Below are positions 1 through 64,000 of a stretch of 64,000 bases of DNA, piece by piece. The stretch lies in assembly GCF_003172875.1 (NCBI RefSeq), contig NZ_QGKM01000003.1, positions 62,001 to 126,000 of the forward strand. The letters run 5' to 3'. The stretch comes from Leucothrix pacifica. GTDB taxonomy: Bacteria > Pseudomonadota > Gammaproteobacteria > Thiotrichales > Thiotrichaceae. The first letter of the stretch is position 1. Each line of letters begins with the position of its first letter. The position numbers and the translations under genes are program-made. The notes below the pieces were generated by a model, which saw only the letters and a program-made list of their open reading frames with translations, was not told the DNA's origin and ran no database searches.

Positions 1-568
1 GTACATCCAGCGTTTGTGGATGCACCGCATTGTCCACAAAGAAGGCATTAGTCTTGAGACGATTTGAACGCTTACACAGTGCCATCGCTTCAGCAGCTGC
101 GGTTGCCTCATCCAACAATGATGCATTAGCAATATCCATCCCCGTCAAATCTGTCACCATTTGCTGATAGTTCAGCAGTGCTTCCAGACGCCCCTGCGAT
201 ATCTCAGGCTGATATGGGGTGTATGCGGTGTACCAACCCGGATTTTCCAGCACGTTTCGAAGAATAACAGGCGGCACAACGGTGTCGTAATAACCCATAC
301 CGATGTAAGAAGTCGCGACTGTATTATCAGCCGCCATCTCTTTCAGGCGTGACAAAGCATCTTGTTCACTACAGGCACTTTCCAGCGCCAACGGCTCATC
401 CAGCAAAATATTTTCAGGAACAGTTTTTTGAACTAATTCATCCAATGATTCCAGACCAATCGCAGATAACATAGTCTGCACATCTGCTTCTCCGGGGCCA
501 TTGTGACGAACAATAAAGTCATCATGCTGTTCAAGTGTATGCAACGAGTGTGGCGCTGAGTTCTTCAT
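1..568 (-). CDS. gcvP: Glycine dehydrogenase (decarboxylating), P protein, N-terminal part
   Basis: This is the N-terminal 189 codons of the PLP-dependent P protein of the glycine cleavage system, which decarboxylates glycine and passes the aminomethyl group to lipoylated GcvH. The ATG at 566-568 opens a frame with P-protein hallmarks: FIVRHNGP near the start, then [30 protein letters not shown] and the [12 protein letters not shown] stretch. The gene continues past the left edge, so the PLP-lysine region is not in the window. It follows gcvH by 25 bases and is the last gene of gcvT-gcvH-gcvP, presumably under the upstream glycine riboswitch. The identification is secure; only completeness is unknown. 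Confidence 0.96.
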
Positions 569-593
569 AGTTTACCTTTTATAACAGGGGGTA

Positions 594-980
594 TTAGTCA
601 TCCAGAGAGGCAAGGTATGCATCTGCATCGAACAATTTTTCAAGCTGACTTGCGTCAGAAGGTTGCATACGGAATAACCAACCTGCGTCAAATGGATCGC
701 TATTCACCAACTCAGGCTCACCTTCAAGATCTGCGTTAATCGCAATAATTTCGCCATCAACCGGAACGTAAACATCTGATGCCGCTTTTACCGATTCAAC
801 AACAGTACATTGCTCGCCTGCTGATAAGACTGCGCCTTCTTCTGGTAGCTCAACAAATACCAAATCGCCCAATAGCTCCTGAGCATGGTCAGTAATACCG
901 ACGGTTAGTGTGCCATCGCTGTTTGTGCGAACCCATTCGTGAGATGAGGTGTACTTCAGGTCTGCTGGTAAATTACTCAT
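594..980 (-). CDS. gcvH: Glycine cleavage system H protein
   Basis: This 128-residue lipoyl carrier protein shuttles the methylamine group between the P and T proteins in the cytoplasm. It has the usual family length. The lipoylation site lies in [12 protein letters not shown], with the lysine at about residue 64, and the N-terminal SSHEWVR and central [10 protein letters not shown] segments are typical of GcvH. It sits between gcvT and gcvP on the same strand with short gaps, so one operon transcript is likely. A purine-rich GGAGAC ribosome-binding site precedes the ATG. Confidence 0.97.
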
Positions 981-1043
981 TGTGTGTCTCCATAAGGTAA
1001 AGTTAGGTAGCTGTGCACAGCCACCATAAGAGTTACTTTTGTA

Positions 1044-2129
1044 TTAATCTAACTGGGATTGCCCGTTTCGAACGAATACAGGTTTGACGACTTTTGCTGT
1101 CAAGCGCTTGCCACGAATTTCAACTTCACATTGCTCACCGATTGAAGCTGGCACTCGTGCTAAAGCGATTGATTTGGATAGCGTCGGTGAGAAGGTTCCA
1201 CTGGTGATTTCGCCCTCACCCGCTTCACAATAGACTTTTTGATGTCCGCGCAGTACGCCTTTGTCCAGTAGTACTAAGCCCACTAATTTTTGAGAGACAC
1301 CTCGGGACTTTTCTGTTTGAATTGCTTTACGACCAATAAAGTCGCGATCCTCAGGCTCCCAGGCAATCGTCCAACCCATCCCTGAAACCAATGGTGAGGT
1401 GGACTCATCCATATCAGAACCATAAAGGTTCATCCCCGCCTCTAAACGCAATGTATCGCGGGCACCCAGACCAATCGGCGCAACATCAACCGCGAGCAGC
1501 TGATTCCAAAAATCACCGATACGCTCGTTTGGTAGCATTATTTCATAGCCAGCTTCACCGGTATAACCGGTACGCGCAACAAACAGCTCACTGACTTGTA
1601 CTCCATAAAACACTCCCAAGTCAGCAACTTTAGTCCGGTCTTCATCTGATAGCACACTTTGTACAGCCTGCATGGCAGTCGGTCCCTGAACTGCAATCAT
1701 TGATAAATCATCACGCACTGTCATTACGATGTCGAAGTCCGTCATCTGTTTTTCCAGCCACGCCAGATCTTTATCCCGCGTACCGGCATTCACAACCAGA
1801 CGGTAGAAGTCATCATTGAGATAGTAAGCAATCAGGTCATCAATCACGCCGCCATCTTCTGCCAACATGGCACTGTAGAGTGCCTTACCGGTCTTTTGAA
1901 GTTTTGCGACATCATTCGCCAGCAGTTTTTGCAAGAAGGCTTTGGTTTGAGTGCCATGCAGGTCAACCACCACCATGTGTGACACATCAAACATGCCTGC
2001 TGCGGTTCTGACTTGGTGATGCTCCTGGACTTGAGAACCATAGTGAATTGGCATTTCCCAGCCTGCAAAATCAACGATTTTTGCACCTGCAGCGAGGTGA
2101 TGATCATATAACGCGGTACGGTTTGGCAT
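1044..2129 (-). CDS. gcvT: Glycine cleavage system T protein (aminomethyltransferase)
   Basis: This 361-residue folate-dependent aminomethyltransferase releases ammonia and forms 5,10-methylene-tetrahydrofolate from the H-protein intermediate. Family signatures are [12 protein letters not shown] near the N-terminus, FDVSHM, the conserved [13 protein letters not shown] stretch and the C-terminal barrel with [17 protein letters not shown]. It is the first gene of gcvT-gcvH-gcvP. The ATG at 2127-2129 has a GGAG ribosome-binding site and lies only about 15 bases beyond the T-run of a strong terminator that ends the glycine riboswitch leader, so expression should require anti-termination. Confidence 0.97.
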
Positions 2130-2143
2130 ATATCAGTCTCCAT

Positions 2144-2180
2144 AAAAAAAGGCGGCAGATGGTTTTATCCATCTGCCGCC
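2144..2180 (-). terminator. Riboswitch expression-platform terminator before gcvT
   Basis: On the minus strand a perfect 12-bp stem (arms 2169-2180 and 2151-2162, loop 2163-2168) is followed by seven T residues. It lies directly after the second glycine aptamer and directly before the gcvT ribosome-binding site. This is the expected position for a transcriptional off-element that glycine binding would relieve. No competing anti-terminator pairing was computed. Confidence 0.9.
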
Positions 2181-2358
2181 CCTCTGTCCTGATACCTGAG
2201 ATATTCCCCGTGATTTGTCACGAGTTAAGCCCTTCGGTAGGCGCCTTTTAGCGCCATTCTCCAGAGTTAGTACCTTGTACAGTCTTTTTGCCTGAGCGTT
2301 TCCGGGCGGATTTGCGTCTTCGGCGGCCAGCTAAGCAATGCGCTGACTCTCTCCTGTA
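2181..2358 (-). promoter_or_regulatory. Tandem glycine riboswitch
   Basis: Two consecutive glycine-aptamer-like units precede gcvT. The first (about 2358-2278) shows the ACAGGAGAG start, GCCGAAG, CTCAGGCAAAAAGACTGT and a TACAG/CTGTA P1 pairing. The second (about 2267-2181) shows CTCTGGAGA, ACCGAAGG, CTCAGGTA and ACAGAGG, with a CTCT/AGAG P1 pairing. These are the conserved blocks of the known tandem glycine riboswitch that turns on gcv operons when glycine is abundant. Boundaries are by eye. Confidence 0.93.
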
Positions 2359-2380
2359 TCAGGTATCACCAATTAGAAGA

Positions 2381-2386
2381 AGTATA
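2381..2386 (-). promoter_or_regulatory. Putative -10 box of the gcv operon
   Basis: TATACT on the minus strand lies about 20 bases upstream of the first aptamer, which is the right place for the promoter of the riboswitch transcript. No convincing -35 hexamer is visible at the usual distance, so the call rests on position and the -10 match alone. Confidence 0.4.
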
Positions 2387-2421
2387 TCTAAGCCTTAGAA
2401 AAATTAAAAGCCGATTTATAC

Positions 2422-3204
2422 TTACTGGTTAAATACTGTTTTTGGTTTGTCTGCATCTAGCATCGCCGCTAAACGATCCGCTGGCATATACCCCGGAATC
2501 AATTGACCTGATTCAGTTAACAATGCTGGTGTTCCGTTTACGCCCATTGCCTGCCCAAGCTCGTATTGTTGCCTCACCGGATTCTCACACTTCTTAGCTT
2601 CGATAGGCTTGCGTTCTTTTGACATTGTCATCGCATTTTGCTGATCATCCGCACACCAAACACTGACGATCTTGTCATAAGAAGGCGAACCTACACCTGC
2701 GCGAGGAAATGCCAGATATTCAACGGTAATTCCTTTAGCGTTAATATCATCCATTTCACGATGCAATTTAGCACAGTAACCACAGTCAATATCAGTGAAG
2801 ACACGAAGCACATGCTTCTCGTCCTTGGCTTTAAATGAAACCACCGTCGTGTCAGTGTCATCCATCATTTTCTTACGAACCGAACGCTGAGCAACTTCAG
2901 AATAGTTTTCACGGGTCTGTACATCCAGCAAGTCACCACTAATAAAGTACTTACCATCAGAACTCAGGTACACCACTTGCGTCCCATACATAACCTGATA
3001 TAAACCTGCAATCTGACTTTCAGAAATAGAATCCGGTGGTGTACGAAAGGTCTTTACCAGTATGTCATTAAGCGTCTTGGTGGTTGCTTCAACATCTGCA
3101 GAAGTACCGGACTCTGCAGCACTTACAGCGCCAGCTGCTAATACGCACAACCCTAAGGCAGCCGCTCTTAATGTTTTTCTAATCATTGTCTGTTTTATTA
3201 CCAT
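2422..3204 (-). CDS. dsbC: Thiol:disulfide interchange protein DsbC
   Basis: This is a periplasmic disulfide isomerase. A signal peptide (AALGLCVLAAGAVSA, cleavage near residue 29) precedes a DsbC N-terminal dimerisation domain and a thioredoxin-fold catalytic domain with the active site CGYC at about residues 141-144, inside FTDIDCGYCAKLH. A second cysteine pair (VWCADD and KKCENP) fits the structural disulfide of the family. An in-frame Met at residue 7 (3186) is an alternative start; neither has a clear ribosome-binding site. It follows xerD by 61 bases, matching the xerD-dsbC order common in gammaproteobacteria. Confidence 0.95.
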   Translation of the reverse strand: MVIKQTMIRKTLRAAALGLCVLAAGAVSAAESGTSADVEATTKTLNDILVKTFRTPPDSISESQIAGLYQVMYGTQVVYLSSDGKYFISGDLLDVQTRENYSEVAQRSVRKKMMDDTDTTVVSFKAKDEKHVLRVFTDIDCGYCAKLHREMDDINAKGITVEYLAFPRAGVGSPSYDKIVSVWCADDQQNAMTMSKERKPIEAKKCENPVRQQYELGQAMGVNGTPALLTESGQLIPGYMPADRLAAMLDADKPKTVFNQ

Positions 3205-3265
3205 AGTTTTTGTATTACGTTAAATACAGTACGCTGTCAGCAAGCTGAATGGACGCATCAGAAAC

Positions 3266-4171
3266 TCAACCTCGTGGGTGGTGCTGCTGATGGACTTCCT
3301 GCAAACGTGCCTGTGCGATATGAGTATAGATCTGGGTTGTTGATAGATCACTGTGACCTAATAGCATTTGTAAGACCCGTAAATCTGCCCCATGGTTCAA
3401 TAAATGTGTTGCAAAAGCGTGCCTTAGTGTATGTGGGGACAACTTCTGGGTAATTCCAGCGTCTGCGGCATACCGTTTTATCAAATACCAGAAGGCCTGA
3501 CGTGTCATACCTGCCCCACGGCGAGTGACAAAAGCGGCATTACAAACGCCCTGCCCCCTCATTAATTCAGGTCTTGCTGTATTAAGATAGTCAGTCACCC
3601 ACTCCACCGCAACATCTCCGATGGGAACCAAGCGTTCTTTACTGCCTTTACCAAACACTCGCACCACACCCATCTGTAGATTGATTTGCGACAGTTCCAG
3701 AGAAATCAACTCAGTCACACGTAACCCCGTGGCATACAGCAGCTCTAGCATTGCACGATCACGCAAGCCCAGCATATGCTCCGTATCCGGTGCTTCCAAC
3801 AAGTCATCCACCTGCGCTTCTGATAAAGAACCTGGTAAGGAGCGGCCAATACGCGGCGCATCGATCAACGCGGACGGGTCTTCTGAAATACGCCCCTGCC
3901 GATGCTGATAACGGTAAAACCGGCGCAAACTTGATAACACCCGTGCCATGCTACTGTTCTTAGCGCCTTGCTTACCCCGATAAGCCAGATACTGCTGTAA
4001 GTCTGTAGCATCAGCCGTTAATAAATCAGATGAGCCTTCACTGCTTAACCAATCAGACCAAGCTTTGAGGTCGCGACCATAAGCTGCAAGCGTATTTTGA
4101 CTCAAGCCACGCTCCGACCAGAGTGCATCCAAAAAGCTATCGATTAATTCCTGACTGTTCAAAGCGGCCAA
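3266..4171 (-). CDS. xerD: Site-specific tyrosine recombinase XerD
   Basis: This 301-residue tyrosine recombinase acts with XerC at dif to resolve chromosome dimers. The N-terminal SAM-like core-binding domain (to about residue 110) is followed by a catalytic domain with the expected residues: Arg in ATGLRVTEL, Lys in GKGSKERLVPI, His and Arg in HTLRHAFATH, His in LLGHSDLSTTQ, and Tyr in IYTH. The apparent start is TTG at 4171, nine bases after the preceding stop codon; an in-frame TTG four codons later is also possible. Its place immediately before dsbC supports XerD rather than XerC. Confidence 0.95.
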   Translation of the reverse strand: MAALNSQELIDSFLDALWSERGLSQNTLAAYGRDLKAWSDWLSSEGSSDLLTADATDLQQYLAYRGKQGAKNSSMARVLSSLRRFYRYQHRQGRISEDPSALIDAPRIGRSLPGSLSEAQVDDLLEAPDTEHMLGLRDRAMLELLYATGLRVTELISLELSQINLQMGVVRVFGKGSKERLVPIGDVAVEWVTDYLNTARPELMRGQGVCNAAFVTRRGAGMTRQAFWYLIKRYAADAGITQKLSPHTLRHAFATHLLNHGADLRVLQMLLGHSDLSTTQIYTHIAQARLQEVHQQHHPRG

Positions 4172-4179
4172 GTTATCAA

Positions 4180-4761
4180 TTACTTAAGGTCTTCGCCAGA
4201 CACAATAGCTTTGCTTGCATCTATTGACAACAGAACCTCACCCTTTAATTCACCTTTACCATAGAAATCGACCTTCCTAATACTAGGGAAGACTTTATGA
4301 AACGTGATTTGTACACGCTCTACCGGATCACATTCAAACACATAGGTCAGCTCAAAATCACTGTGGCCCTTTTCATCGCCAACCTTATGCGTATCGTCGA
4401 CGCCTTCACTTTTTACCGTTGCATCATCATGCTCATGATAAGTCAGCATGTCTGACTCCATGTTTGAACTGTATGGGAAACAAGCATTTGCCGGTTCAAA
4501 CTGAAACAACTTTGGAATACCGTTTTCCTGATATAACTTTGCGTATTGATCATTCAGCGTCTTTTTTTGTGACGGCAGTTTGGGCGATCCTTCAAAGCCT
4601 AAAATATCCTGAGACGGAATGACCATTTTGAATGTCAGAAAAGAATTTTCCTTGGTGACCGCAACGGCTAATGTGCCGTGCTGGTGGGGTCCATGAATTG
4701 GAACCGCGGTTGCCACAGAAACAGGTAGCAATAGTATTGCTAATTTAGACAGAAATTTCAT
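4180..4761 (-). CDS. ZrgA-like (DUF2796) periplasmic protein
   Basis: This 193-residue exported protein resembles the ZrgA/DUF2796 family linked to zinc uptake. The ATG at 4761 starts a clear signal peptide (FLSKLAILLLPVSVATA). The mature protein opens with HGPHQHGTLAVAV, a typical histidine-containing family start, and continues with ILGFEGSPKLPSQKKTL and a C-terminal YVFECDPVERVQITFHKVFPSI block. A further in-frame ATG at 4818 adds 19 residues of non-signal character and is less likely. It precedes xerD by nine bases, so co-transcription is probable. Family assignment is by recall of motifs. Confidence 0.75.
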   Translation of the reverse strand: MKFLSKLAILLLPVSVATAVPIHGPHQHGTLAVAVTKENSFLTFKMVIPSQDILGFEGSPKLPSQKKTLNDQYAKLYQENGIPKLFQFEPANACFPYSSNMESDMLTYHEHDDATVKSEGVDDTHKVGDEKGHSDFELTYVFECDPVERVQITFHKVFPSIRKVDFYGKGELKGEVLLSIDASKAIVSGEDLK

Positions 4762-4850
4762 GAATTTATCTCGTTGATTAAAATTACCCGATTGATGATG
4801 TTTACATCGCAAAGACAACAGATAGGTCGGGCATCCACTATGATTTTGAG

Positions 4851-4856
4851 TATAAT
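4851..4856 (+). promoter_or_regulatory. Putative -10 box for the hisN-like gene
   Basis: A perfect TATAAT lies 32 bases before the ATG at 4889, in the divergent gap between the ZrgA-like gene and the phosphatase gene. The expected -35 position holds no good match, so strength is uncertain. Confidence 0.45.
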
Positions 4857-4888
4857 ACTGCAGCCTAATTTATCCGAGGAATATTAGC

Positions 4889-5656
4889 ATGTCACCCTTT
4901 CTGAAAACAGCCATCGAAGCAGCCAAAGCGGCTCAACTCGTAATCAACAAATACTACGATGGTGAGTTTGATGTAGAAATAAAACCTGATCTTAGCCCGG
5001 TGACCATTGCCGACGTTGAAACTGAAGAAACCATTAAAAAGATTATTCTGGATGCCTTTCCTGACCATGGCTTTTTTGGTGAAGAAACCGGCAAAGTCAA
5101 TGAAGATGCCGACTACAATTGGCTAATCGACCCGATTGATGGCACAAAAAGCTTTGTACGTGGCTATCCGTTTTTCTCAACCCAAATTGCGTTGATGCAT
5201 AAAGGTGAGTTGATCGTGGGTGTGTCTAATTCGCCCGGTTTTAACGAAATGGCCTATGCCGAAAAAGGCCAAGGTGCATGGTTAAATGGTGAGAAGATTC
5301 AGGTAAGTGATATTGCTGATATCAGCAAATCCACACTGTCATTAGGTAATATCGCCACAATAGCCGGTAAGCCACAATGGCAAACGGTCGGTGAGCTGGT
5401 ACAGGAAGTTCACCGTATTCGAGGCTATGGAGACTTCTATCATTATCACCTGCTGGCAAGCGGTAAGATCGATACCATCATCGAGTCAGACGTTAATATA
5501 CTGGATATCGCCGCCCTTTCTGTGATTGTAAATGAAGCCGGTGGTTGCTTTACGGATCTATCTGGTGAGGTGCTGACGTTAGATACAACAAGCGTGTTAG
5601 CCTGTAATCTGCAAACCACACATCAGCACCTACTGGATCGCTTAGACTATCAATAA
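4889..5656 (+). CDS. hisN: Inositol-monophosphatase family phosphatase, probably histidinol-phosphatase HisN type
   Basis: This 255-residue Mg2+-dependent phosphatase of the IMPase superfamily has the metal-binding set: GEETG at about residue 66, DPIDGTKSFVRG at about 84-95, and a C-terminal NILDIAALSVIVNEAGG block with the conserved Asp. The KSFVRG extension after DGT and the length of about 255 are characteristic of HisN-type enzymes of histidine biosynthesis. Other IMPase members such as CysQ or inositol phosphatase cannot be excluded from sequence alone. A GAGGA ribosome-binding site precedes the ATG. The gene converges on the FmdB-like gene with one base between the stops. Confidence 0.75.
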   Translation: MSPFLKTAIEAAKAAQLVINKYYDGEFDVEIKPDLSPVTIADVETEETIKKIILDAFPDHGFFGEETGKVNEDADYNWLIDPIDGTKSFVRGYPFFSTQIALMHKGELIVGVSNSPGFNEMAYAEKGQGAWLNGEKIQVSDIADISKSTLSLGNIATIAGKPQWQTVGELVQEVHRIRGYGDFYHYHLLASGKIDTIIESDVNILDIAALSVIVNEAGGCFTDLSGEVLTLDTTSVLACNLQTTHQHLLDRLDYQ

Positions 5657-5657
5657 G

Positions 5658-5909
5658 CTATTTAGAATCAGAGGAGCTCGAAGCACTTCCCGAGCTCCCT
5701 CCTCCATCTGTTAAGTTCTTTTTGTTACCGCTTTTAAAGTCGGTTTCATACCAGCCACCACCGCTCAGGCGGAATCCCGCTGCTGTCACTTTCTTTTGTA
5801 AAGCCGGTTTCCCGCAGGACGGGCACACGGTTAACGGCTCATCGCTGATCTTTTGGATTACTTCTTCGACGTGCTCACACTCCGCACATTGATACTCATA
5901 TATTGGCAT
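5658..5909 (-). CDS. FmdB-family zinc-ribbon regulatory protein
   Basis: This 83-residue protein starts MPIYEYQC, diagnostic for the FmdB/CxxC_CxxC_SSSS family. Two CxxC pairs (CAEC at 8-11 and CPSC at about 29-32) would bind one zinc ion. The tail is low-complexity Gly/Ser, as is usual for the family. Its cellular role is not established; members are often called putative regulatory proteins. It reads towards the phosphatase gene and ends one base from it. Confidence 0.88.
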   Translation of the reverse strand: MPIYEYQCAECEHVEEVIQKISDEPLTVCPSCGKPALQKKVTAAGFRLSGGGWYETDFKSGNKKNLTDGGGSSGSASSSSDSK

Positions 5910-6200
5910 GCTTCACCCTTTAAAATTTACGCAAATGCTATCTCAGCAAATATTGGCCCAAAGCATAGACTTTCAAGGCCCTGCAATCAATCACTAAGCA
6001 CTAATTACACACCCCAATACGTTTACCGACAAACCGAAAAACGCTTTATTTTTCAGCAACAAAAATAAGCAACTTACCACCGAAGTGGTTTTCAGTACCG
6101 TCTGATAGTAAACCCGTTCCAAATTTATAGTCTGTGAATTATCAATAGCGAAACAACGTTATTCGACTTCACAAATTATAACTATCTACGAGGATAGACA
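5910..6200. other. Intergenic region before the sugar transferase gene
   Basis: This 291-base stretch separates the FmdB-like gene (leftward) from the sugar transferase gene (rightward). A small inverted repeat (ACCAC-CGA-AGTGGT, about 6077-6090) is visible, and the last 80 bases are AT-rich, as expected of a promoter region. No convincing ORF, RNA or promoter pair could be assigned. Confidence 0.5.
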
Positions 6201-6854
6201 ATGGAAAAGGTGTCGGCTCAATGGAAGAGCTCCAATTTAGACCTTGGTAGTAATGCCCTCAAGCGTGCAATGGACATCATTGGTTCGGTTTTACTAATAA
6301 TTTTATTCTCACCGCTGCTAATCGTCATTGCATTTCTGATTCACCGCGACGGTGGTTCTAGTTTATATGCACAAGAACGCATTGGTTACGGCGGCAAGTC
6401 ATTCAAGTGCCTCAAGTTCAGAAGTATGATTATGGACTCACAAAGGCACCTGGAAGAGTTTCTCGCTAGCAACCCTGCAGCACGTGCTGAATGGGATAAA
6501 GACTTCAAATTACGGGATGACCCCCGCATTACCCGTATTGGTAGCTTCATACGTAAAACGAGTCTGGATGAATTACCGCAGCTATTTAATGTACTACGTG
6601 GTGATATGAGTCTGGTTGGCCCTCGCCCGGTTGTGGCTGATGAGCTTGACCGCTACGGCGCGCTCACTAATAAGTATATTTCAGCACGACCTGGTATGAC
6701 TGGTCTTTGGCAAGTGAGTGGTCGTAATGATACGACTTATCGCGAGCGCGTTAGTCTGGATTGCTACTATATCGAAAATTGGAAAATGCATACTGATATT
6801 TTATTAATGCTCAAAACACTGACCGTGATCTTTCATGGCAGAGGTGCATACTAA
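6201..6854 (+). CDS. Polyisoprenyl-phosphate sugar-1-phosphate transferase (polysaccharide initiating enzyme)
   Basis: This 217-residue monotopic membrane enzyme of the bacterial sugar transferase family (WbaP/PssY catalytic core) loads the first sugar phosphate onto undecaprenyl phosphate. One hydrophobic helix (about residues 24-46) is followed by the catalytic core with CLKFRSM, TSLDELPQLFNVLRGDMSLV, GPRP and RPGMTGLWQVSGR. It lacks the long N-terminal membrane domain of full-length WbaP. A GAGG ribosome-binding site precedes the ATG. It stands alone as a transcription unit, closed by its own terminator, but probably serves the polysaccharide genes at 10-17 kb. Sugar specificity cannot be read. 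Confidence 0.93.
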   Translation: MEKVSAQWKSSNLDLGSNALKRAMDIIGSVLLIILFSPLLIVIAFLIHRDGGSSLYAQERIGYGGKSFKCLKFRSMIMDSQRHLEEFLASNPAARAEWDKDFKLRDDPRITRIGSFIRKTSLDELPQLFNVLRGDMSLVGPRPVVADELDRYGALTNKYISARPGMTGLWQVSGRNDTTYRERVSLDCYYIENWKMHTDILLMLKTLTVIFHGRGAY

Positions 6855-6867
6855 CGTCAGTTTTTCT

Positions 6868-6909
6868 AACACTTGCAGTTGTCCCAAACGACTGCAAGTG
6901 TTTTCTTTT
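6868..6909 (+). terminator. Rho-independent terminator after the sugar transferase gene
   Basis: A perfect 12-bp stem (6868-6879 with 6891-6902) and an 11-base loop are followed by a T-rich run to 6909. It lies 14 bases after the stop codon and closes a single-gene unit. Confidence 0.88.
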
Positions 6910-6993
6910 AACCTAATCCCCGCCCTACCTGCCTTTCATTACCGCAATAGAATTTACTGATTTTGCAAATCGCTTTCTGTTACGATAATCCGC

Positions 6994-7833
6994 ATGAAAA
7001 ACATACTAATTACAGGCTGTTCCAGCGGAATTGGCCACTGCGTAGCACATGGTCTTAAAGATCGTGGATATAGAGTCTTGGCAACCGCCAGAAAACCAGA
7101 GGATCTGGAAAAATTAGCGTCAGAAGGACTCGAGGCATTATATCTGGAAGTCAGTGACTCCAAGAGCATACAGACATTGGTCGAACAAGTGCATGAGCGC
7201 TGTGAAGGCGAATTGTACGCGGTATTTCACAATGGTGCTTATGGGCAACCCGGCGCGGTTGAAGACCTCAGCCGTGAGACTCTTGAGAAACAATTTGCGA
7301 CCAATTTCTTTGGCTGGATGGAGCTCAACAATTTATTGATTCCATTACTTCGCAGACAAGATGCTGCCCGCATAATCTTTAACAGCTCCGTACTTGGACT
7401 TATCTCGCTGCCTTATCGTGGTGCGTATAATGCTAGTAAATACGCTATTGAGGGCATGGCAGATACGCTGCGACTAGAGCTAAATGCCAGTAATGTTGAT
7501 GTGTGTCTGATTGAGCCTGGCCCGGTAACCAGTGATTTTCGTAAAAATGCTTTAGCTGCCCTCAAAGCCAATGTTGATCTTGACAATAGTGTGCATGCTA
7601 AAAAGTATCGTGGGCAAATAAAACGCATGGAGAAAGTTGGACCAAGCGCGCCTTTCACACTTCCGGCTGATGCGGTCTTGCAAAAAGTAATTCACGCGCT
7701 CGAAAGTAAAAAGCCAAAAGCCCACTACTACGTCACATTCCCGACGTATTTATTTGGTTTCCTCAAACGCATACTACCAACACGCTGGCTGGATAAAGTA
7801 TTGCTCTACGTGTCAAAGTCGGAGATGCAGTAA
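6994..7833 (+). CDS. Short-chain dehydrogenase/reductase
   Basis: This 279-residue classical SDR has a Rossmann fold with the nucleotide motif TGCSSGIG at residues 7-14, a variant NGAYG in place of NNAG, the catalytic Ser of NSSVLG, YNASK (Tyr and Lys), and the EPGPV block. It resembles uncharacterised YbbO-like SDRs. The C-terminal 60 residues carry a hydrophobic FPTYLFGFLKRILP segment that may contact membrane. Its stop overlaps the next start (TAATG), so translation is coupled to the Nudix gene, and the aminopeptidase gene follows. The substrate is unknown. Confidence 0.9.
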   Translation: MKNILITGCSSGIGHCVAHGLKDRGYRVLATARKPEDLEKLASEGLEALYLEVSDSKSIQTLVEQVHERCEGELYAVFHNGAYGQPGAVEDLSRETLEKQFATNFFGWMELNNLLIPLLRRQDAARIIFNSSVLGLISLPYRGAYNASKYAIEGMADTLRLELNASNVDVCLIEPGPVTSDFRKNALAALKANVDLDNSVHAKKYRGQIKRMEKVGPSAPFTLPADAVLQKVIHALESKKPKAHYYVTFPTYLFGFLKRILPTRWLDKVLLYVSKSEMQ

Positions 7834-8699
7834 TGTCTTACATGAGTCACATCAAACGCTGTAATCAGTTTCCCAGAGATGAGTTTCTACCTTTCTATAT
7901 TGGGGATATCTGTTTTGGCCTGACGCATAAAGATCACGTCTCGCATCTCATCAAATGGCCAGAGGTATTTACTGCAGACAGTGCCGGGCTTTATTTAAGC
8001 CCGGACCTCAACACACCCTTACTTCGTACCAAAGCAGTGAACACTGTGGTGAGTGCCCTTTATGAACAAGGTGTTATTGACTCATGGGTTGGCGAGCAAT
8101 ACAGCATAAGTACAGAATTTCAGGGTGAGAGCCAAATGCTCATAGAACGTGCAGCAGTGGCTTTTTTAGGTGTGCGTGGATATGGCATTCACATGAACGG
8201 ACTGGTGCGTAAACAAGATGGTGTTCATGTCTGGGTGGCGGTTCGCTCCAAGTCCAAACCATTCTGGCCAGGCATGTTGGACCAGATGGTTGCTGGTGGA
8301 CAACCAGAAGGCATCAGCCTAATCGACAACTTAGTCAAGGAGGCGGAAGAAGAAGCGGACATCCCTAAACACGTCGCTCAATCAGCAAGCTATGAAGGTG
8401 AAATTCATTACTGCACAGCGACACATCGCGGCCTTAATAATGATGGCATCTTTGTCTACGACCTGTGGCTGGATGAGACTTTTACCCCACGCAATACCGA
8501 TGGAGAAGTGGAATCTTTCGAGCTAATCCCGCTCAGCAAGATGGCAGACATTGTTGAGCATACAGAGCGGTTCAAAGACAACTGCAATCTGGTCAATATT
8601 GATTTATTGTTAAGGCTCGGCGTGATCGATAAGAGCCACCCTGAATATCAGGAAATACAACAAGCACTGTACGCAAAACCGCAAGCCATTAACCTCTAA
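7833..8699 (+). CDS. Nudix hydrolase of the DUF4743 / thiamine-pyrophosphokinase-related type
   Basis: This 288-residue protein has an N-terminal DUF4743-like domain (about residues 1-120) and a C-terminal Nudix domain. The Nudix box is recognisable as GGQPEGISLIDNLVKEAEEE at about residues 150-169; the upstream Glu of the classical GX5EX7REUXEE pattern is replaced, while the KEAEEEA catalytic core is kept. Fungal Tnr3 and plant homologues act on oxidised thiamine diphosphate derivatives; that activity is only a family inference here. It overlaps the SDR stop by one base and precedes the aminopeptidase gene by 15 bases. Confidence 0.85.
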   Translation: MSYMSHIKRCNQFPRDEFLPFYIGDICFGLTHKDHVSHLIKWPEVFTADSAGLYLSPDLNTPLLRTKAVNTVVSALYEQGVIDSWVGEQYSISTEFQGESQMLIERAAVAFLGVRGYGIHMNGLVRKQDGVHVWVAVRSKSKPFWPGMLDQMVAGGQPEGISLIDNLVKEAEEEADIPKHVAQSASYEGEIHYCTATHRGLNNDGIFVYDLWLDETFTPRNTDGEVESFELIPLSKMADIVEHTERFKDNCNLVNIDLLLRLGVIDKSHPEYQEIQQALYAKPQAINL

Positions 8700-8714
8700 T
8701 AACGAGTACACACC

Positions 8715-10085
8715 ATGCCTTATTCCAGTGACCTCAAACATTCGTATATTCCACTAACACCGGTTGCTAAAAGCCAACTGGACTCTCTAATAGAGCACTC
8801 CCGGCCGGCTGTGGCCAATTGGATACAGCAAAGTGATTTCACGGCTAAGGAAAATGAGACTTGCCTGATCAGTAATGAAAATGGTGAACTGAGTGAAGTG
8901 CTAGTAGGTGTTGCAGAAAAAGGCGAGAGACGTTGGGCTATCGCCAGCCTGCCTTCTAAACTACCTGAAAACAAATACCAGCTACAAAGCAACTGGACAG
9001 AAGCAGAACAAACTCAGGCATTAATCGGTTGGGGCCTGGGTAGCTATAAGTTCGATCAATTTATTAGCAATGACAAAACTAGTCCTTTGCTGTTCCTTCC
9101 CGCGGAATTAAAAACCACGGTCATGGCTTTCTATGACTCACTCAGCACGGTGAGGGATCTGATCAATTTACCGGCAAATCACATGATGCCGGAGCACTTG
9201 TCTCAGGAACTAGAGACATTAGCCAGCGAGTATCATGCAGAATTTAGTGAAATCATCGGCGATGATTTGTTAAATGAGAACTTTCCAACCATTCATGCTG
9301 TAGGTCGTGCCAGTGACCATGCCCCACGATTACTATCCCTAAAATGGGGTGACAGTGAAGACCCTAAACTCACCTTGGTTGGGAAAGGGGTTTGTTTTGA
9401 TACGGGCGGTCTGGATATCAAAGGCTCCAACTTCATGCGCCAAATGAAGAAAGATATGGGTGGCGCCGCGCATGTGTTGGGTTTAGCAAAACTCATTATG
9501 TCGTTCCAGCTACCCGTAAGTTTAGAAGTACTTATTCCAGCCGTTGATAATGCCATATCCGGCGATGCATTCAGACCAGGGGATGTTATTACGACTCGTG
9601 GTGGTAAAACAGTAGAGATCGACAACACCGATGCGGAAGGACGATTGGTATTGTGTGACGCGCTGACACTAGCCTGTGAGTCTGCGCCAGATCTAATCAT
9701 CGACTTTGCCACCCTAACCGGTGCCGCCCGGGTCGCACTCGGTACGGAAGTTCCGGCATTGTTTAGTAATGATGATGTGCTGGCACGAGAAATACATGAT
9801 CAATCCATTCAAAGTGAGGAACTGATTTGGCCAATGCCATTACACCATCCATATTTTAGTGATCTGAAAAGCAATGTTGCTGACATGGTCAATTCAGCCG
9901 GTGGCTACGGTGGCGCTATCACCGCTGCTCTCTATCTCAATGAATTTGTTGATGATGATATCGATTGGGCACACATCGATTTAATGGCATTCAATATACG
10001 GGACCGTCCCGGGCGTCCACTCGGTGGAGAAGCAATGGGCTTATTCGCTATGTTTGATTACCTGCAGAGCCGCTATCAGGCATAG
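8715..10085 (+). CDS. Leucyl aminopeptidase family protein (peptidase M17)
   Basis: This 456-residue cytoplasmic dinuclear-metal aminopeptidase has the M17 catalytic residues: Lys and Asp in GKGVCFDTGG (about 222-231), Lys in LDIKGS, Asp in MKKDMGG, and Asp/Glu/Arg in NTDAEGRLVL (about 303-312). The N-terminal domain is shorter and more divergent than that of PepA, as in PepB-like and other secondary M17 enzymes. It is the third gene of the SDR-Nudix-peptidase unit. Its last ten bases overlap the 3' end of the convergent flippase gene. Confidence 0.92.
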   Translation: MPYSSDLKHSYIPLTPVAKSQLDSLIEHSRPAVANWIQQSDFTAKENETCLISNENGELSEVLVGVAEKGERRWAIASLPSKLPENKYQLQSNWTEAEQTQALIGWGLGSYKFDQFISNDKTSPLLFLPAELKTTVMAFYDSLSTVRDLINLPANHMMPEHLSQELETLASEYHAEFSEIIGDDLLNENFPTIHAVGRASDHAPRLLSLKWGDSEDPKLTLVGKGVCFDTGGLDIKGSNFMRQMKKDMGGAAHVLGLAKLIMSFQLPVSLEVLIPAVDNAISGDAFRPGDVITTRGGKTVEIDNTDAEGRLVLCDALTLACESAPDLIIDFATLTGAARVALGTEVPALFSNDDVLAREIHDQSIQSEELIWPMPLHHPYFSDLKSNVADMVNSAGGYGGAITAALYLNEFVDDDIDWAHIDLMAFNIRDRPGRPLGGEAMGLFAMFDYLQSRYQA

Positions 10086-11488
10086 CGGGTTGCAATGACC
10101 TGCTTAACACCACCAATGTTAAGCAGGTAACTTGCTAAGCCATAACTCGCCAAACCAACACCTAACTGCACTACCAACCAATGCCATCCCCTTAAGTCTT
10201 TAAGAAACCAGAGGCATCCCCCCATAAACAGTGTGGCGATGATTATTTTGCTAATCTCACGCGTTGGAAATGGAATTGGAAACACTTTACGTCCCCAGAA
10301 ATACCCCAGAATACTACTGAGCATAAAAGACAAAAGCGTCGAGATTGCAGCACCGTGCATTCCCATACGAGGAATCAACAAAAAGTTTAAACCCAGATTA
10401 ATAACCGCCGTGATTGCCGCTATGCGAAATATGCCAAAGTTTTTGTTACCTAACTGAAATGGCAGATGAAAATAAAAGGCACCGAGCCCCATAAAGAACA
10501 AAGCACTCGCTACCCACGGTAAGACTAAAATAACGGACTCGCGGTATTCTTCACCAATCATAAGATCAACCAACCCCGGCCCCACTAAAGATAGCCCCAT
10601 GACTGCCGGAATAGAGATTCCAAGCAACAAGATGACATAGGTATTAAAATATTCTAAAGCTGCTTCCTTACCCTTCTGATCGAGTAATTTCACAATCATG
10701 GGATAAGCAGCAAGGTTGATAGCATTCATCACCATCATGATGGAATTACCAGCAAGATCATAGCCAACAGCGTATTTACCTGCTTCAGCCTCATCAACTA
10801 ACCAAGCCAACATATAACGGTCGGATAGATTCGCAATTTCATCAAGGAAGAATGATGCCGCTAACGGCATTCCATACATCAAAAGCTTTTGGGTAAGTTC
10901 TGGCGTATATAGAGATCGATCAAACAAGGTCCAGCTTTTGGCACTAATAATAATGGCAGGAATTAACATACCACTAGCAACACCCACCACAACACCAATC
11001 GGGCCGAACCCAAAGTAAGCCAATAATGCACCAAGACTCAATGCCAATACAGAGTAACTAATCGTCATCACAGCGTAGCGATTAGGTAACATCTGTGCTG
11101 ATTGCAGTTGCTGTCCAATCATCAATATGGCGAAACCGGCCAGCAACAATACACCTGTCATAATCGGCCAAACATAATCCTCGCCCAGTATCAGTATCGC
11201 CAATACAGCAATAATCACTACAGGAATAGACAGTCGAATGTACAGCATGCCCAATGTTGAAATGAAGGCTTCATCAGAATACGTACCACCAGGCCAAAAG
11301 CGCATCATACCCACTGGCAACCAATTAAAGATTGCACTATGAAGGAATAACGCTGCTGAAAATATCAGCGTGTAAATACCGTACTCTTGAGGGGTCAGCA
11401 GATGTGTGTATACCGCCAGCGCAGTAAAGGCCATCAGTCCTGGTATGGCTTTAGCCAGCACATAAATACTACTATTTTTAAATAACAT
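10076..11488 (-). CDS. Polysaccharide flippase (Wzx/PST family)
   Basis: This 470-residue integral membrane protein with about twelve hydrophobic helices belongs to the polysaccharide transporter branch of the MOP superfamily, which flips lipid-linked oligosaccharide across the inner membrane. The N-terminal KNSSIYVLAKAIPGLMAFTA and the YTHLLTPQEYGIY motif are typical of this family. It follows the ligase/polymerase gene by nine bases on the same strand, so the two form an operon. The overlap with the aminopeptidase 3' end means no terminator separates the convergent units. Confidence 0.88.
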   Translation of the reverse strand: MLFKNSSIYVLAKAIPGLMAFTALAVYTHLLTPQEYGIYTLIFSAALFLHSAIFNWLPVGMMRFWPGGTYSDEAFISTLGMLYIRLSIPVVIIAVLAILILGEDYVWPIMTGVLLLAGFAILMIGQQLQSAQMLPNRYAVMTISYSVLALSLGALLAYFGFGPIGVVVGVASGMLIPAIIISAKSWTLFDRSLYTPELTQKLLMYGMPLAASFFLDEIANLSDRYMLAWLVDEAEAGKYAVGYDLAGNSIMMVMNAINLAAYPMIVKLLDQKGKEAALEYFNTYVILLLGISIPAVMGLSLVGPGLVDLMIGEEYRESVILVLPWVASALFFMGLGAFYFHLPFQLGNKNFGIFRIAAITAVINLGLNFLLIPRMGMHGAAISTLLSFMLSSILGYFWGRKVFPIPFPTREISKIIIATLFMGGCLWFLKDLRGWHWLVVQLGVGLASYGLASYLLNIGGVKQVIATRYA

Positions 11489-11497
11489 GAGTGATTT

Positions 11498-12733
11498 CTA
11501 ATAACCTTGGGAGTATGCCTGTTTCACACGGGCGTCTTTGTGGGAGTAGTAATATCCGTGTACAGCGATAATTGACCAGACAAACCAGATTTCTTTTAAA
11601 TTCTGCGAGTGGAGCGTGAGCTGAGACACTGCGATTGTGACCCAAAGAGTCAGTAAGAAAAACTTCGTTTCAATACGACACTTCATGGCGTAGTACACCA
11701 AGCTAGCCAACATCAAAAGATAGATCACTAAACCAATCAAACCATTTTCTGTGAGCATTTGAATGTAAGCGTTGTGTGCCCACTTAAATTCAACATGATA
11801 GGAGTTCAGAACATTACCCAGAGAGCCAGTCCCGTTGCCTAATATGGGATTGTCCGCCCATGCACTAAAACTATGTTGCCAGATAACCTCGCGGTAATTC
11901 AGATCTCCCGAAGACACGGCCTTGCCTATGGAGAATATCCGCTCAACAGAGGCTTTAGGTGCCAGACTTACAACGGCGACCGCTAGACAGATTACTCCAC
12001 CAAAATAAGCCATTTTCAGATTGAATGATGCTTTACGCTGGGTAAACGCCAGATACATGATACCAATCAGGCCAGTTACCAGACCTGTTCTGGTACCTGT
12101 CAAAAAAATCCCGTAAAAAATGATTGGGATAAAAGCCACATTGATTAATTTGGCAAACTTATTTTCCCATTGCGTGTACAGCCAAACCGCCATCGGGATA
12201 CCCAGTGCGAGAATAATAGCCATGTTATCGGTTTCGATATGTTCAACCGTATAACGATTATAATAAGGTCCTGTTACGCCATTCAGGAAGTTGTTAAATA
12301 TGATGCCTGTAGCAGTAACGGTTCCCAGCACATAGGACTGGTAGATACGTCGGAATTTGTACTCATGATTGATTAAATAAGTAAACATAAACGACATCAT
12401 GATCAACATGATATACGTCTTGAGTATCTCCAATCCCCAGTCCAGGTCGGGTGTCCACCAAATACCTATCAGGTACCAGACTGCTAATAGTAAAGCGAAG
12501 AGGTTAAACGCTGAGAAGTTTCGGTGAGAGCCTTCAAGAACAACCATCAGGAGTGTGAGCCCTAGCGTAGGCATGGCCACAAATCGCGCAAGACCATCGT
12601 ATAAGCCTTCCCCCCATGGGATCAGGAATACCATCAGCAGCAGAAAATACCAAGTCAATCGATGAATGAAACTCATCGGTGGCTTAGCAATTAGTGACGC
12701 ATCAGATGGCAATGAAGTGGCATGGCTTATCAT
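11498..12733 (-). CDS. O-antigen ligase / polysaccharide polymerase family protein (Wzy_C)
   Basis: This 411-residue polytopic membrane protein has about ten helices and a large periplasmic loop. The conserved Wzy_C region includes GNGTGSLGNV followed by the FKWAHNAYIQMLTENGLIGL segment with the typical His. It could act as polymerase of the exopolysaccharide repeat or as O-antigen ligase; the neighbouring flippase and Wzc gene favour a polymerase. Another in-frame ATG twenty codons in (MSFIHRL) is a possible start, since no strong ribosome-binding site marks either. Confidence 0.85.
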   Translation of the reverse strand: MISHATSLPSDASLIAKPPMSFIHRLTWYFLLLMVFLIPWGEGLYDGLARFVAMPTLGLTLLMVVLEGSHRNFSAFNLFALLLAVWYLIGIWWTPDLDWGLEILKTYIMLIMMSFMFTYLINHEYKFRRIYQSYVLGTVTATGIIFNNFLNGVTGPYYNRYTVEHIETDNMAIILALGIPMAVWLYTQWENKFAKLINVAFIPIIFYGIFLTGTRTGLVTGLIGIMYLAFTQRKASFNLKMAYFGGVICLAVAVVSLAPKASVERIFSIGKAVSSGDLNYREVIWQHSFSAWADNPILGNGTGSLGNVLNSYHVEFKWAHNAYIQMLTENGLIGLVIYLLMLASLVYYAMKCRIETKFFLLTLWVTIAVSQLTLHSQNLKEIWFVWSIIAVHGYYYSHKDARVKQAYSQGY

Positions 12734-12956
12734 TTTAATTATAGGTGCTATTTCGCTGTGTAATTTGTCTACTCTACCTCAGCTGAAAGCAAAGCATTAT
12801 CTTGACATGATGGAGTCTGCAAAATTTCCGAAGGGTGGTTTTATCACCGACCCACTATCGCGAAAATCCAACCATTAATAGTGCCTTACCAATCAATTAC
12901 TAAGCCGCGTGGCTATTATAAAGACTCAGGCAATTACAAAATAACAGCTGCAGACC

Positions 12957-14840
12957 ATGAAGAAATTAAAAAACTTACTGTTTATCCTTATTCTGGGTGT
13001 CTTTATTGTTTCACTCAGTATTGCCTTGCTTCTGCCTGATACATTTTATGGTGACCTGTCAGACCGACTGTTTAATTCTGATAACAATAGCCGAGCTAGT
13101 AACTCAGCAACCAACGGGCCTGAGCTTACGACTCCTAAACAGACGATACCGCCACGGGTAACGGAACCAAAAAAACAACCCACCTCCCCTACTCCGCCCC
13201 CTAAAAAGCCAGCCACTAATCAATCCATCGGCACTAATATTGAAGTTGTGAAAGGTATGGACTGGCGTCTGCCGAGCTATGCCAGACGTAGCACGATTGG
13301 TGGCTTAGTGTCTGAAACCCGAGGCCCCAAAGACTATATTCGCGGTGACTTCCATATTGTGCGTTGGGACCGTACCAATCCGGTATCAGGTAAATTTGAT
13401 TTCTCCGAACTACAACATCAGTTAAATTCCAGACCGGGTCAACAAATTGTTCTCAGGCCTGAAATCTACTCACGCTGTGAGACACCCGCATGGGCACTTA
13501 AACAATTACGCTACACACGCAACGGCAGTTTGATATTCTGGGATCAGCAGTATTTGGAACTGGTAAAGCCTTATATTCAGCAACTCGCTAATTTTGTCAG
13601 AAGAAACCCACAAATCGTTGGTGTGCAACTTGGTATCGCGGATGGCGAATACCGCGGTGACTGCAAACGATTCGAGCTAAAAGACGGCTGGGGCGAATTC
13701 ACAATGAATCCCCAAGAACTGCTTGAAGCTGAAACTGACTTTGGTTTGACGCCAGCATTACTTGAGTCATCGACTAAGCATATTGTAAATGCTTTTGTCA
13801 CAGCATTCGGCTCGAATACTCACAAACTAGCCTTTAATAATCTTGAGCAATTCTCTTGGAATAGTATCGCCGAACCTTACAACCAGCGCATGCCTTCAAT
13901 TGCAAAGTTTGTATTAGACAAAGGACTTGGCAATCGTGACGGACAAGTTGAGCATTGGATGCGCTATATACATAAAGTGTATGGTATGCAATTAGAACCC
14001 ATGGGTGACGGCACCTGCTCATTACTCATGGATGAAACAGTTGCCGATAGATATGCAAAACGCTACTGGGCAACCGAAAACGAAATATATGGCAATCTGG
14101 ACTATGTGCTTAATGAGCATGGTAGTTACCAGAACCAGCCCTACCGCTTCTTGATTAGCTCACTGCGCGGCCTTCAAATGCGTCGCAACTACTCTTTGAT
14201 CTTTGCCCGGGCGATGCAAAAAATTGATCACCCCGTGTACAAAACTCAGGAATTCCTCCGGTATCTTGACAAAACCATGGGCAAACTCAGAAAAGATACA
14301 CCGGATCTATTCATTTTATTCGGCGAACGCTACGTTGCCGACTATAGGCTAGCTGCGGAATATCCTGAACGTAAGGCATGCCAATCGAACGACCGCACGG
14401 CAATACGCTCATTTGGCCGCTGGATTACCGAAACCAGCAATAGCCAACCCGCCATGAAGATTGACATGCCCGAAAGTGATAAAAAGTGGGGGCAAGGCTT
14501 CTATCTACCCAACGGCACTGATTACGAATATGCAGCACGTTCATCTAATGAGTTCTCATTCAATATTAATGAACAGCTAGGAAAGATACGCTGCCCAACC
14601 CGCTGCAATGTTGTGATCAAGCTGACTTACAAGGATGACACCAAAACAACTGTGTGGATTGAAACAAGCGCAGGAGAAACATCCAAGCTCACTACGAAGG
14701 GCGATGGAAAGCTCAAAACAGCTAGCTTTACAGTCGAACTTAACCCGGACAATACGCTTGATCGCGACGACTTCCGGGTGAAGTCGGGACAAGGTAATTT
14801 AAGCCTGATGTTGCTCCGATTGAATCTACTCAACCCTTAA
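12957..14840 (+). CDS. Membrane-anchored putative glycoside hydrolase of the exopolysaccharide locus
   Basis: This is a 627-residue exported or anchored protein. An N-terminal hydrophobic helix (about residues 5-27) is followed by a Pro/Thr-rich linker (about 45-85), a probable TIM-barrel domain (about 95-470) and a C-terminal beta-rich domain (about 500-627). IVRWDRTNPVSGKFDFSEL and QIVLRPEIYSRCETPAWAL resemble glycosidase barrels, and GIADGEYRGD could carry a catalytic Glu. I cannot assign a GH family. Its position between the ligase gene (divergent) and wzc suggests trimming or modification of the exported polymer. The function is inferred from fold-like motifs and context only. Confidence 0.6.
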   Translation: MKKLKNLLFILILGVFIVSLSIALLLPDTFYGDLSDRLFNSDNNSRASNSATNGPELTTPKQTIPPRVTEPKKQPTSPTPPPKKPATNQSIGTNIEVVKGMDWRLPSYARRSTIGGLVSETRGPKDYIRGDFHIVRWDRTNPVSGKFDFSELQHQLNSRPGQQIVLRPEIYSRCETPAWALKQLRYTRNGSLIFWDQQYLELVKPYIQQLANFVRRNPQIVGVQLGIADGEYRGDCKRFELKDGWGEFTMNPQELLEAETDFGLTPALLESSTKHIVNAFVTAFGSNTHKLAFNNLEQFSWNSIAEPYNQRMPSIAKFVLDKGLGNRDGQVEHWMRYIHKVYGMQLEPMGDGTCSLLMDETVADRYAKRYWATENEIYGNLDYVLNEHGSYQNQPYRFLISSLRGLQMRRNYSLIFARAMQKIDHPVYKTQEFLRYLDKTMGKLRKDTPDLFILFGERYVADYRLAAEYPERKACQSNDRTAIRSFGRWITETSNSQPAMKIDMPESDKKWGQGFYLPNGTDYEYAARSSNEFSFNINEQLGKIRCPTRCNVVIKLTYKDDTKTTVWIETSAGETSKLTTKGDGKLKTASFTVELNPDNTLDRDDFRVKSGQGNLSLMLLRLNLLNP

Positions 14841-15014
14841 TCGGCTGTTTGGGTACAGTTTATCCATTCATCTTGAAATCATTTACGCGTACAACAGTAG
14901 CTCTTAACATAAGCCCTAAATAATCCAATAATTTGCGTATATCCCTCAGCCTACCTCGAACAGAGCCAATCTGAGGTGTCAGCGGATAAGATAATAAAGA
15001 ATCAGGGTCACATC

Positions 15015-17288
15015 ATGTCTAGAGTACCTGTGGTACAACAAACAGGAGGGATGCCTCAGGTTGCGCAGCCTATGCCTGCACAAACCATTCAGGCGGTTCC
15101 GGTATCTTCACCAGAGAAAGAACTATCTTTGCGTGATATTTTCTCCATCCTAATACGCAGGAAATGGACGATACTGTTTACAACTTTGCTTACACTATTG
15201 TTTGCGCTGTTATTCACCTTTTCTACAAAACCATCCTACGTAGCCAACGCGACGATTCAAATTGAGCGCGAAGGCCCCCAGGTGGTAAGTTTTGGCCAAA
15301 CTGAAGCTCAGACTACAGCCATCGATTCATTGCAAGATCCCTTTTTCCGCACTCGCTATGAGATGTTGAAAAGTCGTGTGCTAGCCGACAAGGTTATAGA
15401 ACAGGAAATGCTTGAAAGTAGCCTCCGTTCAGCAGGTGACCCACCCGAAAGCATGAAAGGCTTTTATGAATTCTTCACACTTCCTGATTTCACAAAGTGG
15501 ATAGCAACAGATTCAGGTAGTGGCGCCGGTGAGCCTGAAAAGCTGGAAGACATTACTGATCTATTCGCCAAAAAATTGCAAATTCAACCCATCGATGCAA
15601 CGCACTTGGTAAAGATATTCTACGAGGGCACCTCTCCAAATGAGGCTCAAAGAACGGTCAATAGTGTTATTAATAACTTTATCCAGCTACAGATCGATAC
15701 CAAAAGCGAAACCGGTGAATATGCAAAAGAATTCCTGAGAACCGAACTTGAGAAGGCTCGTGAAAACCTTCAGGATGCTGAAGAACGACTTGTCCAGTAC
15801 TCCAATAAAAATGGCATCCTCAGTATTGACGCCGGCCAAACACGACATGTTCGAAAACTAAATGACCTCAGTGCTGCCTTGGTGCAAGCCGAAATACGCA
15901 GAACCTCTGCAGAAAGCTTATACCGTGAGATGCAAAACACAGGGTCCGTGTCCACAGTATTAACCAACCCTGTTGTAACTAGCATCAAAGGACGACTTGT
16001 TGCGCTTGAAGGTGAATATCAAGAAAAGTTGAAATTATTCAAGCCTGGCTACCCTGATATGCAACGCTTACAACAGCAGATCAGCGACACTCGCAGAAAA
16101 CTACAGGCTGAACTCAACACCATTCGTGGCTCACTCGAGTCTGATTTTGAATCTGCGAGAAAACAAGAACAAAAACTGCGTTCTGAGCTAGCCAAGTTTA
16201 ATAAAGAACTCTACTCATTGCAGGGTAACAGCATCAACTACAACACATTGAAACGTGAAGTTGATTCTAGTGGCAAGCTTTACAATGGCTTATTACAACG
16301 TCTTGAAGAAGTTGAAGTTGCTTCCTCAGCCAATGCAAATACCAGTAATATCAGTATTATTGATCCTGCACGGGAACCTGTTAAAAAGTATCGCCCTAAT
16401 CCAAAACTTAATATTTTAGTGGGTACTGTCGCTGGTTTATTACTGGGAGTTGGATTAGCGTTCCTACGTGATTCACTCGATCAGTCAATCAAGACGCCTG
16501 ACGATCTTCAGAACTTCACTGGCTTATCGGTACTGGGTGCTATCCCTCGTCCGGGTCGTGCCTCAAAAAGGAATCTTGCACTAGCATGCAAGACCTCGCC
16601 CAATACTCAATTTGCGGAAGCTTATCGAATATTTGCAGCGAATATGAAATTCCAGAGTAATCAGGAAGAAGAACAAGTACTACTTGTGACCAGTACTATT
16701 GAAGAAGAAGGTAAAAGTACCACTGCATGTAACCTGGCATGTGCTTATGCACAGATGGGCATGCGTGTGCTACTAATTGATGCCGATCTTCGCTTACCAT
16801 CAATCCACACTAAAATTGGCATACCTAACACCACTGGACTTTCCGAATACCTAGGTAATGAAAGCGACTTAGTTGGCATTACTCAAACTATCAAAGCGAT
16901 AAATAATTTGTTTGTGATAACAGCCGGTAATTTTGAAGATGACCCGATGCGATTGCTAAGTAGTGAAAAGATGGCCTATCTGGTTTCACAGGCTTCACAG
17001 CGATTTGATTTTGTCATCATCGACTCAGCACCAGCATCAGGACTTGCAGAAACACTGGTATTGTCTTCTCTGGCAACCAAGACGTTGATTGTGACGGATG
17101 AAAACAACATGAAGACACAATCTGAGCGCATTAAACGTACGGTAGAGTCTTTAGCTCGTATCAAACAGAACGTCAGCGGTTTCTTAATCGTGAATGCAAA
17201 ATCTGCGACGCAACAAGATCGTAAGTATTATCAACGCTCACGCCGTCGTAGTAACACTAAACTACTAGGCAATAGAGCCAAAGCTTAG
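15015..17288 (+). CDS. wzc: Polysaccharide co-polymerase and tyrosine autokinase (Wzc type)
   Basis: This 757-residue inner-membrane protein controls chain length and export of exopolysaccharide. It has an N-terminal Wzz domain with a membrane helix (about residues 40-65), a long periplasmic coiled-coil region (about 240-430), a second membrane helix (about 465-485) and a cytoplasmic BY-kinase domain. The kinase has a P-loop in EEEGKSTTA (about 563-571) and Walker A' VLLIDADLRLP. The C-terminal Tyr cluster is small (RKYYQRS). The ATG at 15015 with AGGG eight bases upstream is preferred over an in-frame GTG at 14976. No wza is present nearby. Confidence 0.92.
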   Translation: MSRVPVVQQTGGMPQVAQPMPAQTIQAVPVSSPEKELSLRDIFSILIRRKWTILFTTLLTLLFALLFTFSTKPSYVANATIQIEREGPQVVSFGQTEAQTTAIDSLQDPFFRTRYEMLKSRVLADKVIEQEMLESSLRSAGDPPESMKGFYEFFTLPDFTKWIATDSGSGAGEPEKLEDITDLFAKKLQIQPIDATHLVKIFYEGTSPNEAQRTVNSVINNFIQLQIDTKSETGEYAKEFLRTELEKARENLQDAEERLVQYSNKNGILSIDAGQTRHVRKLNDLSAALVQAEIRRTSAESLYREMQNTGSVSTVLTNPVVTSIKGRLVALEGEYQEKLKLFKPGYPDMQRLQQQISDTRRKLQAELNTIRGSLESDFESARKQEQKLRSELAKFNKELYSLQGNSINYNTLKREVDSSGKLYNGLLQRLEEVEVASSANANTSNISIIDPAREPVKKYRPNPKLNILVGTVAGLLLGVGLAFLRDSLDQSIKTPDDLQNFTGLSVLGAIPRPGRASKRNLALACKTSPNTQFAEAYRIFAANMKFQSNQEEEQVLLVTSTIEEEGKSTTACNLACAYAQMGMRVLLIDADLRLPSIHTKIGIPNTTGLSEYLGNESDLVGITQTIKAINNLFVITAGNFEDDPMRLLSSEKMAYLVSQASQRFDFVIIDSAPASGLAETLVLSSLATKTLIVTDENNMKTQSERIKRTVESLARIKQNVSGFLIVNAKSATQQDRKYYQRSRRRSNTKLLGNRAKA

Positions 17289-17328
17289 ATAGCTGACTTT
17301 ATTGGCGTAACATCTGCGTGATATTTTT

Positions 17329-17361
17329 TACTGGCTTGCTCCCCTGCAAGCCAGTTTTTTG
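17329..17361 (+). terminator. Rho-independent terminator after wzc
   Basis: A perfect 10-bp stem (17330-17339 with 17346-17355) with a six-base loop is followed by a T-run to 17360. It lies about 40 bases after the wzc stop and separates wzc from the next small gene. Confidence 0.88.
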
Positions 17362-17471
17362 TAAGACAATAACGCAAAGCTCTTCTTATTAGTCATTTGT
17401 TTGCTGGCCAAGGTTGTAACTTTCTGCTCTAATTTCTGATGATATTTTTAACCCCCTGATTGGTTATTTAA

Positions 17472-17996
17472 ATGAAGTTAAAGTCATTACTATTAACTGG
17501 AATAATTGCTGCACTCGTATTCATTTGTGTTGTTTATTTTGGAATAAAGTACAACTGGGTCAATGAAGCAGAACCTAAGTTCGTTAGTAGTCAAACAATT
17601 GATAGCGCTCCTTCCTCTGATACATCCACACAAAGCTTAGACTCCCGACAGAACGCATCACAGACTGGTAATGGTGTTAAACCAGAACTAATTGATGAAA
17701 CACCTATTACTATTGAAGGGCAATCACTTGGCTCATCACAACTGTCAATAGAGGAGGTTGTATCGCAATGTCATGATATCGCTACGTCAGTCGGCATACC
17801 TGAGCAGCAGTTTGAACAGGCTGTTATAGAGTGTATTGATAGGAATAGTACTCACCTTCAGACGGAAACAGTCGAGATAGATGAAAGGGCTATGAGAATT
17901 CGTGAACAGTGTGATTTAGCTATTACACAAAGGGATCTGCTGTCCCCTGAGGAAGTGAAGATACTGGTTGATGAGTGTGTGGCATCAATGGAGTGA
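17472..17996 (+). CDS. Hypothetical anchored protein with two C-x20-21-C motifs
   Basis: I do not recognise this 174-residue protein. An N-terminal hydrophobic helix (about residues 5-25) suggests anchoring in the inner membrane or secretion. A Ser/Thr-rich linker follows to about residue 90. The C-terminal part holds two similar segments, SQCHDIATSVGIPEQQFEQA to IEC and EQCDLAITQRDLLSPEEVKI to DEC, each with two cysteines 20 or 21 residues apart, suggesting helical hairpins closed by a disulfide. A similar segment occurs in the secreted protein at 42190-42558. It has its own intergenic region after the wzc terminator. Confidence 0.7.
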   Translation: MKLKSLLLTGIIAALVFICVVYFGIKYNWVNEAEPKFVSSQTIDSAPSSDTSTQSLDSRQNASQTGNGVKPELIDETPITIEGQSLGSSQLSIEEVVSQCHDIATSVGIPEQQFEQAVIECIDRNSTHLQTETVEIDERAMRIREQCDLAITQRDLLSPEEVKILVDECVASME

Positions 17997-18142
17997 GTCG
18001 ACGAGCCAGACGCTCTGACAAGCATACTCAAACTGATTTTGTAGAGGTACTGCTGATTCAGCAATATAAAGAAGCGGATATGCACAAGGCGGTCAATAGC
18101 CCTGTGCACCGTAGATGAGGTAATTGTGAATGAAGGAGACAG

Positions 18143-18499
18143 TTACTGCTTTAGCAACTTAAGTATATCTTCAAGCTCAGTAATATATTGACGAATAAGC
18201 TGCTTAGACTGACTTGTATCGTCTTCTGCTTCTTCACCATTTAGTTTTTGGCGAGCACCACTAATAGTATAACCGTGCTCATACAACAAACTACGAATCT
18301 GACGAATTAATAACACATCCTGACGCTGATAATAGCGACGATTACCACGACGCTTCATCGGTTTCAGATTCGGAAACTCTTGTTCCCAATAACGCAATAC
18401 ATGTGACTTAACACCACACAGGTCACTCACTTCACCAATTGTGAAGTAGCGCTTCCCCGGTATTGGGGGAAGCTCCTGATTATTCGATGGTTCCAGCAT
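18143..18499 (-). CDS. MerR-family transcriptional regulator
   Basis: This 118-residue protein has a MerR-type winged helix ([20 protein letters not shown], about residues 19-38) and the [13 protein letters not shown] wing. It lacks an extended effector domain and ends in a short helical, Leu-rich dimerisation segment. The gene overlaps the 3' end of ihfA by 20 bases. A MerR-like gene directly after ihfA is a conserved arrangement in gammaproteobacteria, and its target is generally unknown. It is the last gene of the thrS-to-ihfA cluster. Confidence 0.9.
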
Positions 18500-18782
18500 A
18501 GTTTTCTACCCGCTGTTTGAGTTTTTGTCCGGGTCGGAAAGTTACTACCCGTCTGGCACTCACAGGGATTGCTTCACCAGACTTTGGATTTCTCCCTGGA
18601 CGCTGTTTTTTATCGCGCAGAGTGAAATTACCAAAGCCTGATAACTTAACGCCTTCACCACGTTCAAGCGCCCCACGAACTTCCTCAAAAAACATCTCTA
18701 CAAGCTCTTTAGCTTCACGTTTATTTAGACCAAGTTCATCAAATAAATGTTCGACCATTTCCGCTTTGGTCAATGTCATCAC
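18480..18782 (-). CDS. ihfA: Integration host factor subunit alpha
   Basis: This 100-residue DNA-bending protein of the HU/IHF family pairs with IhfB. The signature [21 protein letters not shown] (about residues 46-66) includes the DNA-intercalating Pro, and the N-terminal [25 protein letters not shown] is typical of IhfA. It follows pheT by 46 bases, the classic pheT-ihfA order, and overlaps the downstream merR-type gene. A conservative start at the second Met (MTLTKAEM) would change little. Confidence 0.96.
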
Positions 18783-18828
18783 TGTAGCTCCTAAACCTTC
18801 GAGTATTGTGTGAGGCTAAAACGCAGCG

Positions 18829-21216
18829 TTATTGACGCAGCACTCCACCTGTTTGTTTTTCTAACAATTGCACGATGCTATCTACATGTGCATTGATATC
18901 AGCATCTTCTAGAGTGCGTGAAAAGTCTTGGAAAATCAAGCCTAAAGCAAGGCTTTTTTGTCCAGCTTCGACCCCAGGCCCTTCGTAAACATCAAACACA
19001 GAATGCGAAGTCAATGCCTCTACACCTGCATTTTCCAACACTCTTGAAATAGCAGAAGCGGTTACGGATTGATCAACAATCAATGCAAGATCCCGACGAA
19101 TGGATGGGAAGCGAGACAACTTTTTATAAGCTGAAAGCGACTTTTTCGATACTCGATCCATATCCAATTCAAACAAGAACACGGTTTGAGACAATCCAAG
19201 CGACTTCTCAAGACGCGGATGCAATGCACCAACCCAGCCAACAACATTATCACCATCAATAATCTGTGCAGACTGTCCCGGATGTAATGCCGGATGTGCA
19301 ACAGCTGCAAAATGGAAAGTGGTTTCTGTGGCTTCTGCTAATAGCTTCTCAACATCGCCTTTAATATCGAAGAAATCAACATTCTCTGCTTTGGTATCCC
19401 AATGTTCCGTATTACGCGTACCAGTGATCACACCGGCCAGCTGCTTACGCTGCTTAATACCCGAGTCAGTCTTTACAAAGTTAAGACCCATTTCGAACAA
19501 GCGAACACGCGACTGCTGTCGATTCAGGTTTTTAACTAAAGCGGGTATTAAACCTGACCACAAAGTGCTGCGCATAATCGCCAACTCTTCAGAGATTGGG
19601 TTTGCCAAACGAATCTGCTCTTGAGCAGGATTCAGCATCAACTCGATCTCAGAAGGCACAAAACTGTAGGTAACTGCTTCACGATAGCCCTTTGCAACTA
19701 ATAACTGACGTAAAATATCTTCATTCACTTCAGTTTCTAGTTTACGAGCGATTCTTGGCTCCATTGGGCGAAGACGTGACGGAATCTTATCGTAGCCATA
19801 CACACGGGCTACTTCTTCAATCAGATCAACCTCGCGGGAAATATCAAAACGGAATACAGGTGGAGTGACTGACCAGCTTTCACTGGCAACTTCAACCTCA
19901 CATCCAAGACGCTGCAGAATGTCAGTCACACGCTCGGCATCAACAGTAATGCCCAAGTGACGGACAATATCACTGGATTGTAAAATAATCGCTGAGCGGT
20001 CCAACAAGGCCGGATTACTGACGACATCATTCACCGCAGCCACTTCACCACCACAAATCTCAAGGATCAGCTGGGTCGCACGTTCTAGTGCCTTAGCTTG
20101 TAAATCAGGAGAAACACCACGCTCAAATCGGTGTGATGAGTCAGTGTGTAAACCATAGTTACGTGATTTACCCATGATTTTCTCAGGAACAAAGTACGCA
20201 CTTTCCAGAAAAATATTTTGAGTATCATCAGTTACCGAAGTATCTAAACCACCCATGATTCCTGCCAGAGCAACCGCTTTTTCCTGATCCGCGATAACCA
20301 GCGTATTTTCATTCAGTGCAACTTCCCGACCATCAAGCAAAGTCAGAGGCTCACCTTCCGCGGCTTTACGAACCACGATACCGCCGGACAACTTATCAAA
20401 GTCAAAACCATGCATAGGCTGACCTTGCTCAATCATCACATAATTGGTGACATCAACAACTGGTCCCAGACTCCGAATATCCGCACGACGTAAACGCTCT
20501 ACCATCCACAACGGCGTCTCAGCTTTTACATTCACATTGCGGATAATACGACCTGCATAACGCTGGCAATCATCGGTAGCCTGAATCTCAATGCCAAACT
20601 GCTCATCAGATACCACTTCAACGGTGGCAATCTCCGGTGCAGTTACCTGAGTTTGTGTCAATACACCGACTTCACGCGCAATCCCTGCAATACTCAAACA
20701 GTCCGCACGATTAGGGGTGGCATCCAGTTCAAGAATTACATCATTGAGCATCATGTACTCACGAATATCCTGCCCAACTGGTGCATCTGCCGCTATCTCA
20801 AGCAAGCCATCCGCACTCTCGGCCAAGCCAAGCTCACTTGCAGAACACAGCATGCCAAACGATAGCTCGCCACGTAATTTTGATTTTTTAATCTTGAAGC
20901 TAGAACCATCACTAGCACCTAATACCGCACCAATCATTGCCAACGGCGCTTTCAGACCCGCACGAGCATTCGGTGCGCCACAAACAATCTGAACAGGCTC
21001 ATCCTGACCACAGTTGACCTGACAGATACGTAGCTTATCAGCACCGGGGTGCTTTTCTGCGCTCAGAATCTCCGCCACAACTACATTACTAAAATCCGCG
21101 GCTACCGGCTCAATTCCATCTAACTCGACACCCGCCATCGTAAGCTGGCTGCCAATTTCTGCTGCATCAATTTCAGGGTTAACCCATTCACGCAGCCATG
21201 TTTCACTGACTTTCAT
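18829..21216 (-). CDS. pheT: Phenylalanyl-tRNA synthetase beta subunit
   Basis: This 795-residue beta chain of the (alpha-beta)2 synthetase contains, in order, an EMAP/OB-type tRNA-binding domain (about residues 40-150), the B3/B4 editing region, B5, the catalytic-like core and a C-terminal FDX-ACB anticodon-binding domain (from about 700). MKVSETWLREWVNP is the conserved N-terminus. It lies 12 bases after pheS and 46 before ihfA. Length and domain order match full-size proteobacterial PheT. Confidence 0.97.
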   Translation of the reverse strand: MKVSETWLREWVNPEIDAAEIGSQLTMAGVELDGIEPVAADFSNVVVAEILSAEKHPGADKLRICQVNCGQDEPVQIVCGAPNARAGLKAPLAMIGAVLGASDGSSFKIKKSKLRGELSFGMLCSASELGLAESADGLLEIAADAPVGQDIREYMMLNDVILELDATPNRADCLSIAGIAREVGVLTQTQVTAPEIATVEVVSDEQFGIEIQATDDCQRYAGRIIRNVNVKAETPLWMVERLRRADIRSLGPVVDVTNYVMIEQGQPMHGFDFDKLSGGIVVRKAAEGEPLTLLDGREVALNENTLVIADQEKAVALAGIMGGLDTSVTDDTQNIFLESAYFVPEKIMGKSRNYGLHTDSSHRFERGVSPDLQAKALERATQLILEICGGEVAAVNDVVSNPALLDRSAIILQSSDIVRHLGITVDAERVTDILQRLGCEVEVASESWSVTPPVFRFDISREVDLIEEVARVYGYDKIPSRLRPMEPRIARKLETEVNEDILRQLLVAKGYREAVTYSFVPSEIELMLNPAQEQIRLANPISEELAIMRSTLWSGLIPALVKNLNRQQSRVRLFEMGLNFVKTDSGIKQRKQLAGVITGTRNTEHWDTKAENVDFFDIKGDVEKLLAEATETTFHFAAVAHPALHPGQSAQIIDGDNVVGWVGALHPRLEKSLGLSQTVFLFELDMDRVSKKSLSAYKKLSRFPSIRRDLALIVDQSVTASAISRVLENAGVEALTSHSVFDVYEGPGVEAGQKSLALGLIFQDFSRTLEDADINAHVDSIVQLLEKQTGGVLRQ

Positions 21217-21228
21217 TTGTTTATCCCC

Positions 21229-22272
<1,044 letters not shown>

Positions 22273-22288
22273 TTATGATACTTCTAAA

Positions 22289-22325
22289 CAAAAAAAGCGG
22301 AGAAAGGCATCAACCTTTCCCCGCT
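22289..22325 (-). terminator. Terminator/attenuator between rplT and pheS
   Basis: A 12-bp stem with one G-U pair (22314-22325 with 22296-22307) and a six-base loop is followed on the minus strand by a run of T residues (22289-22295). It lies 25 bases after the rplT stop. The space between rplT and the stem is too short for a Phe-rich leader peptide of the E. coli pheM kind, so simple partial termination is the modest reading. Confidence 0.85.
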
Positions 22326-22350
22326 TTCAGTCTGATTCGATAGGTTTGAA

Positions 22351-22710
22351 TCAAGCAGCTAGGGCGGCTTTTGCCTGCTCAGCTATCTTCTCAAACGCAT
22401 CAATATCATGTACTGCTAAGTCAGCCAGCATCTTACGGTCAACTTCGATACCAGCCTTATGAATACCGTTCATTAAACGGCTATAAGAAATATCGAACAT
22501 ACGAGCTGCCGCATTGATACGAACAATCCACAAGCTGCGGAATTGACGCTTCTTTTGACGACGGTCACGGTATGCATACTGACCAGCTTTTGTAACTGCC
22601 TGGGTAGCAACACGATATACACGGCTACGAGCACCGTAATAACCTTTTGCTTTTTTGAGGACTTTTTTGTGCTTAGCACGGGCTGTTACACCACGTTTTA
22701 CTCTTGCCAT
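22351..22710 (-). CDS. rplT: 50S ribosomal protein L20
   Basis: This 119-residue ribosomal protein binds 23S rRNA early in 50S assembly and, in many bacteria, represses its own operon. Its basic N-terminus ([19 protein letters not shown]), the [16 protein letters not shown] segment and the family length are unambiguous. It lies 16 bases after rpmI, in the standard infC-rpmI-rplT order. A hairpin near the rpmI ribosome-binding site could be its operator. Confidence 0.98.
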
Positions 22711-22726
22711 TTTCTAAATCTCCTGT

Positions 22727-22924
22727 TTAAGCGTAAGGCATCATTTTGCGAACTGAAGGCGTATCACACGCTTCAACGACATCGCCTGCACGCAGGTGAC
22801 GCTTTCGCTTAGAGCTTTTCTTAGTCAGGATATGACGCAAGTGAGATTGCTTGCACTTGAACGTGCCATTAGCACGCTTGCGGAATCGCTTTGCAGCGCC
22901 GCTGTTAGTTTTGATCTTAGGCAT
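22727..22924 (-). CDS. rpmI: 50S ribosomal protein L35
   Basis: This 65-residue, strongly basic protein begins [20 protein letters not shown], the L35 signature. It lies between infC and rplT. A GGAG ribosome-binding site precedes the ATG and partly overlaps a small stem (22933-22945), a plausible site for translational control by L20. Confidence 0.98.
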
Positions 22925-22932
22925 CTTCGTCT

Positions 22933-22986
22933 CCGTTGATAACGGTTAATAGAACATCCCTCAAGAGTGCCCGCCTTGAAGGGATG
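22933..22986 (-). promoter_or_regulatory. Stem-loops between infC and rpmI, possible L20 operator
   Basis: Two inverted repeats lie in the 81-base gap. A larger one (arms 22975-22986 and 22955-22965, eleven pairs with one bulged base) forms a stable stem after infC, and a smaller CCGTT-ATC-AACGG stem (22933-22945) touches the rpmI ribosome-binding site. In E. coli and Bacillus, L20 represses its operon by binding RNA that mimics its 23S rRNA site; that role here is inferred from position only. Confidence 0.5.
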
Positions 22987-23005
22987 CATACAAATTCTGT
23001 GCTTT

Positions 23006-23536
23006 TTACTGCTTGTCTTTATTGATCGGCGCCATCACCATGATCATTTGACGACCTTCCATCTTAGGGAACTGCTCAACTGTTGCATATTCCGCAAGAT
23101 CCGCTTCAACACGCTTAAGCATATCCATACCCAAGTCACGGTGAGCCATTTCACGACCGCGGAAACGAACCGTTACTTTAGTCTTGTCGCCAGCCTCAAG
23201 AAACTTAACCATGTTACGTAGTTTGATATTGTAATCACCAATATCAGTAACAGGGCGGAATTTAATCTCTTTAACCTGAGTCTTCTTCTGCTTCTTCTTA
23301 GCAGCACCTTTCTTCTTACTGTTTTCGAACTTGAACTTACCAAAGTCCATGATGCGACAAACAGGAGGTTCCGCATTCGGCACAATTTCAACCAAATCTA
23401 GTGTCACAGCTGCAGCTTTGGCCATTGCATCCTCTATAGATACAACACCGACATTTTCACCTTCTGCATCAATTAACCTTACCTTGGGTAAAGTAATTTC
23501 TTCATTGACACGATTTTTTTTCTGGTTGCGAGCGAT
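23006..23536 (-). CDS. infC: Translation initiation factor IF-3, probable ATC start
   Basis: This 176-codon gene encodes IF-3, which binds the 30S subunit and enforces start-codon fidelity. The C-terminal domain includes [15 protein letters not shown] and [15 protein letters not shown]. The first ATG in frame (23425) would remove the N-terminal domain, yet IF-3-like coding ([19 protein letters not shown]) continues upstream with no ATG, GTG or TTG until an in-frame TAG. Between them, ATC at 23534-23536 lies eight bases after GGAGG. Enterobacterial infC uses the rare AUU for autoregulation, so an ATC start is the best reading. Family length is about 180. Confidence 0.93.
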
Positions 23537-23590
23537 ACGCTTACCCTCCTAAACAATAAAAATACGACTTAACGCAAAACAACAAGCATT

Positions 23591-25522
23591 TTAAGTCTTC
23601 TGCACTTGTGGAAGATCTACACGCTGACTAATTTCGCCTTGCAGACGAGCAATCAGCGCATCAACAGTCATTGTACCCAAGTCTTCACCTGTTCTGGTAC
23701 GCACTGCGACCGAATCCGCTTCGACTTCACGATCACCGACCACTAATAAATATGGCGTGCGTTGTAAAGTGTGCTCGCGGATTTTAAATCCAATCTTCTC
23801 ATTTCTCAAGTCTGACGTAGCCCGAATGCCAACTTTTTTCATCCGGTCTGTCACAGATTTTACAAAATCAGCCTGAGAATCAGTGATATTCATGATAACA
23901 GCTTGTTCTGGCGACAACCACAACGGGAATCGACCTTCATGGTGTTCGATCAAAATTCCGATGAAACGTTCAAAAGAACCTAAAATTGCACGGTGCAACA
24001 TAACAGGAACCTGACGCGATCCATCTTCTGCAACATATTGCGCATCTAAGCGACCCGGCATGGAGAAATCAACCTGAATAGTACCAAGCTGCCAAACACG
24101 TCCAATGACATCTCTGAATGAGAACTCGATCTTTGGACCATAGAAAGCACCCTCACCCGGATTTTCCTGCCATTCCAGATCTTTTGCATCCAGCGCATCG
24201 GATAATGCCTTCTCCGCTTTATCCCAGTCCTCATCACTACCCACTCGATTTTCAGGGCGAGTAGATAGACGATAGATAACATCATCAAAACCGAAATCAC
24301 GGTACACGTCATGCAGGAAGTCCATGAACTCTGACACTTCAGACTGGATCTGGTCCTCAGTACAGAAGATATGGCCATCATCCTGAACAAAACCACGCAC
24401 ACGCATCAAACCATGCAGTGCACCTGACATTTCATTTCGGTGACATGAACCAAACTCTGACAAACGCATCGGTAAATCGCGGTAGCTTTTCAGACCCTGA
24501 TTAAATACCTGAACATGGCACGGGCAGTTCATTGGCTTTAAGGCAAACTCACGCTCATCCGAAATCAAGGAGAACATATCATCTTTGTATTTCGCTGCGT
24601 GCCCAGAACGCTCCCACAAAGAGAAATCAACCAACTGTGGTGTTTTGATTTCCTTGTAATCTCTCAGGCGCTGCTGCTCACGCATGTACTGTTCAATTGT
24701 TTGATAAACTGTCCAGCCTTTCGGATGCCAGAACACCTGCCCCGGTGCTTCTTCCTGAATATGGAACAAATCAAGCTGACGACTCAAACGACGGTGATCT
24801 CGTTTCTCTGCTTCTTCAACATTGTGCAGATATGTCTTAAGGTCTTTTTTACTGCCCCAAGCTGTACCATAAACACGTTGCAGCATTTCGTTATTTGAAT
24901 CACCACGCCAGTATGCACCGGCAAGCTTAGTTAACTTAACTGCCGGAATCTTTCCTGTACTTGGCACGTGTGGACCACGGCACAAATCAATAAAGTCATC
25001 CTGACGATACAGAGACAACTCCTGATCAGCCGGAATCGACTCAATAATTTCAGCTTTGTATTCTTCACCCATGTCACGGAAGAAGCTAACCGCCTCATCA
25101 CGTCCCATGACTTCACGACTCACAGGGATATCCTGCTTAATCAGCTCCTGCATGCGCTTTTCAATCGCCTCTAAATCTTCAGGCGTGAATGCACGCTCGT
25201 AAGCGAAGTCATAATAAAAACCGTTTTCAACGACCGGACCAATGGTTACCTGAGCGGTTGGAAATAGTTGTTTAACTGCCTGTCCCATTAAGTGCGCTGA
25301 AGAGTGGCGGATTACTTCCAGACCTTCTTCATTTTTTGAGGTGATAATGCTGAGTGTTGAATCCTCAGTCATTGAGTAGCTGGCATCAACCAACTCATCA
25401 TTCACGAGGCCCGCGAGGGTTGCTTTGGCCAAACCAGGGCCGATATCAAAAGCAACATCCATAACAGACACAGGTTTATCAAAACTACGTTGACTACCAT
25501 CGGGAAGTGTAATAACAGGCAT
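23591..25522 (-). CDS. thrS: Threonyl-tRNA synthetase
   Basis: This 643-residue class II synthetase has an N-terminal TGS domain ([14 protein letters not shown] onward), the editing domain with the [16 protein letters not shown] block (about residues 70-90), and a catalytic core with PMNCPCHV, the zinc-binding Cys/His set, and motif 3 ([20 protein letters not shown]). The ATG at 25522, with GGAG 10 bases upstream, is preferred over an in-frame start 19 codons earlier whose residues do not fit the family. It heads the thrS-infC-rpmI-rplT cluster. Confidence 0.97.
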
Positions 25523-25668
25523 AACAATAATCTCCAGTGGTGACCAATACCAATGGCCACATGATGTTTTTCGCCACAAACAGGCGTGGATTAATTAAGC
25601 GGGCAAGTTTAGCAAGTTAAATCGTCAGGGTTAACCGCTAAGCCCAGTTATTTTGTATTTTAATGCGC

Positions 25669-26433
25669 CTATTTCAGCTTCAGCGGCATTAATAACAATT
25701 TTAGTAGCGACGTTTCGCCACCCTCATACTGATTCAGACCTATTTTCATATTCTCGTGACCTTGCTCTGGTTGTGCCACATAACTGCCAAAAATGCGATC
25801 CCACCACGGCACATTAAAACCGTAGTTACTATTGGTCTCACCCTTAATCACGCTGTGATGCACACGATGCATATCCGGCGTCACAATAAACAGACGCAAA
25901 ATATGATCAAACGGCAGTCGAATATTACTGTGATTAAACAATGCTGCACCGTTGAGGATAATTTCAAATATCACCACTGCCATTACCGGAATCCCAAATA
26001 GCAGGATCGCAGCGAACTTTACCAACATGGATAAGACAATTTCGATGGGATGAAAGCGTAGCGCAGTGCTGGTATCGATCGCGTTATCACTGTGATGCAC
26101 TTGATGTAGCCGCCAAAGCATTGGCACGACATGAAAAATCCGGTGCTGCCAGTAGATAATCACATCTAACAAGATAATCGCGAGAATCACGGGTGTATGA
26201 AATCCTAATAGCGCTCTATCCTGCTCTGCCACCCACACCGCAAACAATCCAGCCGTCATTGGCAGAATTATTTTCACCGCAATACTATCAATAACAACTA
26301 ATGAAAGATTTGCTGCCATGCGCTTGGGCTTGCTACCGGGCATAACGCGTCGGGGAATTAGATATTCCAACAAACTAAACAAACAAAGAAGGCCTAAAAA
26401 GACGCTTAAGCGAATGATATTTTCATTTTCCAT
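25669..26433 (-). CDS. Sterol desaturase / fatty acid hydroxylase family membrane protein
   Basis: This 254-residue membrane di-iron oxygenase-like protein has about four to five hydrophobic helices and the histidine clusters of the family: HRIFH (about residue 97), HQVHHSD (about 110) and HRVHHS (about 190). Such enzymes hydroxylate or desaturate lipids; the substrate here is unknown. It is a single gene on the minus strand between thrS and the tRNA-Lys pair, with its own short promoter region. The family call is firm, the specific function open. Confidence 0.88.
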   Translation of the reverse strand: MENENIIRLSVFLGLLCLFSLLEYLIPRRVMPGSKPKRMAANLSLVVIDSIAVKIILPMTAGLFAVWVAEQDRALLGFHTPVILAIILLDVIIYWQHRIFHVVPMLWRLHQVHHSDNAIDTSTALRFHPIEIVLSMLVKFAAILLFGIPVMAVVIFEIILNGAALFNHSNIRLPFDHILRLFIVTPDMHRVHHSVIKGETNSNYGFNVPWWDRIFGSYVAQPEQGHENMKIGLNQYEGGETSLLKLLLMPLKLK

Positions 26434-26552
26434 AGTCAGCTGCTTTTAATAATTTTTGGGTAGGCTATGTACGCGCGAATAAACACATCAGATCATAGCA
26501 CGAAGTCTATAAGCAAAAACTAATAAAAAGATCAGGAAAGTGCAAAAAAGAA

Positions 26553-26628
26553 TGGTGGGGCGTGAGCGATTCGAACGCTCGACCAATTGATTAAAAGTCA
26601 ACTGCTCTACCGACTGAGCTAACGCCCC
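26553..26628 (-). tRNA. tRNA-Lys (anticodon TTT), copy 2
   Basis: A 76-base tRNA with encoded CCA, a GGGGCGT/ACGCCCC acceptor stem, and the anticodon loop CTTTTAA giving TTT. The T-arm GTTCGAATC is intact. It is identical to the upstream copy and separated from it by 18 bases, so both come from one transcript. Confidence 0.97.
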
Positions 26629-26646
26629 TAAAGGGAGGTCTTGAAA

Positions 26647-26722
26647 TGGTGGGGCGTGAGCGATTCGAACGCTCGACCAATTGATTAAAAGTCAACTGCT
26701 CTACCGACTGAGCTAACGCCCC
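26647..26722 (-). tRNA. tRNA-Lys (anticodon TTT), copy 1
   Basis: This is a 76-base tRNA with encoded CCA, identical to the copy at 26553-26628. The cloverleaf is complete and the anticodon is TTT. It is nearest to the promoter at 26740-26767. Confidence 0.97.
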
Positions 26723-26739
26723 TACGTCAAGAACGGCGT

Positions 26740-26767
26740 ATTATAGACACCGTATTTTCATTTACAA
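26740..26767 (-). promoter_or_regulatory. Sigma-70 promoter of the tRNA-Lys pair
   Basis: On the minus strand TTGTAA (26762-26767) and a perfect TATAAT (26740-26745) are spaced by 16 bases. A GC-rich ACGCCG discriminator follows, as in stringently controlled stable-RNA promoters. The first tRNA begins about 18 bases after the -10 box. Confidence 0.75.
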
Positions 26768-26784
26768 GTCCTTTTTTAAACTAA

Positions 26785-28002
26785 TTACACCTTTTCTAAT
26801 TGTCGCATGCTATTTGGCAATAAATGCATATCCGCCAGCGAGGCTGACAGCGCTTTAAAGAAGTTCGACTCATCCTCATAAACCATTCCATAGTATTGGA
26901 TTTTCATGGTTAGCGCACTGCCAAACACAATCGCTGCGAATGTCAGGAATGACCCTAAGGCCAATGTCGATACACCCGTCACCGCCTGACCAATGGTGCA
27001 CCCCATTGCCAATACACCACCGATTCCCATTAGAAAACCACCAATGATGTGCGCGAAGAAGTCCTTCCAGCTACTGAACCACTCAATACGAAACTTGCCC
27101 GCAACTAATGAGTACAAGAAGCCACCGGCAACCACACCAAATGCCGCACAGAGTGCAAAGGTTACCATCTGGTTTGAGAATCCGGTTTCAATCCAACGTA
27201 ACAAGTGCCCAGAGGGTTGAACAAAAGTGAAGGACTGCGCGCCAACTGCGTAAGGACGCTCATCCATCATATCAACCTCATCCAACAGTTCGACACCCAC
27301 CTCACCCGTGGTCACCCACCAAGCGGCAACAATAACAGCAGCGACAACCACTCCTGCCAATACATTATCAAAGCTTCGGGTGAAGTCCTTGGAGGACAAA
27401 GCCCATTGAATCAACATTACACCCAATACCGCACCAATTAATAGCCCTGTAGTATCTGCATCGAAGCCACCAATTCCACTGACAATACTGCCCAGACTCT
27501 GGTCTTCGATATCGTAATTAGTCAAATCAATAAAGGCTGGCTCCATCCAACGTATGAAGTAGTCGTAGCTGACATTAGTGAATATCATCATATAAGCGGC
27601 AAGGCCCATCACCAGCAACACAAATACTGATTTTATATTCCCGCCACCGACTCTGAGTAATGTCTTATTTCCACAGCCTGAACCGAGCGTCATTCCTATA
27701 CCGAAAATCAATCCCCCCACTACATTACGAGGCCAGGCAAACATAGCGGTTCGGTAAGGCGGATTTGATACATCATTATCAGCGGTCATGGAAATATCGA
27801 CGTAACCGAGCGCACCAGTAACCAGCACACCTAGTATGGCTGCTCCCATGGCAAATACCCAAGCCCGCATACGTCCCGTATCGCCAATATTGACTACGTC
27901 TGACACGGCTCCCATAGTACAAAAATTGGTTTTCGTGGCGACTACGCCCAGAATGAAAGCAAGCCCAAATGCCCACAGTAGCACCTGTGTTGTGATTTCC
28001 AT
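26785..28002 (-). CDS. YeeE/YedE-family thiosulfate (sulfur compound) transporter
   Basis: This 405-residue inner-membrane protein has about ten helices and the family's cysteine motifs: KTNFCTMGA near the N-terminus, GSGCGNKTLLRVGGGN at about 106-121, and MGCTIGQAVTGVSTLALGS near 335. These match the TsuA/YeeE family, in which conserved cysteines relay thiosulfate across the membrane. Two YeeE-like halves are fused in one chain, as usual. No partner TsuB-like sulfurtransferase gene is adjacent. Transport of thiosulfate is a family inference. Confidence 0.88.
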   Translation of the reverse strand: MEITTQVLLWAFGLAFILGVVATKTNFCTMGAVSDVVNIGDTGRMRAWVFAMGAAILGVLVTGALGYVDISMTADNDVSNPPYRTAMFAWPRNVVGGLIFGIGMTLGSGCGNKTLLRVGGGNIKSVFVLLVMGLAAYMMIFTNVSYDYFIRWMEPAFIDLTNYDIEDQSLGSIVSGIGGFDADTTGLLIGAVLGVMLIQWALSSKDFTRSFDNVLAGVVVAAVIVAAWWVTTGEVGVELLDEVDMMDERPYAVGAQSFTFVQPSGHLLRWIETGFSNQMVTFALCAAFGVVAGGFLYSLVAGKFRIEWFSSWKDFFAHIIGGFLMGIGGVLAMGCTIGQAVTGVSTLALGSFLTFAAIVFGSALTMKIQYYGMVYEDESNFFKALSASLADMHLLPNSMRQLEKV

Positions 28003-28091
28003 AATTCCTCAGCCTCGGTTGTAAATGTTTAGAGGTTCATCATCCATAGAACAGAATGCAAGGCAATATTACTAAGTGGTTAGAGTGACAG

Positions 28092-28577
28092 TTAGCTTTG
28101 TGTGACTTCACGCACGATATGGCTGGGGAAACCGCGTGATAAAAGAAAGCGGGATTGTCTTGCCTGCTCGTCACGCGCTTTGGGATACGCTTCGCCAAAT
28201 CGCTTTGCACGCTGCGTCTCGGCAAGATCCCACCAATTGACCTCTGCTTCACGAATGGCAGTTTCGGCCAGACGCTGACTAATGCCTCGCTGTAGCAATT
28301 GACTGCGGATTTTTAACTCGCCTTGTCCCTTGAGAATACGGGAGCGAACAAAGCTCTCCGCATATCGCTCTTCGCTCTGGTAATTTGCCTCAGCTAGTTG
28401 ATCTAGTAAGGGTTCCAGATCAACACCTTCCGCATATGGCTTAAGCTGCAATTTACGGCGCAACTCAAGCCGGGAGTGTTCACGACGGGATAACAAATCA
28501 ATCGCTGTTTTCAGGCAGCGATTGACATTATCAGCCTGTGAATTACTCGGCTTCTTGCTCTGCGTCATCTTGCTCAT
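28092..28577 (-). CDS. recX: Regulatory protein RecX
   Basis: This 161-residue helical-repeat protein inhibits RecA filament growth. Typical segments are [19 protein letters not shown] (about residues 26-44) and LLQRGIS, with three RecX three-helix repeats. The start at 28577 lies inside recA, giving a 35-base overlap; a Met three codons later is equally possible. recA-recX overlap or close linkage is common in proteobacteria and implies translational coupling. Confidence 0.93.
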
Positions 28578-29583
28578 CTGCAGGGGCAGCCTTAGAAGCT
28601 AGTAGCTTTTCACGCAATTGCTTTTCAATGGTTTCGGCAATTTCAGGGTTCTCTTTCAGATAGGTACGCACATTATCTTTACCCTGACCAATCTTGTCAC
28701 TTTGGTAGCTATACCAAGAACCCGCTTTATTGATTAAGCCTTCACGCACACCCAGATCGATCAGCTCACCTTCGTGAGAAACACCTTCTCCATAAAGAAT
28801 CTCGAACTCAGCTTCTTTGAACGGAGGCGCCATTTTGTTCTTAACAACTTTAACACGAGTGCTGTTACCAACAATCTCATCGCCTTTCTTGATACCACCG
28901 ATACGACGAATATCCATACGCACAGATGCGTAGAACTTCAGCGCATTACCACCAGTGGTGGTTTCAGGACTACCAAACATAACACCGATCTTCATACGAA
29001 TCTGGTTGATGAAGATAACCGTCGTGTTCGACTTTTGGATGTTTGCAGTCAGTTTACGCAGCGCCTGTGACATCAAACGTGCCTGAAGACCCATGTGTGA
29101 GTCGCCCATATCACCTTCAATCTCAGCCCGAGGAGTCAATGCTGCAACAGAATCCACAATTACCAAATCAACACCGCTTGAACGGACCAGCATGTCGGCG
29201 ATTTCCAGCGCCTGTTCACCATTATCCGGCTGAGAAACCAGCAGGTCATCAATATTGACGCCCAGCTTTTCAGCGTAACTTGGATCCAGTGCGTGCTCCG
29301 CATCGATAAATGCACAGGTACCGCCAGCTTTTTGACACTCCGCAATCGTGTGCAGTGTCATGGTTGTTTTACCCGATGATTCAGGTCCGTAGATCTCCAC
29401 GATACGACCACGCGGCAAACCGCCAACACCCAATGCAATATCCAGTGTTAAAGACCCCGTTGAAATCACTTCGATATTACGCGCCGCACTTGCATCACCC
29501 ATACGCATCACTGCGCCTTTACCGAATTGCTTTTCGATCTGACCTAATGCTGCTGCTAAGGCTTTTTTTCTATTATCATCCAC
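28543..29583 (-). CDS. recA: Recombinase RecA
   Basis: This 346-residue ATP-dependent recombinase mediates strand exchange and triggers LexA cleavage. It has Walker [10 protein letters not shown] (about residues 65-73), the L2 region and MAW-type [21 protein letters not shown], plus the acidic C-terminal tail ([11 protein letters not shown]). It sits between pncC and recX. No convincing LexA operator of the CTGT-N8-ACAG type was seen in the upstream 90 bases. Confidence 0.98.
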
Positions 29584-29672
29584 GCGTCTGTTTTCCTTTT
29601 AAGCTAATGGCAAATCATACTTGCCGAATTATTATCATTAAATTTGAGTGTGGCTATTTAGCCATAAAAAAC

Positions 29673-30173
29673 TCATTTCCCCAAGCGTGACACGACACCC
29701 TGCAAAGCGTGTGCTACCGACTGCATCCGCACGTCATTGCGGTCACCCTCAAAGTGACAAGTGTCTGTCTCTACCAATTCTTGCCTATTCGCCCAGCCAA
29801 AACACACCATCCCGACTGGTTTACTGTCAGTGCCACCGCCTGGTCCGGCGACGCCTGTAATTGACAGGGACACTGAGGCATCACTGTATCGCAGAGCACC
29901 GCTAGCCATTTCGGCCGCCGTCTCTTTACTGACCGCGCCAAACTGCTCAAGCGTTTCCAATTTAACATCAACCATTTTCTGCTTAGCGCCATTACTGTAA
30001 GTAACGAATCCACAGTCCAGAACATCAGAGCTTCCTGACAGATCGGTTAATAGTTTGGCCACCCATCCGCCAGTACAAGACTCTACCGTTGCCAGCCGTT
30101 GCTTGTGCGCTCGCAGTACATTGGATACCTGCTCAGCGATTTGTATTAACTCAGACTCATTCATGCGCCGCAT
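29673..30173 (-). CDS. pncC: Nicotinamide-nucleotide amidohydrolase (CinA C-terminal domain protein)
   Basis: This 166-residue protein corresponds to the C-terminal CinA domain, which in E. coli (PncC) deamidates NMN to recycle pyridine nucleotides. Conserved parts are RLATVESCTGGWVAKLLTD (about 26-44), FVTYSNGAKQKM and SITGVAGPGGGTDSKPVG. There is no N-terminal CinA domain, so it is the single-domain form. It lies directly upstream of recA, a very common arrangement, and is divergent from mutS. A Met at position 4 is an alternative start. Confidence 0.92.
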   Translation of the reverse strand: MRRMNESELIQIAEQVSNVLRAHKQRLATVESCTGGWVAKLLTDLSGSSDVLDCGFVTYSNGAKQKMVDVKLETLEQFGAVSKETAAEMASGALRYSDASVSLSITGVAGPGGGTDSKPVGMVCFGWANRQELVETDTCHFEGDRNDVRMQSVAHALQGVVSRLGK

Positions 30174-30273
30174 CTTACATCATGTACTCTCAAAAGTGCA
30201 TTAGTCCGACTAGATTTGCATTTATTTTCAGCAGACTCATGACATTTAATTACCCTGCTGATACATTCCCCAA

Positions 30274-32850
30274 ATGGCCAAATCTAGCAAAAAATCTACC
30301 TCACAACACACACCAATGATGCAGCAATACCTCCGGATTAAATCAGAGCATCCGGATCAAATGCTGTTTTATCGTATGGGTGATTTTTATGAATTATTCT
30401 TTGATGACGCGAAGCGTGCGGCAGAATTGCTCAATATCACGCTAACGGCCAGAGGGAAATCAAACGGTGATCCGATCCCGATGGCAGGTGTACCGTACCA
30501 TGCAGCAGAGCAATACTTACCTCGCCTGTTAAAGCTAGGTGTGTCGGTCGCTATCTGTGAACAAGTCGGAGACCCTGCAACCAGTAAAGGACCGGTGGAA
30601 CGCAAGGTTGCACGTATTCTGACGCCAGGAACGGTGACTGATGACTTTTTACTGGATGAAACCCGCGACAATTTATTACTGGCCATCTTCCAACATGAAG
30701 AAGCCTACGGTGTTGCGCATATCGATCTGAGTAGTGGTCGTTTTGTCCTGTCAGAGCTGGAAAATGCCCATGCACTGACTAATGAGATCGAACGCCTGCA
30801 ACCCGCAGAAATATTATTACAAGAAGAACAAAATCCCTTATCAGGAAGCAAACACTCCATCACTCGTCGTGCAAGTTGGCATTTCGATAGTGATACTGCG
30901 CTGCAACTCTTGACTAAACAGTTCGGTACGCATGACTTAAGCGGATTCGGTTGCACCGACTTACCATTGGCTATTATTGCCGCTGGCGCACTCCTACAAT
31001 ACGTACAAGAAACACAACGTGCTGCCCTGCCTCATATTACCGGCATGCAAGTAGAATCAACGGATGATGGCATTGTGCTTGATGCTGCCAGTCGCCGAAA
31101 CCTGGAACTTGAACAAAGCCTCACTGGTGACCACAAAAATACACTGATTTCAGTACTGGATCACACTGCTACCAGCATGGGTGGCCGCCTACTCAGTCGC
31201 TGGCTGAATAAGCCTCTCAAAGATCAGCAAGTCCTGCGCAATCGTCACCAATCAGTTGCTGCTCTGATACAGGATTATCGTTTCGAATTGCTGCAACCTT
31301 TATTACGACAAATCGGTGATATCGAACGTATCGTGTCACGTATCGCCTTAGGCTCAGCACGACCCCGCGACTTATCAACCTTACGCGCGTCATTGCATAT
31401 CGTGCCACAACTGCATAGTGAAATTGATTCCGTAGGATTCCAATATGTGCAGGATATTCGCCAGCAAATAGATACTCACGCATCCTTATTAGAACTACTC
31501 GGCCGCGCCATCATTGAAGAACCACCAGTATTGATTCGTGATGGTGGTGTCATTGCCGAAGGTTATGACGCTGAGCTTGATGAGTTACGTAACCTAAGCC
31601 AGAACGCAGACCAATATTTATTGGATCTGGAAACCCGTGAACGCGAGCGCACGGGGATTCAAACACTCAAAGTTGCTTACAACCGGGTGCATGGATTTTA
31701 TATCGAAATATCCCGTACGCATTCGGACCAGGTACCACCGGAGTATGTCAGACGTCAAACACTCAAAGGTGCTGAGCGCTTTATTCTTCCGGAGCTCAAG
31801 CAATTCGAAGACAAGGTACTGTCATCCCGAGAACGTGCGCTTGCGCGTGAAAAATCACTTTATGAAAGCTTGCTGGTTACATTAGCAGAACATTTGCAGC
31901 CATTACGGTTGACCGCACAGGCAATCTCAGAACTCGATGTACTCAGTAACTTCGCGGAGCGCGCTTCAACACTGAACTACGAATGTCCTGAGCTTGTGGG
32001 AACACCCGGGTTTGATATCGAAGACAGTCGCCACCCGGTAGTAGAAACTACGCTAGACGCACCGTTCGTGCCTAACGATCTGCAAATGAACCCACAACGA
32101 CGCATGCTGATGATTACCGGTCCAAACATGGGCGGTAAATCGACTTATATGCGACAGGTTGCGTTGTTGGTGCTGATGGCCCACGTGGGGAGCTTTGTCC
32201 CTGCTAAACGTGCCGTGATTGGCCCGGTCGATCGCATTTTTACCCGCATCGGCGCACATGATGACTTGAGCACCGGTCGCTCCACATTTATGGTGGAAAT
32301 GACGGAAGCGGCTAATATCCTGAATAATGCCACTGCCAACTCATTGGTTTTAATGGATGAAATTGGTCGGGGCACCAGCACCTTTGATGGCTTATCACTC
32401 GCATGGGCATTTGCCGAGCATCTGGCAAGTCAGCGCAAAGCATTCACTTTATTCGCGACGCACTACTTCGAATTAACAAGCCTACCTGACACCATCAGCA
32501 ATATCGCCAATGTTCATATCGACGCGGTTGAGCACGCAGACAAGATTGTCTTCTTACACCGCGTAAAAGATGGTCCTGCCAACCAAAGTTACGGTTTACA
32601 GGTTGCACAACTTGCCGGTGTGCCAAAACCAGTGGTGGATCAAGCCAGACAAAAACTGCAATCTTTAGAGACCGATGCTAAGCACTCTGTTCAGGAAGGC
32701 GGAACCCTTCCCTTAAATCTGCAATTTACACCTGAAGTTGACCCACAAGCTGAGACCTTGAAAACAGCACTACAGGCAATTGATCCTGATGAATTAACTC
32801 CGCGACAAGCATTGGATGCATTGTATCAACTTCACCAACTGATTAAGTAA
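30274..32850 (+). CDS. mutS: DNA mismatch repair protein MutS
   Basis: This 858-residue mismatch sensor has the N-terminal mismatch-binding domain with the Phe-x-Glu motif (GDFYELF, about residues 36-42), connector, lever and clamp domains, and the C-terminal ABC ATPase with [14 protein letters not shown] (about 615-628), [12 protein letters not shown] and a [11 protein letters not shown] switch. The C-terminal tail ([18 protein letters not shown]) fits the tetramerisation segment. It is divergent from pncC-recA. Weak terminator-like pairing follows the stop. Confidence 0.98.
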
Positions 32851-33126
32851 ACCCCATAATTTTCAACCACTTGGGTTAATTTTTCTTAATGGAACTTTTG
32901 TATTTTTCGGCGGTATAACTATTTCCCGTGATCAACATTATTACTAAAACATAGGATATTGATTATTTTTAAATCAAAAAATACCGCCTAAAAAACTCAG
33001 CTAATTAAGCTGAATAATGTTTCTGATAGACCAAAAAATATTAATCAACGCTCAGAGATTTTTTGATTTTTCTCAACCAGAGATTTTCGGTAGATATAAA
33101 TAACCCAATCAACACGGAGGTTACTT
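32851..33126. other. AT-rich intergenic region after mutS
   Basis: This 276-base stretch precedes the small basic protein gene. A weak AACCC...GGGTT stem followed by T residues lies just after the mutS stop. Two further inverted repeats are visible: GGCGGTAT (32909-32916) with ATACCGCC (32981-32988), and TCAGCT-AATTA-AGCTGA (about 32998-33014). The last part presumably holds the promoter of the small gene. No RNA gene could be recognised. Confidence 0.4.
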
Positions 33127-33327
33127 ATGTCACGGAATGACAATGTTTTTTTTCTCTTCGAAAGCAACATCAAACGCGAATTCAAAAACCGTAAAAAACG
33201 CCAAAGCAAGAAAATGCGTCGACGTTTGGAAGTAAAACGCAAGTTGGATAACTACTTTGAAAACAAGCGCATCAACCGTCAACTCGGCTTTTTGGAAGAT
33301 GATGACGAGCTAATGTGGGAAATTTAG
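33127..33327 (+). CDS. Small highly basic protein of unknown function
   Basis: This 66-residue protein has a strongly basic centre (NRKKRQSKKMRRRLEVKRK, about residues 21-39) and an acidic end (LEDDDELMWEI). It is probably helical. A strong GGAGG ribosome-binding site eight bases before the ATG supports real translation. The RRRLE...ENKR pattern faintly recalls small gammaproteobacterial proteins of the PA3496 type, but I cannot confirm this. Nucleic-acid binding would fit the charge. It stands alone between mutS and tRNA-Arg. Confidence 0.65.
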   Translation: MSRNDNVFFLFESNIKREFKNRKKRQSKKMRRRLEVKRKLDNYFENKRINRQLGFLEDDDELMWEI

Positions 33328-33415
33328 AGATTATTTGTCACGACATTGAGGCACCACGGTTGTACTTTTTAGACAGCTGTGGTGATAAAACACTATCCGC
33401 AGGGCTTCTTATTGC

Positions 33416-33421
33416 TATAAT
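33416..33421 (+). promoter_or_regulatory. -10 box of the tRNA-Arg gene
   Basis: A perfect TATAAT lies ten bases before the tRNA 5' end. The -35 region is poor, so the pairing is incomplete, but no other promoter fits the tRNA. Confidence 0.5.
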
Positions 33422-33430
33422 GCACCCCAC

Positions 33431-33507
33431 GTCTCGGTAGCTCAGTTGGATAGAGCGGTCCCCTCCTAAGGGACAGGCCAGGGGTTCGATTCCTCTCCGG
33501 GACGCCA
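33431..33507 (+). tRNA. tRNA-Arg (anticodon CCT)
   Basis: A 77-base tRNA with encoded CCA. The acceptor stem pairs GTCTCGG with CCGGGAC. The anticodon stem GTCCC/GGGAC encloses CTCCTAA, giving anticodon CCT, and the T-loop GTTCGATTC is normal. It reads the rare AGG codon. Confidence 0.96.
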
Positions 33508-33587
33508 TCCATTCACACTCCCTCAAAAACTTCGTTACACCTCCCAACATTCTGTTAAGCATTAAACAGGACTTTCATCCCACCCAA

Positions 33588-33732
33588 ATAAAAAACGCCC
33601 TTTGCCGGGGTAAGCAAAGAGCGTGGGGGTTGAGATTGGCGATGATCTTATTTTTATTATTGATAGATCGCTCTTCTCGGGGGCTTGCTGGTAAATCTTT
33701 TATTATTATTTTGTTGTTATCGTTTTGTTGTT
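33588..33732 (-). ncRNA. Candidate sigma-54-driven, CA-motif small RNA (CrcZ/CrcY-like)
   Basis: A putative RNA of about 145 bases begins 12-13 bases after a sigma-54 promoter and ends at a Rho-independent terminator. It carries four AAnAAnAA motifs on the minus strand: 33725-33732, 33711-33718, 33700-33710 (extended) and 33654-33661. In Pseudomonas such catabolite-activity motifs bind Hfq with Crc, and the RpoN/CbrB-dependent RNAs CrcZ and CrcY use them to titrate the repressor. No plausible protein fits: the one overlapping frame starts upstream and runs past the terminator. Function and partners are inferred; presence of crc and cbrAB cannot be seen here. Confidence 0.55.
33590..33624 (-). 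terminator. Rho-independent terminator of the candidate small RNA
   Basis: On the minus strand an 11-bp stem with one mismatch (33614-33624 with 33595-33605, loop 33606-33613) is followed by six T residues. No annotated gene on this strand precedes it, so it terminates an otherwise unseen transcript. A T-run of this length also suits Hfq-bound RNAs. Confidence 0.78.
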
Positions 33733-33743
33733 GATAAGTAATA

Positions 33744-33759
33744 TGCACCGGGTGTGCCA
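33744..33759 (-). promoter_or_regulatory. Sigma-54 (RpoN) promoter
   Basis: The minus-strand sequence TGGCACACCCGGTGCA matches the -24/-12 consensus (TGGCAC, five to six bases, TTGCA) with one change in the -12 element and the obligatory ten bases between GG and GC. The predicted transcription start is about 33732-33733, directly at the first AAnAAnAA motif. A palindrome TGACA-T-TGTCA (33851-33861), about 120 bases upstream, could be an enhancer-binding-protein site. Confidence 0.62.
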
Positions 33760-34260
33760 ACTTTCTCCAAAACCGCATAAATAATTGTTTTATATATATT
33801 TTTAAAGTTTTAATCGATTTCTAAATAGCACTATTTCAGTGAGCTAAACATGACAATGTCAGCTTACGACGGCGTTATTGGATAATTTGTCACTTATGAA
33901 CGACTCACTGGCCCAACTAATCTACACATCTGGCTCTAAGAAAATCTGAATACAGGTTTTAAGGTGAGATTCACATCCGGGGAGGTCAACGATATGCAGT
34001 GAGCAGGATTCCGCAAAAACACACAAATCTGCCAACAATCTCACTGCAATGGCGATGTCAGTTCCATGCGCACTGAGGCACACAATTGTTACCAATGACA
34101 CTAGTCATATCGACGATGAATCACTGATGTACTCCTCCTGCAAAAAAAAGGTGTGAGTGTAGTATGATAAAGAAACTCAGTGATGCAACCTTGCAGCACC
34201 GAGCATAACTTGTCTCCGGCAACCGAAGGCAATTCAGAGAGTAAGACCACAGGAGTTCAA
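33760..34260. other. Intergenic region before the taurine-type transporter
   Basis: This stretch of about 500 bases has no convincing gene on either strand. It contains the possible enhancer site for the minus-strand sigma-54 promoter and, towards the right, a cluster of inverted repeats that may form a structured leader of the ABC transporter mRNA. Two tiny frames with start codons occur: ATG-CAG-TGA after GGGGAGG at 33993, and a 14-codon frame at 34164-34208. Neither is supported enough to call as a gene. Confidence 0.5.
33963..34184 (+). promoter_or_regulatory. Possible structured 5' leader of the taurine-type ABC operon
   Basis: Several pairings can be drawn by eye: GGTGAGATT (33963-33971) with AATCTCACT (34037-34045), an inner GCAGGATT/AATCTGC stem, TCAGT...ACTGA near 34057-34077, ATGAC-ACTA-GTCAT (34095-34108), and ATCACTGA (34120-34127) with TCAGTGAT (34177-34184). 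It matches no riboswitch class I know. Folding was not computed and some pairings may be chance. Confidence 0.3.
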
Positions 34261-35235
34261 ATGAAGTCAATCAAGAAAATTCTAAGCTGTATCTCACTAG
34301 CAGCAGTTACTGGCATCGCAACATCAACGGCAAGTGCAGACGTTAACGTTGCATATTTCCTAGAGTGGGCAACCCCAAATCAAGTCGCTAAAGTTGAGAA
34401 AGTTTATGATGAAGCACTCGGTGAGAAAGTTAACTGGGTGAACTTTGCTACGGGTACTGCAATGACCGAGGCGATGCTGTCTGGCGATATTGATATTGCA
34501 TTCAGTCAAGGCATGACGCCATTCGTTAACGCTGTGAATGCTAACGCACCAATCAAGATGGTTGGTATTGCAGTTGCTTACGGTGCTGGTGGTGATTGTG
34601 TTGTTAGCGACAAGTCAGGTATATCAAAAGAAAATGCAACAGAGCTGGAAGGCCAATCAGTTGCAGTACCGTTAAATACAATGTCTGACTATGAACTTCG
34701 CCTGACGCTAAGCAGTCTGGACGTAGATATCACAAAAATCAAAATTGTTGATCAGGAACCAGCAGATGCTGCCGTCTCTTTGGCTGATGGTGCTGTAGCA
34801 ATGGCATGCGGTTTTGGTGCTGACTCACTGTCTAAGATGAAAGAAGTTGGTAAACCAATGTTAACGCTGGACGAGAAAACAGCAGCTGGCATCACTAGCT
34901 TTGATATCGTTTCTGTGACTGAGAAGTTCATTCAGGAAAACCCTGAAGCAGTAAAGACGTTCATGGAAGTTACATCACAAGCCAATGCAGATTTTGCCAA
35001 AGACCAAAGCAAGATGGATGTTATTGCTAAAGATGCGGGCTTAACGCTGGAGAAAACTAAAGAGCAAATGGCTGGATTCAGCTTCCCTTCTGTTGAAGAG
35101 CAGATGGCAGAGTACTTCAATGAAGATGGCAAGGTCGCAAAAGTATTGCCATTCATGGGGAATATGTTTGCTACAGAAGCAGCGCCAGCTAAAGACGATT
35201 ACTCTTCAGTAATTGATACATCTTTCCTTAAGTAA
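34261..35235 (+). CDS. ABC transporter substrate-binding protein, taurine type
   Basis: This 324-residue periplasmic protein has a signal peptide (ISLAAVTGIATSTASA, cleavage near residue 26) and an NMT1/TauA-like fold. VAYFLEWATPNQVAKVEK at the mature N-terminus, GDIDIAFSQGMTPFVNAVN and APIKMVGIAVAYGAGGDCVV match proteins annotated as taurine binders. The ATG at 34261 has AGGAG upstream; an in-frame ATG at 34180 adds 27 non-signal residues and is unlikely. It is first in a three-gene operon and is followed by an intercistronic terminator. The real substrate (taurine, another sulfonate, or an amine) is not proven. Confidence 0.85.
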   Translation: MKSIKKILSCISLAAVTGIATSTASADVNVAYFLEWATPNQVAKVEKVYDEALGEKVNWVNFATGTAMTEAMLSGDIDIAFSQGMTPFVNAVNANAPIKMVGIAVAYGAGGDCVVSDKSGISKENATELEGQSVAVPLNTMSDYELRLTLSSLDVDITKIKIVDQEPADAAVSLADGAVAMACGFGADSLSKMKEVGKPMLTLDEKTAAGITSFDIVSVTEKFIQENPEAVKTFMEVTSQANADFAKDQSKMDVIAKDAGLTLEKTKEQMAGFSFPSVEEQMAEYFNEDGKVAKVLPFMGNMFATEAAPAKDDYSSVIDTSFLK

Positions 35236-35263
35236 GCCTACTTAAGTCAGGAAAGTGTTACAC

Positions 35264-35292
35264 AAACGGCAGATATCTCATCTGCCGTTTTT
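35264..35292 (+). terminator. Intercistronic terminator between the binding-protein and ATPase genes
   Basis: A perfect 11-bp stem (35264-35274 with 35280-35290) and a five-base loop end in a T-run. It lies 28 bases after the binding-protein stop and 63 before the ATPase start, so most transcripts should stop here, giving excess binding protein over membrane components. Confidence 0.85.
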
Positions 35293-35355
35293 ACATCAGA
35301 GTTATTCTAAGCGGTACTTTAAGACAACGTAAAATCAATCACCTAAGGAAGGTAT

Positions 35356-36150
35356 ATGAGTGACCTTGTAGCAAAAGACTTAAGTATGGTTTTTGATGTT
35401 GGTTCAGGGGGGCAAGTTCATGCGCTTAACAACATCAATTTCACTCTAAAAAGTGGCGAACTATTATCAGTACTGGGGCCGTCAGGCTGTGGTAAAACAA
35501 CGCTGCTAAATATCATCGCAGGATTCAATCACCCCACAAGTGGTGGCGTGTACCTTGGCGATGAAGAAATCAAAGGTCCTGGTGTGAACAGGGGCATGGT
35601 TTTCCAGCAAGGCGCTTTATTTGAATGGTTAACGGTTTCAGAAAACGTCGACTTTGGCCTGCGTATGAAAGGTACTGACCCTAAAAAAAGCCGTAAAATG
35701 GTCGATGAGTGGTTAGATATCGTTGGCTTGGCTGGCTTCGGTGATGTTCCTACCTATCAATTATCAGGGGGAATGCAGCAACGGATCGCATTAGCACGCT
35801 GTCTCATCAATGATCCGGATTTGATTCTGATGGATGAGCCACTTGGCGCACTTGATGCATTGACCCGGGAAAAAATGCAGTCGCTTGTACTTAAAATCTG
35901 GAAAGAAACCGGCAAGACCATCATGATTATCACGCACTCAGTGGAAGAAGCATTACTGCTGGGCGAACGACTATTCGTCATGGCACCAAGACCGGGACGA
36001 ATACACAAAGAATACAATCTGCCCTTTGCTGACCGTGGTGTCACCGAAGATACCCGAGACATCAAAAACGGGGATGATTTTATTCATACTCGTGAAGAGA
36101 TTCTCACCATGATCTGGGATATGGAAGAAGAAATTATGGGGCAGGTGTAA
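35356..36150 (+). CDS. ABC transporter ATP-binding protein, taurine/nitrate type
   Basis: This 264-residue ATPase energises the importer on the cytoplasmic face. It has Walker A GPSGCGKTT (about residues 40-48), a Q-loop in FQQGALFEWLTV, signature LSGGMQQRIALARCL, Walker B LILMDEPLGALD and the switch ITHSVEEALLL. It belongs to the TauB/SsuB/NrtD group. An AAGGAAGG ribosome-binding site precedes the ATG. It is followed two bases later by the permease gene. Confidence 0.93.
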   Translation: MSDLVAKDLSMVFDVGSGGQVHALNNINFTLKSGELLSVLGPSGCGKTTLLNIIAGFNHPTSGGVYLGDEEIKGPGVNRGMVFQQGALFEWLTVSENVDFGLRMKGTDPKKSRKMVDEWLDIVGLAGFGDVPTYQLSGGMQQRIALARCLINDPDLILMDEPLGALDALTREKMQSLVLKIWKETGKTIMIITHSVEEALLLGERLFVMAPRPGRIHKEYNLPFADRGVTEDTRDIKNGDDFIHTREEILTMIWDMEEEIMGQV

Positions 36151-36152
36151 TT

Positions 36153-38084
36153 ATGTTTGATTTCTTATTTGAATACCGGGGCGTTATTGTCGGTACAATA
36201 TTTGTTGCCTTGATTGCCGCTGTTATATGGGCGTTCTTCTACGGGCGTAAACTAATACGTACCGAAAAAAATGATGCTGTTTTTGGTAATCCCGCACGTG
36301 CATTAGGTGGCTGGCATTGGGTCATAACGGGGGTTAGTGCGATTCTCATTGTTTGGCTCTATTTCTCTTGGGATGCTGCTCGGGCATTCCACCCCAAAGC
36401 TGCCAATGAGCTTTGCCAGGTCGCTAAACTATCATCTGCAGTCAATCCAATTCGCTCAACCTTTCCTTTAGAAAAAGAGTTTTTAAAAGGTACGAGCTTA
36501 TTGGTTCGTGAAAATGCGCAACTGTCTGAGCTTGAGGAAAGAGTTGAGAGACTAGGCTTTTCTGAGACCGAAAAAGCGAAAGCGAAAGAAACGATCGACT
36601 TGATGCGCGCAGCGATAACGGGAATGACTTCACCGGAGTATCTTGACGCTGAAACAAGTAGTCAGTTTAAAAGTATTGAAGCACGGATTGATGATCTAAC
36701 CGCGAAACTTGCCGATGAAAACTACCCTGGTGAGCCAACGACTGAGCAAGTTGCTGCCGCTGAAAAGAACGCACGCTGGGGGGACTCTGGTAACGAAATC
36801 CCGAATGCTCCTGCTAGTCCACGGGGCTATAAGTTTGATGCAGCCGCAAAAGAAATGAAGTCGATTGCGTCTGACTTTTCCAAAATCAGAAATAAGAATG
36901 AAAATTTCTTAGCTCAGATTGAAAAGCTTAAAGCACAGATCGCATCACTTGATGAACTGGCTCAAGCCTCTCCGGGTGTTGATGAGTTACTCGTCCAAAA
37001 CCGGGCTGATTTCGTTAAAGGTCTGACGCGTGTTTTACGCCGTGTGGATGATGGCAATATCTTCCCACCGGATGCATTGAATAATGTTCAGGCAGCACTC
37101 GTTAAGTTGGATGATGAGCAAAAAAGTCAACAAGGTGGACTAAGATTCTACGACACCTTCATGATGCCAGGCGGTCAAATCACGTCAGGTAGTAGCTCAT
37201 GTAGTGAACAGGGTTCTGGTCGCTGGTTACCTAAGCCATCAGACACTTTACGTACTTTTGCACGTATCTCTAACCCTGAAATTGGCTATAAAGGTTATCC
37301 ACTGTTGTGGTACAAAATGAAACCATTCGGTGAGATGGTTGATTTCGTACTTCCGGATTTCATTTCATCCTTGGTGCCGGGTAAATTCCCTCGTCATGAT
37401 GAAAATGGCATCGTTACACCAAACTTTAAAAGCAAGGTACATGACATTGTCACGGGTAACTTTGAGTCGTTTAAAGTACCCATGCCATCAGGCCATGTCT
37501 GGGACTCATTACTGCGTGTATTAGCGGGTTTGTTCTTCGGAATTATCCTTGGTGTGCCGCTGGGGCTGTTCATGGGACTATCGCGGTTCTCGAAAGGTTT
37601 CTTCGATCCGATGATCGAGCTTTATCGTCCGGTCCCACCACTAGCATGGGCACCGCTGATCTTAACAATCTTTGGTATTGGTGATGACGGTAAGATCTTC
37701 TTACTATTCATGGTCGCCTTCGCGATTATGGTTATCTCAGCCAGAACCGGTGCAACGGGTACGCATCTTTCTAAGATTCATGCGGCGCACTCACTGGGAG
37801 CAACAAACCGACAGATTCTGCGTAAAGTCATCCTACCTAACTCGTTACCTGAGATACTCACAGGTATCCGAATTGCGATTGGTGTGTGTTGGGGTACTTT
37901 GGTTGCTGCGGAAATGCTAGCAGGTACCACAGGTATTGGTTTCGTAGAGAATGTGGCGCGTAAGCAGTCTGACTACGAGATCATCTGGACCACGATTATC
38001 ATCCTTGGTCTGCTCGGATTGTTATTCGATCTGATGATGCGTTGGATTATTGATAAGGTCATTCCTTGGAGAGGTAAAGGTTAA
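36153..38084 (+). CDS. ABC transporter permease with a long N-terminal extension, taurine type
   Basis: This 643-residue protein ends in a standard TauC/SsuC-like permease domain (about residues 440-640) with the EAA loop HSLGATNRQILRKVILPNSL. Typical TauC proteins are about 270 residues; here the N-terminal 440 residues add two hydrophobic helices (about 6-28 and 48-70) and a roughly 370-residue hydrophilic region with coiled-coil character (KIRNKNENFLAQIEKLKAQI). The extension probably lies in the periplasm between helices, but topology is inferred. It is the last gene of the operon, followed by a terminator. Confidence 0.88.
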   Translation: MFDFLFEYRGVIVGTIFVALIAAVIWAFFYGRKLIRTEKNDAVFGNPARALGGWHWVITGVSAILIVWLYFSWDAARAFHPKAANELCQVAKLSSAVNPIRSTFPLEKEFLKGTSLLVRENAQLSELEERVERLGFSETEKAKAKETIDLMRAAITGMTSPEYLDAETSSQFKSIEARIDDLTAKLADENYPGEPTTEQVAAAEKNARWGDSGNEIPNAPASPRGYKFDAAAKEMKSIASDFSKIRNKNENFLAQIEKLKAQIASLDELAQASPGVDELLVQNRADFVKGLTRVLRRVDDGNIFPPDALNNVQAALVKLDDEQKSQQGGLRFYDTFMMPGGQITSGSSSCSEQGSGRWLPKPSDTLRTFARISNPEIGYKGYPLLWYKMKPFGEMVDFVLPDFISSLVPGKFPRHDENGIVTPNFKSKVHDIVTGNFESFKVPMPSGHVWDSLLRVLAGLFFGIILGVPLGLFMGLSRFSKGFFDPMIELYRPVPPLAWAPLILTIFGIGDDGKIFLLFMVAFAIMVISARTGATGTHLSKIHAAHSLGATNRQILRKVILPNSLPEILTGIRIAIGVCWGTLVAAEMLAGTTGIGFVENVARKQSDYEIIWTTIIILGLLGLLFDLMMRWIIDKVIPWRGKG

Positions 38085-38126
38085 GGCAGATATTTGCGTT
38101 AATTTTTGGCGCACGCTTTAGTAAAG

Positions 38127-38156
38127 AGGCGGATCATCAGGTTCGCCTTTTTATTT
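38127..38156 (+). terminator. Rho-independent terminator after the taurine-type operon
   Basis: A 7-bp stem with one wobble pair (38127-38133 with 38142-38148) is followed by a T-rich run. It lies about 40 bases after the permease stop. Confidence 0.75.
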
Positions 38157-38545
38157 CATACCAAACTAAAGTCTGCTTAAATTAAAAGCAATTGTTCAGA
38201 TACCGTTCATCGGTTTCACCGTATAGTTAGCCCAACTTCAACGGATAGCCAAGCAGTCGAAGATAAGAACAATAAGAAATCAAATAATAAGAATAAACTG
38301 ACTGGCAACAATAAAAATAAAACGCTAACCGAAGTTAATTACAGGGGCGATAAAAAACCGTTCAACAATAATGGGGTGGATAACACCCCACCCTTCTCTC
38401 GCTACTACCTCTACAAACACCCACTACTACGTTAATACACATGTGCCAAATAGTGCATTCTGCTGCTGTGCTTAATTCCGTGCCATAAAAGTCAATAAAT
38501 CAAACAAGGCGAACACGTCGGCCTGCAGTGATAAAAATCAGGCAC
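38157..38545. other. A-rich intergenic region with repeated AAnAAnAA motifs
   Basis: This region of about 390 bases lies between the ABC-operon terminator and the porin terminator. The plus strand is A-rich with AAnAAnAA motifs at 38265-38275, 38283-38296, 38307-38314 and 38364-38371, followed by a TGGGGTG/CACCCCA stem (about 38373-38391). A stop-free frame at 38181-38435 has no ATG, GTG or TTG near its beginning and is probably not a gene. No promoter or terminator was found that would define an RNA. Confidence 0.45.
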
Positions 38546-38574
38546 AAAAAAGGCGGAGCATAAATACTCCGCCT
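38546..38574 (-). terminator. Rho-independent terminator after the porin-like gene
   Basis: On the minus strand a stem of about eight pairs (AGGCGGAG with CTCCGCCT, 38551-38574) is followed by T residues (38546-38550). It lies about 40 bases after the stop. A second small stem (CACCTGA-TGAA-TCAGGTG) precedes it. Confidence 0.85.
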
Positions 38575-38614
38575 CTCAACACGTCACCTGATGAATCAGG
38601 TGCTCCCTCTACGA

Positions 38615-39787
38615 TTAACGTAGACGGTAGCTAACACCCATGTTTAGAGATGTATCAACATCATCAAGAGCGTCAGACTTAGTTGCCTTAGCTGTTAATG
38701 TTAGATCCAGCTGGTTGTCCAGGTAGTAACGGAATGCTGACGTTAGTGTGTTTGTAGTACTGTCAACACCTGCATCATCACCTGCTTTGCTGTAGTTAAG
38801 CAACCAGCTGTTTTCCCAGTCAATCTTGTCTGTGATTTCTCTGGTCAATGTCATGTTGTTGTATACATTGTAGCCAGTATCATCATCACTGTAGATTGTG
38901 CTAAACAATGCAACATTTGAGAACTGAGTCTGGTTGTTTAATGGACGGTGGTACTCACCACCGATATCCAATGAAGGATCACCGCCATCACTGTCATCGT
39001 AGTTTGACAACACAACACCCATACCTGCACGAACCAACCAACCATGACGGCGTGTAGAGATAAACTCGTTCTGTAGCACGTCATTTGCCTTGATCACGCC
39101 GCCTGCTTTCAAACCGCTTCCGATTTGACCGCTAGCCATCAATGCCTTCTCGATGTCTGCAATCCAGTACTGATCGTAGCTCGCAAGACCGTATTTGCTC
39201 TTGTACTCGCTTTCACGTGCAATAATGTTTGCAACACTAACGTAAGTCGCTTTGCTTGGTGTGCCTTTCAGAGCGCCCTGCTCGCCCAGTGCTTCGATCA
39301 AACGCATTGATTTAGCCATAGGTGTAACGTTTACAACACGTCCATAACCCAGACCAACACCGATTTTGCTGTATACGTTCTCTGCGTCTTTCACAGCGCC
39401 TAACTGGCCAGAACCGTACCAGAATGCACCCTTAGAACCCGGACGGAAGTAGTTATCAGCAGTAGCCGCTACGTTTGCAGAGTAAGTGCTTGAAGAACCA
39501 GCACCTTCTGTGGCACCACGACCAACAGAACCCTCTGCACCCGCTGTGATACCGATGTTACGGTTTGGGCTACTGAAAACACGATCATAAGACACACTTA
39601 GATCAGCATCATAAGAAGTCTGACCCTGGTTACCACCGTCAGCACTGAAGCTACCATCAATGTAAGCATCTTCATAAGAGCTAGTTGCTTCTGTGTAGTC
39701 GTAAAGTGTTACTTCTGCATTAGCTGAACCCGCAGCTGCCATGATTGCAACTGAAACCGCTGTTGCTAATTTTGTTTTAACGTTCAT
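38615..39787 (-). CDS. Outer-membrane beta-barrel protein, porin-like
   Basis: This 390-residue exported protein has a signal peptide (LATAVSVAIMAAAGSANA, cleavage near residue 24) and then alternating hydrophobic/hydrophilic strands rich in Tyr, Gly, Asp and Asn, typical of outer-membrane barrels. The last strand (TSLNMGVSYRLR) lacks the terminal Phe/Trp usual for OMPs. An internal helical stretch (about residues 170-240) is unusual for a simple porin. I cannot place it in a named family. The ATG at 39787, preceded by AAGAAG, gives a perfect signal peptide, unlike the upstream in-frame start at 39829. Confidence 0.72.
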   Translation of the reverse strand: MNVKTKLATAVSVAIMAAAGSANAEVTLYDYTEATSSYEDAYIDGSFSADGGNQGQTSYDADLSVSYDRVFSSPNRNIGITAGAEGSVGRGATEGAGSSSTYSANVAATADNYFRPGSKGAFWYGSGQLGAVKDAENVYSKIGVGLGYGRVVNVTPMAKSMRLIEALGEQGALKGTPSKATYVSVANIIARESEYKSKYGLASYDQYWIADIEKALMASGQIGSGLKAGGVIKANDVLQNEFISTRRHGWLVRAGMGVVLSNYDDSDGGDPSLDIGGEYHRPLNNQTQFSNVALFSTIYSDDDTGYNVYNNMTLTREITDKIDWENSWLLNYSKAGDDAGVDSTTNTLTSAFRYYLDNQLDLTLTAKATKSDALDDVDTSLNMGVSYRLR

Positions 39788-39829
39788 TCTTCTTAACTCG
39801 CTTTGATAAAATATGAAACATAAATACAA

Positions 39830-39865
39830 TCAATTGTTGAGCAAAATAATGAGATCAACAATTGA
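39830..39865 (-). promoter_or_regulatory. Inverted repeat in the porin 5' region
   Basis: An 11-bp perfect inverted repeat (TCAATTGTTGA at 39830-39840, TCAACAATTGA at 39855-39865) with a 14-base spacer lies 43 bases before the porin ATG. It could be an mRNA-stabilising 5' stem, as known for other outer-membrane protein transcripts, or a regulator operator. Confidence 0.5.
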
Positions 39866-40055
39866 AGATAAGGTGTTGTAGATCTGAGACAAGAATTGTT
39901 TCAAAAAAGTCACAAATATTTTAATTTTTTAGACTTTTCTAAAATTACTCTTTATTGACCCCAATTCCAGCTCGCCACTGAGAGATCAATTATCAGACAT
40001 GTACATTTACGTGCGCTTAACATACAGAAAGTGTCTTATGCGTACAACATAGATT

Positions 40056-41126
40056 TTATGAAGACAGACCTAAGGGATTCTGAGGGTCAATACCTTCCAT
40101 GAAGGGAAGCTTGCGATCCGAGCTGGTAAGCTGATAAACCAAGCCCATCCAATTACCAATCACAGCTAAGCCAGAGTCATGCCAAGTATTTTGTAAGCGT
40201 GGTGTGACAATGTGTTCGGGGAATAATGGCATTGCTTCATCTGCATGCATACTGCAACGAAGCTTTGCTTGGTACTCATCAAAAACAGCCTGAGTCGTGA
40301 TGTCAAAATAGCCATCCGGGAACGGCGGATAATCTTCCCGCTGCCTGTTGTAAAAACGAAACACTTCACGTTTATACTCTTTTAATAAGCTAATGCTGTC
40401 GTACTCCGGGTGTCCCTGAAAATAGACACTCCGGATACCATCATCACTGACAGCAAGGTGAACACCACCATCATCACCTTCAACAAGAATTTTCATGCCT
40501 GCTTCTTCGAACTGCTCACGACTCATCACATTGTAACGAGAATGTGGCACATCAAATCGCGTATTGATATCAGATACTAAAGGGTGAGATTTATCCTTAA
40601 CCCAATGCGGGTAGACGCCCCATCGCTTATAACCCAGATGTTGCCGACGTTGATTATGACGTGCTTCCAGCACAGCATGTGTGGCAAGACATGAGCAGAG
40701 CGTGGAGGTTACATTCTCATGTGCCCAGTGCACTACTTTGATCAGCGGTTCCCAAAACACCTCCTGAGAAAGGTTATCATGGGTCACGTTGGCCCCTGTG
40801 ATGATCAATGCATCCAGCCCCTGCTCTTGTATTTGCTCAAAAGTTTCATAATGATCGTCAATATGCTTTTGGGCTTTCGCGCCACGCTCTTGCTCAGGTA
40901 AAGCGAATGGATGCACATAAAATTGTGCAATTGGATTACTAGCGCCAATCAAACGAAAAAACTGACGTTCGGTTGAAGCCAAAGCGGCATCCGGCATCAT
41001 ATTCAATAAGCCTACATGGAGTGCTCTGATATCCTGATGCTTCGCTCTTTCCGGAGTCAGTAGTAACTGACCTTCTTCATGTAATGCCTGAAAAGCGGGT
41101 AAATTATTGTGGGCGACTAGTGGCAT
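40056..41126 (-). CDS. metA: Homoserine O-acyltransferase (MetA family)
   Basis: This 356-residue enzyme acylates homoserine in the first step of methionine synthesis. The MetA glutamine-amidotransferase-like fold is recognisable from ALHVGLLNMMPDAALASTERQF, the catalytic Cys in TSTLCSCLATHAVL (about residue 145) and the His/Glu of FQGHPEYDS. It is longer than E. coli MetA (309). Aligned by eye, the Glu of E. coli that helps set succinyl-CoA preference is replaced here (ANVTHDNLS region), so acetyl or succinyl use is uncertain. It follows the P-loop gene by five bases. Confidence 0.88.
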   Translation of the reverse strand: MPLVAHNNLPAFQALHEEGQLLLTPERAKHQDIRALHVGLLNMMPDAALASTERQFFRLIGASNPIAQFYVHPFALPEQERGAKAQKHIDDHYETFEQIQEQGLDALIITGANVTHDNLSQEVFWEPLIKVVHWAHENVTSTLCSCLATHAVLEARHNQRRQHLGYKRWGVYPHWVKDKSHPLVSDINTRFDVPHSRYNVMSREQFEEAGMKILVEGDDGGVHLAVSDDGIRSVYFQGHPEYDSISLLKEYKREVFRFYNRQREDYPPFPDGYFDITTQAVFDEYQAKLRCSMHADEAMPLFPEHIVTPRLQNTWHDSGLAVIGNWMGLVYQLTSSDRKLPFMEGIDPQNPLGLSS

Positions 41127-41131
41127 GCTGC

Positions 41132-42010
41132 TTACTCGTGACGATCGATGGCTTTTTCGATGAGTTCTAGAAAATCAGATTCTGTTTTAATCTGAAACAA
41201 TTCAGTGGTTTTAATGGTGTAGGCAAAACGCTTGGCAATGCTTTCGTAACGCGGTATGCGTGCATCAAACAACCGAGGAAACACCCATACCACAAAATCA
41301 TCCGGATCGATTAAAGCCACGTACTCCAGAGACTTTTCTTCCATATAGATCGCTAGCTGTTCATCCAAAAATGCTTCCCGATAATACAGAGGCTTGGGGG
41401 ATGTCGCTGCGCGCGCAGTCAGTGTTTTTTCATCCTGCTCGGTTGCTTGTATGTATAGCATGAGAGTGTGTTGCTGAAGTGTCTCCAGCACATCCTCATT
41501 ATCCAACTCGCAAACACTTCCGCCCGCATCATTGATGAAATGACTGAATCCATAAAGTTGTTTCGATTTACGCATAAACTCAGGCACATCCAACATCGCC
41601 GCAACTTCTGCATCATGATGTAACTTGAGACGTCTTTTGAAGTCATTCAGTGTTAGACCACCGAGCGCTGGATCACCCAACTTACCGAGAAATGTCGATA
41701 ATGGCTTTAAATGATCAACCGTAATATTATTGCGGATATAGATAGAGTCTGACCGCAGCAGGTCACTCAGGAAAGGCACCGACATTGCCTGGGATTTTAT
41801 ATTATCCAGAATCGGTTCATTCATGTAGCGAGTACCAATACGATAGTCACCAGAGTAGTGAAACCACTCGTTATTTCTCAGAATATTAGACAGATATGTT
41901 TTACCCACACCTGACATACCTAGTAATGTGATGGATTTATGCGTCCATTGACGAAATTCGTCGGATGATAGTCTCACTTTATTCTTTCTGGCTGAATTAA
42001 AAGGGAGCAT
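41132..42010 (-). CDS. P-loop ATPase-like protein linked to metA
   Basis: This 292-residue cytoplasmic protein has a Walker A motif, GMSGVGKTYLS (about residues 31-41), and no other family signature I can name. The body is helical with charged segments; LEYVALIDPDDFVVWVFPRL lies near the end. The ATG at 42010 with AGGG just upstream is chosen over an in-frame start at 42061. It is five bases upstream of metA, so the two are co-transcribed. A kinase or ATPase role in regulation is possible but not shown. Confidence 0.75.
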   Translation of the reverse strand: MLPFNSARKNKVRLSSDEFRQWTHKSITLLGMSGVGKTYLSNILRNNEWFHYSGDYRIGTRYMNEPILDNIKSQAMSVPFLSDLLRSDSIYIRNNITVDHLKPLSTFLGKLGDPALGGLTLNDFKRRLKLHHDAEVAAMLDVPEFMRKSKQLYGFSHFINDAGGSVCELDNEDVLETLQQHTLMLYIQATEQDEKTLTARAATSPKPLYYREAFLDEQLAIYMEEKSLEYVALIDPDDFVVWVFPRLFDARIPRYESIAKRFAYTIKTTELFQIKTESDFLELIEKAIDRHE

Positions 42011-42189
42011 TATACCCTGATCAATACTAACTGCACCCCAATCTTTGCGAACACAGCGCACTATGCATGGACAGCAGATTATGTTTTTATATCAGTACAA
42101 TAATAAATACTTGCTGGGCAGCAGGACATAATTGATCTATATATAAGCAAAGAAAATATAAAAAATAATCATTTAACAAGGACCGTAAA

Positions 42190-42558
42190 ATGAACACTCC
42201 CCCATTACTTCAGACATTCCTACTGTGCTGTCTGTTCTCCAGTGTCAATGCAACAACTCAGCCACCTGTAGACGCAGACGCTACCAAATCCTCTGAGGCA
42301 GCTATCAATAATGACCTAATCGCGAAAGTCATGCTGACAGACGAAGAACAACAGTTTATTGAAGCAGAGTGCATGCGCTTTGCTGTTGATGATGAAGTGC
42401 CTGTCGATGATCTTGCAGATTACATCGCTATCTGTAATTCCGAATTAACAGTCGCTGTCAAAACCGCTTTACTTGAGCGACGCGCAAAAGCAAAAGGCCG
42501 GGCGCGCATCAGTAATAAAGTAAAGAGTCGCACGCCCGACCAGCCGCAGCCTTTATAA
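42190..42558 (+). CDS. Small secreted protein with a C-x20-C motif
   Basis: I do not recognise this 122-residue protein. It has a signal peptide (LLQTFLLCCLFSSVNA), an acidic middle part, one pair of cysteines twenty residues apart (ECMRFAVDDEVPVDDLADYI to IC, about residues 58-79) and a basic tail. The cysteine segment resembles those of the protein at 17472-17996. An AAGGA ribosome-binding site precedes the ATG. It stands alone and converges on the RND pump gene, six bases apart. Confidence 0.7.
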   Translation: MNTPPLLQTFLLCCLFSSVNATTQPPVDADATKSSEAAINNDLIAKVMLTDEEQQFIEAECMRFAVDDEVPVDDLADYIAICNSELTVAVKTALLERRAKAKGRARISNKVKSRTPDQPQPL

Positions 42559-42564
42559 CAAGCA

Positions 42565-45500
42565 TCAGGCTGTCATCAGTGACGCATCTGGTTCTGTTTC
42601 GCTAATCTCGACAAAGCCAATGTCTTCCATAATGCCGTACAGCGCAGGCAACACTAGCAAAACTAATAGGGTTGCTGACATCATGCCAAACACCACACTG
42701 GTCACTAACGGAACCAGTATCTGCGCCTGAAGACTGGTTTCGAACAGCAATGGCATCATACCTGCAACAGTGGTCACTGATGTCATAAACACCGCCCGAA
42801 AACGGTCATGCACCGCCTGAGTAGCCGCCTCATGCAATGACATCCCCTCAGCGCTTCGATATTTTACAAACTCCACCAGCAAAATAGAGTCATTGACGAC
42901 GATACCAGCCAGTGACACGAAACCAATCATACTGGGCATTGTGAAGTCCTGCCCCATCAGGATATGCCCCCAAATAACACCAATCAGCGCCAGCGGAATA
43001 TTAATCATCACCAACAAGGGTTCACGGTAATTTTTAAACTGCAGGCTCAGGAGCAAATAAACGCCCAATAGTGCCAGCACGAAACCAACCAGAATCGAAC
43101 TATTCGTCTCATTACCACTAGCCACCTCGCCCTCGATACTCAGTGTAATACCCGGAAAGCGTGTCTTAAACTCCGGTAAAAAACGCGCTTGCAGATCCGC
43201 CATCACTTCTGAAGTATTCGCCACAACCGAATCAATATCCCCATAAACATTGATCACACGATTACGGTTGATGTGCCCTATTCGGGCGTATTCACGTCTC
43301 TCTTCTATATGTACAAGGCTAACTAACGGAATCGCATCGCCTTTACTGGTGATAATCATGAAGTTATCAAAGTCAGCCAAAGCAGTTGGCTTATGGTTAT
43401 CCATTTTTACCTGAATCTCATACGCCTCTCGCCCCTGAAAGATATCATCTACTTTGACGCCTTCGTACGCTGCTCTGAGTTGCGATGCCACATCCTGAGC
43501 CGAAATACCCGCGCCTAACGCGCCAGGCTTCAGTGTGAAGGTAAATTGAGGTTTACCGGGACGCAGGTTATCCGTCAGGTTATATACGCCCTCATAGCCT
43601 GATAGCCAGTTTTGTAAGGCCCAGGATGCCTCGGACATCATATCCAAATCTTCCCCAATCAGGCGGATATCAATCGCACGCCCAGCCGGTCCGGTGCTTG
43701 GCTCTTTAAACTGCAGATTAATCGCGATAGGTACTTCTCCGGTATTTTCTCGCCAGCGCGGGATAAATTCCCGTAGGGTCGTATTTCGAAACTCTGTCTC
43801 CAGAAAATCCACACTAAGCGTCGCAATATGAGTACCGCTTTCCGATGAGTCAGCATTACTGTTGTAGGTGACCTTAATGTTTTTAACCAGACTTTGACCA
43901 TTGTCTTGTGGAAATTCGCTTTGTGTTTTTTCCAGACTGGTCATCAACTGCTGAACCACTGATTCTGTCTTTGCTAACGGTGTGCCTTGGGCCAATAAGA
44001 TTCGTGCTTCAAGAATATTGCCTTCCAGATCAGGAAAGGCTTTAAACTTCAACGTCCCTGTGATCATCATGCCAATGGAGATAATCAACATACCGATGGC
44101 AATACCGACGGTTCCGTAGCGAAAACGTATTGCCAGAGCACCCAACTTAGTCGCGCCATTACGCAATTTTAAGAAACCAGCTTCAAACCACACTCGCCAA
44201 CGCATCGGCTCTTTTTCATGTGCATGTTCCAACGCATGTTTAAGATGATGTGGCAATACTAAGAAGGCTTCGAGCAAACTAACCGTCAGTACCGACAACA
44301 ACACGACGGGGAGCACACCGAGTACCTGACCAATATCCCCTTTCATCATCAGCAAGCTTCCGAACAACAAAGCCGACGTCAGGAAGGAGGAGAAAACACC
44401 CCGGATCACTCGCTCCGTACCCACGATCACAGCCTCCAGCGGATCGTGAGATTTTTTGTACTCATGCGCGATGCTTTCAGACAATACAATTGCATCATCC
44501 ATCAAAATACCGATGGCCATCAGCAGTGCGACCATCGAAATCATATTGATGCTCACACCCATCCAGCTCATCATGGCCAGACCACCCAAGAACGAAACCG
44601 GCAAGCCCAAGGCAATCCACAAGGTATAACGCCATGTGAAAAACAGAAACAACACTAAACTGGCCAGAATCAAACCCTGCCAGGCATTTTTACTCAGAAG
44701 CTGTAAACGGTCGCTAACAATAGTGGCACGGTCATTACTCAGAATTATCTTGGTCGATTCAGGCAGTATTTCATTTTCATCATCGACAAATGCTTTGACA
44801 CTGGCGAACACTTTCAGCGTGTCATCAATACGATTTTTACTCACTTGTAAAATAGCAGCACGTTCACCATTGAACTCGATCCGCTCTTCTTCCAAATCAA
44901 ACCGGTCTTCAATTCGTGCGATATCACCTAACCTGATTTCCCCCCCTAAGTCCGTATTTAATATCACCAGATCAGCCAGTTCTTCGACCGTCTTTCTCGC
45001 ATTAGAAAAACGTATTTGATAGGCTTTATCGACGCTTTCAATGGTTCCCGCTGGCAGATCAACAGCCTGAGTCTGAATAAGGTTGGCGATACTTTGAATG
45101 CTCAGGCGGTATTTCAGCATCGTCTCTGAATCAACCAATACATTCAGCTGGTGGGTAGAAAACCCCATCACATCCACGATGGGGATATCAGGAATCGATA
45201 ACAGACGTTTTCGGTAATGCTCTGCTAATGCCTTTAGCTCTGAAGCTGTCAGCCCCTCAGACGTAATTGCGACATCCACAACAGGGTCAGTACGCCCTAC
45301 TTTCACCACCGTCGGATCTTCTACTTCATCAGGAAAATCACTAATCGCATCAACCGCAGCAATGATATCATCTTCAAACTGCTTAACATCGCCGCCTTCC
45401 TGCATGGTCAGAGTCAATACACCTAGGTTGTCACGCGCTTCACAGCTTTGCTCATCCACAAAACTGATCCCATCGGTTGCATCTTCCAAACGAGTACATA

Positions 45501-45681
45501 TTGCTTCTTCAACATCGGCAGTGCTCGCTCCGGGATAGGCCGCCGTGACGTTAAAACTATTCAACTCTAGTGCAGGAAAGGTCTCTTTATTAAGGCCCGG
45601 CAAGGTCGCTAATCCAACCGCAATAATGGCGATCATCAGTATATTTGCCGCAGTTGGGTGCGAGGCGAAGTAGCGGATCAT
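42565..45681 (-). CDS. RND-family efflux transporter (AcrB/MexF-like inner-membrane pump)
   Basis: This 1038-residue HAE1-type pump has twelve helices in two repeats and two large periplasmic loops. TM4 carries the proton-relay pair in ILMDDAIVLSESIA, and the second repeat has GFVSLAGIVVNDSILLVEF. The N-terminus (MIRYFASHPTAANILMIAII) is typical of pumps paired with an HlyD-like adaptor. It overlaps the adaptor stop by four bases (ATGA), so translation is coupled. No outer-membrane factor gene is adjacent, so a TolC-like channel elsewhere is presumed. Substrates are unknown. Confidence 0.94.
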   Translation of the reverse strand: MIRYFASHPTAANILMIAIIAVGLATLPGLNKETFPALELNSFNVTAAYPGASTADVEEAICTRLEDATDGISFVDEQSCEARDNLGVLTLTMQEGGDVKQFEDDIIAAVDAISDFPDEVEDPTVVKVGRTDPVVDVAITSEGLTASELKALAEHYRKRLLSIPDIPIVDVMGFSTHQLNVLVDSETMLKYRLSIQSIANLIQTQAVDLPAGTIESVDKAYQIRFSNARKTVEELADLVILNTDLGGEIRLGDIARIEDRFDLEEERIEFNGERAAILQVSKNRIDDTLKVFASVKAFVDDENEILPESTKIILSNDRATIVSDRLQLLSKNAWQGLILASLVLFLFFTWRYTLWIALGLPVSFLGGLAMMSWMGVSINMISMVALLMAIGILMDDAIVLSESIAHEYKKSHDPLEAVIVGTERVIRGVFSSFLTSALLFGSLLMMKGDIGQVLGVLPVVLLSVLTVSLLEAFLVLPHHLKHALEHAHEKEPMRWRVWFEAGFLKLRNGATKLGALAIRFRYGTVGIAIGMLIISIGMMITGTLKFKAFPDLEGNILEARILLAQGTPLAKTESVVQQLMTSLEKTQSEFPQDNGQSLVKNIKVTYNSNADSSESGTHIATLSVDFLETEFRNTTLREFIPRWRENTGEVPIAINLQFKEPSTGPAGRAIDIRLIGEDLDMMSEASWALQNWLSGYEGVYNLTDNLRPGKPQFTFTLKPGALGAGISAQDVASQLRAAYEGVKVDDIFQGREAYEIQVKMDNHKPTALADFDNFMIITSKGDAIPLVSLVHIEERREYARIGHINRNRVINVYGDIDSVVANTSEVMADLQARFLPEFKTRFPGITLSIEGEVASGNETNSSILVGFVLALLGVYLLLSLQFKNYREPLLVMINIPLALIGVIWGHILMGQDFTMPSMIGFVSLAGIVVNDSILLVEFVKYRSAEGMSLHEAATQAVHDRFRAVFMTSVTTVAGMMPLLFETSLQAQILVPLVTSVVFGMMSATLLVLLVLPALYGIMEDIGFVEISETEPDASLMTA

Positions 45682-47075
45682 GGCTTATCCTCACCCAAAG
45701 CTTGAGCACGCAAGCTAGCCACTTCATCAGGTACTTCAATTGCTTTAATCGGCACACCCGATATCACCGGAACCAAATCACTAATCACTATGCGATCACC
45801 ACTGGACAGGCCCGACTCCACAATAACCAAGGTGCCCTGTGTGGCAGCAATTGTCACTGGCTTGATCTCTAGTTTATTATCGTCATCAACCAGATAAACA
45901 CGCCCTTCGTGAACCGCCTTTCGGGGTATCACTATGCGGCGCTGTGGGCTTGCCAAAAACTCCACGGCAACATACAGGCCCTTTAGAAGTGGCGGCCGTT
46001 TGCCGGGTACCACGCCTTTGTAGGGGTCATCAACCTGAACCGTAAATGCAACCGTATCGGTCGTTGAGTCCACAGACTCTCCTACACGCACCAGCTTTGC
46101 CGGCCATGAAGTGGTCACTTCACCAGCGACTAAATGCACCGTCGCTTCAAGCTTGATATTGTTAATGGCGTTACGCATTTCAGTAGATACGGGAAACTCA
46201 TCAATCTGATTCACTGTGCCACTGAGTAACTGTCCGGCATGCTTGATAGAAAGCTGCGCCTGAATCTCAACGGCTTTTGTTCCAAGTGCTTCAAATAGCT
46301 GTGATCCTGCTGTAACAAATGCACCCTCCTCAGCCAACACCTCGCCTATTCGCGCATCAAACGGTAAAGATACTGAAGTGCGTGATAGTGTGTCCGTGCT
46401 TTCTGCAACCGTACTCTGAGATTGAGATATCTGAGCATTAATTGCTGCTCGCCGACTTTGAAACGTATCAAGATTTCCCTGAATATCCTGAACGGTTGAT
46501 TGTAACTGTAGGACTTTTTGTTGCTCGGCGTCTAACGTGGAGCGTGCAATTAATCGCTTGTCCCATAAGGTTCTGACTCGGTTATATTCTTGTTGCCCCA
46601 GTGACAAATTACGCTTTGCGATCTCAAGAGAGTTTCGGGTACTGCGCTCCTCTGCATCCAGCTGGGTTAATGATGACCGGGTGTTCGCCAGTCCAGCTTT
46701 ACTCTGCCCAAGCGATAGCTCATAGGTGGTTGGCTCAATACGAACCACAATCGTACCTTTGGCGATACTGCCGCCACGCTTTAAATCCGGATGCACATAG
46801 GTAACTTTACCACCGACTTCAGCCTTATATTTCAGGTTAACCGATGGCTCAACACTGCCATAGCCAATCGCTTGCGCCCGAAATGGAATGGGCTCAACAG
46901 TGAGGACATGCGCCAATTTTTCTGGAAAGCTTCTGACCTCGTGCTGGAGTGGCTCTTTGCTCTCCATCATCCCTCGTACAATGAAAACGGCACCAATAAT
47001 GGCAATCGGAAGTAGTAGAACTTTCGGAAACAGTTTTTTCTTGGACTTGGTCGGCTTTTTAGTATCGGTGTTCAT
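45678..47075 (-). CDS. RND efflux periplasmic adaptor subunit
   Basis: This 465-residue membrane-fusion protein links the RND pump to an outer-membrane channel. An N-terminal anchor helix (about residues 16-34) is followed by a lipoyl-like domain, an alpha-helical coiled-coil hairpin (about 120-215), a beta-barrel and a membrane-proximal domain. GKVTYVHPDLKRGGSIAKGTIVVRIEP is the lipoyl half-motif. It is the first gene of the pair. A perfect 27-bp palindrome 79 bases upstream is a likely control site. Confidence 0.92.
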   Translation of the reverse strand: MNTDTKKPTKSKKKLFPKVLLLPIAIIGAVFIVRGMMESKEPLQHEVRSFPEKLAHVLTVEPIPFRAQAIGYGSVEPSVNLKYKAEVGGKVTYVHPDLKRGGSIAKGTIVVRIEPTTYELSLGQSKAGLANTRSSLTQLDAEERSTRNSLEIAKRNLSLGQQEYNRVRTLWDKRLIARSTLDAEQQKVLQLQSTVQDIQGNLDTFQSRRAAINAQISQSQSTVAESTDTLSRTSVSLPFDARIGEVLAEEGAFVTAGSQLFEALGTKAVEIQAQLSIKHAGQLLSGTVNQIDEFPVSTEMRNAINNIKLEATVHLVAGEVTTSWPAKLVRVGESVDSTTDTVAFTVQVDDPYKGVVPGKRPPLLKGLYVAVEFLASPQRRIVIPRKAVHEGRVYLVDDDNKLEIKPVTIAATQGTLVIVESGLSSGDRIVISDLVPVISGVPIKAIEVPDEVASLRAQALGEDKP

Positions 47076-47153
47076 ATATTCTTAGCTTTAATTGGTTAGC
47101 ACTTTAAAATTCCACCCGAGTATTCGGCAGCACGGTAGCAAATCGGAGCTTAG

Positions 47154-47180
47154 CATTAACCACACAATTTGTGGTTAATG
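47154..47180. promoter_or_regulatory. 27-bp palindrome between the RND genes and uppP
   Basis: CATTAACCAC (47154-47163) and GTGGTTAATG (47171-47180) form a perfect 10-bp inverted repeat with a seven-base AT spacer. The size and spacing resemble operators of dimeric repressors such as TetR or LysR types. No regulator gene is adjacent, and no flanking T-run suggests a terminator. Confidence 0.55.
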
Positions 47181-47299
47181 GATAATGTAAAAAATGTAAC
47201 GAATCGATATGCTATACAGCAGTTCCCAATGAATAAATAAACCTGTACTCTATCGGCGATTCCTAAAAACAACCAAAATACACTACTTCTGACAATAAT

Positions 47300-48064
47300 A
47301 TGGACAATATTCAAGCCCTAATACTCGGAGCTATCGAAGGCCTCACCGAGTTCTTACCGATTTCATCTACCGGACATCTCATCGTTGCAAGTGAGTGGTT
47401 GGGCCTCGAACAAAACGTTGCTAATGCTGCGTTTGAAGTCATTATTCAACTCGCCGCTATCATGGCCGTTGTCGCTAATTACAGAGAAAAATTCACATTC
47501 AAATATTTTGATCTGTGGGTCAAAGTAGCCATAGCATTCGTACCCATTGGCGCGATTGGCTTTATGTTTAGTGACCAGATAAAAACCTTATTCACCGTCA
47601 AAACAGTAGCAATCATGTTTATCGTTGGCGGAATCATTTTTTTGGTGGTGGAGTACTTTCAAAAGGGACGTGTTGCAGGAACGACTTCGGTCGATGACGT
47701 GACCTATAAACAAGCTGCATGGATAGGGTTCGCCCAAATCTTTGCACTCATACCAGGCACTAGCCGGGCTGGATCAACAATCATTGGGGCAATGTTGGTC
47801 GGCTTGAGCAGAAAGGCAAGCGCTGAGTTCTCATTCTTACTTGCGATGCCTGTCATGGTCGCTGCCAGTGGCTATGATTTTTTGAAACACTACAAAGAGT
47901 TTACAGATGCCAACTTGGTTGCACTCGGCGTAGGTTTTGTAACGGCTTTTGTGGTTGCTTACCTAGCGATGAAACTATTCATTCGCTTCCTGGAACATTT
48001 TACCTTTGTAGCATTTGGTATTTACCGCATTCTATTCGGTATTTTACTGCTACTACTGATCTAA
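47300..48064 (+). CDS. uppP: Undecaprenyl-diphosphatase (UppP/BacA)
   Basis: This 254-residue inner-membrane phosphatase recycles undecaprenyl diphosphate for peptidoglycan and polysaccharide synthesis. Both catalytic motifs are present: [17 protein letters not shown] (about residues 13-29) and [15 protein letters not shown] (about 154-168). It has about eight helices and is slightly shorter than E. coli BacA (273). It is divergent from the RND operon. A poor ribosome-binding site precedes the ATG. Confidence 0.96.
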
Positions 48065-48164
48065 ATCATAAATAAGAGACAGCAATAATTAATAATAAAG
48101 TTATTCAGCTTACACTCAGTATCAAATAGTTATAAGAACGGGCAAATATGAATGCGGGGGCTTC

Positions 48165-48497
48165 ATGATGAATGTAAACAAATGGCTAATAGTAGCGAGT
48201 CTGATGCTAATGGCAGATTCTGCTATGGCTGTCGATAAATCTAAACTTTATGGGCAGTGGAAAGGTATATCGGGCTCATCGATTAAGATACATTTTAAGA
48301 AAGACATGAGATATGTGTATCAATACAAGATGCTAACTTTTTCTGGGAAATGGTCTGTCAGCAACAATGACATCACACTTAACTACAAAGTGTTGGGAAG
48401 TCAGCGAAAAAAGAGAGCGAGTTTTTCACTCAATAGAGGTTTTTTAACACTGCGTTCAAATGAACACGCTAACGTGGTACTTAAAAAAGTGAATTAG
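48165..48497 (+). CDS. Small exported protein of unknown function
   Basis: This 110-residue protein has a signal peptide (LIVASLMLMADSAMA, cleavage near residue 22). The rest is beta-rich and basic, with YGQWKGISGSSIKIHF, FSGKWSVSNNDITLNY and FSLNRGFLTL resembling lipocalin-like small domains in which successive strands follow a GxW start. No homologue is recognised. A GGGGGC stretch serves as a weak ribosome-binding site. It stands alone, with a bidirectional terminator after it. Confidence 0.65.
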   Translation: MMNVNKWLIVASLMLMADSAMAVDKSKLYGQWKGISGSSIKIHFKKDMRYVYQYKMLTFSGKWSVSNNDITLNYKVLGSQRKKRASFSLNRGFLTLRSNEHANVVLKKVN

Positions 48498-48560
48498 CAT
48501 CATTAATGTAATTTTTACACTGGAAGCGCTAAAAACTGCTTTTGGTTATCTTACATGAAA

Positions 48561-48590
48561 AAAAGGGCGGATATTGTTATCCGCCCTTTT
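48561..48590. terminator. Bidirectional Rho-independent terminator
   Basis: A stem AAAAGGGCGGATA / TATCCGCCCTTTT with a four-base loop has A and T runs on both sides. It therefore serves the convergent genes ending at 48497 (plus) and 48673 (minus). Confidence 0.9.
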
Positions 48591-48672
48591 GCTATCGATT
48601 ATCCCGTCCTGAAAAAATCTACACATTGGTGACTCATTTTAGAACGGGACAGGTGGCTCTTAATTCAGAGGC

Positions 48673-50265
48673 TTACACGATACTTTGACTTTCAAGATAC
48701 TCGTCGTAAGTACCCGAGAAGAAGTTAATCCCTGTCGGCGTTAACTCGATGATCCGTGTAGCCAACGAGGAAACAAACTCACGGTCATGACTGACAAAAA
48801 TGAGTGTGCCTTCGTAATGATCTAACGCAAGGTTAAGTGATTCGATAGATTCCATATCCAAGTGATTGGTAGGCTCATCCATCAAAAGAATATTTGGTTT
48901 TTGCAGCATCAAACGACCAAAGATCATTCTTCCCTGCTCGCCACCCGATATAACTTTTACAGACTTTTCACTATCTGCTTTGGAGAACAACAGACGCCCA
49001 AGCACGCTTCGTACTTCTTGCTCATCATCTTCTTCGCCACGCCATTGATCCATCCAGTTAAACAGCGATTCTCCACCCTCAAAATCATCTGCATGATCCT
49101 GAGCGCAGTATCCAATATTAGCATTCTCAGACCATTTAACCTTACCAGCATCCGGAGTCAGGTTGCCTTGTAAACAGCGCAGCAGTGTCGTCTTACCAAT
49201 ACCGTTAGGACCGATAATCGCGATACGCTCTCCCACCTCAACCATCATACTGACTTTTTCAAACAAGGTTTCACTGTCAAACCCTTTGCTAAGGTCTTCA
49301 ACTTCAAGCGCCAGGCGGTAAAGCTTCTTTTCTTGCTCGAAACGAATGTATGGATTCACACGGCTGGAAAGCTTGATATTATCCAGCTGTATTTTGTCAA
49401 TCTGCTTGGCGCGTGAAGTGGCCTGACGTGCCTTCGATGCATTCGCCGAGAAGCGACTAACAAAGGCCTGCAATTCGGCAATCTTAGCCTTCTTCTTAGC
49501 GTTATCCGCCATCATGCGCTCGCGCGCCTGAGTTGCAGCAGTCATGTACTCATCGTAGTTACCCGGGAATAAACGCAGCTCACCGTAATCTAAGTCAGCC
49601 ATGTGAGTACAAACACTATTCAGGAAGTGACGATCATGCGAGATGATAATCATCGTACTCTTACGCTCGTTCAGAATTTTTTCCAACCAGCGAATCGTGT
49701 TGATATCCAGATTGTTGGTAGGCTCATCCAGTAACAAGATATCCGGATCTGAAAACAGAGCCTGAGCCAATAACACCCGCAATTTCCAACCCGGTGCAAC
49801 CGCACTCATTGGGCCGTAATGTTGCTCTACCGGTATATCCAGACCCAGCAGTAGTTCACCAGCACGAGATTCAGCGGTGTAGCCATCCATCTCACCGAAT
49901 GCAATTTCAAGATCAGCAACTTTAATGCCTTCCTCTTCACTCATTTCCGGTAAAGAGTAAATACGGTCACGTTCCGCTTTGATCTCCCAAAGCTCTTCAT
50001 GCCCCATAATAACTGTATCGATTACGCTAAATTCTTCGTATGCGAACTGATCCTGACGTAGCTTACCTAAACGCTCATCAACGTCTTTTGATACGTTTCC
50101 TGAAGTTGGAACCAGATCCCCACCCAGTATTTTCATTAGGGTAGATTTTCCACTACCGTTGGCACCAATCAAACCGTAGCGGTTTCCGTCGCCAAATTTG
50201 GTGGATATATTTTCAAAAAGAGGCTTGGCCCCAAACTGCATCGTAATATTGGCTAAAGAGATCAA
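48673..50265 (-). CDS. ybiT: ABC-F family ATPase YbiT, TTG start
   Basis: This 530-residue soluble ABC-F protein has two ATPase domains that act on the ribosome rather than in transport. Walker A sites are GANGSGKST and GPNGIGKTT, with [11 protein letters not shown] and [11 protein letters not shown] as Walker B. Sequence and length (530) match E. coli YbiT closely. The start is taken as TTG at 50265 (protein begins [12 protein letters not shown]), because the only frame extension upstream runs back through the terminator of the preceding mltB gene and its residues do not fit the family. Confidence 0.93.
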
Positions 50266-50312
50266 AGTACTGTCCGTCGCATGAAAGTTTTGCAGAATGT
50301 AATCCTTTAAAC

Positions 50313-50340
50313 AAAAAACCTCAAGCAAAGGCCTGAGGTT
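50313..50340 (-). terminator. Rho-independent terminator after mltB
   Basis: On the minus strand a stem of seven pairs (50334-50340 with 50317-50323, GC-containing loop) is followed by T residues. It lies 33 bases after the mltB stop and about 50 before the ybiT start. Confidence 0.8.
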
Positions 50341-50372
50341 TCTTGGAATACCTGCGGTTTATCGGTGATTTA

Positions 50373-52097
50373 TCACAATAAGTGACTGGCGGCCTGCATA
50401 ATCAGGTTTTGATCAGCAGATGCCTCAATTACTCTTGGCAATGCTTTACGGCCTGGTTTCACCTTACTGCGAATAGCCTGAGCCAACTCATGTACTGCCA
50501 TCGCATAGAAACTACTGTGGTTGTACCGCGTGATGGTGTAGAAGTTATTCCCACCGATCCAATAATCATAACCGTTGTTAGTCTTCAACTTCAACATGTG
50601 CACATTTCCGGACACTCCGGGGTAGGCAGGCGCAAGTCCCTTACGTGAAAGTGTTGACAAAGAATACTTATGCTTGAAGCCCCAGTTTAGACTAGAGTAA
50701 CCACTACCACCCGTACGCTTCGCTGGAATCGCTGCGATTTCACCTGGCTTCCAACCATGCTTGTTTAAGTAGTTTGCGATACTTCCAATGGCATCGTGTG
50801 GTGTCCACAGATTAACTGCGCCGTCACCATCATAATCAACACCGTACTTTTTGATATTACTCGGCATGAACTGAGGCAGACCTAAAGCACCCGCATAAGA
50901 CGCCTTTGGCTGGGTCGGGTTCAGGCCAGTTCTGCGAGTCATTAGCAAGTAAGCCTCAAGCTCACTCTCAAAATAGCTACCACGACGGGAATTCATAAAG
51001 GCCATCGTCGACAAGGCATCGAGGGCACGGTCCGTACCGACATTTCCACCATAAATAGTCTCAACACCCATGATACCCAGAATGTATTCTGAAGGTACCC
51101 CGTACTGTGATGCTGCCCGCTCCAGTGTACGGCTGTACTTTTTGTAGAAAGCAGTACCCGCATTAATATGCTTCGATGTGAGGAAACGACTGCGATAGCG
51201 AGACCAGCTTGGCGTCAAACCACGCTTAGAAGGTTTTGGGTTAGCATCGGCATACGCCATTTTCTTCAGCCATGCAGTTGCCTTGGCCTGACTCATCACA
51301 CCCGTGACATAGTTTCTGTCAAAACCATGGCGTGACACCATTTTATTGATGAATGCTTGCGCCAGACGATTGCCTGCAAAATCACCTGTCAGACGGCTCT
51401 GATTATACTGAACTGGTGCAGCTCTACGCTGAGGAGCGGATTGAACTCGTCGTTGAGGTTTAGGAGCAGGACGATAGCTGGCCTGTTGCACTCTGGCACG
51501 TGTTTGTGCCTGCTTAGGGGCAACATATACCGAACGGCTATCCACGCGTGGAACCGTTGCCGGACGAATTTGAGGTGCTGGTGAACGATAAACCGGCGCT
51601 TTCTTAGCAACTACTGTCTTAGGCGCAGCCGGACGATGTAACACCGCTGGACGATTGATTACCGGCCTCGGCTTAACAACTTGCCTCACTGGCGGCTTAA
51701 CAATGGGAGCACGATGAACGGCTACTACAATTGGTTTCGCAGGAACATAAGGCTTAGGCGCAGCAGGTCTTTTCACAACCTTTGGTTTAGCTGGTGGTGT
51801 GTATCTTTTAGTCGCCGGTGCTTGTGCCACAACCTTAGGCTTAGCTGGTGGTGTGTACTTTTTCACTGCTGGCGCTTTAGCAACAACAACCTTTTTGACT
51901 GGTGCTTTTGGCGCAGTGCTTACTGCAGCAACTGGCTTGGCGGCCTTTGCTGCAACAGCAACCACTTTTTTTGGAGAGGTTTTAGCGACTTCAGACGCAG
52001 TATTTGGCTTAACTTCCGATGTATTACTACATGCCGCTAGCAGTACAGCTGCAGACGCCAGGCAAGCCATTTTTAAATGTTTGCTTTTCGAATTCAT
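50373..52097 (-). CDS. mltB: Lytic murein transglycosylase B with a long Lys/Pro/Ala-rich stalk
   Basis: This 574-residue lipoprotein cleaves peptidoglycan glycan strands. The lipobox LAAC (Cys at about residue 23) anchors it, probably to the outer membrane. Residues about 30-235 are a low-complexity K/P/A/V-rich stalk with repeated (R/K)YTPPAKPKVV. The catalytic SLT_2/MltB domain (about 240-560) has GVETIYGGNVG with the acid Glu, LPQFMPSN, and the C-terminal NNFYTITRYNHSSFYAMAV. The enzyme domain alone matches usual MltB; the stalk of about 200 residues is extra. Confidence 0.92.
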   Translation of the reverse strand: MNSKSKHLKMACLASAAVLLAACSNTSEVKPNTASEVAKTSPKKVVAVAAKAAKPVAAVSTAPKAPVKKVVVAKAPAVKKYTPPAKPKVVAQAPATKRYTPPAKPKVVKRPAAPKPYVPAKPIVVAVHRAPIVKPPVRQVVKPRPVINRPAVLHRPAAPKTVVAKKAPVYRSPAPQIRPATVPRVDSRSVYVAPKQAQTRARVQQASYRPAPKPQRRVQSAPQRRAAPVQYNQSRLTGDFAGNRLAQAFINKMVSRHGFDRNYVTGVMSQAKATAWLKKMAYADANPKPSKRGLTPSWSRYRSRFLTSKHINAGTAFYKKYSRTLERAASQYGVPSEYILGIMGVETIYGGNVGTDRALDALSTMAFMNSRRGSYFESELEAYLLMTRRTGLNPTQPKASYAGALGLPQFMPSNIKKYGVDYDGDGAVNLWTPHDAIGSIANYLNKHGWKPGEIAAIPAKRTGGSGYSSLNWGFKHKYSLSTLSRKGLAPAYPGVSGNVHMLKLKTNNGYDYWIGGNNFYTITRYNHSSFYAMAVHELAQAIRSKVKPGRKALPRVIEASADQNLIMQAASHLL

Positions 52098-52470
52098 GAG
52101 TTCCGACCTAAATGTTTAAACTATTATTTTTTTGATATTCACTGACGGCAATGGGAATCATCCTTGTCAAAGCACCCGCCATGAAGACGTCACCATACTG
52201 TAATTAAATTAATTTAACCAGTTAAAGCTAGCTGCTTTATTGTCAGTTTTAATACAAACTCGTTTATCAGCCTATCAGCCAAATACTGTCAATAAACTGA
52301 ATATTGATCGACAAAACTCCGAAAGCAACAATTACTCCGACTACCTCCAACAAAAGAACAGCAGAAGTAAGGTCTCCTCCGATCGAACCAGAACTATTCT
52401 TGTTCGGGGTTATTAATATCCGCCGATATTTTCTATACTCCCACCACACTCCTCATGCATTACTTATATT
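52098..52470. other. Intergenic region between mltB and mazG
   Basis: This 373-base divergent gap should hold promoters of both genes. An AT-rich segment (about 52195-52260) is the most promoter-like part. A minus-strand frame of 60 codons starting with GTG (52267-52449) encodes a hydrophobic C-terminal half (AVLLLEVVGVIVAFGVL) and could be a small membrane protein, but there is no other support. No RNA gene is seen. Confidence 0.4.
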
Positions 52471-53277
52471 ATGACCAAAACACACAACTCAGATGCAATG
52501 CAAAAGCTACTGGAAATCATGCAACAACTAAGAGCACCAGACACGGGTTGTCCATGGGATCAGCAACAAACCTGGAGTAGCTTGTTTCCATTCACACTCG
52601 AAGAAGTTCATGAAGTCGGCGCTGCTATCGATAATAATGACCCGGCTGAGCTTTGTGATGAATTAGGCGACTTGCTATTTCAAATTGTGTTTTATTGTGA
52701 AATCGCCAAGGAACAGGGGCATTTTGAGTTTGATACCGTGGCCGAAACAATCAGTAACAAAATGATAAGGCGTCACCCCCACGTATTTACAGATAAAAAA
52801 TATAATTCTGAGGCTGAGCAAAAAGCAGACTGGGAAACCATCAAACAACAGGAACGTGAACAGAAGCGACCCGGCAGTGATGATAATTATTTCGCAGATA
52901 TTCTCCAAAGCCAGCCTGCGTTGATGCGCTCAGTGAAACTCAAAAAACGCGCCGCTAGGTTTGGGTTTGATTGGCATGAATGGCAACAGGTCGTGGAAAA
53001 AGTCCGCGAAGAGCTCAACGAAGTTGTTGACTGCGTCAGCTTAAACGAGGGTGAGGAGCGAATCGAAGAAGAAGTAGGCGACCTACTACTGAGCGTGGCG
53101 AACCTTGCACATCAACTCAAGGTGCCGCCTGAAAATGCATTACGCAAAGCAAATAACAAATTCGAGCGTCGCGTTAACAGACTCAGGCAGATACTAGAAA
53201 TTGATGGTGAGTCCTCTAATTACAGTGATGAAGCACTCGATATCGCCTGGCAAACAGTTAAATCTGAGGAAAAGGAA

Positions 53278-53286
<9 letters not shown>
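52471..53286 (+). CDS. mazG: Nucleoside triphosphate pyrophosphohydrolase MazG
   Basis: This 271-residue all-helical NTP pyrophosphatase has two MazG domains. The N-terminal domain has CPWDQQQTWSSL and the metal-binding EEVHEVGAAID and ELGDLLFQIV motifs. The C-terminal domain repeats the pattern with VREELNEVVD and EEEVGDLLLSVANL. Length matches the E. coli enzyme (263). It lowers ppGpp or damaged nucleotides in other bacteria. The gene overlaps the convergent DUF2069 gene by nine bases. Confidence 0.95.
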
Positions 53287-54616
<1,330 letters not shown>

Positions 54617-54688
54617 AACAATACCTGCGAATGAAGACCAATTAACGACTGGTTAATTTATCACGTTACGCACACAGGGTGACACTAT

Positions 54689-55219
54689 ATGCTTTATTTA
54701 AGATTCATTTTCTTGTCAATTCTCCTCATTGGAACGGCCAAAGCCGAACCAGTCAAGGATTTCACGTTTCAGGATATGAGTGGCAAGACACATAGCTTGT
54801 CTGACTATCGTGGAAAATGGGTAGTCGCAAATTACTGGGCTATTTTTTGCCCGCCCTGTCGAGTTGAAATTCCTGACCTGATTCGCTCAGTCGAAGACAA
54901 CCCGGATAACCTGGTGGTATTGGGCATGGATGCAGGTATGGACAGTAACGAAACACTGCAAAAATTCATCGATGAGCAGAAAATTAATTACCCTATTATT
55001 CCCACTCAAGACTCAACCATGTATGCCTTTGGTGAAGTGGTAGGTATCCCAACGACATTCATCATCTCACCTGAAGGTGAGCTCGTCGATAAACATGTCG
55101 GTCTGCTAACTTATGATAACCTTAAAGTATACATGAACCCGGACGAGTCCAAGAAAAACGACCCTCAACCTGATCCTGAAGAAAAAGGATTCTGGGGACG
55201 CTTATTTGACTGGAGTTAA
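54689..55219 (+). CDS. TlpA-like thioredoxin-fold lipid-free exported protein
   Basis: This 176-residue protein has an N-terminal hydrophobic signal (FIFLSILLIGTAKA), then a TlpA/ResA-like thioredoxin domain with NYWAIFCPPCRVEIP (active CPPC at about residues 56-59) and the cis-Pro in VVGIPTTFII. The last 25 residues are acidic and proline-rich and end in WGRLFDWS. It is likely to act as a periplasmic thiol-disulfide reductase. It is divergent from arsC and stands alone. Confidence 0.88.
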   Translation: MLYLRFIFLSILLIGTAKAEPVKDFTFQDMSGKTHSLSDYRGKWVVANYWAIFCPPCRVEIPDLIRSVEDNPDNLVVLGMDAGMDSNETLQKFIDEQKINYPIIPTQDSTMYAFGEVVGIPTTFIISPEGELVDKHVGLLTYDNLKVYMNPDESKKNDPQPDPEEKGFWGRLFDWS

Positions 55220-55229
55220 CACCAGCAAC

Positions 55230-55267
55230 AAAAAAGCCGCTATCCCTCATTAAAAAGGATAGCGGCT
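55230..55267 (-). terminator. Rho-independent terminator after the LysM lipoprotein gene
   Basis: On the minus strand an 11-bp stem (55257-55267 with 55235-55245) is followed by a T-run (55229-55234). On the plus strand there is no T-run, so it serves the minus-strand gene; it lies 20 bases beyond that stop. Confidence 0.85.
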
Positions 55268-55286
55268 CAGCCTCAATGATTCGCGA

Positions 55287-56477
55287 TTATTTCAAACGCA
55301 GAATCTGTCCTGGCTGGATCGTGTAAGCCGGAGCCGCCAGGTTGTTAATGCTGATGATTTCTTTCCAGTAAACACCTGTCTGGCGCATTACTTCAAAGAC
55401 TGTATCACCTTTCTTAACCGTATAAGTATTACCATTGCTAGCAGGCGCTGCTGCCGTAGTCGCATAAGAAGTCGTTCCTGTACCTGCACCACCTACGTAT
55501 GTCTTAGGCTGGTATGTACTGTAAGTCTGACTTGGCTGCTGATAGCTACCTGTGTACAAGCTCTTGTTTGATGGGGCTGCAGCTGTTGCCGCTACTCCAC
55601 CTGTGTAATCAACATACTGAGTACTTGTTTTTGGCGCAGGAGCCGGAGCGACATATGGCTTTGGAGCAACGTATGGCTTAGGCGCAACATACGGCTTTGG
55701 TGCGACATAAGGCTTAGTTACAACAATTGGCTTAGGTGGTACATAAGCCGGTGTTGCCTTAGCGGCAGCCTGACGACGGTTGTACTGATCAATATACCAT
55801 TGACGGGTGCGTCCGTTGCTGGCAACAGCCTGTGTCTGAGTTGCTTTCGCGGCAGCAGCAGCTTTTGCAGCGGCAGCAGCCTTAGCAGCAGCTTGTTGAC
55901 GGTTGTACTGATCTACATACCATTGCTTGGTGCGGCCATTGCTAGCTGTTGCATTAGCCGCAGCGTTCTTTTGAGCTTGCTGACGGTTGTACTGGTCGAT
56001 GTACCACTGTTGTGTACGACCATTAGCGGTTGTAGCAGCCTTATTTTGTTGCTGCTGTTGGCGATTGTATTGATCAATGTACCACTGCTGTGTGCGGCCG
56101 TTTGGCGCTGTTGCCTGGTTTTGTTTTTGCTGCTGCTGGCGGTTGTACTGGTCAATATACCACTGTTGTGTACGACCGTTTGCCGCTGTTGCAGTCTGGT
56201 TACCCTGCTGCTGTCGGTTCCACTGATCGATATACCATTGCTGAGTTCGACCACCCGTTGTTTGTTGCGCATTTTGCACAGGCTGCGTCGTCATTTGGTT
56301 CTGAGTATCAACACCAGACTGAGTCGCTTGCTGTGAAGCTTGTTGTGTGGCATAACCACCAGACCCTGTAACAGACGTCTGTGGGTCAGTATTGCCACGA
56401 GTTCCGTAAGAAGAGCACCCCGTTGCGATCATTGAAACCAATGAGCTTGCAACTAATAATTTATATTTTCTATCCAT
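55287..56477 (-). CDS. LysM lipoprotein with six WYIDQYNRQQ-type repeats
   Basis: This 396-residue lipoprotein has a lipobox (IATGC, Cys at about residue 21). Residues 76-236 hold six copies of a motif near GRTQQWYIDQYNRQQ, starting at about 76, 101, 127, 153, 181 and 222, separated by Gln/Ala-rich linkers. A stretch of four KPYVAP units (about 255-278) follows, and the C-terminus (about 350-396) is a LysM domain (YTVKKGDTVFEVMRQTGV). LysM implies peptidoglycan binding; the repeat itself matches no family I know. It is followed by its own terminator. Confidence 0.85.
   Translation of the reverse strand: MDRKYKLLVASSLVSMIATGCSSYGTRGNTDPQTSVTGSGGYATQQASQQATQSGVDTQNQMTTQPVQNAQQTTGGRTQQWYIDQWNRQQQGNQTATAANGRTQQWYIDQYNRQQQQKQNQATAPNGRTQQWYIDQYNRQQQQQNKAATTANGRTQQWYIDQYNRQQAQKNAAANATASNGRTKQWYVDQYNRQQAAAKAAAAAKAAAAAKATQTQAVASNGRTRQWYIDQYNRRQAAAKATPAYVPPKPIVVTKPYVAPKPYVAPKPYVAPKPYVAPAPAPKTSTQYVDYTGGVAATAAAPSNKSLYTGSYQQPSQTYSTYQPKTYVGGAGTGTTSYATTAAAPASNGNTYTVKKGDTVFEVMRQTGVYWKEIISINNLAAPAYTIQPGQILRLK
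55770..56252 (-). repeat. Six imperfect tandem repeats coding the WYIDQYNRQQ motif
   Basis: The DNA copies of the motif occur at roughly 75-84 base spacing, with one larger step before the last copy, and are separated by CAG/GCA-rich linkers. They lie inside the LysM lipoprotein gene and are coding repeats rather than CRISPR, since spacer and repeat share the protein reading frame. Confidence 0.85.
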
Positions 56478-56480
56478 GAT

Positions 56481-57059
56481 TCATACCTGAGTAAAGATAA
56501 TTATCGTCATTAACAATGCAACCACTAACCAACCTAACCATTCTATATATTTTAAAATAGTTGGCTCCAATCTGGGGCCTGCTTTGGCGACCGAGCCCGC
56601 AACTATAAAAAAGCGAAGCCCGCGACCAATTGCCGAAGCAATCACAAACGGTAAAAAGGCCATTGATAACAGGCCAGCGGTTATTGTAAATAATTTATAA
56701 GGTATGGGTGAAAAGCCAGCGACTAAAACCGCCCAGACTCCCCAAGTATCGAATAGGCTTTTTGCCTGTTCAAACTTAGCAGCATACCCCCCTGTTGTAA
56801 GAATGGATTCGAGCCATTCGAATGCCCAACCCCCAATGAAATACCCAAGTATCCCACCCAGAACTGACGCAATTGTTGTCAATAGAGCAAACCTGAACCA
56901 ATGGTTTGGACGAGCCAAGCTCATCGGCATTAACATGACATCTGGTGGTATCGGAAAGAAAGAGGATTCTGCAAAACTCAGACCTCCAAGATAGTATTCC
57001 GCATGTCGATGCTTAGCTAACTCAATCACTTTCTTATATATATTAGAAAACAGCTTCAT
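56481..57059 (-). CDS. YqaA-family membrane protein (VTT/DedA superfamily)
   Basis: This 192-residue inner-membrane protein has the VTT fold: an N-terminal amphipathic segment, FAESSFFPIPPDVMLMPMSLA (about 29-49), GGILGYFIGGWAFEWLES, and AGFSPIPYKLFTITAGLLSM with the conserved Pro and Lys. YqaA/DedA-type proteins help lipid or undecaprenyl-phosphate flipping; that role is inferred for this branch. It follows pcm by 14 bases and precedes the LysM gene by three bases, so all may share transcripts. Confidence 0.88.
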   Translation of the reverse strand: MKLFSNIYKKVIELAKHRHAEYYLGGLSFAESSFFPIPPDVMLMPMSLARPNHWFRFALLTTIASVLGGILGYFIGGWAFEWLESILTTGGYAAKFEQAKSLFDTWGVWAVLVAGFSPIPYKLFTITAGLLSMAFLPFVIASAIGRGLRFFIVAGSVAKAGPRLEPTILKYIEWLGWLVVALLMTIIIFTQV

Positions 57060-57073
57060 TTTAAAGGATTTTT

Positions 57074-57712
57074 TTAATTTATTTTCTCTAATAATGGCAC
57101 GAAAACCACGGCCTCTTTGCTCTCAACTGTAAAGCTATCTTCAGACAAACGGTGTATCAACTGCAGTTCTTGTTGTCCATCATCCCCACCTACCGGAATG
57201 ACCAACCTTCCACCAATTGCCAGCTGCTGTTTTAAAGCCTCCGGTACTGATTCAGGTGCTGCGGTCACCATGATGGCATCATAAGGGGCTGAATCCTCCC
57301 ATCCCCAACTTCCATCAGCCAAGTGTGTCCGAACATTACGGTAGCCAAGCTGGTAAAGTAGCTCTCTGGCGTTTCGATAAAGTGGAGTGATTCGTTCTAC
57401 GGTATGTAGCTCGCGTACCAAGCCCCCCAAAATCGCCGCCTGATAGCCCGAACCAGTGCCGACTTCTAATACTTTCTCTGGGACAAAGTCGCTTAATAAT
57501 AGTTCAGTCATTTTTGCAACAATATAAGGTTGCGAAATGGTTTGTGCATGACCTATTGGTAACGACGTATTTTCATATGAGCGCGATGCTAATGCCTGAT
57601 CCATAAACAAGTGACGAGGCACATAGCGCATAACCCGCAATACTTCTTCATTTTGAATCCCCATTTCACGTAGCAGAGCAATCAGACGATCCCGCGTTCT
57701 TTGCGACGTCAT
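57074..57712 (-). CDS. pcm: Protein-L-isoaspartate O-methyltransferase
   Basis: This 212-residue SAM-dependent methyltransferase repairs isoaspartyl residues. Motifs are LPIGHAQTISQPYIVAKMTE (about residues 50-69), the SAM-binding VLEVGTGSGYQAAIL, and GGRLVIPVGG. The ATG at 57712 has AGG upstream and starts MTSQRTRDRLI, the conserved beginning of Pcm in pseudomonads. A GTG directly after the surE stop (57742) would add ten residues and is less likely. The surE-pcm order is conserved. Confidence 0.94.
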   Translation of the reverse strand: MTSQRTRDRLIALLREMGIQNEEVLRVMRYVPRHLFMDQALASRSYENTSLPIGHAQTISQPYIVAKMTELLLSDFVPEKVLEVGTGSGYQAAILGGLVRELHTVERITPLYRNARELLYQLGYRNVRTHLADGSWGWEDSAPYDAIMVTAAPESVPEALKQQLAIGGRLVIPVGGDDGQQELQLIHRLSEDSFTVESKEAVVFVPLLEKIN

Positions 57713-57742
57713 TCCTATTCCCTTGATATCCAACTCACCCAC

Positions 57743-58492
57743 TTATAGCTCCTGCAACCAATGCTCTGTCGACGCCATCGCCTGATACTGTGTTAAATCA
57801 ATATGTAACGGTGTGATGGACACAAAGCCTTTATCAATTGCGTGAAAATCTGTTCCCTCACCTGCGTCGAGTTGCTCACCTACTGGCCCAACCCAGTAAA
57901 TATCACGCCCCCGGGGGTCTTGTGCTCTAATGACGGGCTCTGCATGGTGCCTTTTTCCCAGACGAGTGACCTTGAAGCCCTTTATTTCTGACCATGGAAG
58001 GTTTGGCACGTTAATATTTAATATCGTATTAGCGCCAATCTTTAAGCTGGAAAGCTTACCTAATATTTGTCTGACCGCTTCTACTGCGCTCTCGTAGTAC
58101 ATATCACCCCGAGTACCACAACATGATACAGCAAGTGCTGGCAGACCAAGATTACGACCTTCAGTAGCAGCTGCTACGGTTCCCGAATAAATCACATCAT
58201 CGCCCAAATTCGGGCCAGCATTGATACCTGCTATCACTAAATCGGGGGGATTATCGTAAATTCCTGTTAATGCAAGATGAACACAGTCAGTCGGAGTGCC
58301 ATCAACACTATAGATTTGCTCACCATGCTCAGACAATCTCAATGGCATGGTGAGCGTCAGTGAATTACTTGCACCACTGCGGTCTCTGTTTGGCGCAACA
58401 GTGAGGACTTCTGCAGACTCCGACAATCCGGCTTTTAATGCCAATAAACCGGGCGCAAAATAACCATCATCATTGCTAAGTAAAATTTTCAT
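57743..58492 (-). CDS. surE: 5'/3'-nucleotidase SurE
   Basis: This 249-residue metal-dependent phosphatase acts on nucleoside monophosphates and is linked to stationary-phase survival. It has the metal-binding ILLSNDDGYFAPGL (about residues 3-16), APNRDRSGASNSLTL, and the GINAGPNLGDDVIYSGTVAA motif (about 90-109). It immediately precedes pcm on the minus strand, as in most gammaproteobacteria, and is divergent from the Smr gene. Confidence 0.96.
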   Translation of the reverse strand: MKILLSNDDGYFAPGLLALKAGLSESAEVLTVAPNRDRSGASNSLTLTMPLRLSEHGEQIYSVDGTPTDCVHLALTGIYDNPPDLVIAGINAGPNLGDDVIYSGTVAAATEGRNLGLPALAVSCCGTRGDMYYESAVEAVRQILGKLSSLKIGANTILNINVPNLPWSEIKGFKVTRLGKRHHAEPVIRAQDPRGRDIYWVGPVGEQLDAGEGTDFHAIDKGFVSITPLHIDLTQYQAMASTEHWLQEL

Positions 58493-58536
58493 TTGTATTA
58501 TTATCTCCAGACTTCATGTCTGAATAACTTCATCGA

Positions 58537-59103
58537 ATGTTGAGCATTGTTCCGCCCATGACACACAAAAAACCTGACAATGCCAGCGAGGAGAACCTAT
58601 TCCTCAAAGCGGTATCAGACGTAAATCGCCTTACGAAATCAAATCAGGTTGAATTGCGTCCAGCACCCGCTGCGCCAAAATTACGACCAGTTGAAGCCGA
58701 TGAGACTGACTCAGCGCCCGACATGTTATCAGATTCTGGTGAAATCGAGAAAGTTATGGCAGACACGGTGTTAAGTTACTGTCAAACAGGTATCCAGAAC
58801 CGTTTATTCAGACGATTGAGACAAGGAAAACTGGAAATAACGGAAGAGCTTGATCTACACGGTCTGAACCTGAAGCAAGCTAAACAAGTATTGTTAGACT
58901 TTATTCAGTTAGCCTACCCTGTGGAAGGGTGCTGTGTACGTATCATACACGGTAAAAACAACCGATCACGCTCTGGTGAAATTGCTGTGATGAAGCAGTA
59001 TGTGAATCATTGGTTGATTCAGCATCCCAGAGTACTAGCGTTTCATTCTGCACAACTCAGAGATGGTGGGACAGGCTCGCTCTACGCCATCTTAAAACGC
59101 TGA
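58537..59103 (+). CDS. Smr-domain protein
   Basis: This 188-residue protein has an unstructured N-terminal half and a C-terminal Smr (MutS2-like) domain. LDLHGLNLKQAKQVLLDFIQ (about residues 107-126) and VRIIHGKNNRS (about 134-144) carry the LDLHG and HGK motifs, and the end (FHSAQLRDGGTGSLYAIL) matches stand-alone Smr proteins such as SmrA/SmrB. Some members are ribosome-associated nucleases. It is divergent from surE. A second Met at residue 8 is an alternative start. Confidence 0.9.
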   Translation: MLSIVPPMTHKKPDNASEENLFLKAVSDVNRLTKSNQVELRPAPAAPKLRPVEADETDSAPDMLSDSGEIEKVMADTVLSYCQTGIQNRLFRRLRQGKLEITEELDLHGLNLKQAKQVLLDFIQLAYPVEGCCVRIIHGKNNRSRSGEIAVMKQYVNHWLIQHPRVLAFHSAQLRDGGTGSLYAILKR

Positions 59104-59132
59104 GCGAACCCTCTTCAATTTTAACTTAACGT

Positions 59133-59756
59133 CTATGGATTTGTGGCATTTACAGCGAAAGGATCATTTTTGAGCGTCGCCTTCGCATCGCTAAGGCGCT
59201 TAATTCTGCGACGAAGCTTGTTGTACATTAACCAGTCAATACTAAAGTAGCGCCCTGCTCCCATGAAGAACAACGTGAGGAACATAATAAAGTAAATCAG
59301 TGTTTGAGTGATTCCACTGGTTGCTGGGTTACTATAGCCATGGCTAGCAAGTACGCCTTCAGCTAAGGACGTGACATCTTGACCGAATAACGCAAAGACC
59401 AAGGTGCCGGCAACAAGTATTAATAATGGAATAGAAATCCAACGAACCGCAAAGCCGATCAGTAGGAAAATCGCTCCCACTATTTCAATCCCGGGAATGA
59501 TCCATGCGACAAGTTCCGGAAATGGCACGGGAATAGGATATGCTTTTACTGCTTCTACTGTTGCGGCATAAGCGTTCATATCAACCCAAGTCAGCGGGTT
59601 TAGAAAATCCGTATCAGCCCCTGAAAACAAACCAATCTTCTTGACACCTGATACCCACAACATCGGGGCAAGAAACAGTCTAAGTAGCAGTGGTGGCAAA
59701 AAATCAAATCCCCGTAGCCAGCCAAAACTAAAGAAACCGAGTAAAAACTTGGTCAT
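59133..59756 (-). CDS. DoxX-family membrane protein
   Basis: This 207-residue inner-membrane protein has four or five helices with DoxX features (LLLRLFLAPMLWVSGVKKIGL near the N-terminus, IIPGIEIVGAIFLLIGFAVR in the middle). The C-terminal tail is basic. The ATG at 59756 with GGAG eight bases upstream is chosen over a Met five codons earlier. Family members in sulfur and thiol metabolism are diverse and no function is assigned. It is a single gene on the minus strand. Confidence 0.85.
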   Translation of the reverse strand: MTKFLLGFFSFGWLRGFDFLPPLLLRLFLAPMLWVSGVKKIGLFSGADTDFLNPLTWVDMNAYAATVEAVKAYPIPVPFPELVAWIIPGIEIVGAIFLLIGFAVRWISIPLLILVAGTLVFALFGQDVTSLAEGVLASHGYSNPATSGITQTLIYFIMFLTLFFMGAGRYFSIDWLMYNKLRRRIKRLSDAKATLKNDPFAVNATNP

Positions 59757-60044
59757 CAGAAAACTCTCCATTTTTTTGATTGCTCCTATTGGACTGTTTT
59801 AATGCGTATTATGCAAGTGATTTTAGTTGCACAGAGTCTCAGGCTAACTTTTTAAGACCCTGATAATACGTTGATAGCCAAAATACTTAGTATTTGCCAT
59901 TCTGATAAACTTTTTTTATCAAATCAAAAAAAGACTGACAATTTCTACGCAATTTTATGTATTATCCTGAACAGTGGCTTGGGTCGGTAAAGGCTTTAAC
60001 CCTCTCAAGCACCAATACAAATCAATATAAAACGAGGATTTAGC
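59757..60044. other. Intergenic region before aapJ
   Basis: This divergent gap is AT-rich. Two small inverted repeats are seen (AATAC-TTA-GTATT, about 59883-59894, and TGATAAA...TTTATCA, about 59903-59921). CTGACA (59935-59940) and TATTAT (59960-59965) could be a sigma-70 promoter for aapJ, but the spacing of 19 is wide. No nitrogen-type sigma-54 element was recognised. Confidence 0.35.
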
Positions 60045-61046
60045 ATGAGAAAAAGTGTCTTTTTGGGGCTCGCTGCAGCTGTAATGTTTGGTACTTCTGC
60101 ATCAGCAGACACGTTAGAAACAGTTATTAAAAATGATCACGTAAAATGTGGTGTTAGTACTGGTCTGGCCGGTTTCTCTGCCGCTGATGAGAAAGGCGAC
60201 TGGCAAGGTATTGATGTTGATGTATGTCGTGCAGTAGCTGCTGCTACTTTAGGCGATGCTTCTAAAGTTAAGTACACACCACTAACGGCTAAAGAGCGTT
60301 TCACGGCACTTCAGTCTGGTGAGATCGATATCCTTTCTCGTAACACTACCTGGACTCTGACTCGTGATGCTTCTCTTGGTCTGAACTTCGCAGGTGTTAA
60401 CTACTATGACGGTCAAGGCTTCATGGTTAGCGACAAGTTAGGTGTTAAAAGCGCACTTGAGCTAGACGGTGCTGCAGTATGTATTCAAGCAGGTACAACG
60501 ACTGAGTTGAACTTAGCTGACTACTTCAAAGCTAACAACATGGAATACAAAGCGGTTACTTACGATACGTCTGATCAGACTATCAAAGGTTTTGAAGCGG
60601 GTCGTTGTGACATGCTGACTTCAGACCAGTCTCAGTTATACTCTCTACGTATCAAGCTGGCTAAGCCTGATGAAGCAGTTGTTCTTCCTGAAGTTATCTC
60701 TAAAGAGCCACTAGGCCCTGTTGTTCGTCAAGGTGATGACAAGTGGTTCAACATCGTTAAGTGGTCATTATTTGCAATGGTTAACGCTGAAGAAATGGGC
60801 GTGACTAAAGCCAATGCTAAAGAAATGAAAGACAGTAAAGATCCTGCTATCCAGCGTTTGATGGGTGGACAAGGTGAGAAACTGGGTCTGAGCGATGATT
60901 GGTCATACAACATCGTAAGTCAGGTTGGTAACTATGGCGAGAGCTTTGAAGCTAACGTTGGTTCAGGTTCACCTCTGAAAATTGGTCGTGGTCTTAATGC
61001 TCTATGGAGCAAAGGCGGCCTTCAATATGCTCCACCAATTCGTTAA
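60045..61046 (+). CDS. aapJ: General L-amino-acid ABC transporter, periplasmic binding protein
   Basis: This 333-residue type II-fold binding protein has a signal peptide (VFLGLAAAVMFGTSASA, cleavage near residue 21). Hallmarks of AapJ/BztA are VKCGVSTGLAGFSAAD, GDWQGIDVDVCRAVAAATLGD and LTSDQSQLYSLRIKL, and its length matches AapJ. It binds a broad range of amino acids such as glutamate and glutamine. A GAGG ribosome-binding site precedes the ATG. It is the first gene of the aapJQMP operon and is followed by a terminator-like stem. Confidence 0.95.
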   Translation: MRKSVFLGLAAAVMFGTSASADTLETVIKNDHVKCGVSTGLAGFSAADEKGDWQGIDVDVCRAVAAATLGDASKVKYTPLTAKERFTALQSGEIDILSRNTTWTLTRDASLGLNFAGVNYYDGQGFMVSDKLGVKSALELDGAAVCIQAGTTTELNLADYFKANNMEYKAVTYDTSDQTIKGFEAGRCDMLTSDQSQLYSLRIKLAKPDEAVVLPEVISKEPLGPVVRQGDDKWFNIVKWSLFAMVNAEEMGVTKANAKEMKDSKDPAIQRLMGGQGEKLGLSDDWSYNIVSQVGNYGESFEANVGSGSPLKIGRGLNALWSKGGLQYAPPIR

Positions 61047-61093
61047 TTGGTAACTCTCTGAGCTTGTTAATCAACAGGCTCTTATAGACCTGC

Positions 61094-61136
61094 AAGGCTG
61101 CCGTGTGTCACACCCGACCCGGCAGCCTTCGCTTTT
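61094..61136 (+). terminator. Intercistronic terminator/attenuator between aapJ and aapQ
   Basis: A nine-pair GC-rich stem (61094-61102 with 61121-61129, 18-base loop with a further TGTG/CACA pairing) is followed by CGCTTTTT. It lies about 50 bases after aapJ and would reduce expression of the permease and ATPase genes relative to the binding protein. Confidence 0.75.
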
Positions 61137-61170
61137 TCCGTTGTTATCCTTTACTTAGGGCGCCTATTCT

Positions 61171-62358
61171 ATGAGTACGCAACAAAAAGGTCTCACCCCG
61201 GGAAAACCACCGATCTGGAACGATCCTCACTACCGTGCATTATTTTTTCAGGTATTGCTAATTATCGGGCTTGGTGTTTTTCTGGTTTATATTGTCAACA
61301 ATACGCTCGCGAATATGGAAGCGAGGGGTATTTCTACCGGTTTTGCTTTCTTAAATGAACGTTCTGGTTTTGACATATTACAATCGCTTGTTCCCTTTTC
61401 AGCGGATTCCACTTACGGTAAGACATTTATTGTCGGGCTGCTGAATACACTCCTGATCACCGCACTGGGGATCATTCTTGCTACTATTCTGGGCTTTATC
61501 ATTGGTGTAGCGAGGCTATCTAAAAACTGGTTAATCGCAAAATTAGCAACGATATTCATAGAAACATTCCGGAATATTCCGTTGCTGATACAGATCTTCT
61601 TCTGGTACTTCGTGGTACTTCGGGCGATGCCGTCTGCACGAGATAGTTTATCGATTGCAGATAGCTTCTTCCTGAATGTTCGGGGTATGTACATTCCATC
61701 CCCTGTTACAGGTGATGGATTTATCTTTACTACAATCGCCTTTGTAATCGGCATAATCGCCGCTTTTATTATGCGTCGATGGGCAAGAAACAGGCAGTTC
61801 GCTACGGGTGAACAATTCCCTGTTTTCTGGACAGCACTTGGTCTTATTTTTGGTTTGCCATTATTAGTATTTGTACTCACTGGCAGTCCTCTAACCTGGG
61901 ATCTTCCGGTACTGGAGCGTTTCAACTTTGCTGGCGGAACACGCATCATTCCAGAACTATTGGCACTATTGATCGCACTGAGTATTTATACCGCGGCGTT
62001 TATCGCAGAAATTGTTCGTTCAGGGATACTTGCGGTTAGCCATGGTCAGACTGAAGCGGCTTTGTCTGTTGGTCTAACACCAAACCAGAACTTACGTCTT
62101 GTTGTCATTCCACAGGCAATGCGCGTGATTATCCCACCAATGACTAGTCAGTACCTCAACCTTGCTAAAAACTCATCTTTGGCAACGGCGATTGGTTATC
62201 CGGATATCGTAAGCGTGTTTATGGGTACGACGCTGAATCAAACAGGGCAAGCTGTGGAAATCATTGCGATGACAATGGCTGTTTATCTCACGCTGAGTCT
62301 TACGATTTCAGTCTTTATGAACTGGTACAACGCTAAAATGGCGTTGGTTGAGCGATAG
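61171..62358 (+). CDS. aapQ: General L-amino-acid ABC transporter permease AapQ
   Basis: This 395-residue inner-membrane permease of the HAAT family has eight helices and the binding-protein-dependent permease loop SVGLTPNQNLRLVVIPQAMR (about residues 300-319). Long hydrophilic insertions near the middle are typical of AapQ/BztB. It follows the aapJ terminator by about 35 bases and runs into aapM by a short spacing (10 bases between stop and the ATG at 62369). Confidence 0.94.
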   Translation: MSTQQKGLTPGKPPIWNDPHYRALFFQVLLIIGLGVFLVYIVNNTLANMEARGISTGFAFLNERSGFDILQSLVPFSADSTYGKTFIVGLLNTLLITALGIILATILGFIIGVARLSKNWLIAKLATIFIETFRNIPLLIQIFFWYFVVLRAMPSARDSLSIADSFFLNVRGMYIPSPVTGDGFIFTTIAFVIGIIAAFIMRRWARNRQFATGEQFPVFWTALGLIFGLPLLVFVLTGSPLTWDLPVLERFNFAGGTRIIPELLALLIALSIYTAAFIAEIVRSGILAVSHGQTEAALSVGLTPNQNLRLVVIPQAMRVIIPPMTSQYLNLAKNSSLATAIGYPDIVSVFMGTTLNQTGQAVEIIAMTMAVYLTLSLTISVFMNWYNAKMALVER

Positions 62359-62368
62359 GAGTTTACCC

Positions 62369-63472
62369 ATGTACGTAACAGATAAAATTCTACCCGCACA
62401 ACCTGCTCCGAGTGACACTAAAGGGCCTGTAGTTTGGTTAAAGGAAAACTTGTTTTCCAGCCCACTGAACATTCTGATGACCTTATTCGCGGTCTATCTC
62501 ATTTATCTTCTGGTTCCCCCTGCTATTCAATGGGCATTTATAGATGCTGACTGGTTTGCAGCCACCAGAGATGGCTGTAGCCGTGAAGGTGCTTGTTGGG
62601 CTTATATTGCTAACCGCTTTGGTCAAACCATTTATGGTTTCTACCCTGAAGCTGAGCAATGGCGCGTTAACACCGCATTTTTGATGCTGATTGTTTTATG
62701 TATCCCGCTCTTCATAAATAGCTTTCCTAAGAAAATGTGGCTGGGTGGTTTCATCCTGATCATTTTCCCATTTATTGCCTTCTTCCTAATCCATGGTGGA
62801 TCATTTGGATTAGTTGAAGTAAGCACGGATAAATGGGGCGGGCTCATGCTGACGCTGATTATTTCCATCATCGGTATCACCTTAGCACTTCCATTAGGAA
62901 TCATACTGGCACTCGGACGTCGTTCACACATGCCGATTGTGAAATCGGTATCCGTTCTGTTCATCGAGTTCTGGCGTGGTGTACCACTAATCACCGTGTT
63001 ATTCATGTCATCCGTAATGCTGCCACTGTTTATGCCTGAAGGGTCGGACTTTGACAAACTAGCGCGTGCCATGATCGGTATCATTCTGTTCCAGTCAGCT
63101 TATGTGGCTGAGGTGGTTCGTGGTGGCTTACAGGCGATTCCTAAAGGCCAATACGAAGCAGCAGTTGCGATGGGCCTGACTTACTGGAAGAGCATGTTTT
63201 TGGTTATTCTTCCACAGGCACTGAAACTGGTTATTCCGGGCTTAGTAAACACCTTTATCGCACTGTTCAAAGACACAACACTGGTACTCATTATCGGTCT
63301 GTTTGATCTTCTTGGTGTGGTTCAAAATGTGTTGGGTGCAGACTCTAAGTGGCTTGGTTTTGAAACCGAGGGCTATGTCTATGCTGCATTCGTGTTCTGG
63401 CTATTCTGTTTTGGAATGTCACGTTATTCAATGGCGCTGGAGCGTAAACTCCATACTGGCCATAAACGCTAA
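62369..63472 (+). CDS. aapM: General L-amino-acid ABC transporter permease AapM
   Basis: This 367-residue partner permease has a C-terminal permease domain with the EAA loop AMGLTYWKSMFLVILPQALK and the LIIGLFDLLGVVQNVLG end segment of AapM/BztC. The ATG at 62369, with AGGAG seven bases upstream, is preferred over an in-frame TTG at 62348 that lies inside the aapQ 3' end. It forms the heterodimeric channel with AapQ and precedes aapP by 15 bases. Confidence 0.94.
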   Translation: MYVTDKILPAQPAPSDTKGPVVWLKENLFSSPLNILMTLFAVYLIYLLVPPAIQWAFIDADWFAATRDGCSREGACWAYIANRFGQTIYGFYPEAEQWRVNTAFLMLIVLCIPLFINSFPKKMWLGGFILIIFPFIAFFLIHGGSFGLVEVSTDKWGGLMLTLIISIIGITLALPLGIILALGRRSHMPIVKSVSVLFIEFWRGVPLITVLFMSSVMLPLFMPEGSDFDKLARAMIGIILFQSAYVAEVVRGGLQAIPKGQYEAAVAMGLTYWKSMFLVILPQALKLVIPGLVNTFIALFKDTTLVLIIGLFDLLGVVQNVLGADSKWLGFETEGYVYAAFVFWLFCFGMSRYSMALERKLHTGHKR

Positions 63473-63487
63473 TTTTGAGAAATTATT

Positions 63488-64000
63488 ATGAGTGAAGCTA
63501 ATAAAAACGCAGCTGTAAATGATTACATCATTCGCATGATTAATCTGAATAAGTGGTACGGCGACTTCCATGTACTGAAAGATATTAATCTTGATGTAAA
63601 GCAAGGTGAACGAATCGTTATTTGTGGACCTTCAGGCTCCGGTAAATCAACATTAATCCGTTGCATTAACCACCTTGAAGAGCACCAGAAAGGGCAAATC
63701 GTTATTGAAGGCGAAGAGCTTACAGGTGACATCAAACACCTTGAGAAGGTCAGAACGAATGTTGGAATGTGTTTCCAGCACTTCAATCTGTTCCCTCACC
63801 TGACCATTATGGACAATCTGACCTTGGCACCGATTTGGGTTCGCAAGACGCCGAAGGCTGAAGCGGAAGCAACAGCGATGAAATATCTTGAGCGGGTTAA
63901 GATTCCGGATCAGGCGGATAAATTCCCTGGTCAGTTATCAGGTGGTCAGCAGCAACGTGTGGCGATTGCGCGCAGCTTGTGCATGAACCCTAAGGTGATG
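63488..64000 (+). CDS. aapP: General L-amino-acid ABC transporter ATP-binding protein, N-terminal part
   Basis: This 171-codon fragment of the AapP ATPase runs off the right edge. It has Walker A GPSGSGKST (about residues 52-60), Q-loop CFQHFNLFPHLTI and the signature LSGGQQQRVAIARSL, with Walker B beginning at the edge. MSEANKNAAVNDYIIRMINL is the start after a weak ribosome-binding site. It completes aapJQMP. Confidence 0.95.
   Translation, partial: MSEANKNAAVNDYIIRMINLNKWYGDFHVLKDINLDVKQGERIVICGPSGSGKSTLIRCINHLEEHQKGQIVIEGEELTGDIKHLEKVRTNVGMCFQHFNLFPHLTIMDNLTLAPIWVRKTPKAEAEATAMKYLERVKIPDQADKFPGQLSGGQQQRVAIARSLCMNPKVM

Follow-up and report, generated by a model that had tools for sequence, protein, structure and literature searches.

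A minus-strand interval of the Leucothrix pacifica genome combines a sigma-54 promoter, A-rich repeats, and a transcription terminator, which raises the questions of whether it encodes a genuine small RNA, what would switch this RNA on, and what it would act upon. A preliminary description of the DNA had read the interval as a candidate shorter relative of the Pseudomonas RNA CrcZ, which would titrate Hfq/Crc when carbon sources are poor. We examined the locus within its 64,000-nucleotide stretch of the genome (hereafter "the window"), alongside related loci from other genomes. The features of the locus are, from upstream to downstream:

33888-33892, minus strand: TGACA, putative activator box, of a type enriched 7-fold upstream of the family described below
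33851-33861, minus strand: TGACA-T-TGTCA, putative paired activator boxes forming the palindrome TGACATTGTCA, the same box type as upstream of pilA
33744-33759, minus strand: sigma-54 promoter TGGCACACCCGGTGCA (GG-N10-GC), conserved in 50 non-redundant family promoters
33590-33732, minus strand: predicted small RNA of ~143 nt, from promoter and terminator positions, fold z-score (-3.2), and homologues
33700-33732, minus strand: A-rich leader, unstructured and containing AACAACAA and AACAACAAAATAATAATAA, AAN repeats of the Hfq distal-face type, based on AANAANAA counts in 53 leaders against shuffles
33680-33695, minus strand: TTTACCAGCAAGCCCC, single-stranded and nearly invariant (CAAGCCC does not vary across 34 diverse modules), a candidate pairing seed or second contact site
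33632-33678, minus strand: core hairpin with outer helix GAGA/UCUC (compensatory changes), inner helix GCGAU/AUCGC (covariation), and A-rich apical loop AAUAAUAAAAAUAA (33661-33648)
33590-33624, minus strand: Rho-independent terminator with a C-rich loop and T6

The basic architecture held up at the level of individual positions. Within the minus-strand sequence TTGGCACACCCGGTGCAT, the GG (33758/33757) and GC (33746/33745) of the promoter at 33759-33744 have the exact N10 spacing claimed for them, and the terminator consists of a 12-pair stem (33624-33595) followed by T6. With transcription predicted to start at about 33732, the product would be a terminated, A-motif-rich RNA of 143 nt (33732-33590), in agreement with the roughly 145 nt suggested earlier for a member outside Pseudomonas, and has a folding energy of -31.8 kcal/mol (z = -3.2). 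The A-rich repeats are also present, although not as the four AAnAAnAA motifs initially counted: the transcript includes seven overlapping AANAANAA matches in three A-rich stretches, for an expectation of 0.9 under dinucleotide shuffling, with seven reached in 1 of 1000 shuffles. Across the window, this is the only locus at which TGGCAY-N6-TGCW is followed by A-rich motifs, the sole other promoter match having none. One 67-codon minus-strand frame spans the interval (33575-33778); this frame is probably not coding, because the covarying RNA structure described below argues against it. Around the locus, a tRNA-Arg(CCT) gene (33431-33507, plus strand) converges tail to tail on the small RNA gene and is preceded by a 66-amino-acid open reading frame (33127-33327, plus strand) for which no Pfam family was found, while an adjoining plus-strand operon (34180-38084) encodes an NMT1/TauA-like substrate-binding protein, an ABC ATPase, and a permease. 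Elsewhere in the window, Rfam models identified tandem glycine riboswitch aptamers (2182-2366, minus strand).

Comparison across related genomes removes doubt about the element at 33590-33732: it is confirmed as real by the recurrence of promoter, boxes, leader, core, and terminator, all conserved, in dozens of independent loci. The same unit occurs about six times in the L. pacifica genome itself, six being the number found in this draft assembly (contigs C70, C144, and C125, twice on C58, and as a longer copy on C57), and copy numbers from fragmented metagenome-assembled genomes (MAGs) are lower bounds. A pattern scan of named genomes matched Leucothrix arctica, Leucothrix-type and Cocleimonas MAGs, Thiotrichaceae MAGs, Thiothrix fructosivorans, T. 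lacustris, and T. singaporensis; contig-scan matches in Foetidibacter, Acetobacterium, Emticicia, and others came without promoter and structure and were attributed to chance. A covariance model of the core detected the family in 55 of 63 Thiotrichales genomes (43 of the 46 of good quality) and in all 8 genera. When the model was run with stricter Infernal filters against 369 genomes of the class, matches were confined to Thiotrichales apart from a single one located in coding sequence, which we dismissed as chance. Two contigs (L033, L053) of a MAG labelled Aquificaceae (MAG 28) also carry the RNA core, closely resembling Leucothrix/Cocleimonas-type copies, and are likely mis-binned or mislabelled. 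On a contig labelled Thiothrix sp., a partial HEARO RNA (L045:5859-5998) was observed at the contig end beside a family copy. The family is absent from Rfam, and our literature search returned no small-RNA work on Leucothrix and nothing relevant for Thiothrix or Thiotrichales.

Family members share a common order of parts, in which an array of TGTCA/TGACA boxes is followed by the sigma-54 promoter TTGGCAY-N5-NTGCA, an open A-rich leader, the segment UUUACCAGCAAGCCCC, a hairpin, and a terminator or GC-rich hairpin. Leucothrix genomes mostly contain short copies in several places, each with only 1-3 A-rich stretches, and transcripts in Thiothrix and related genera are predicted to reach 280-440 nt with 3-7 such stretches, the assignment of Thiothrix-type genomes resting on matching loci and the scan of named genomes. 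In some members, UUUACCAGCAAGCCCC, hairpin, and terminator or GC-rich hairpin are repeated two or three times per predicted transcript. UUUACCAGCAAGCCCC is unpaired in nearly all predicted folds, and the CAAGCCC within it is invariant across 34 diverse modules. The hairpin that follows is composed of an outer helix, a conserved internal loop, an inner helix, and the apical loop AAUAAUAAAAAUAA or variants of it. In a sequence-made alignment with an RNAalifold structure, on which the pair counts depend, 97.6% of inner-helix cells are paired and all five pairs show two-sided changes (57 two-sided cells), giving a covariation score of 0.84 compared to 0.29 in shuffled and ≤0.15 in slid controls. 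The outer helix GAGA/UCUC is replaced elsewhere by GAGGCA/UGCCUC, GAGACA/UGUUUC, and others; support for this helix leans on these compensatory changes, because the script used to assess it looks for pairing. By its compensatory base changes, the family is a structured RNA. One further candidate element, the UUCCCC terminator loop as a conserved anti-Shine-Dalgarno motif, was rejected, as the CCCC falls in the stem in other genera.

Several properties of these RNAs point towards Hfq. The L. pacifica genome encodes both RpoN, the sigma-54 factor, and Hfq, the latter with distal-face residues Y25/G29/I30/K31 within IYLVNGIKLQG, so that an Hfq gene, an A-rich site, and a U-tract terminator, all expected of an Hfq-dependent small RNA, are present together. 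Over 53 family leaders, we counted 149 AANAANAA motifs, compared to 49 after dinucleotide shuffling (at most 69 in 200 shuffles). CrcZ of P. aeruginosa contacts the Hfq distal face by way of such (ARN)n repeats and thereby titrates the protein (PMC4063720). Given the AAN stretches of the open leader and apical loop and the U-tract end, the family RNAs should likewise bind the Hfq distal face, judging from their sequence. Long members with 3-7 A-rich stretches look like decoys by analogy.

A pure decoy would, however, need neither the invariant AGCAAGCCCC nor the conserved hairpin; this highly conserved structured core, which simple titration does not require, and the multicopy nature of the RNA were missed in the preliminary description. 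The short Leucothrix copies, with only 1-3 A-rich stretches, also count against a decoy, and A-rich motifs are shared with class II pairing RNAs, which use them as well. The family could instead consist of ordinary class II Hfq-dependent pairing RNAs of the ChiX/MgrR type, in which A-rich stretches recruit Hfq and UUUACCAGCAAGCCCC is a seed repressing mRNAs near their start codons. Such a role would fit the seed-like character of UUUACCAGCAAGCCCC, which is the most conserved part of the RNA, is mostly unpaired, and is repeated with each module in tandem members. Outside of RNA genes, 3 of the 7 exact seed complements in three Leucothrix genomes lie no more than 60 nt downstream of a start codon, and two of these three are in periplasmic binding protein genes; yet complements are about as frequent as chance predicts (roughly 1-3 per genome), no site is shared between species, and the start-proximal ones sit in signal-peptide-type codons with composition bias. 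A search of the same three genomes with the exact complement GGGGCTTGCTG yielded no conserved target. In two Leucothrix genomes, exact core complements fall at +20 nt (L197) and +39 nt (L191) of genes for periplasmic binding proteins. The long members, whose separate A-rich stretches number as many as seven, resemble a decoy, and we consider pairing as the principal function a credible but rather unlikely alternative. Decoy and pairing activities are nevertheless compatible and not mutually exclusive.

The same conserved core could also be recognized by a protein other than Hfq, contacting the hairpin and the C-rich segments. The conserved internal loop and invariant AGCAAGCCCC speak for such a partner, but no candidate protein was found, and the A-rich apical loop and leader suit Hfq, which makes this explanation highly improbable.

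We then considered what might activate the family. Upstream of 50 non-redundant family promoters, 209 TGTCA/TGACA boxes occur within 220 bp, compared to 30 in shuffles. They concentrate 80-160 bp upstream, most commonly spaced as TGTCA-N5-TGACA. The palindrome TGACATTGTCA of the window locus (33861-33851), which precedes the promoter element by some 95 bases and the predicted start by some 120, had been proposed as a possible activator site, and is part of such an array. Boxes of the same type, at about -75 to -160, accompany the same sigma-54 promoter at seven pilA-type promoters (three in Leucothrix genomes, two in Thiothrix-type genomes, and two in one further genus). The number of boxes per site averages 4.2 for the small RNAs and is 3-5 for pilA, against 0.6 at 39 other sigma-54-like sites of the L. 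pacifica genome used as controls (p = 3e-16 and 1e-5). PilR is reported by Jin et al. in 1994 to recognize (C/G)TGTC. In P. aeruginosa, PilR and sigma-54 activate pilA, and GTCT elements are a hallmark of PilR sites (PMC6058289). The L. pacifica genome includes a PilR orthologue (L075) with a kinase gene preceding it, and PilR, for which each of five other genomes gave one strong match, shows 71-88% identity in relatives and 61% in a CrcZ-bearing Pseudomonas-type genome, where no pilA was found in the 80 kb around pilR. Since pilA has this promoter and these boxes upstream as well, PilR of a PilS-PilR system is the most likely activator, a well-supported inference from sequence; the boxes are of the pilA type instead of CbrB sites. 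Another sigma-54 activator could use these boxes, however: the L. pacifica genome encodes strong NtrC, NtrX-, PilR-, DctD-, and RtcR-like activators and one further candidate, L077, a response regulator with a membrane sensor gene upstream. The pilA 5' leaders themselves (L132, L135, L136, L140) contain A-rich, AAN-like stretches just before the start codon (e.g., AAAACAACATAATAAGAGAG), possible Hfq sites, so that pilA could be among the mRNAs freed, which we offer as a lead only.

These observations allow a further reading to be evaluated, in which the RNA is a true carbon-catabolite RNA of the CrcZ type that acts on Hfq/Crc and is controlled by a CbrB-like protein. The family has the sigma-54 promoter, A-rich stretches, and terminator of CrcZ, and its TGTCAC/GTGACA boxes are one base different from the CbrB subsites TGTTAC/GTAACA (PMC6296734). 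On sequence alone, a CbrB-like protein might therefore still read them, but the sharing of boxes with pilA favours PilR; TGTTAC was not among the top 20 enriched upstream k-mers, which are of the TGTCA/TGACA type. No CbrB was evident among the sigma-54 activators found in the L. pacifica genome, with models that included none named CbrB, nor was CbrAB or a bona fide Crc: the nearest Crc-like protein scores higher as an exonuclease III/AP endonuclease (xth, 345 bits) than as Crc (248 bits) and retains the catalytic residues. Membership of the CrcZ family was not borne out either, the window locus scoring 10.1 bits against the Rfam CrcZ model for a gathering cut-off of 95. This model did not match the long members and exceeded its cut-off in no Thiotrichales genome; in Rfam scans of the window and 26 related loci, CrcZ matches were all sub-threshold and mostly elsewhere. 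The CrcZ analogy is thus good, while its Crc and carbon-source part is not supported, and a true CrcZ-type function appears very unlikely.

Taken together, these results are best, if only moderately confidently, explained by a multicopy Thiotrichales small-RNA family, activated by PilS-PilR and sigma-54, that would serve as a decoy for the Hfq distal face, with AGCAAGCCCC as a pairing seed or second binding site. The family, its fold, promoter, and box array, and the sharing of boxes with pilA are computational observations, from which we infer PilR binding, expression, Hfq binding, and decoy output. PilS-PilR senses pilin in the membrane. Phosphorylated PilR, with sigma-54, would raise several small-RNA copies together with pilin; their AAN stretches would occupy the Hfq distal face, and several copies acting together would draw Hfq off repressed mRNAs, as CrcZ does in Pseudomonas. 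The unpaired, invariant AGCAAGCCCC would probably add base-pairing or a second protein contact. With such control by the pilus regulator and such binding to Hfq, signals from a surface or from the pili might reset translation cell-wide. In its broadest form, this proposal describes order-wide, multicopy, PilS-PilR-controlled Hfq decoys through which pilin or surface sensing frees Hfq-repressed mRNAs cell-wide; these decoys would have evolved independently of CrcZ or diverged from it deeply, and a conserved antisense seed would also be present in their modules. We hold this version tentatively, at a little short of even chances. The best-documented cases of a dedicated RNA titrating Hfq come from Pseudomonadaceae, under carbon control. 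If the proposal is correct, a multicopy family of the same logic, conserved across filamentous sulfur bacteria and wired to the pilus regulator, would mark Hfq decoys as a general design and tie attachment and motility to global translation. A family absent from Rfam, with a covarying fold and members in culturable Leucothrix and Thiothrix, makes these predictions directly testable.

Among known systems, CrcZ/CrcY/CrcX (RF01675; Pseudomonas, Azotobacter) share a sigma-54 promoter, several AAN-repeat stretches between hairpins, and a terminator with the Thiotrichales family. The likeness is fuller in Thiothrix members, the long forms matching CrcZ in length (280-440 nt); the window copy has three (ARN)n stretches, long members have 3-7, and CrcZ of the Pseudomonas-type genome has five. 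This CrcZ lacks the conserved core, however, and the Thiotrichales family differs in its up to six dispersed copies, short 143-nt form, pilA-type boxes, and lack of an evident bona fide Crc. In Thiothrix, the gene is located after one that we take, from its C-terminus read by eye, to be ruvA, and not between cbrB and pcnB. The resemblance is one of working parts, and in their sequence these RNAs fall outside CrcZ. With the PilR/sigma-54 regulon, i.e., pilA, the family shares promoter type and TGTCA/TGACA arrays, but its product is a non-coding RNA; we know of no PilR-controlled small-RNA family, and our literature searches showed none. The Qrr RNAs of Vibrio are likewise multicopy and sigma-54-dependent, but differ in sequence and activator, and no Qrr model matched in Rfam scans of the window and related loci. 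Finally, class II Hfq-dependent RNAs such as ChiX and MgrR also combine A-rich motifs, a U-tract terminator, and a single-stranded conserved segment, whereas sigma-54 control, multiple copies, tandem modules, and an A-rich loop in a conserved hairpin distinguish the Thiotrichales family from them.
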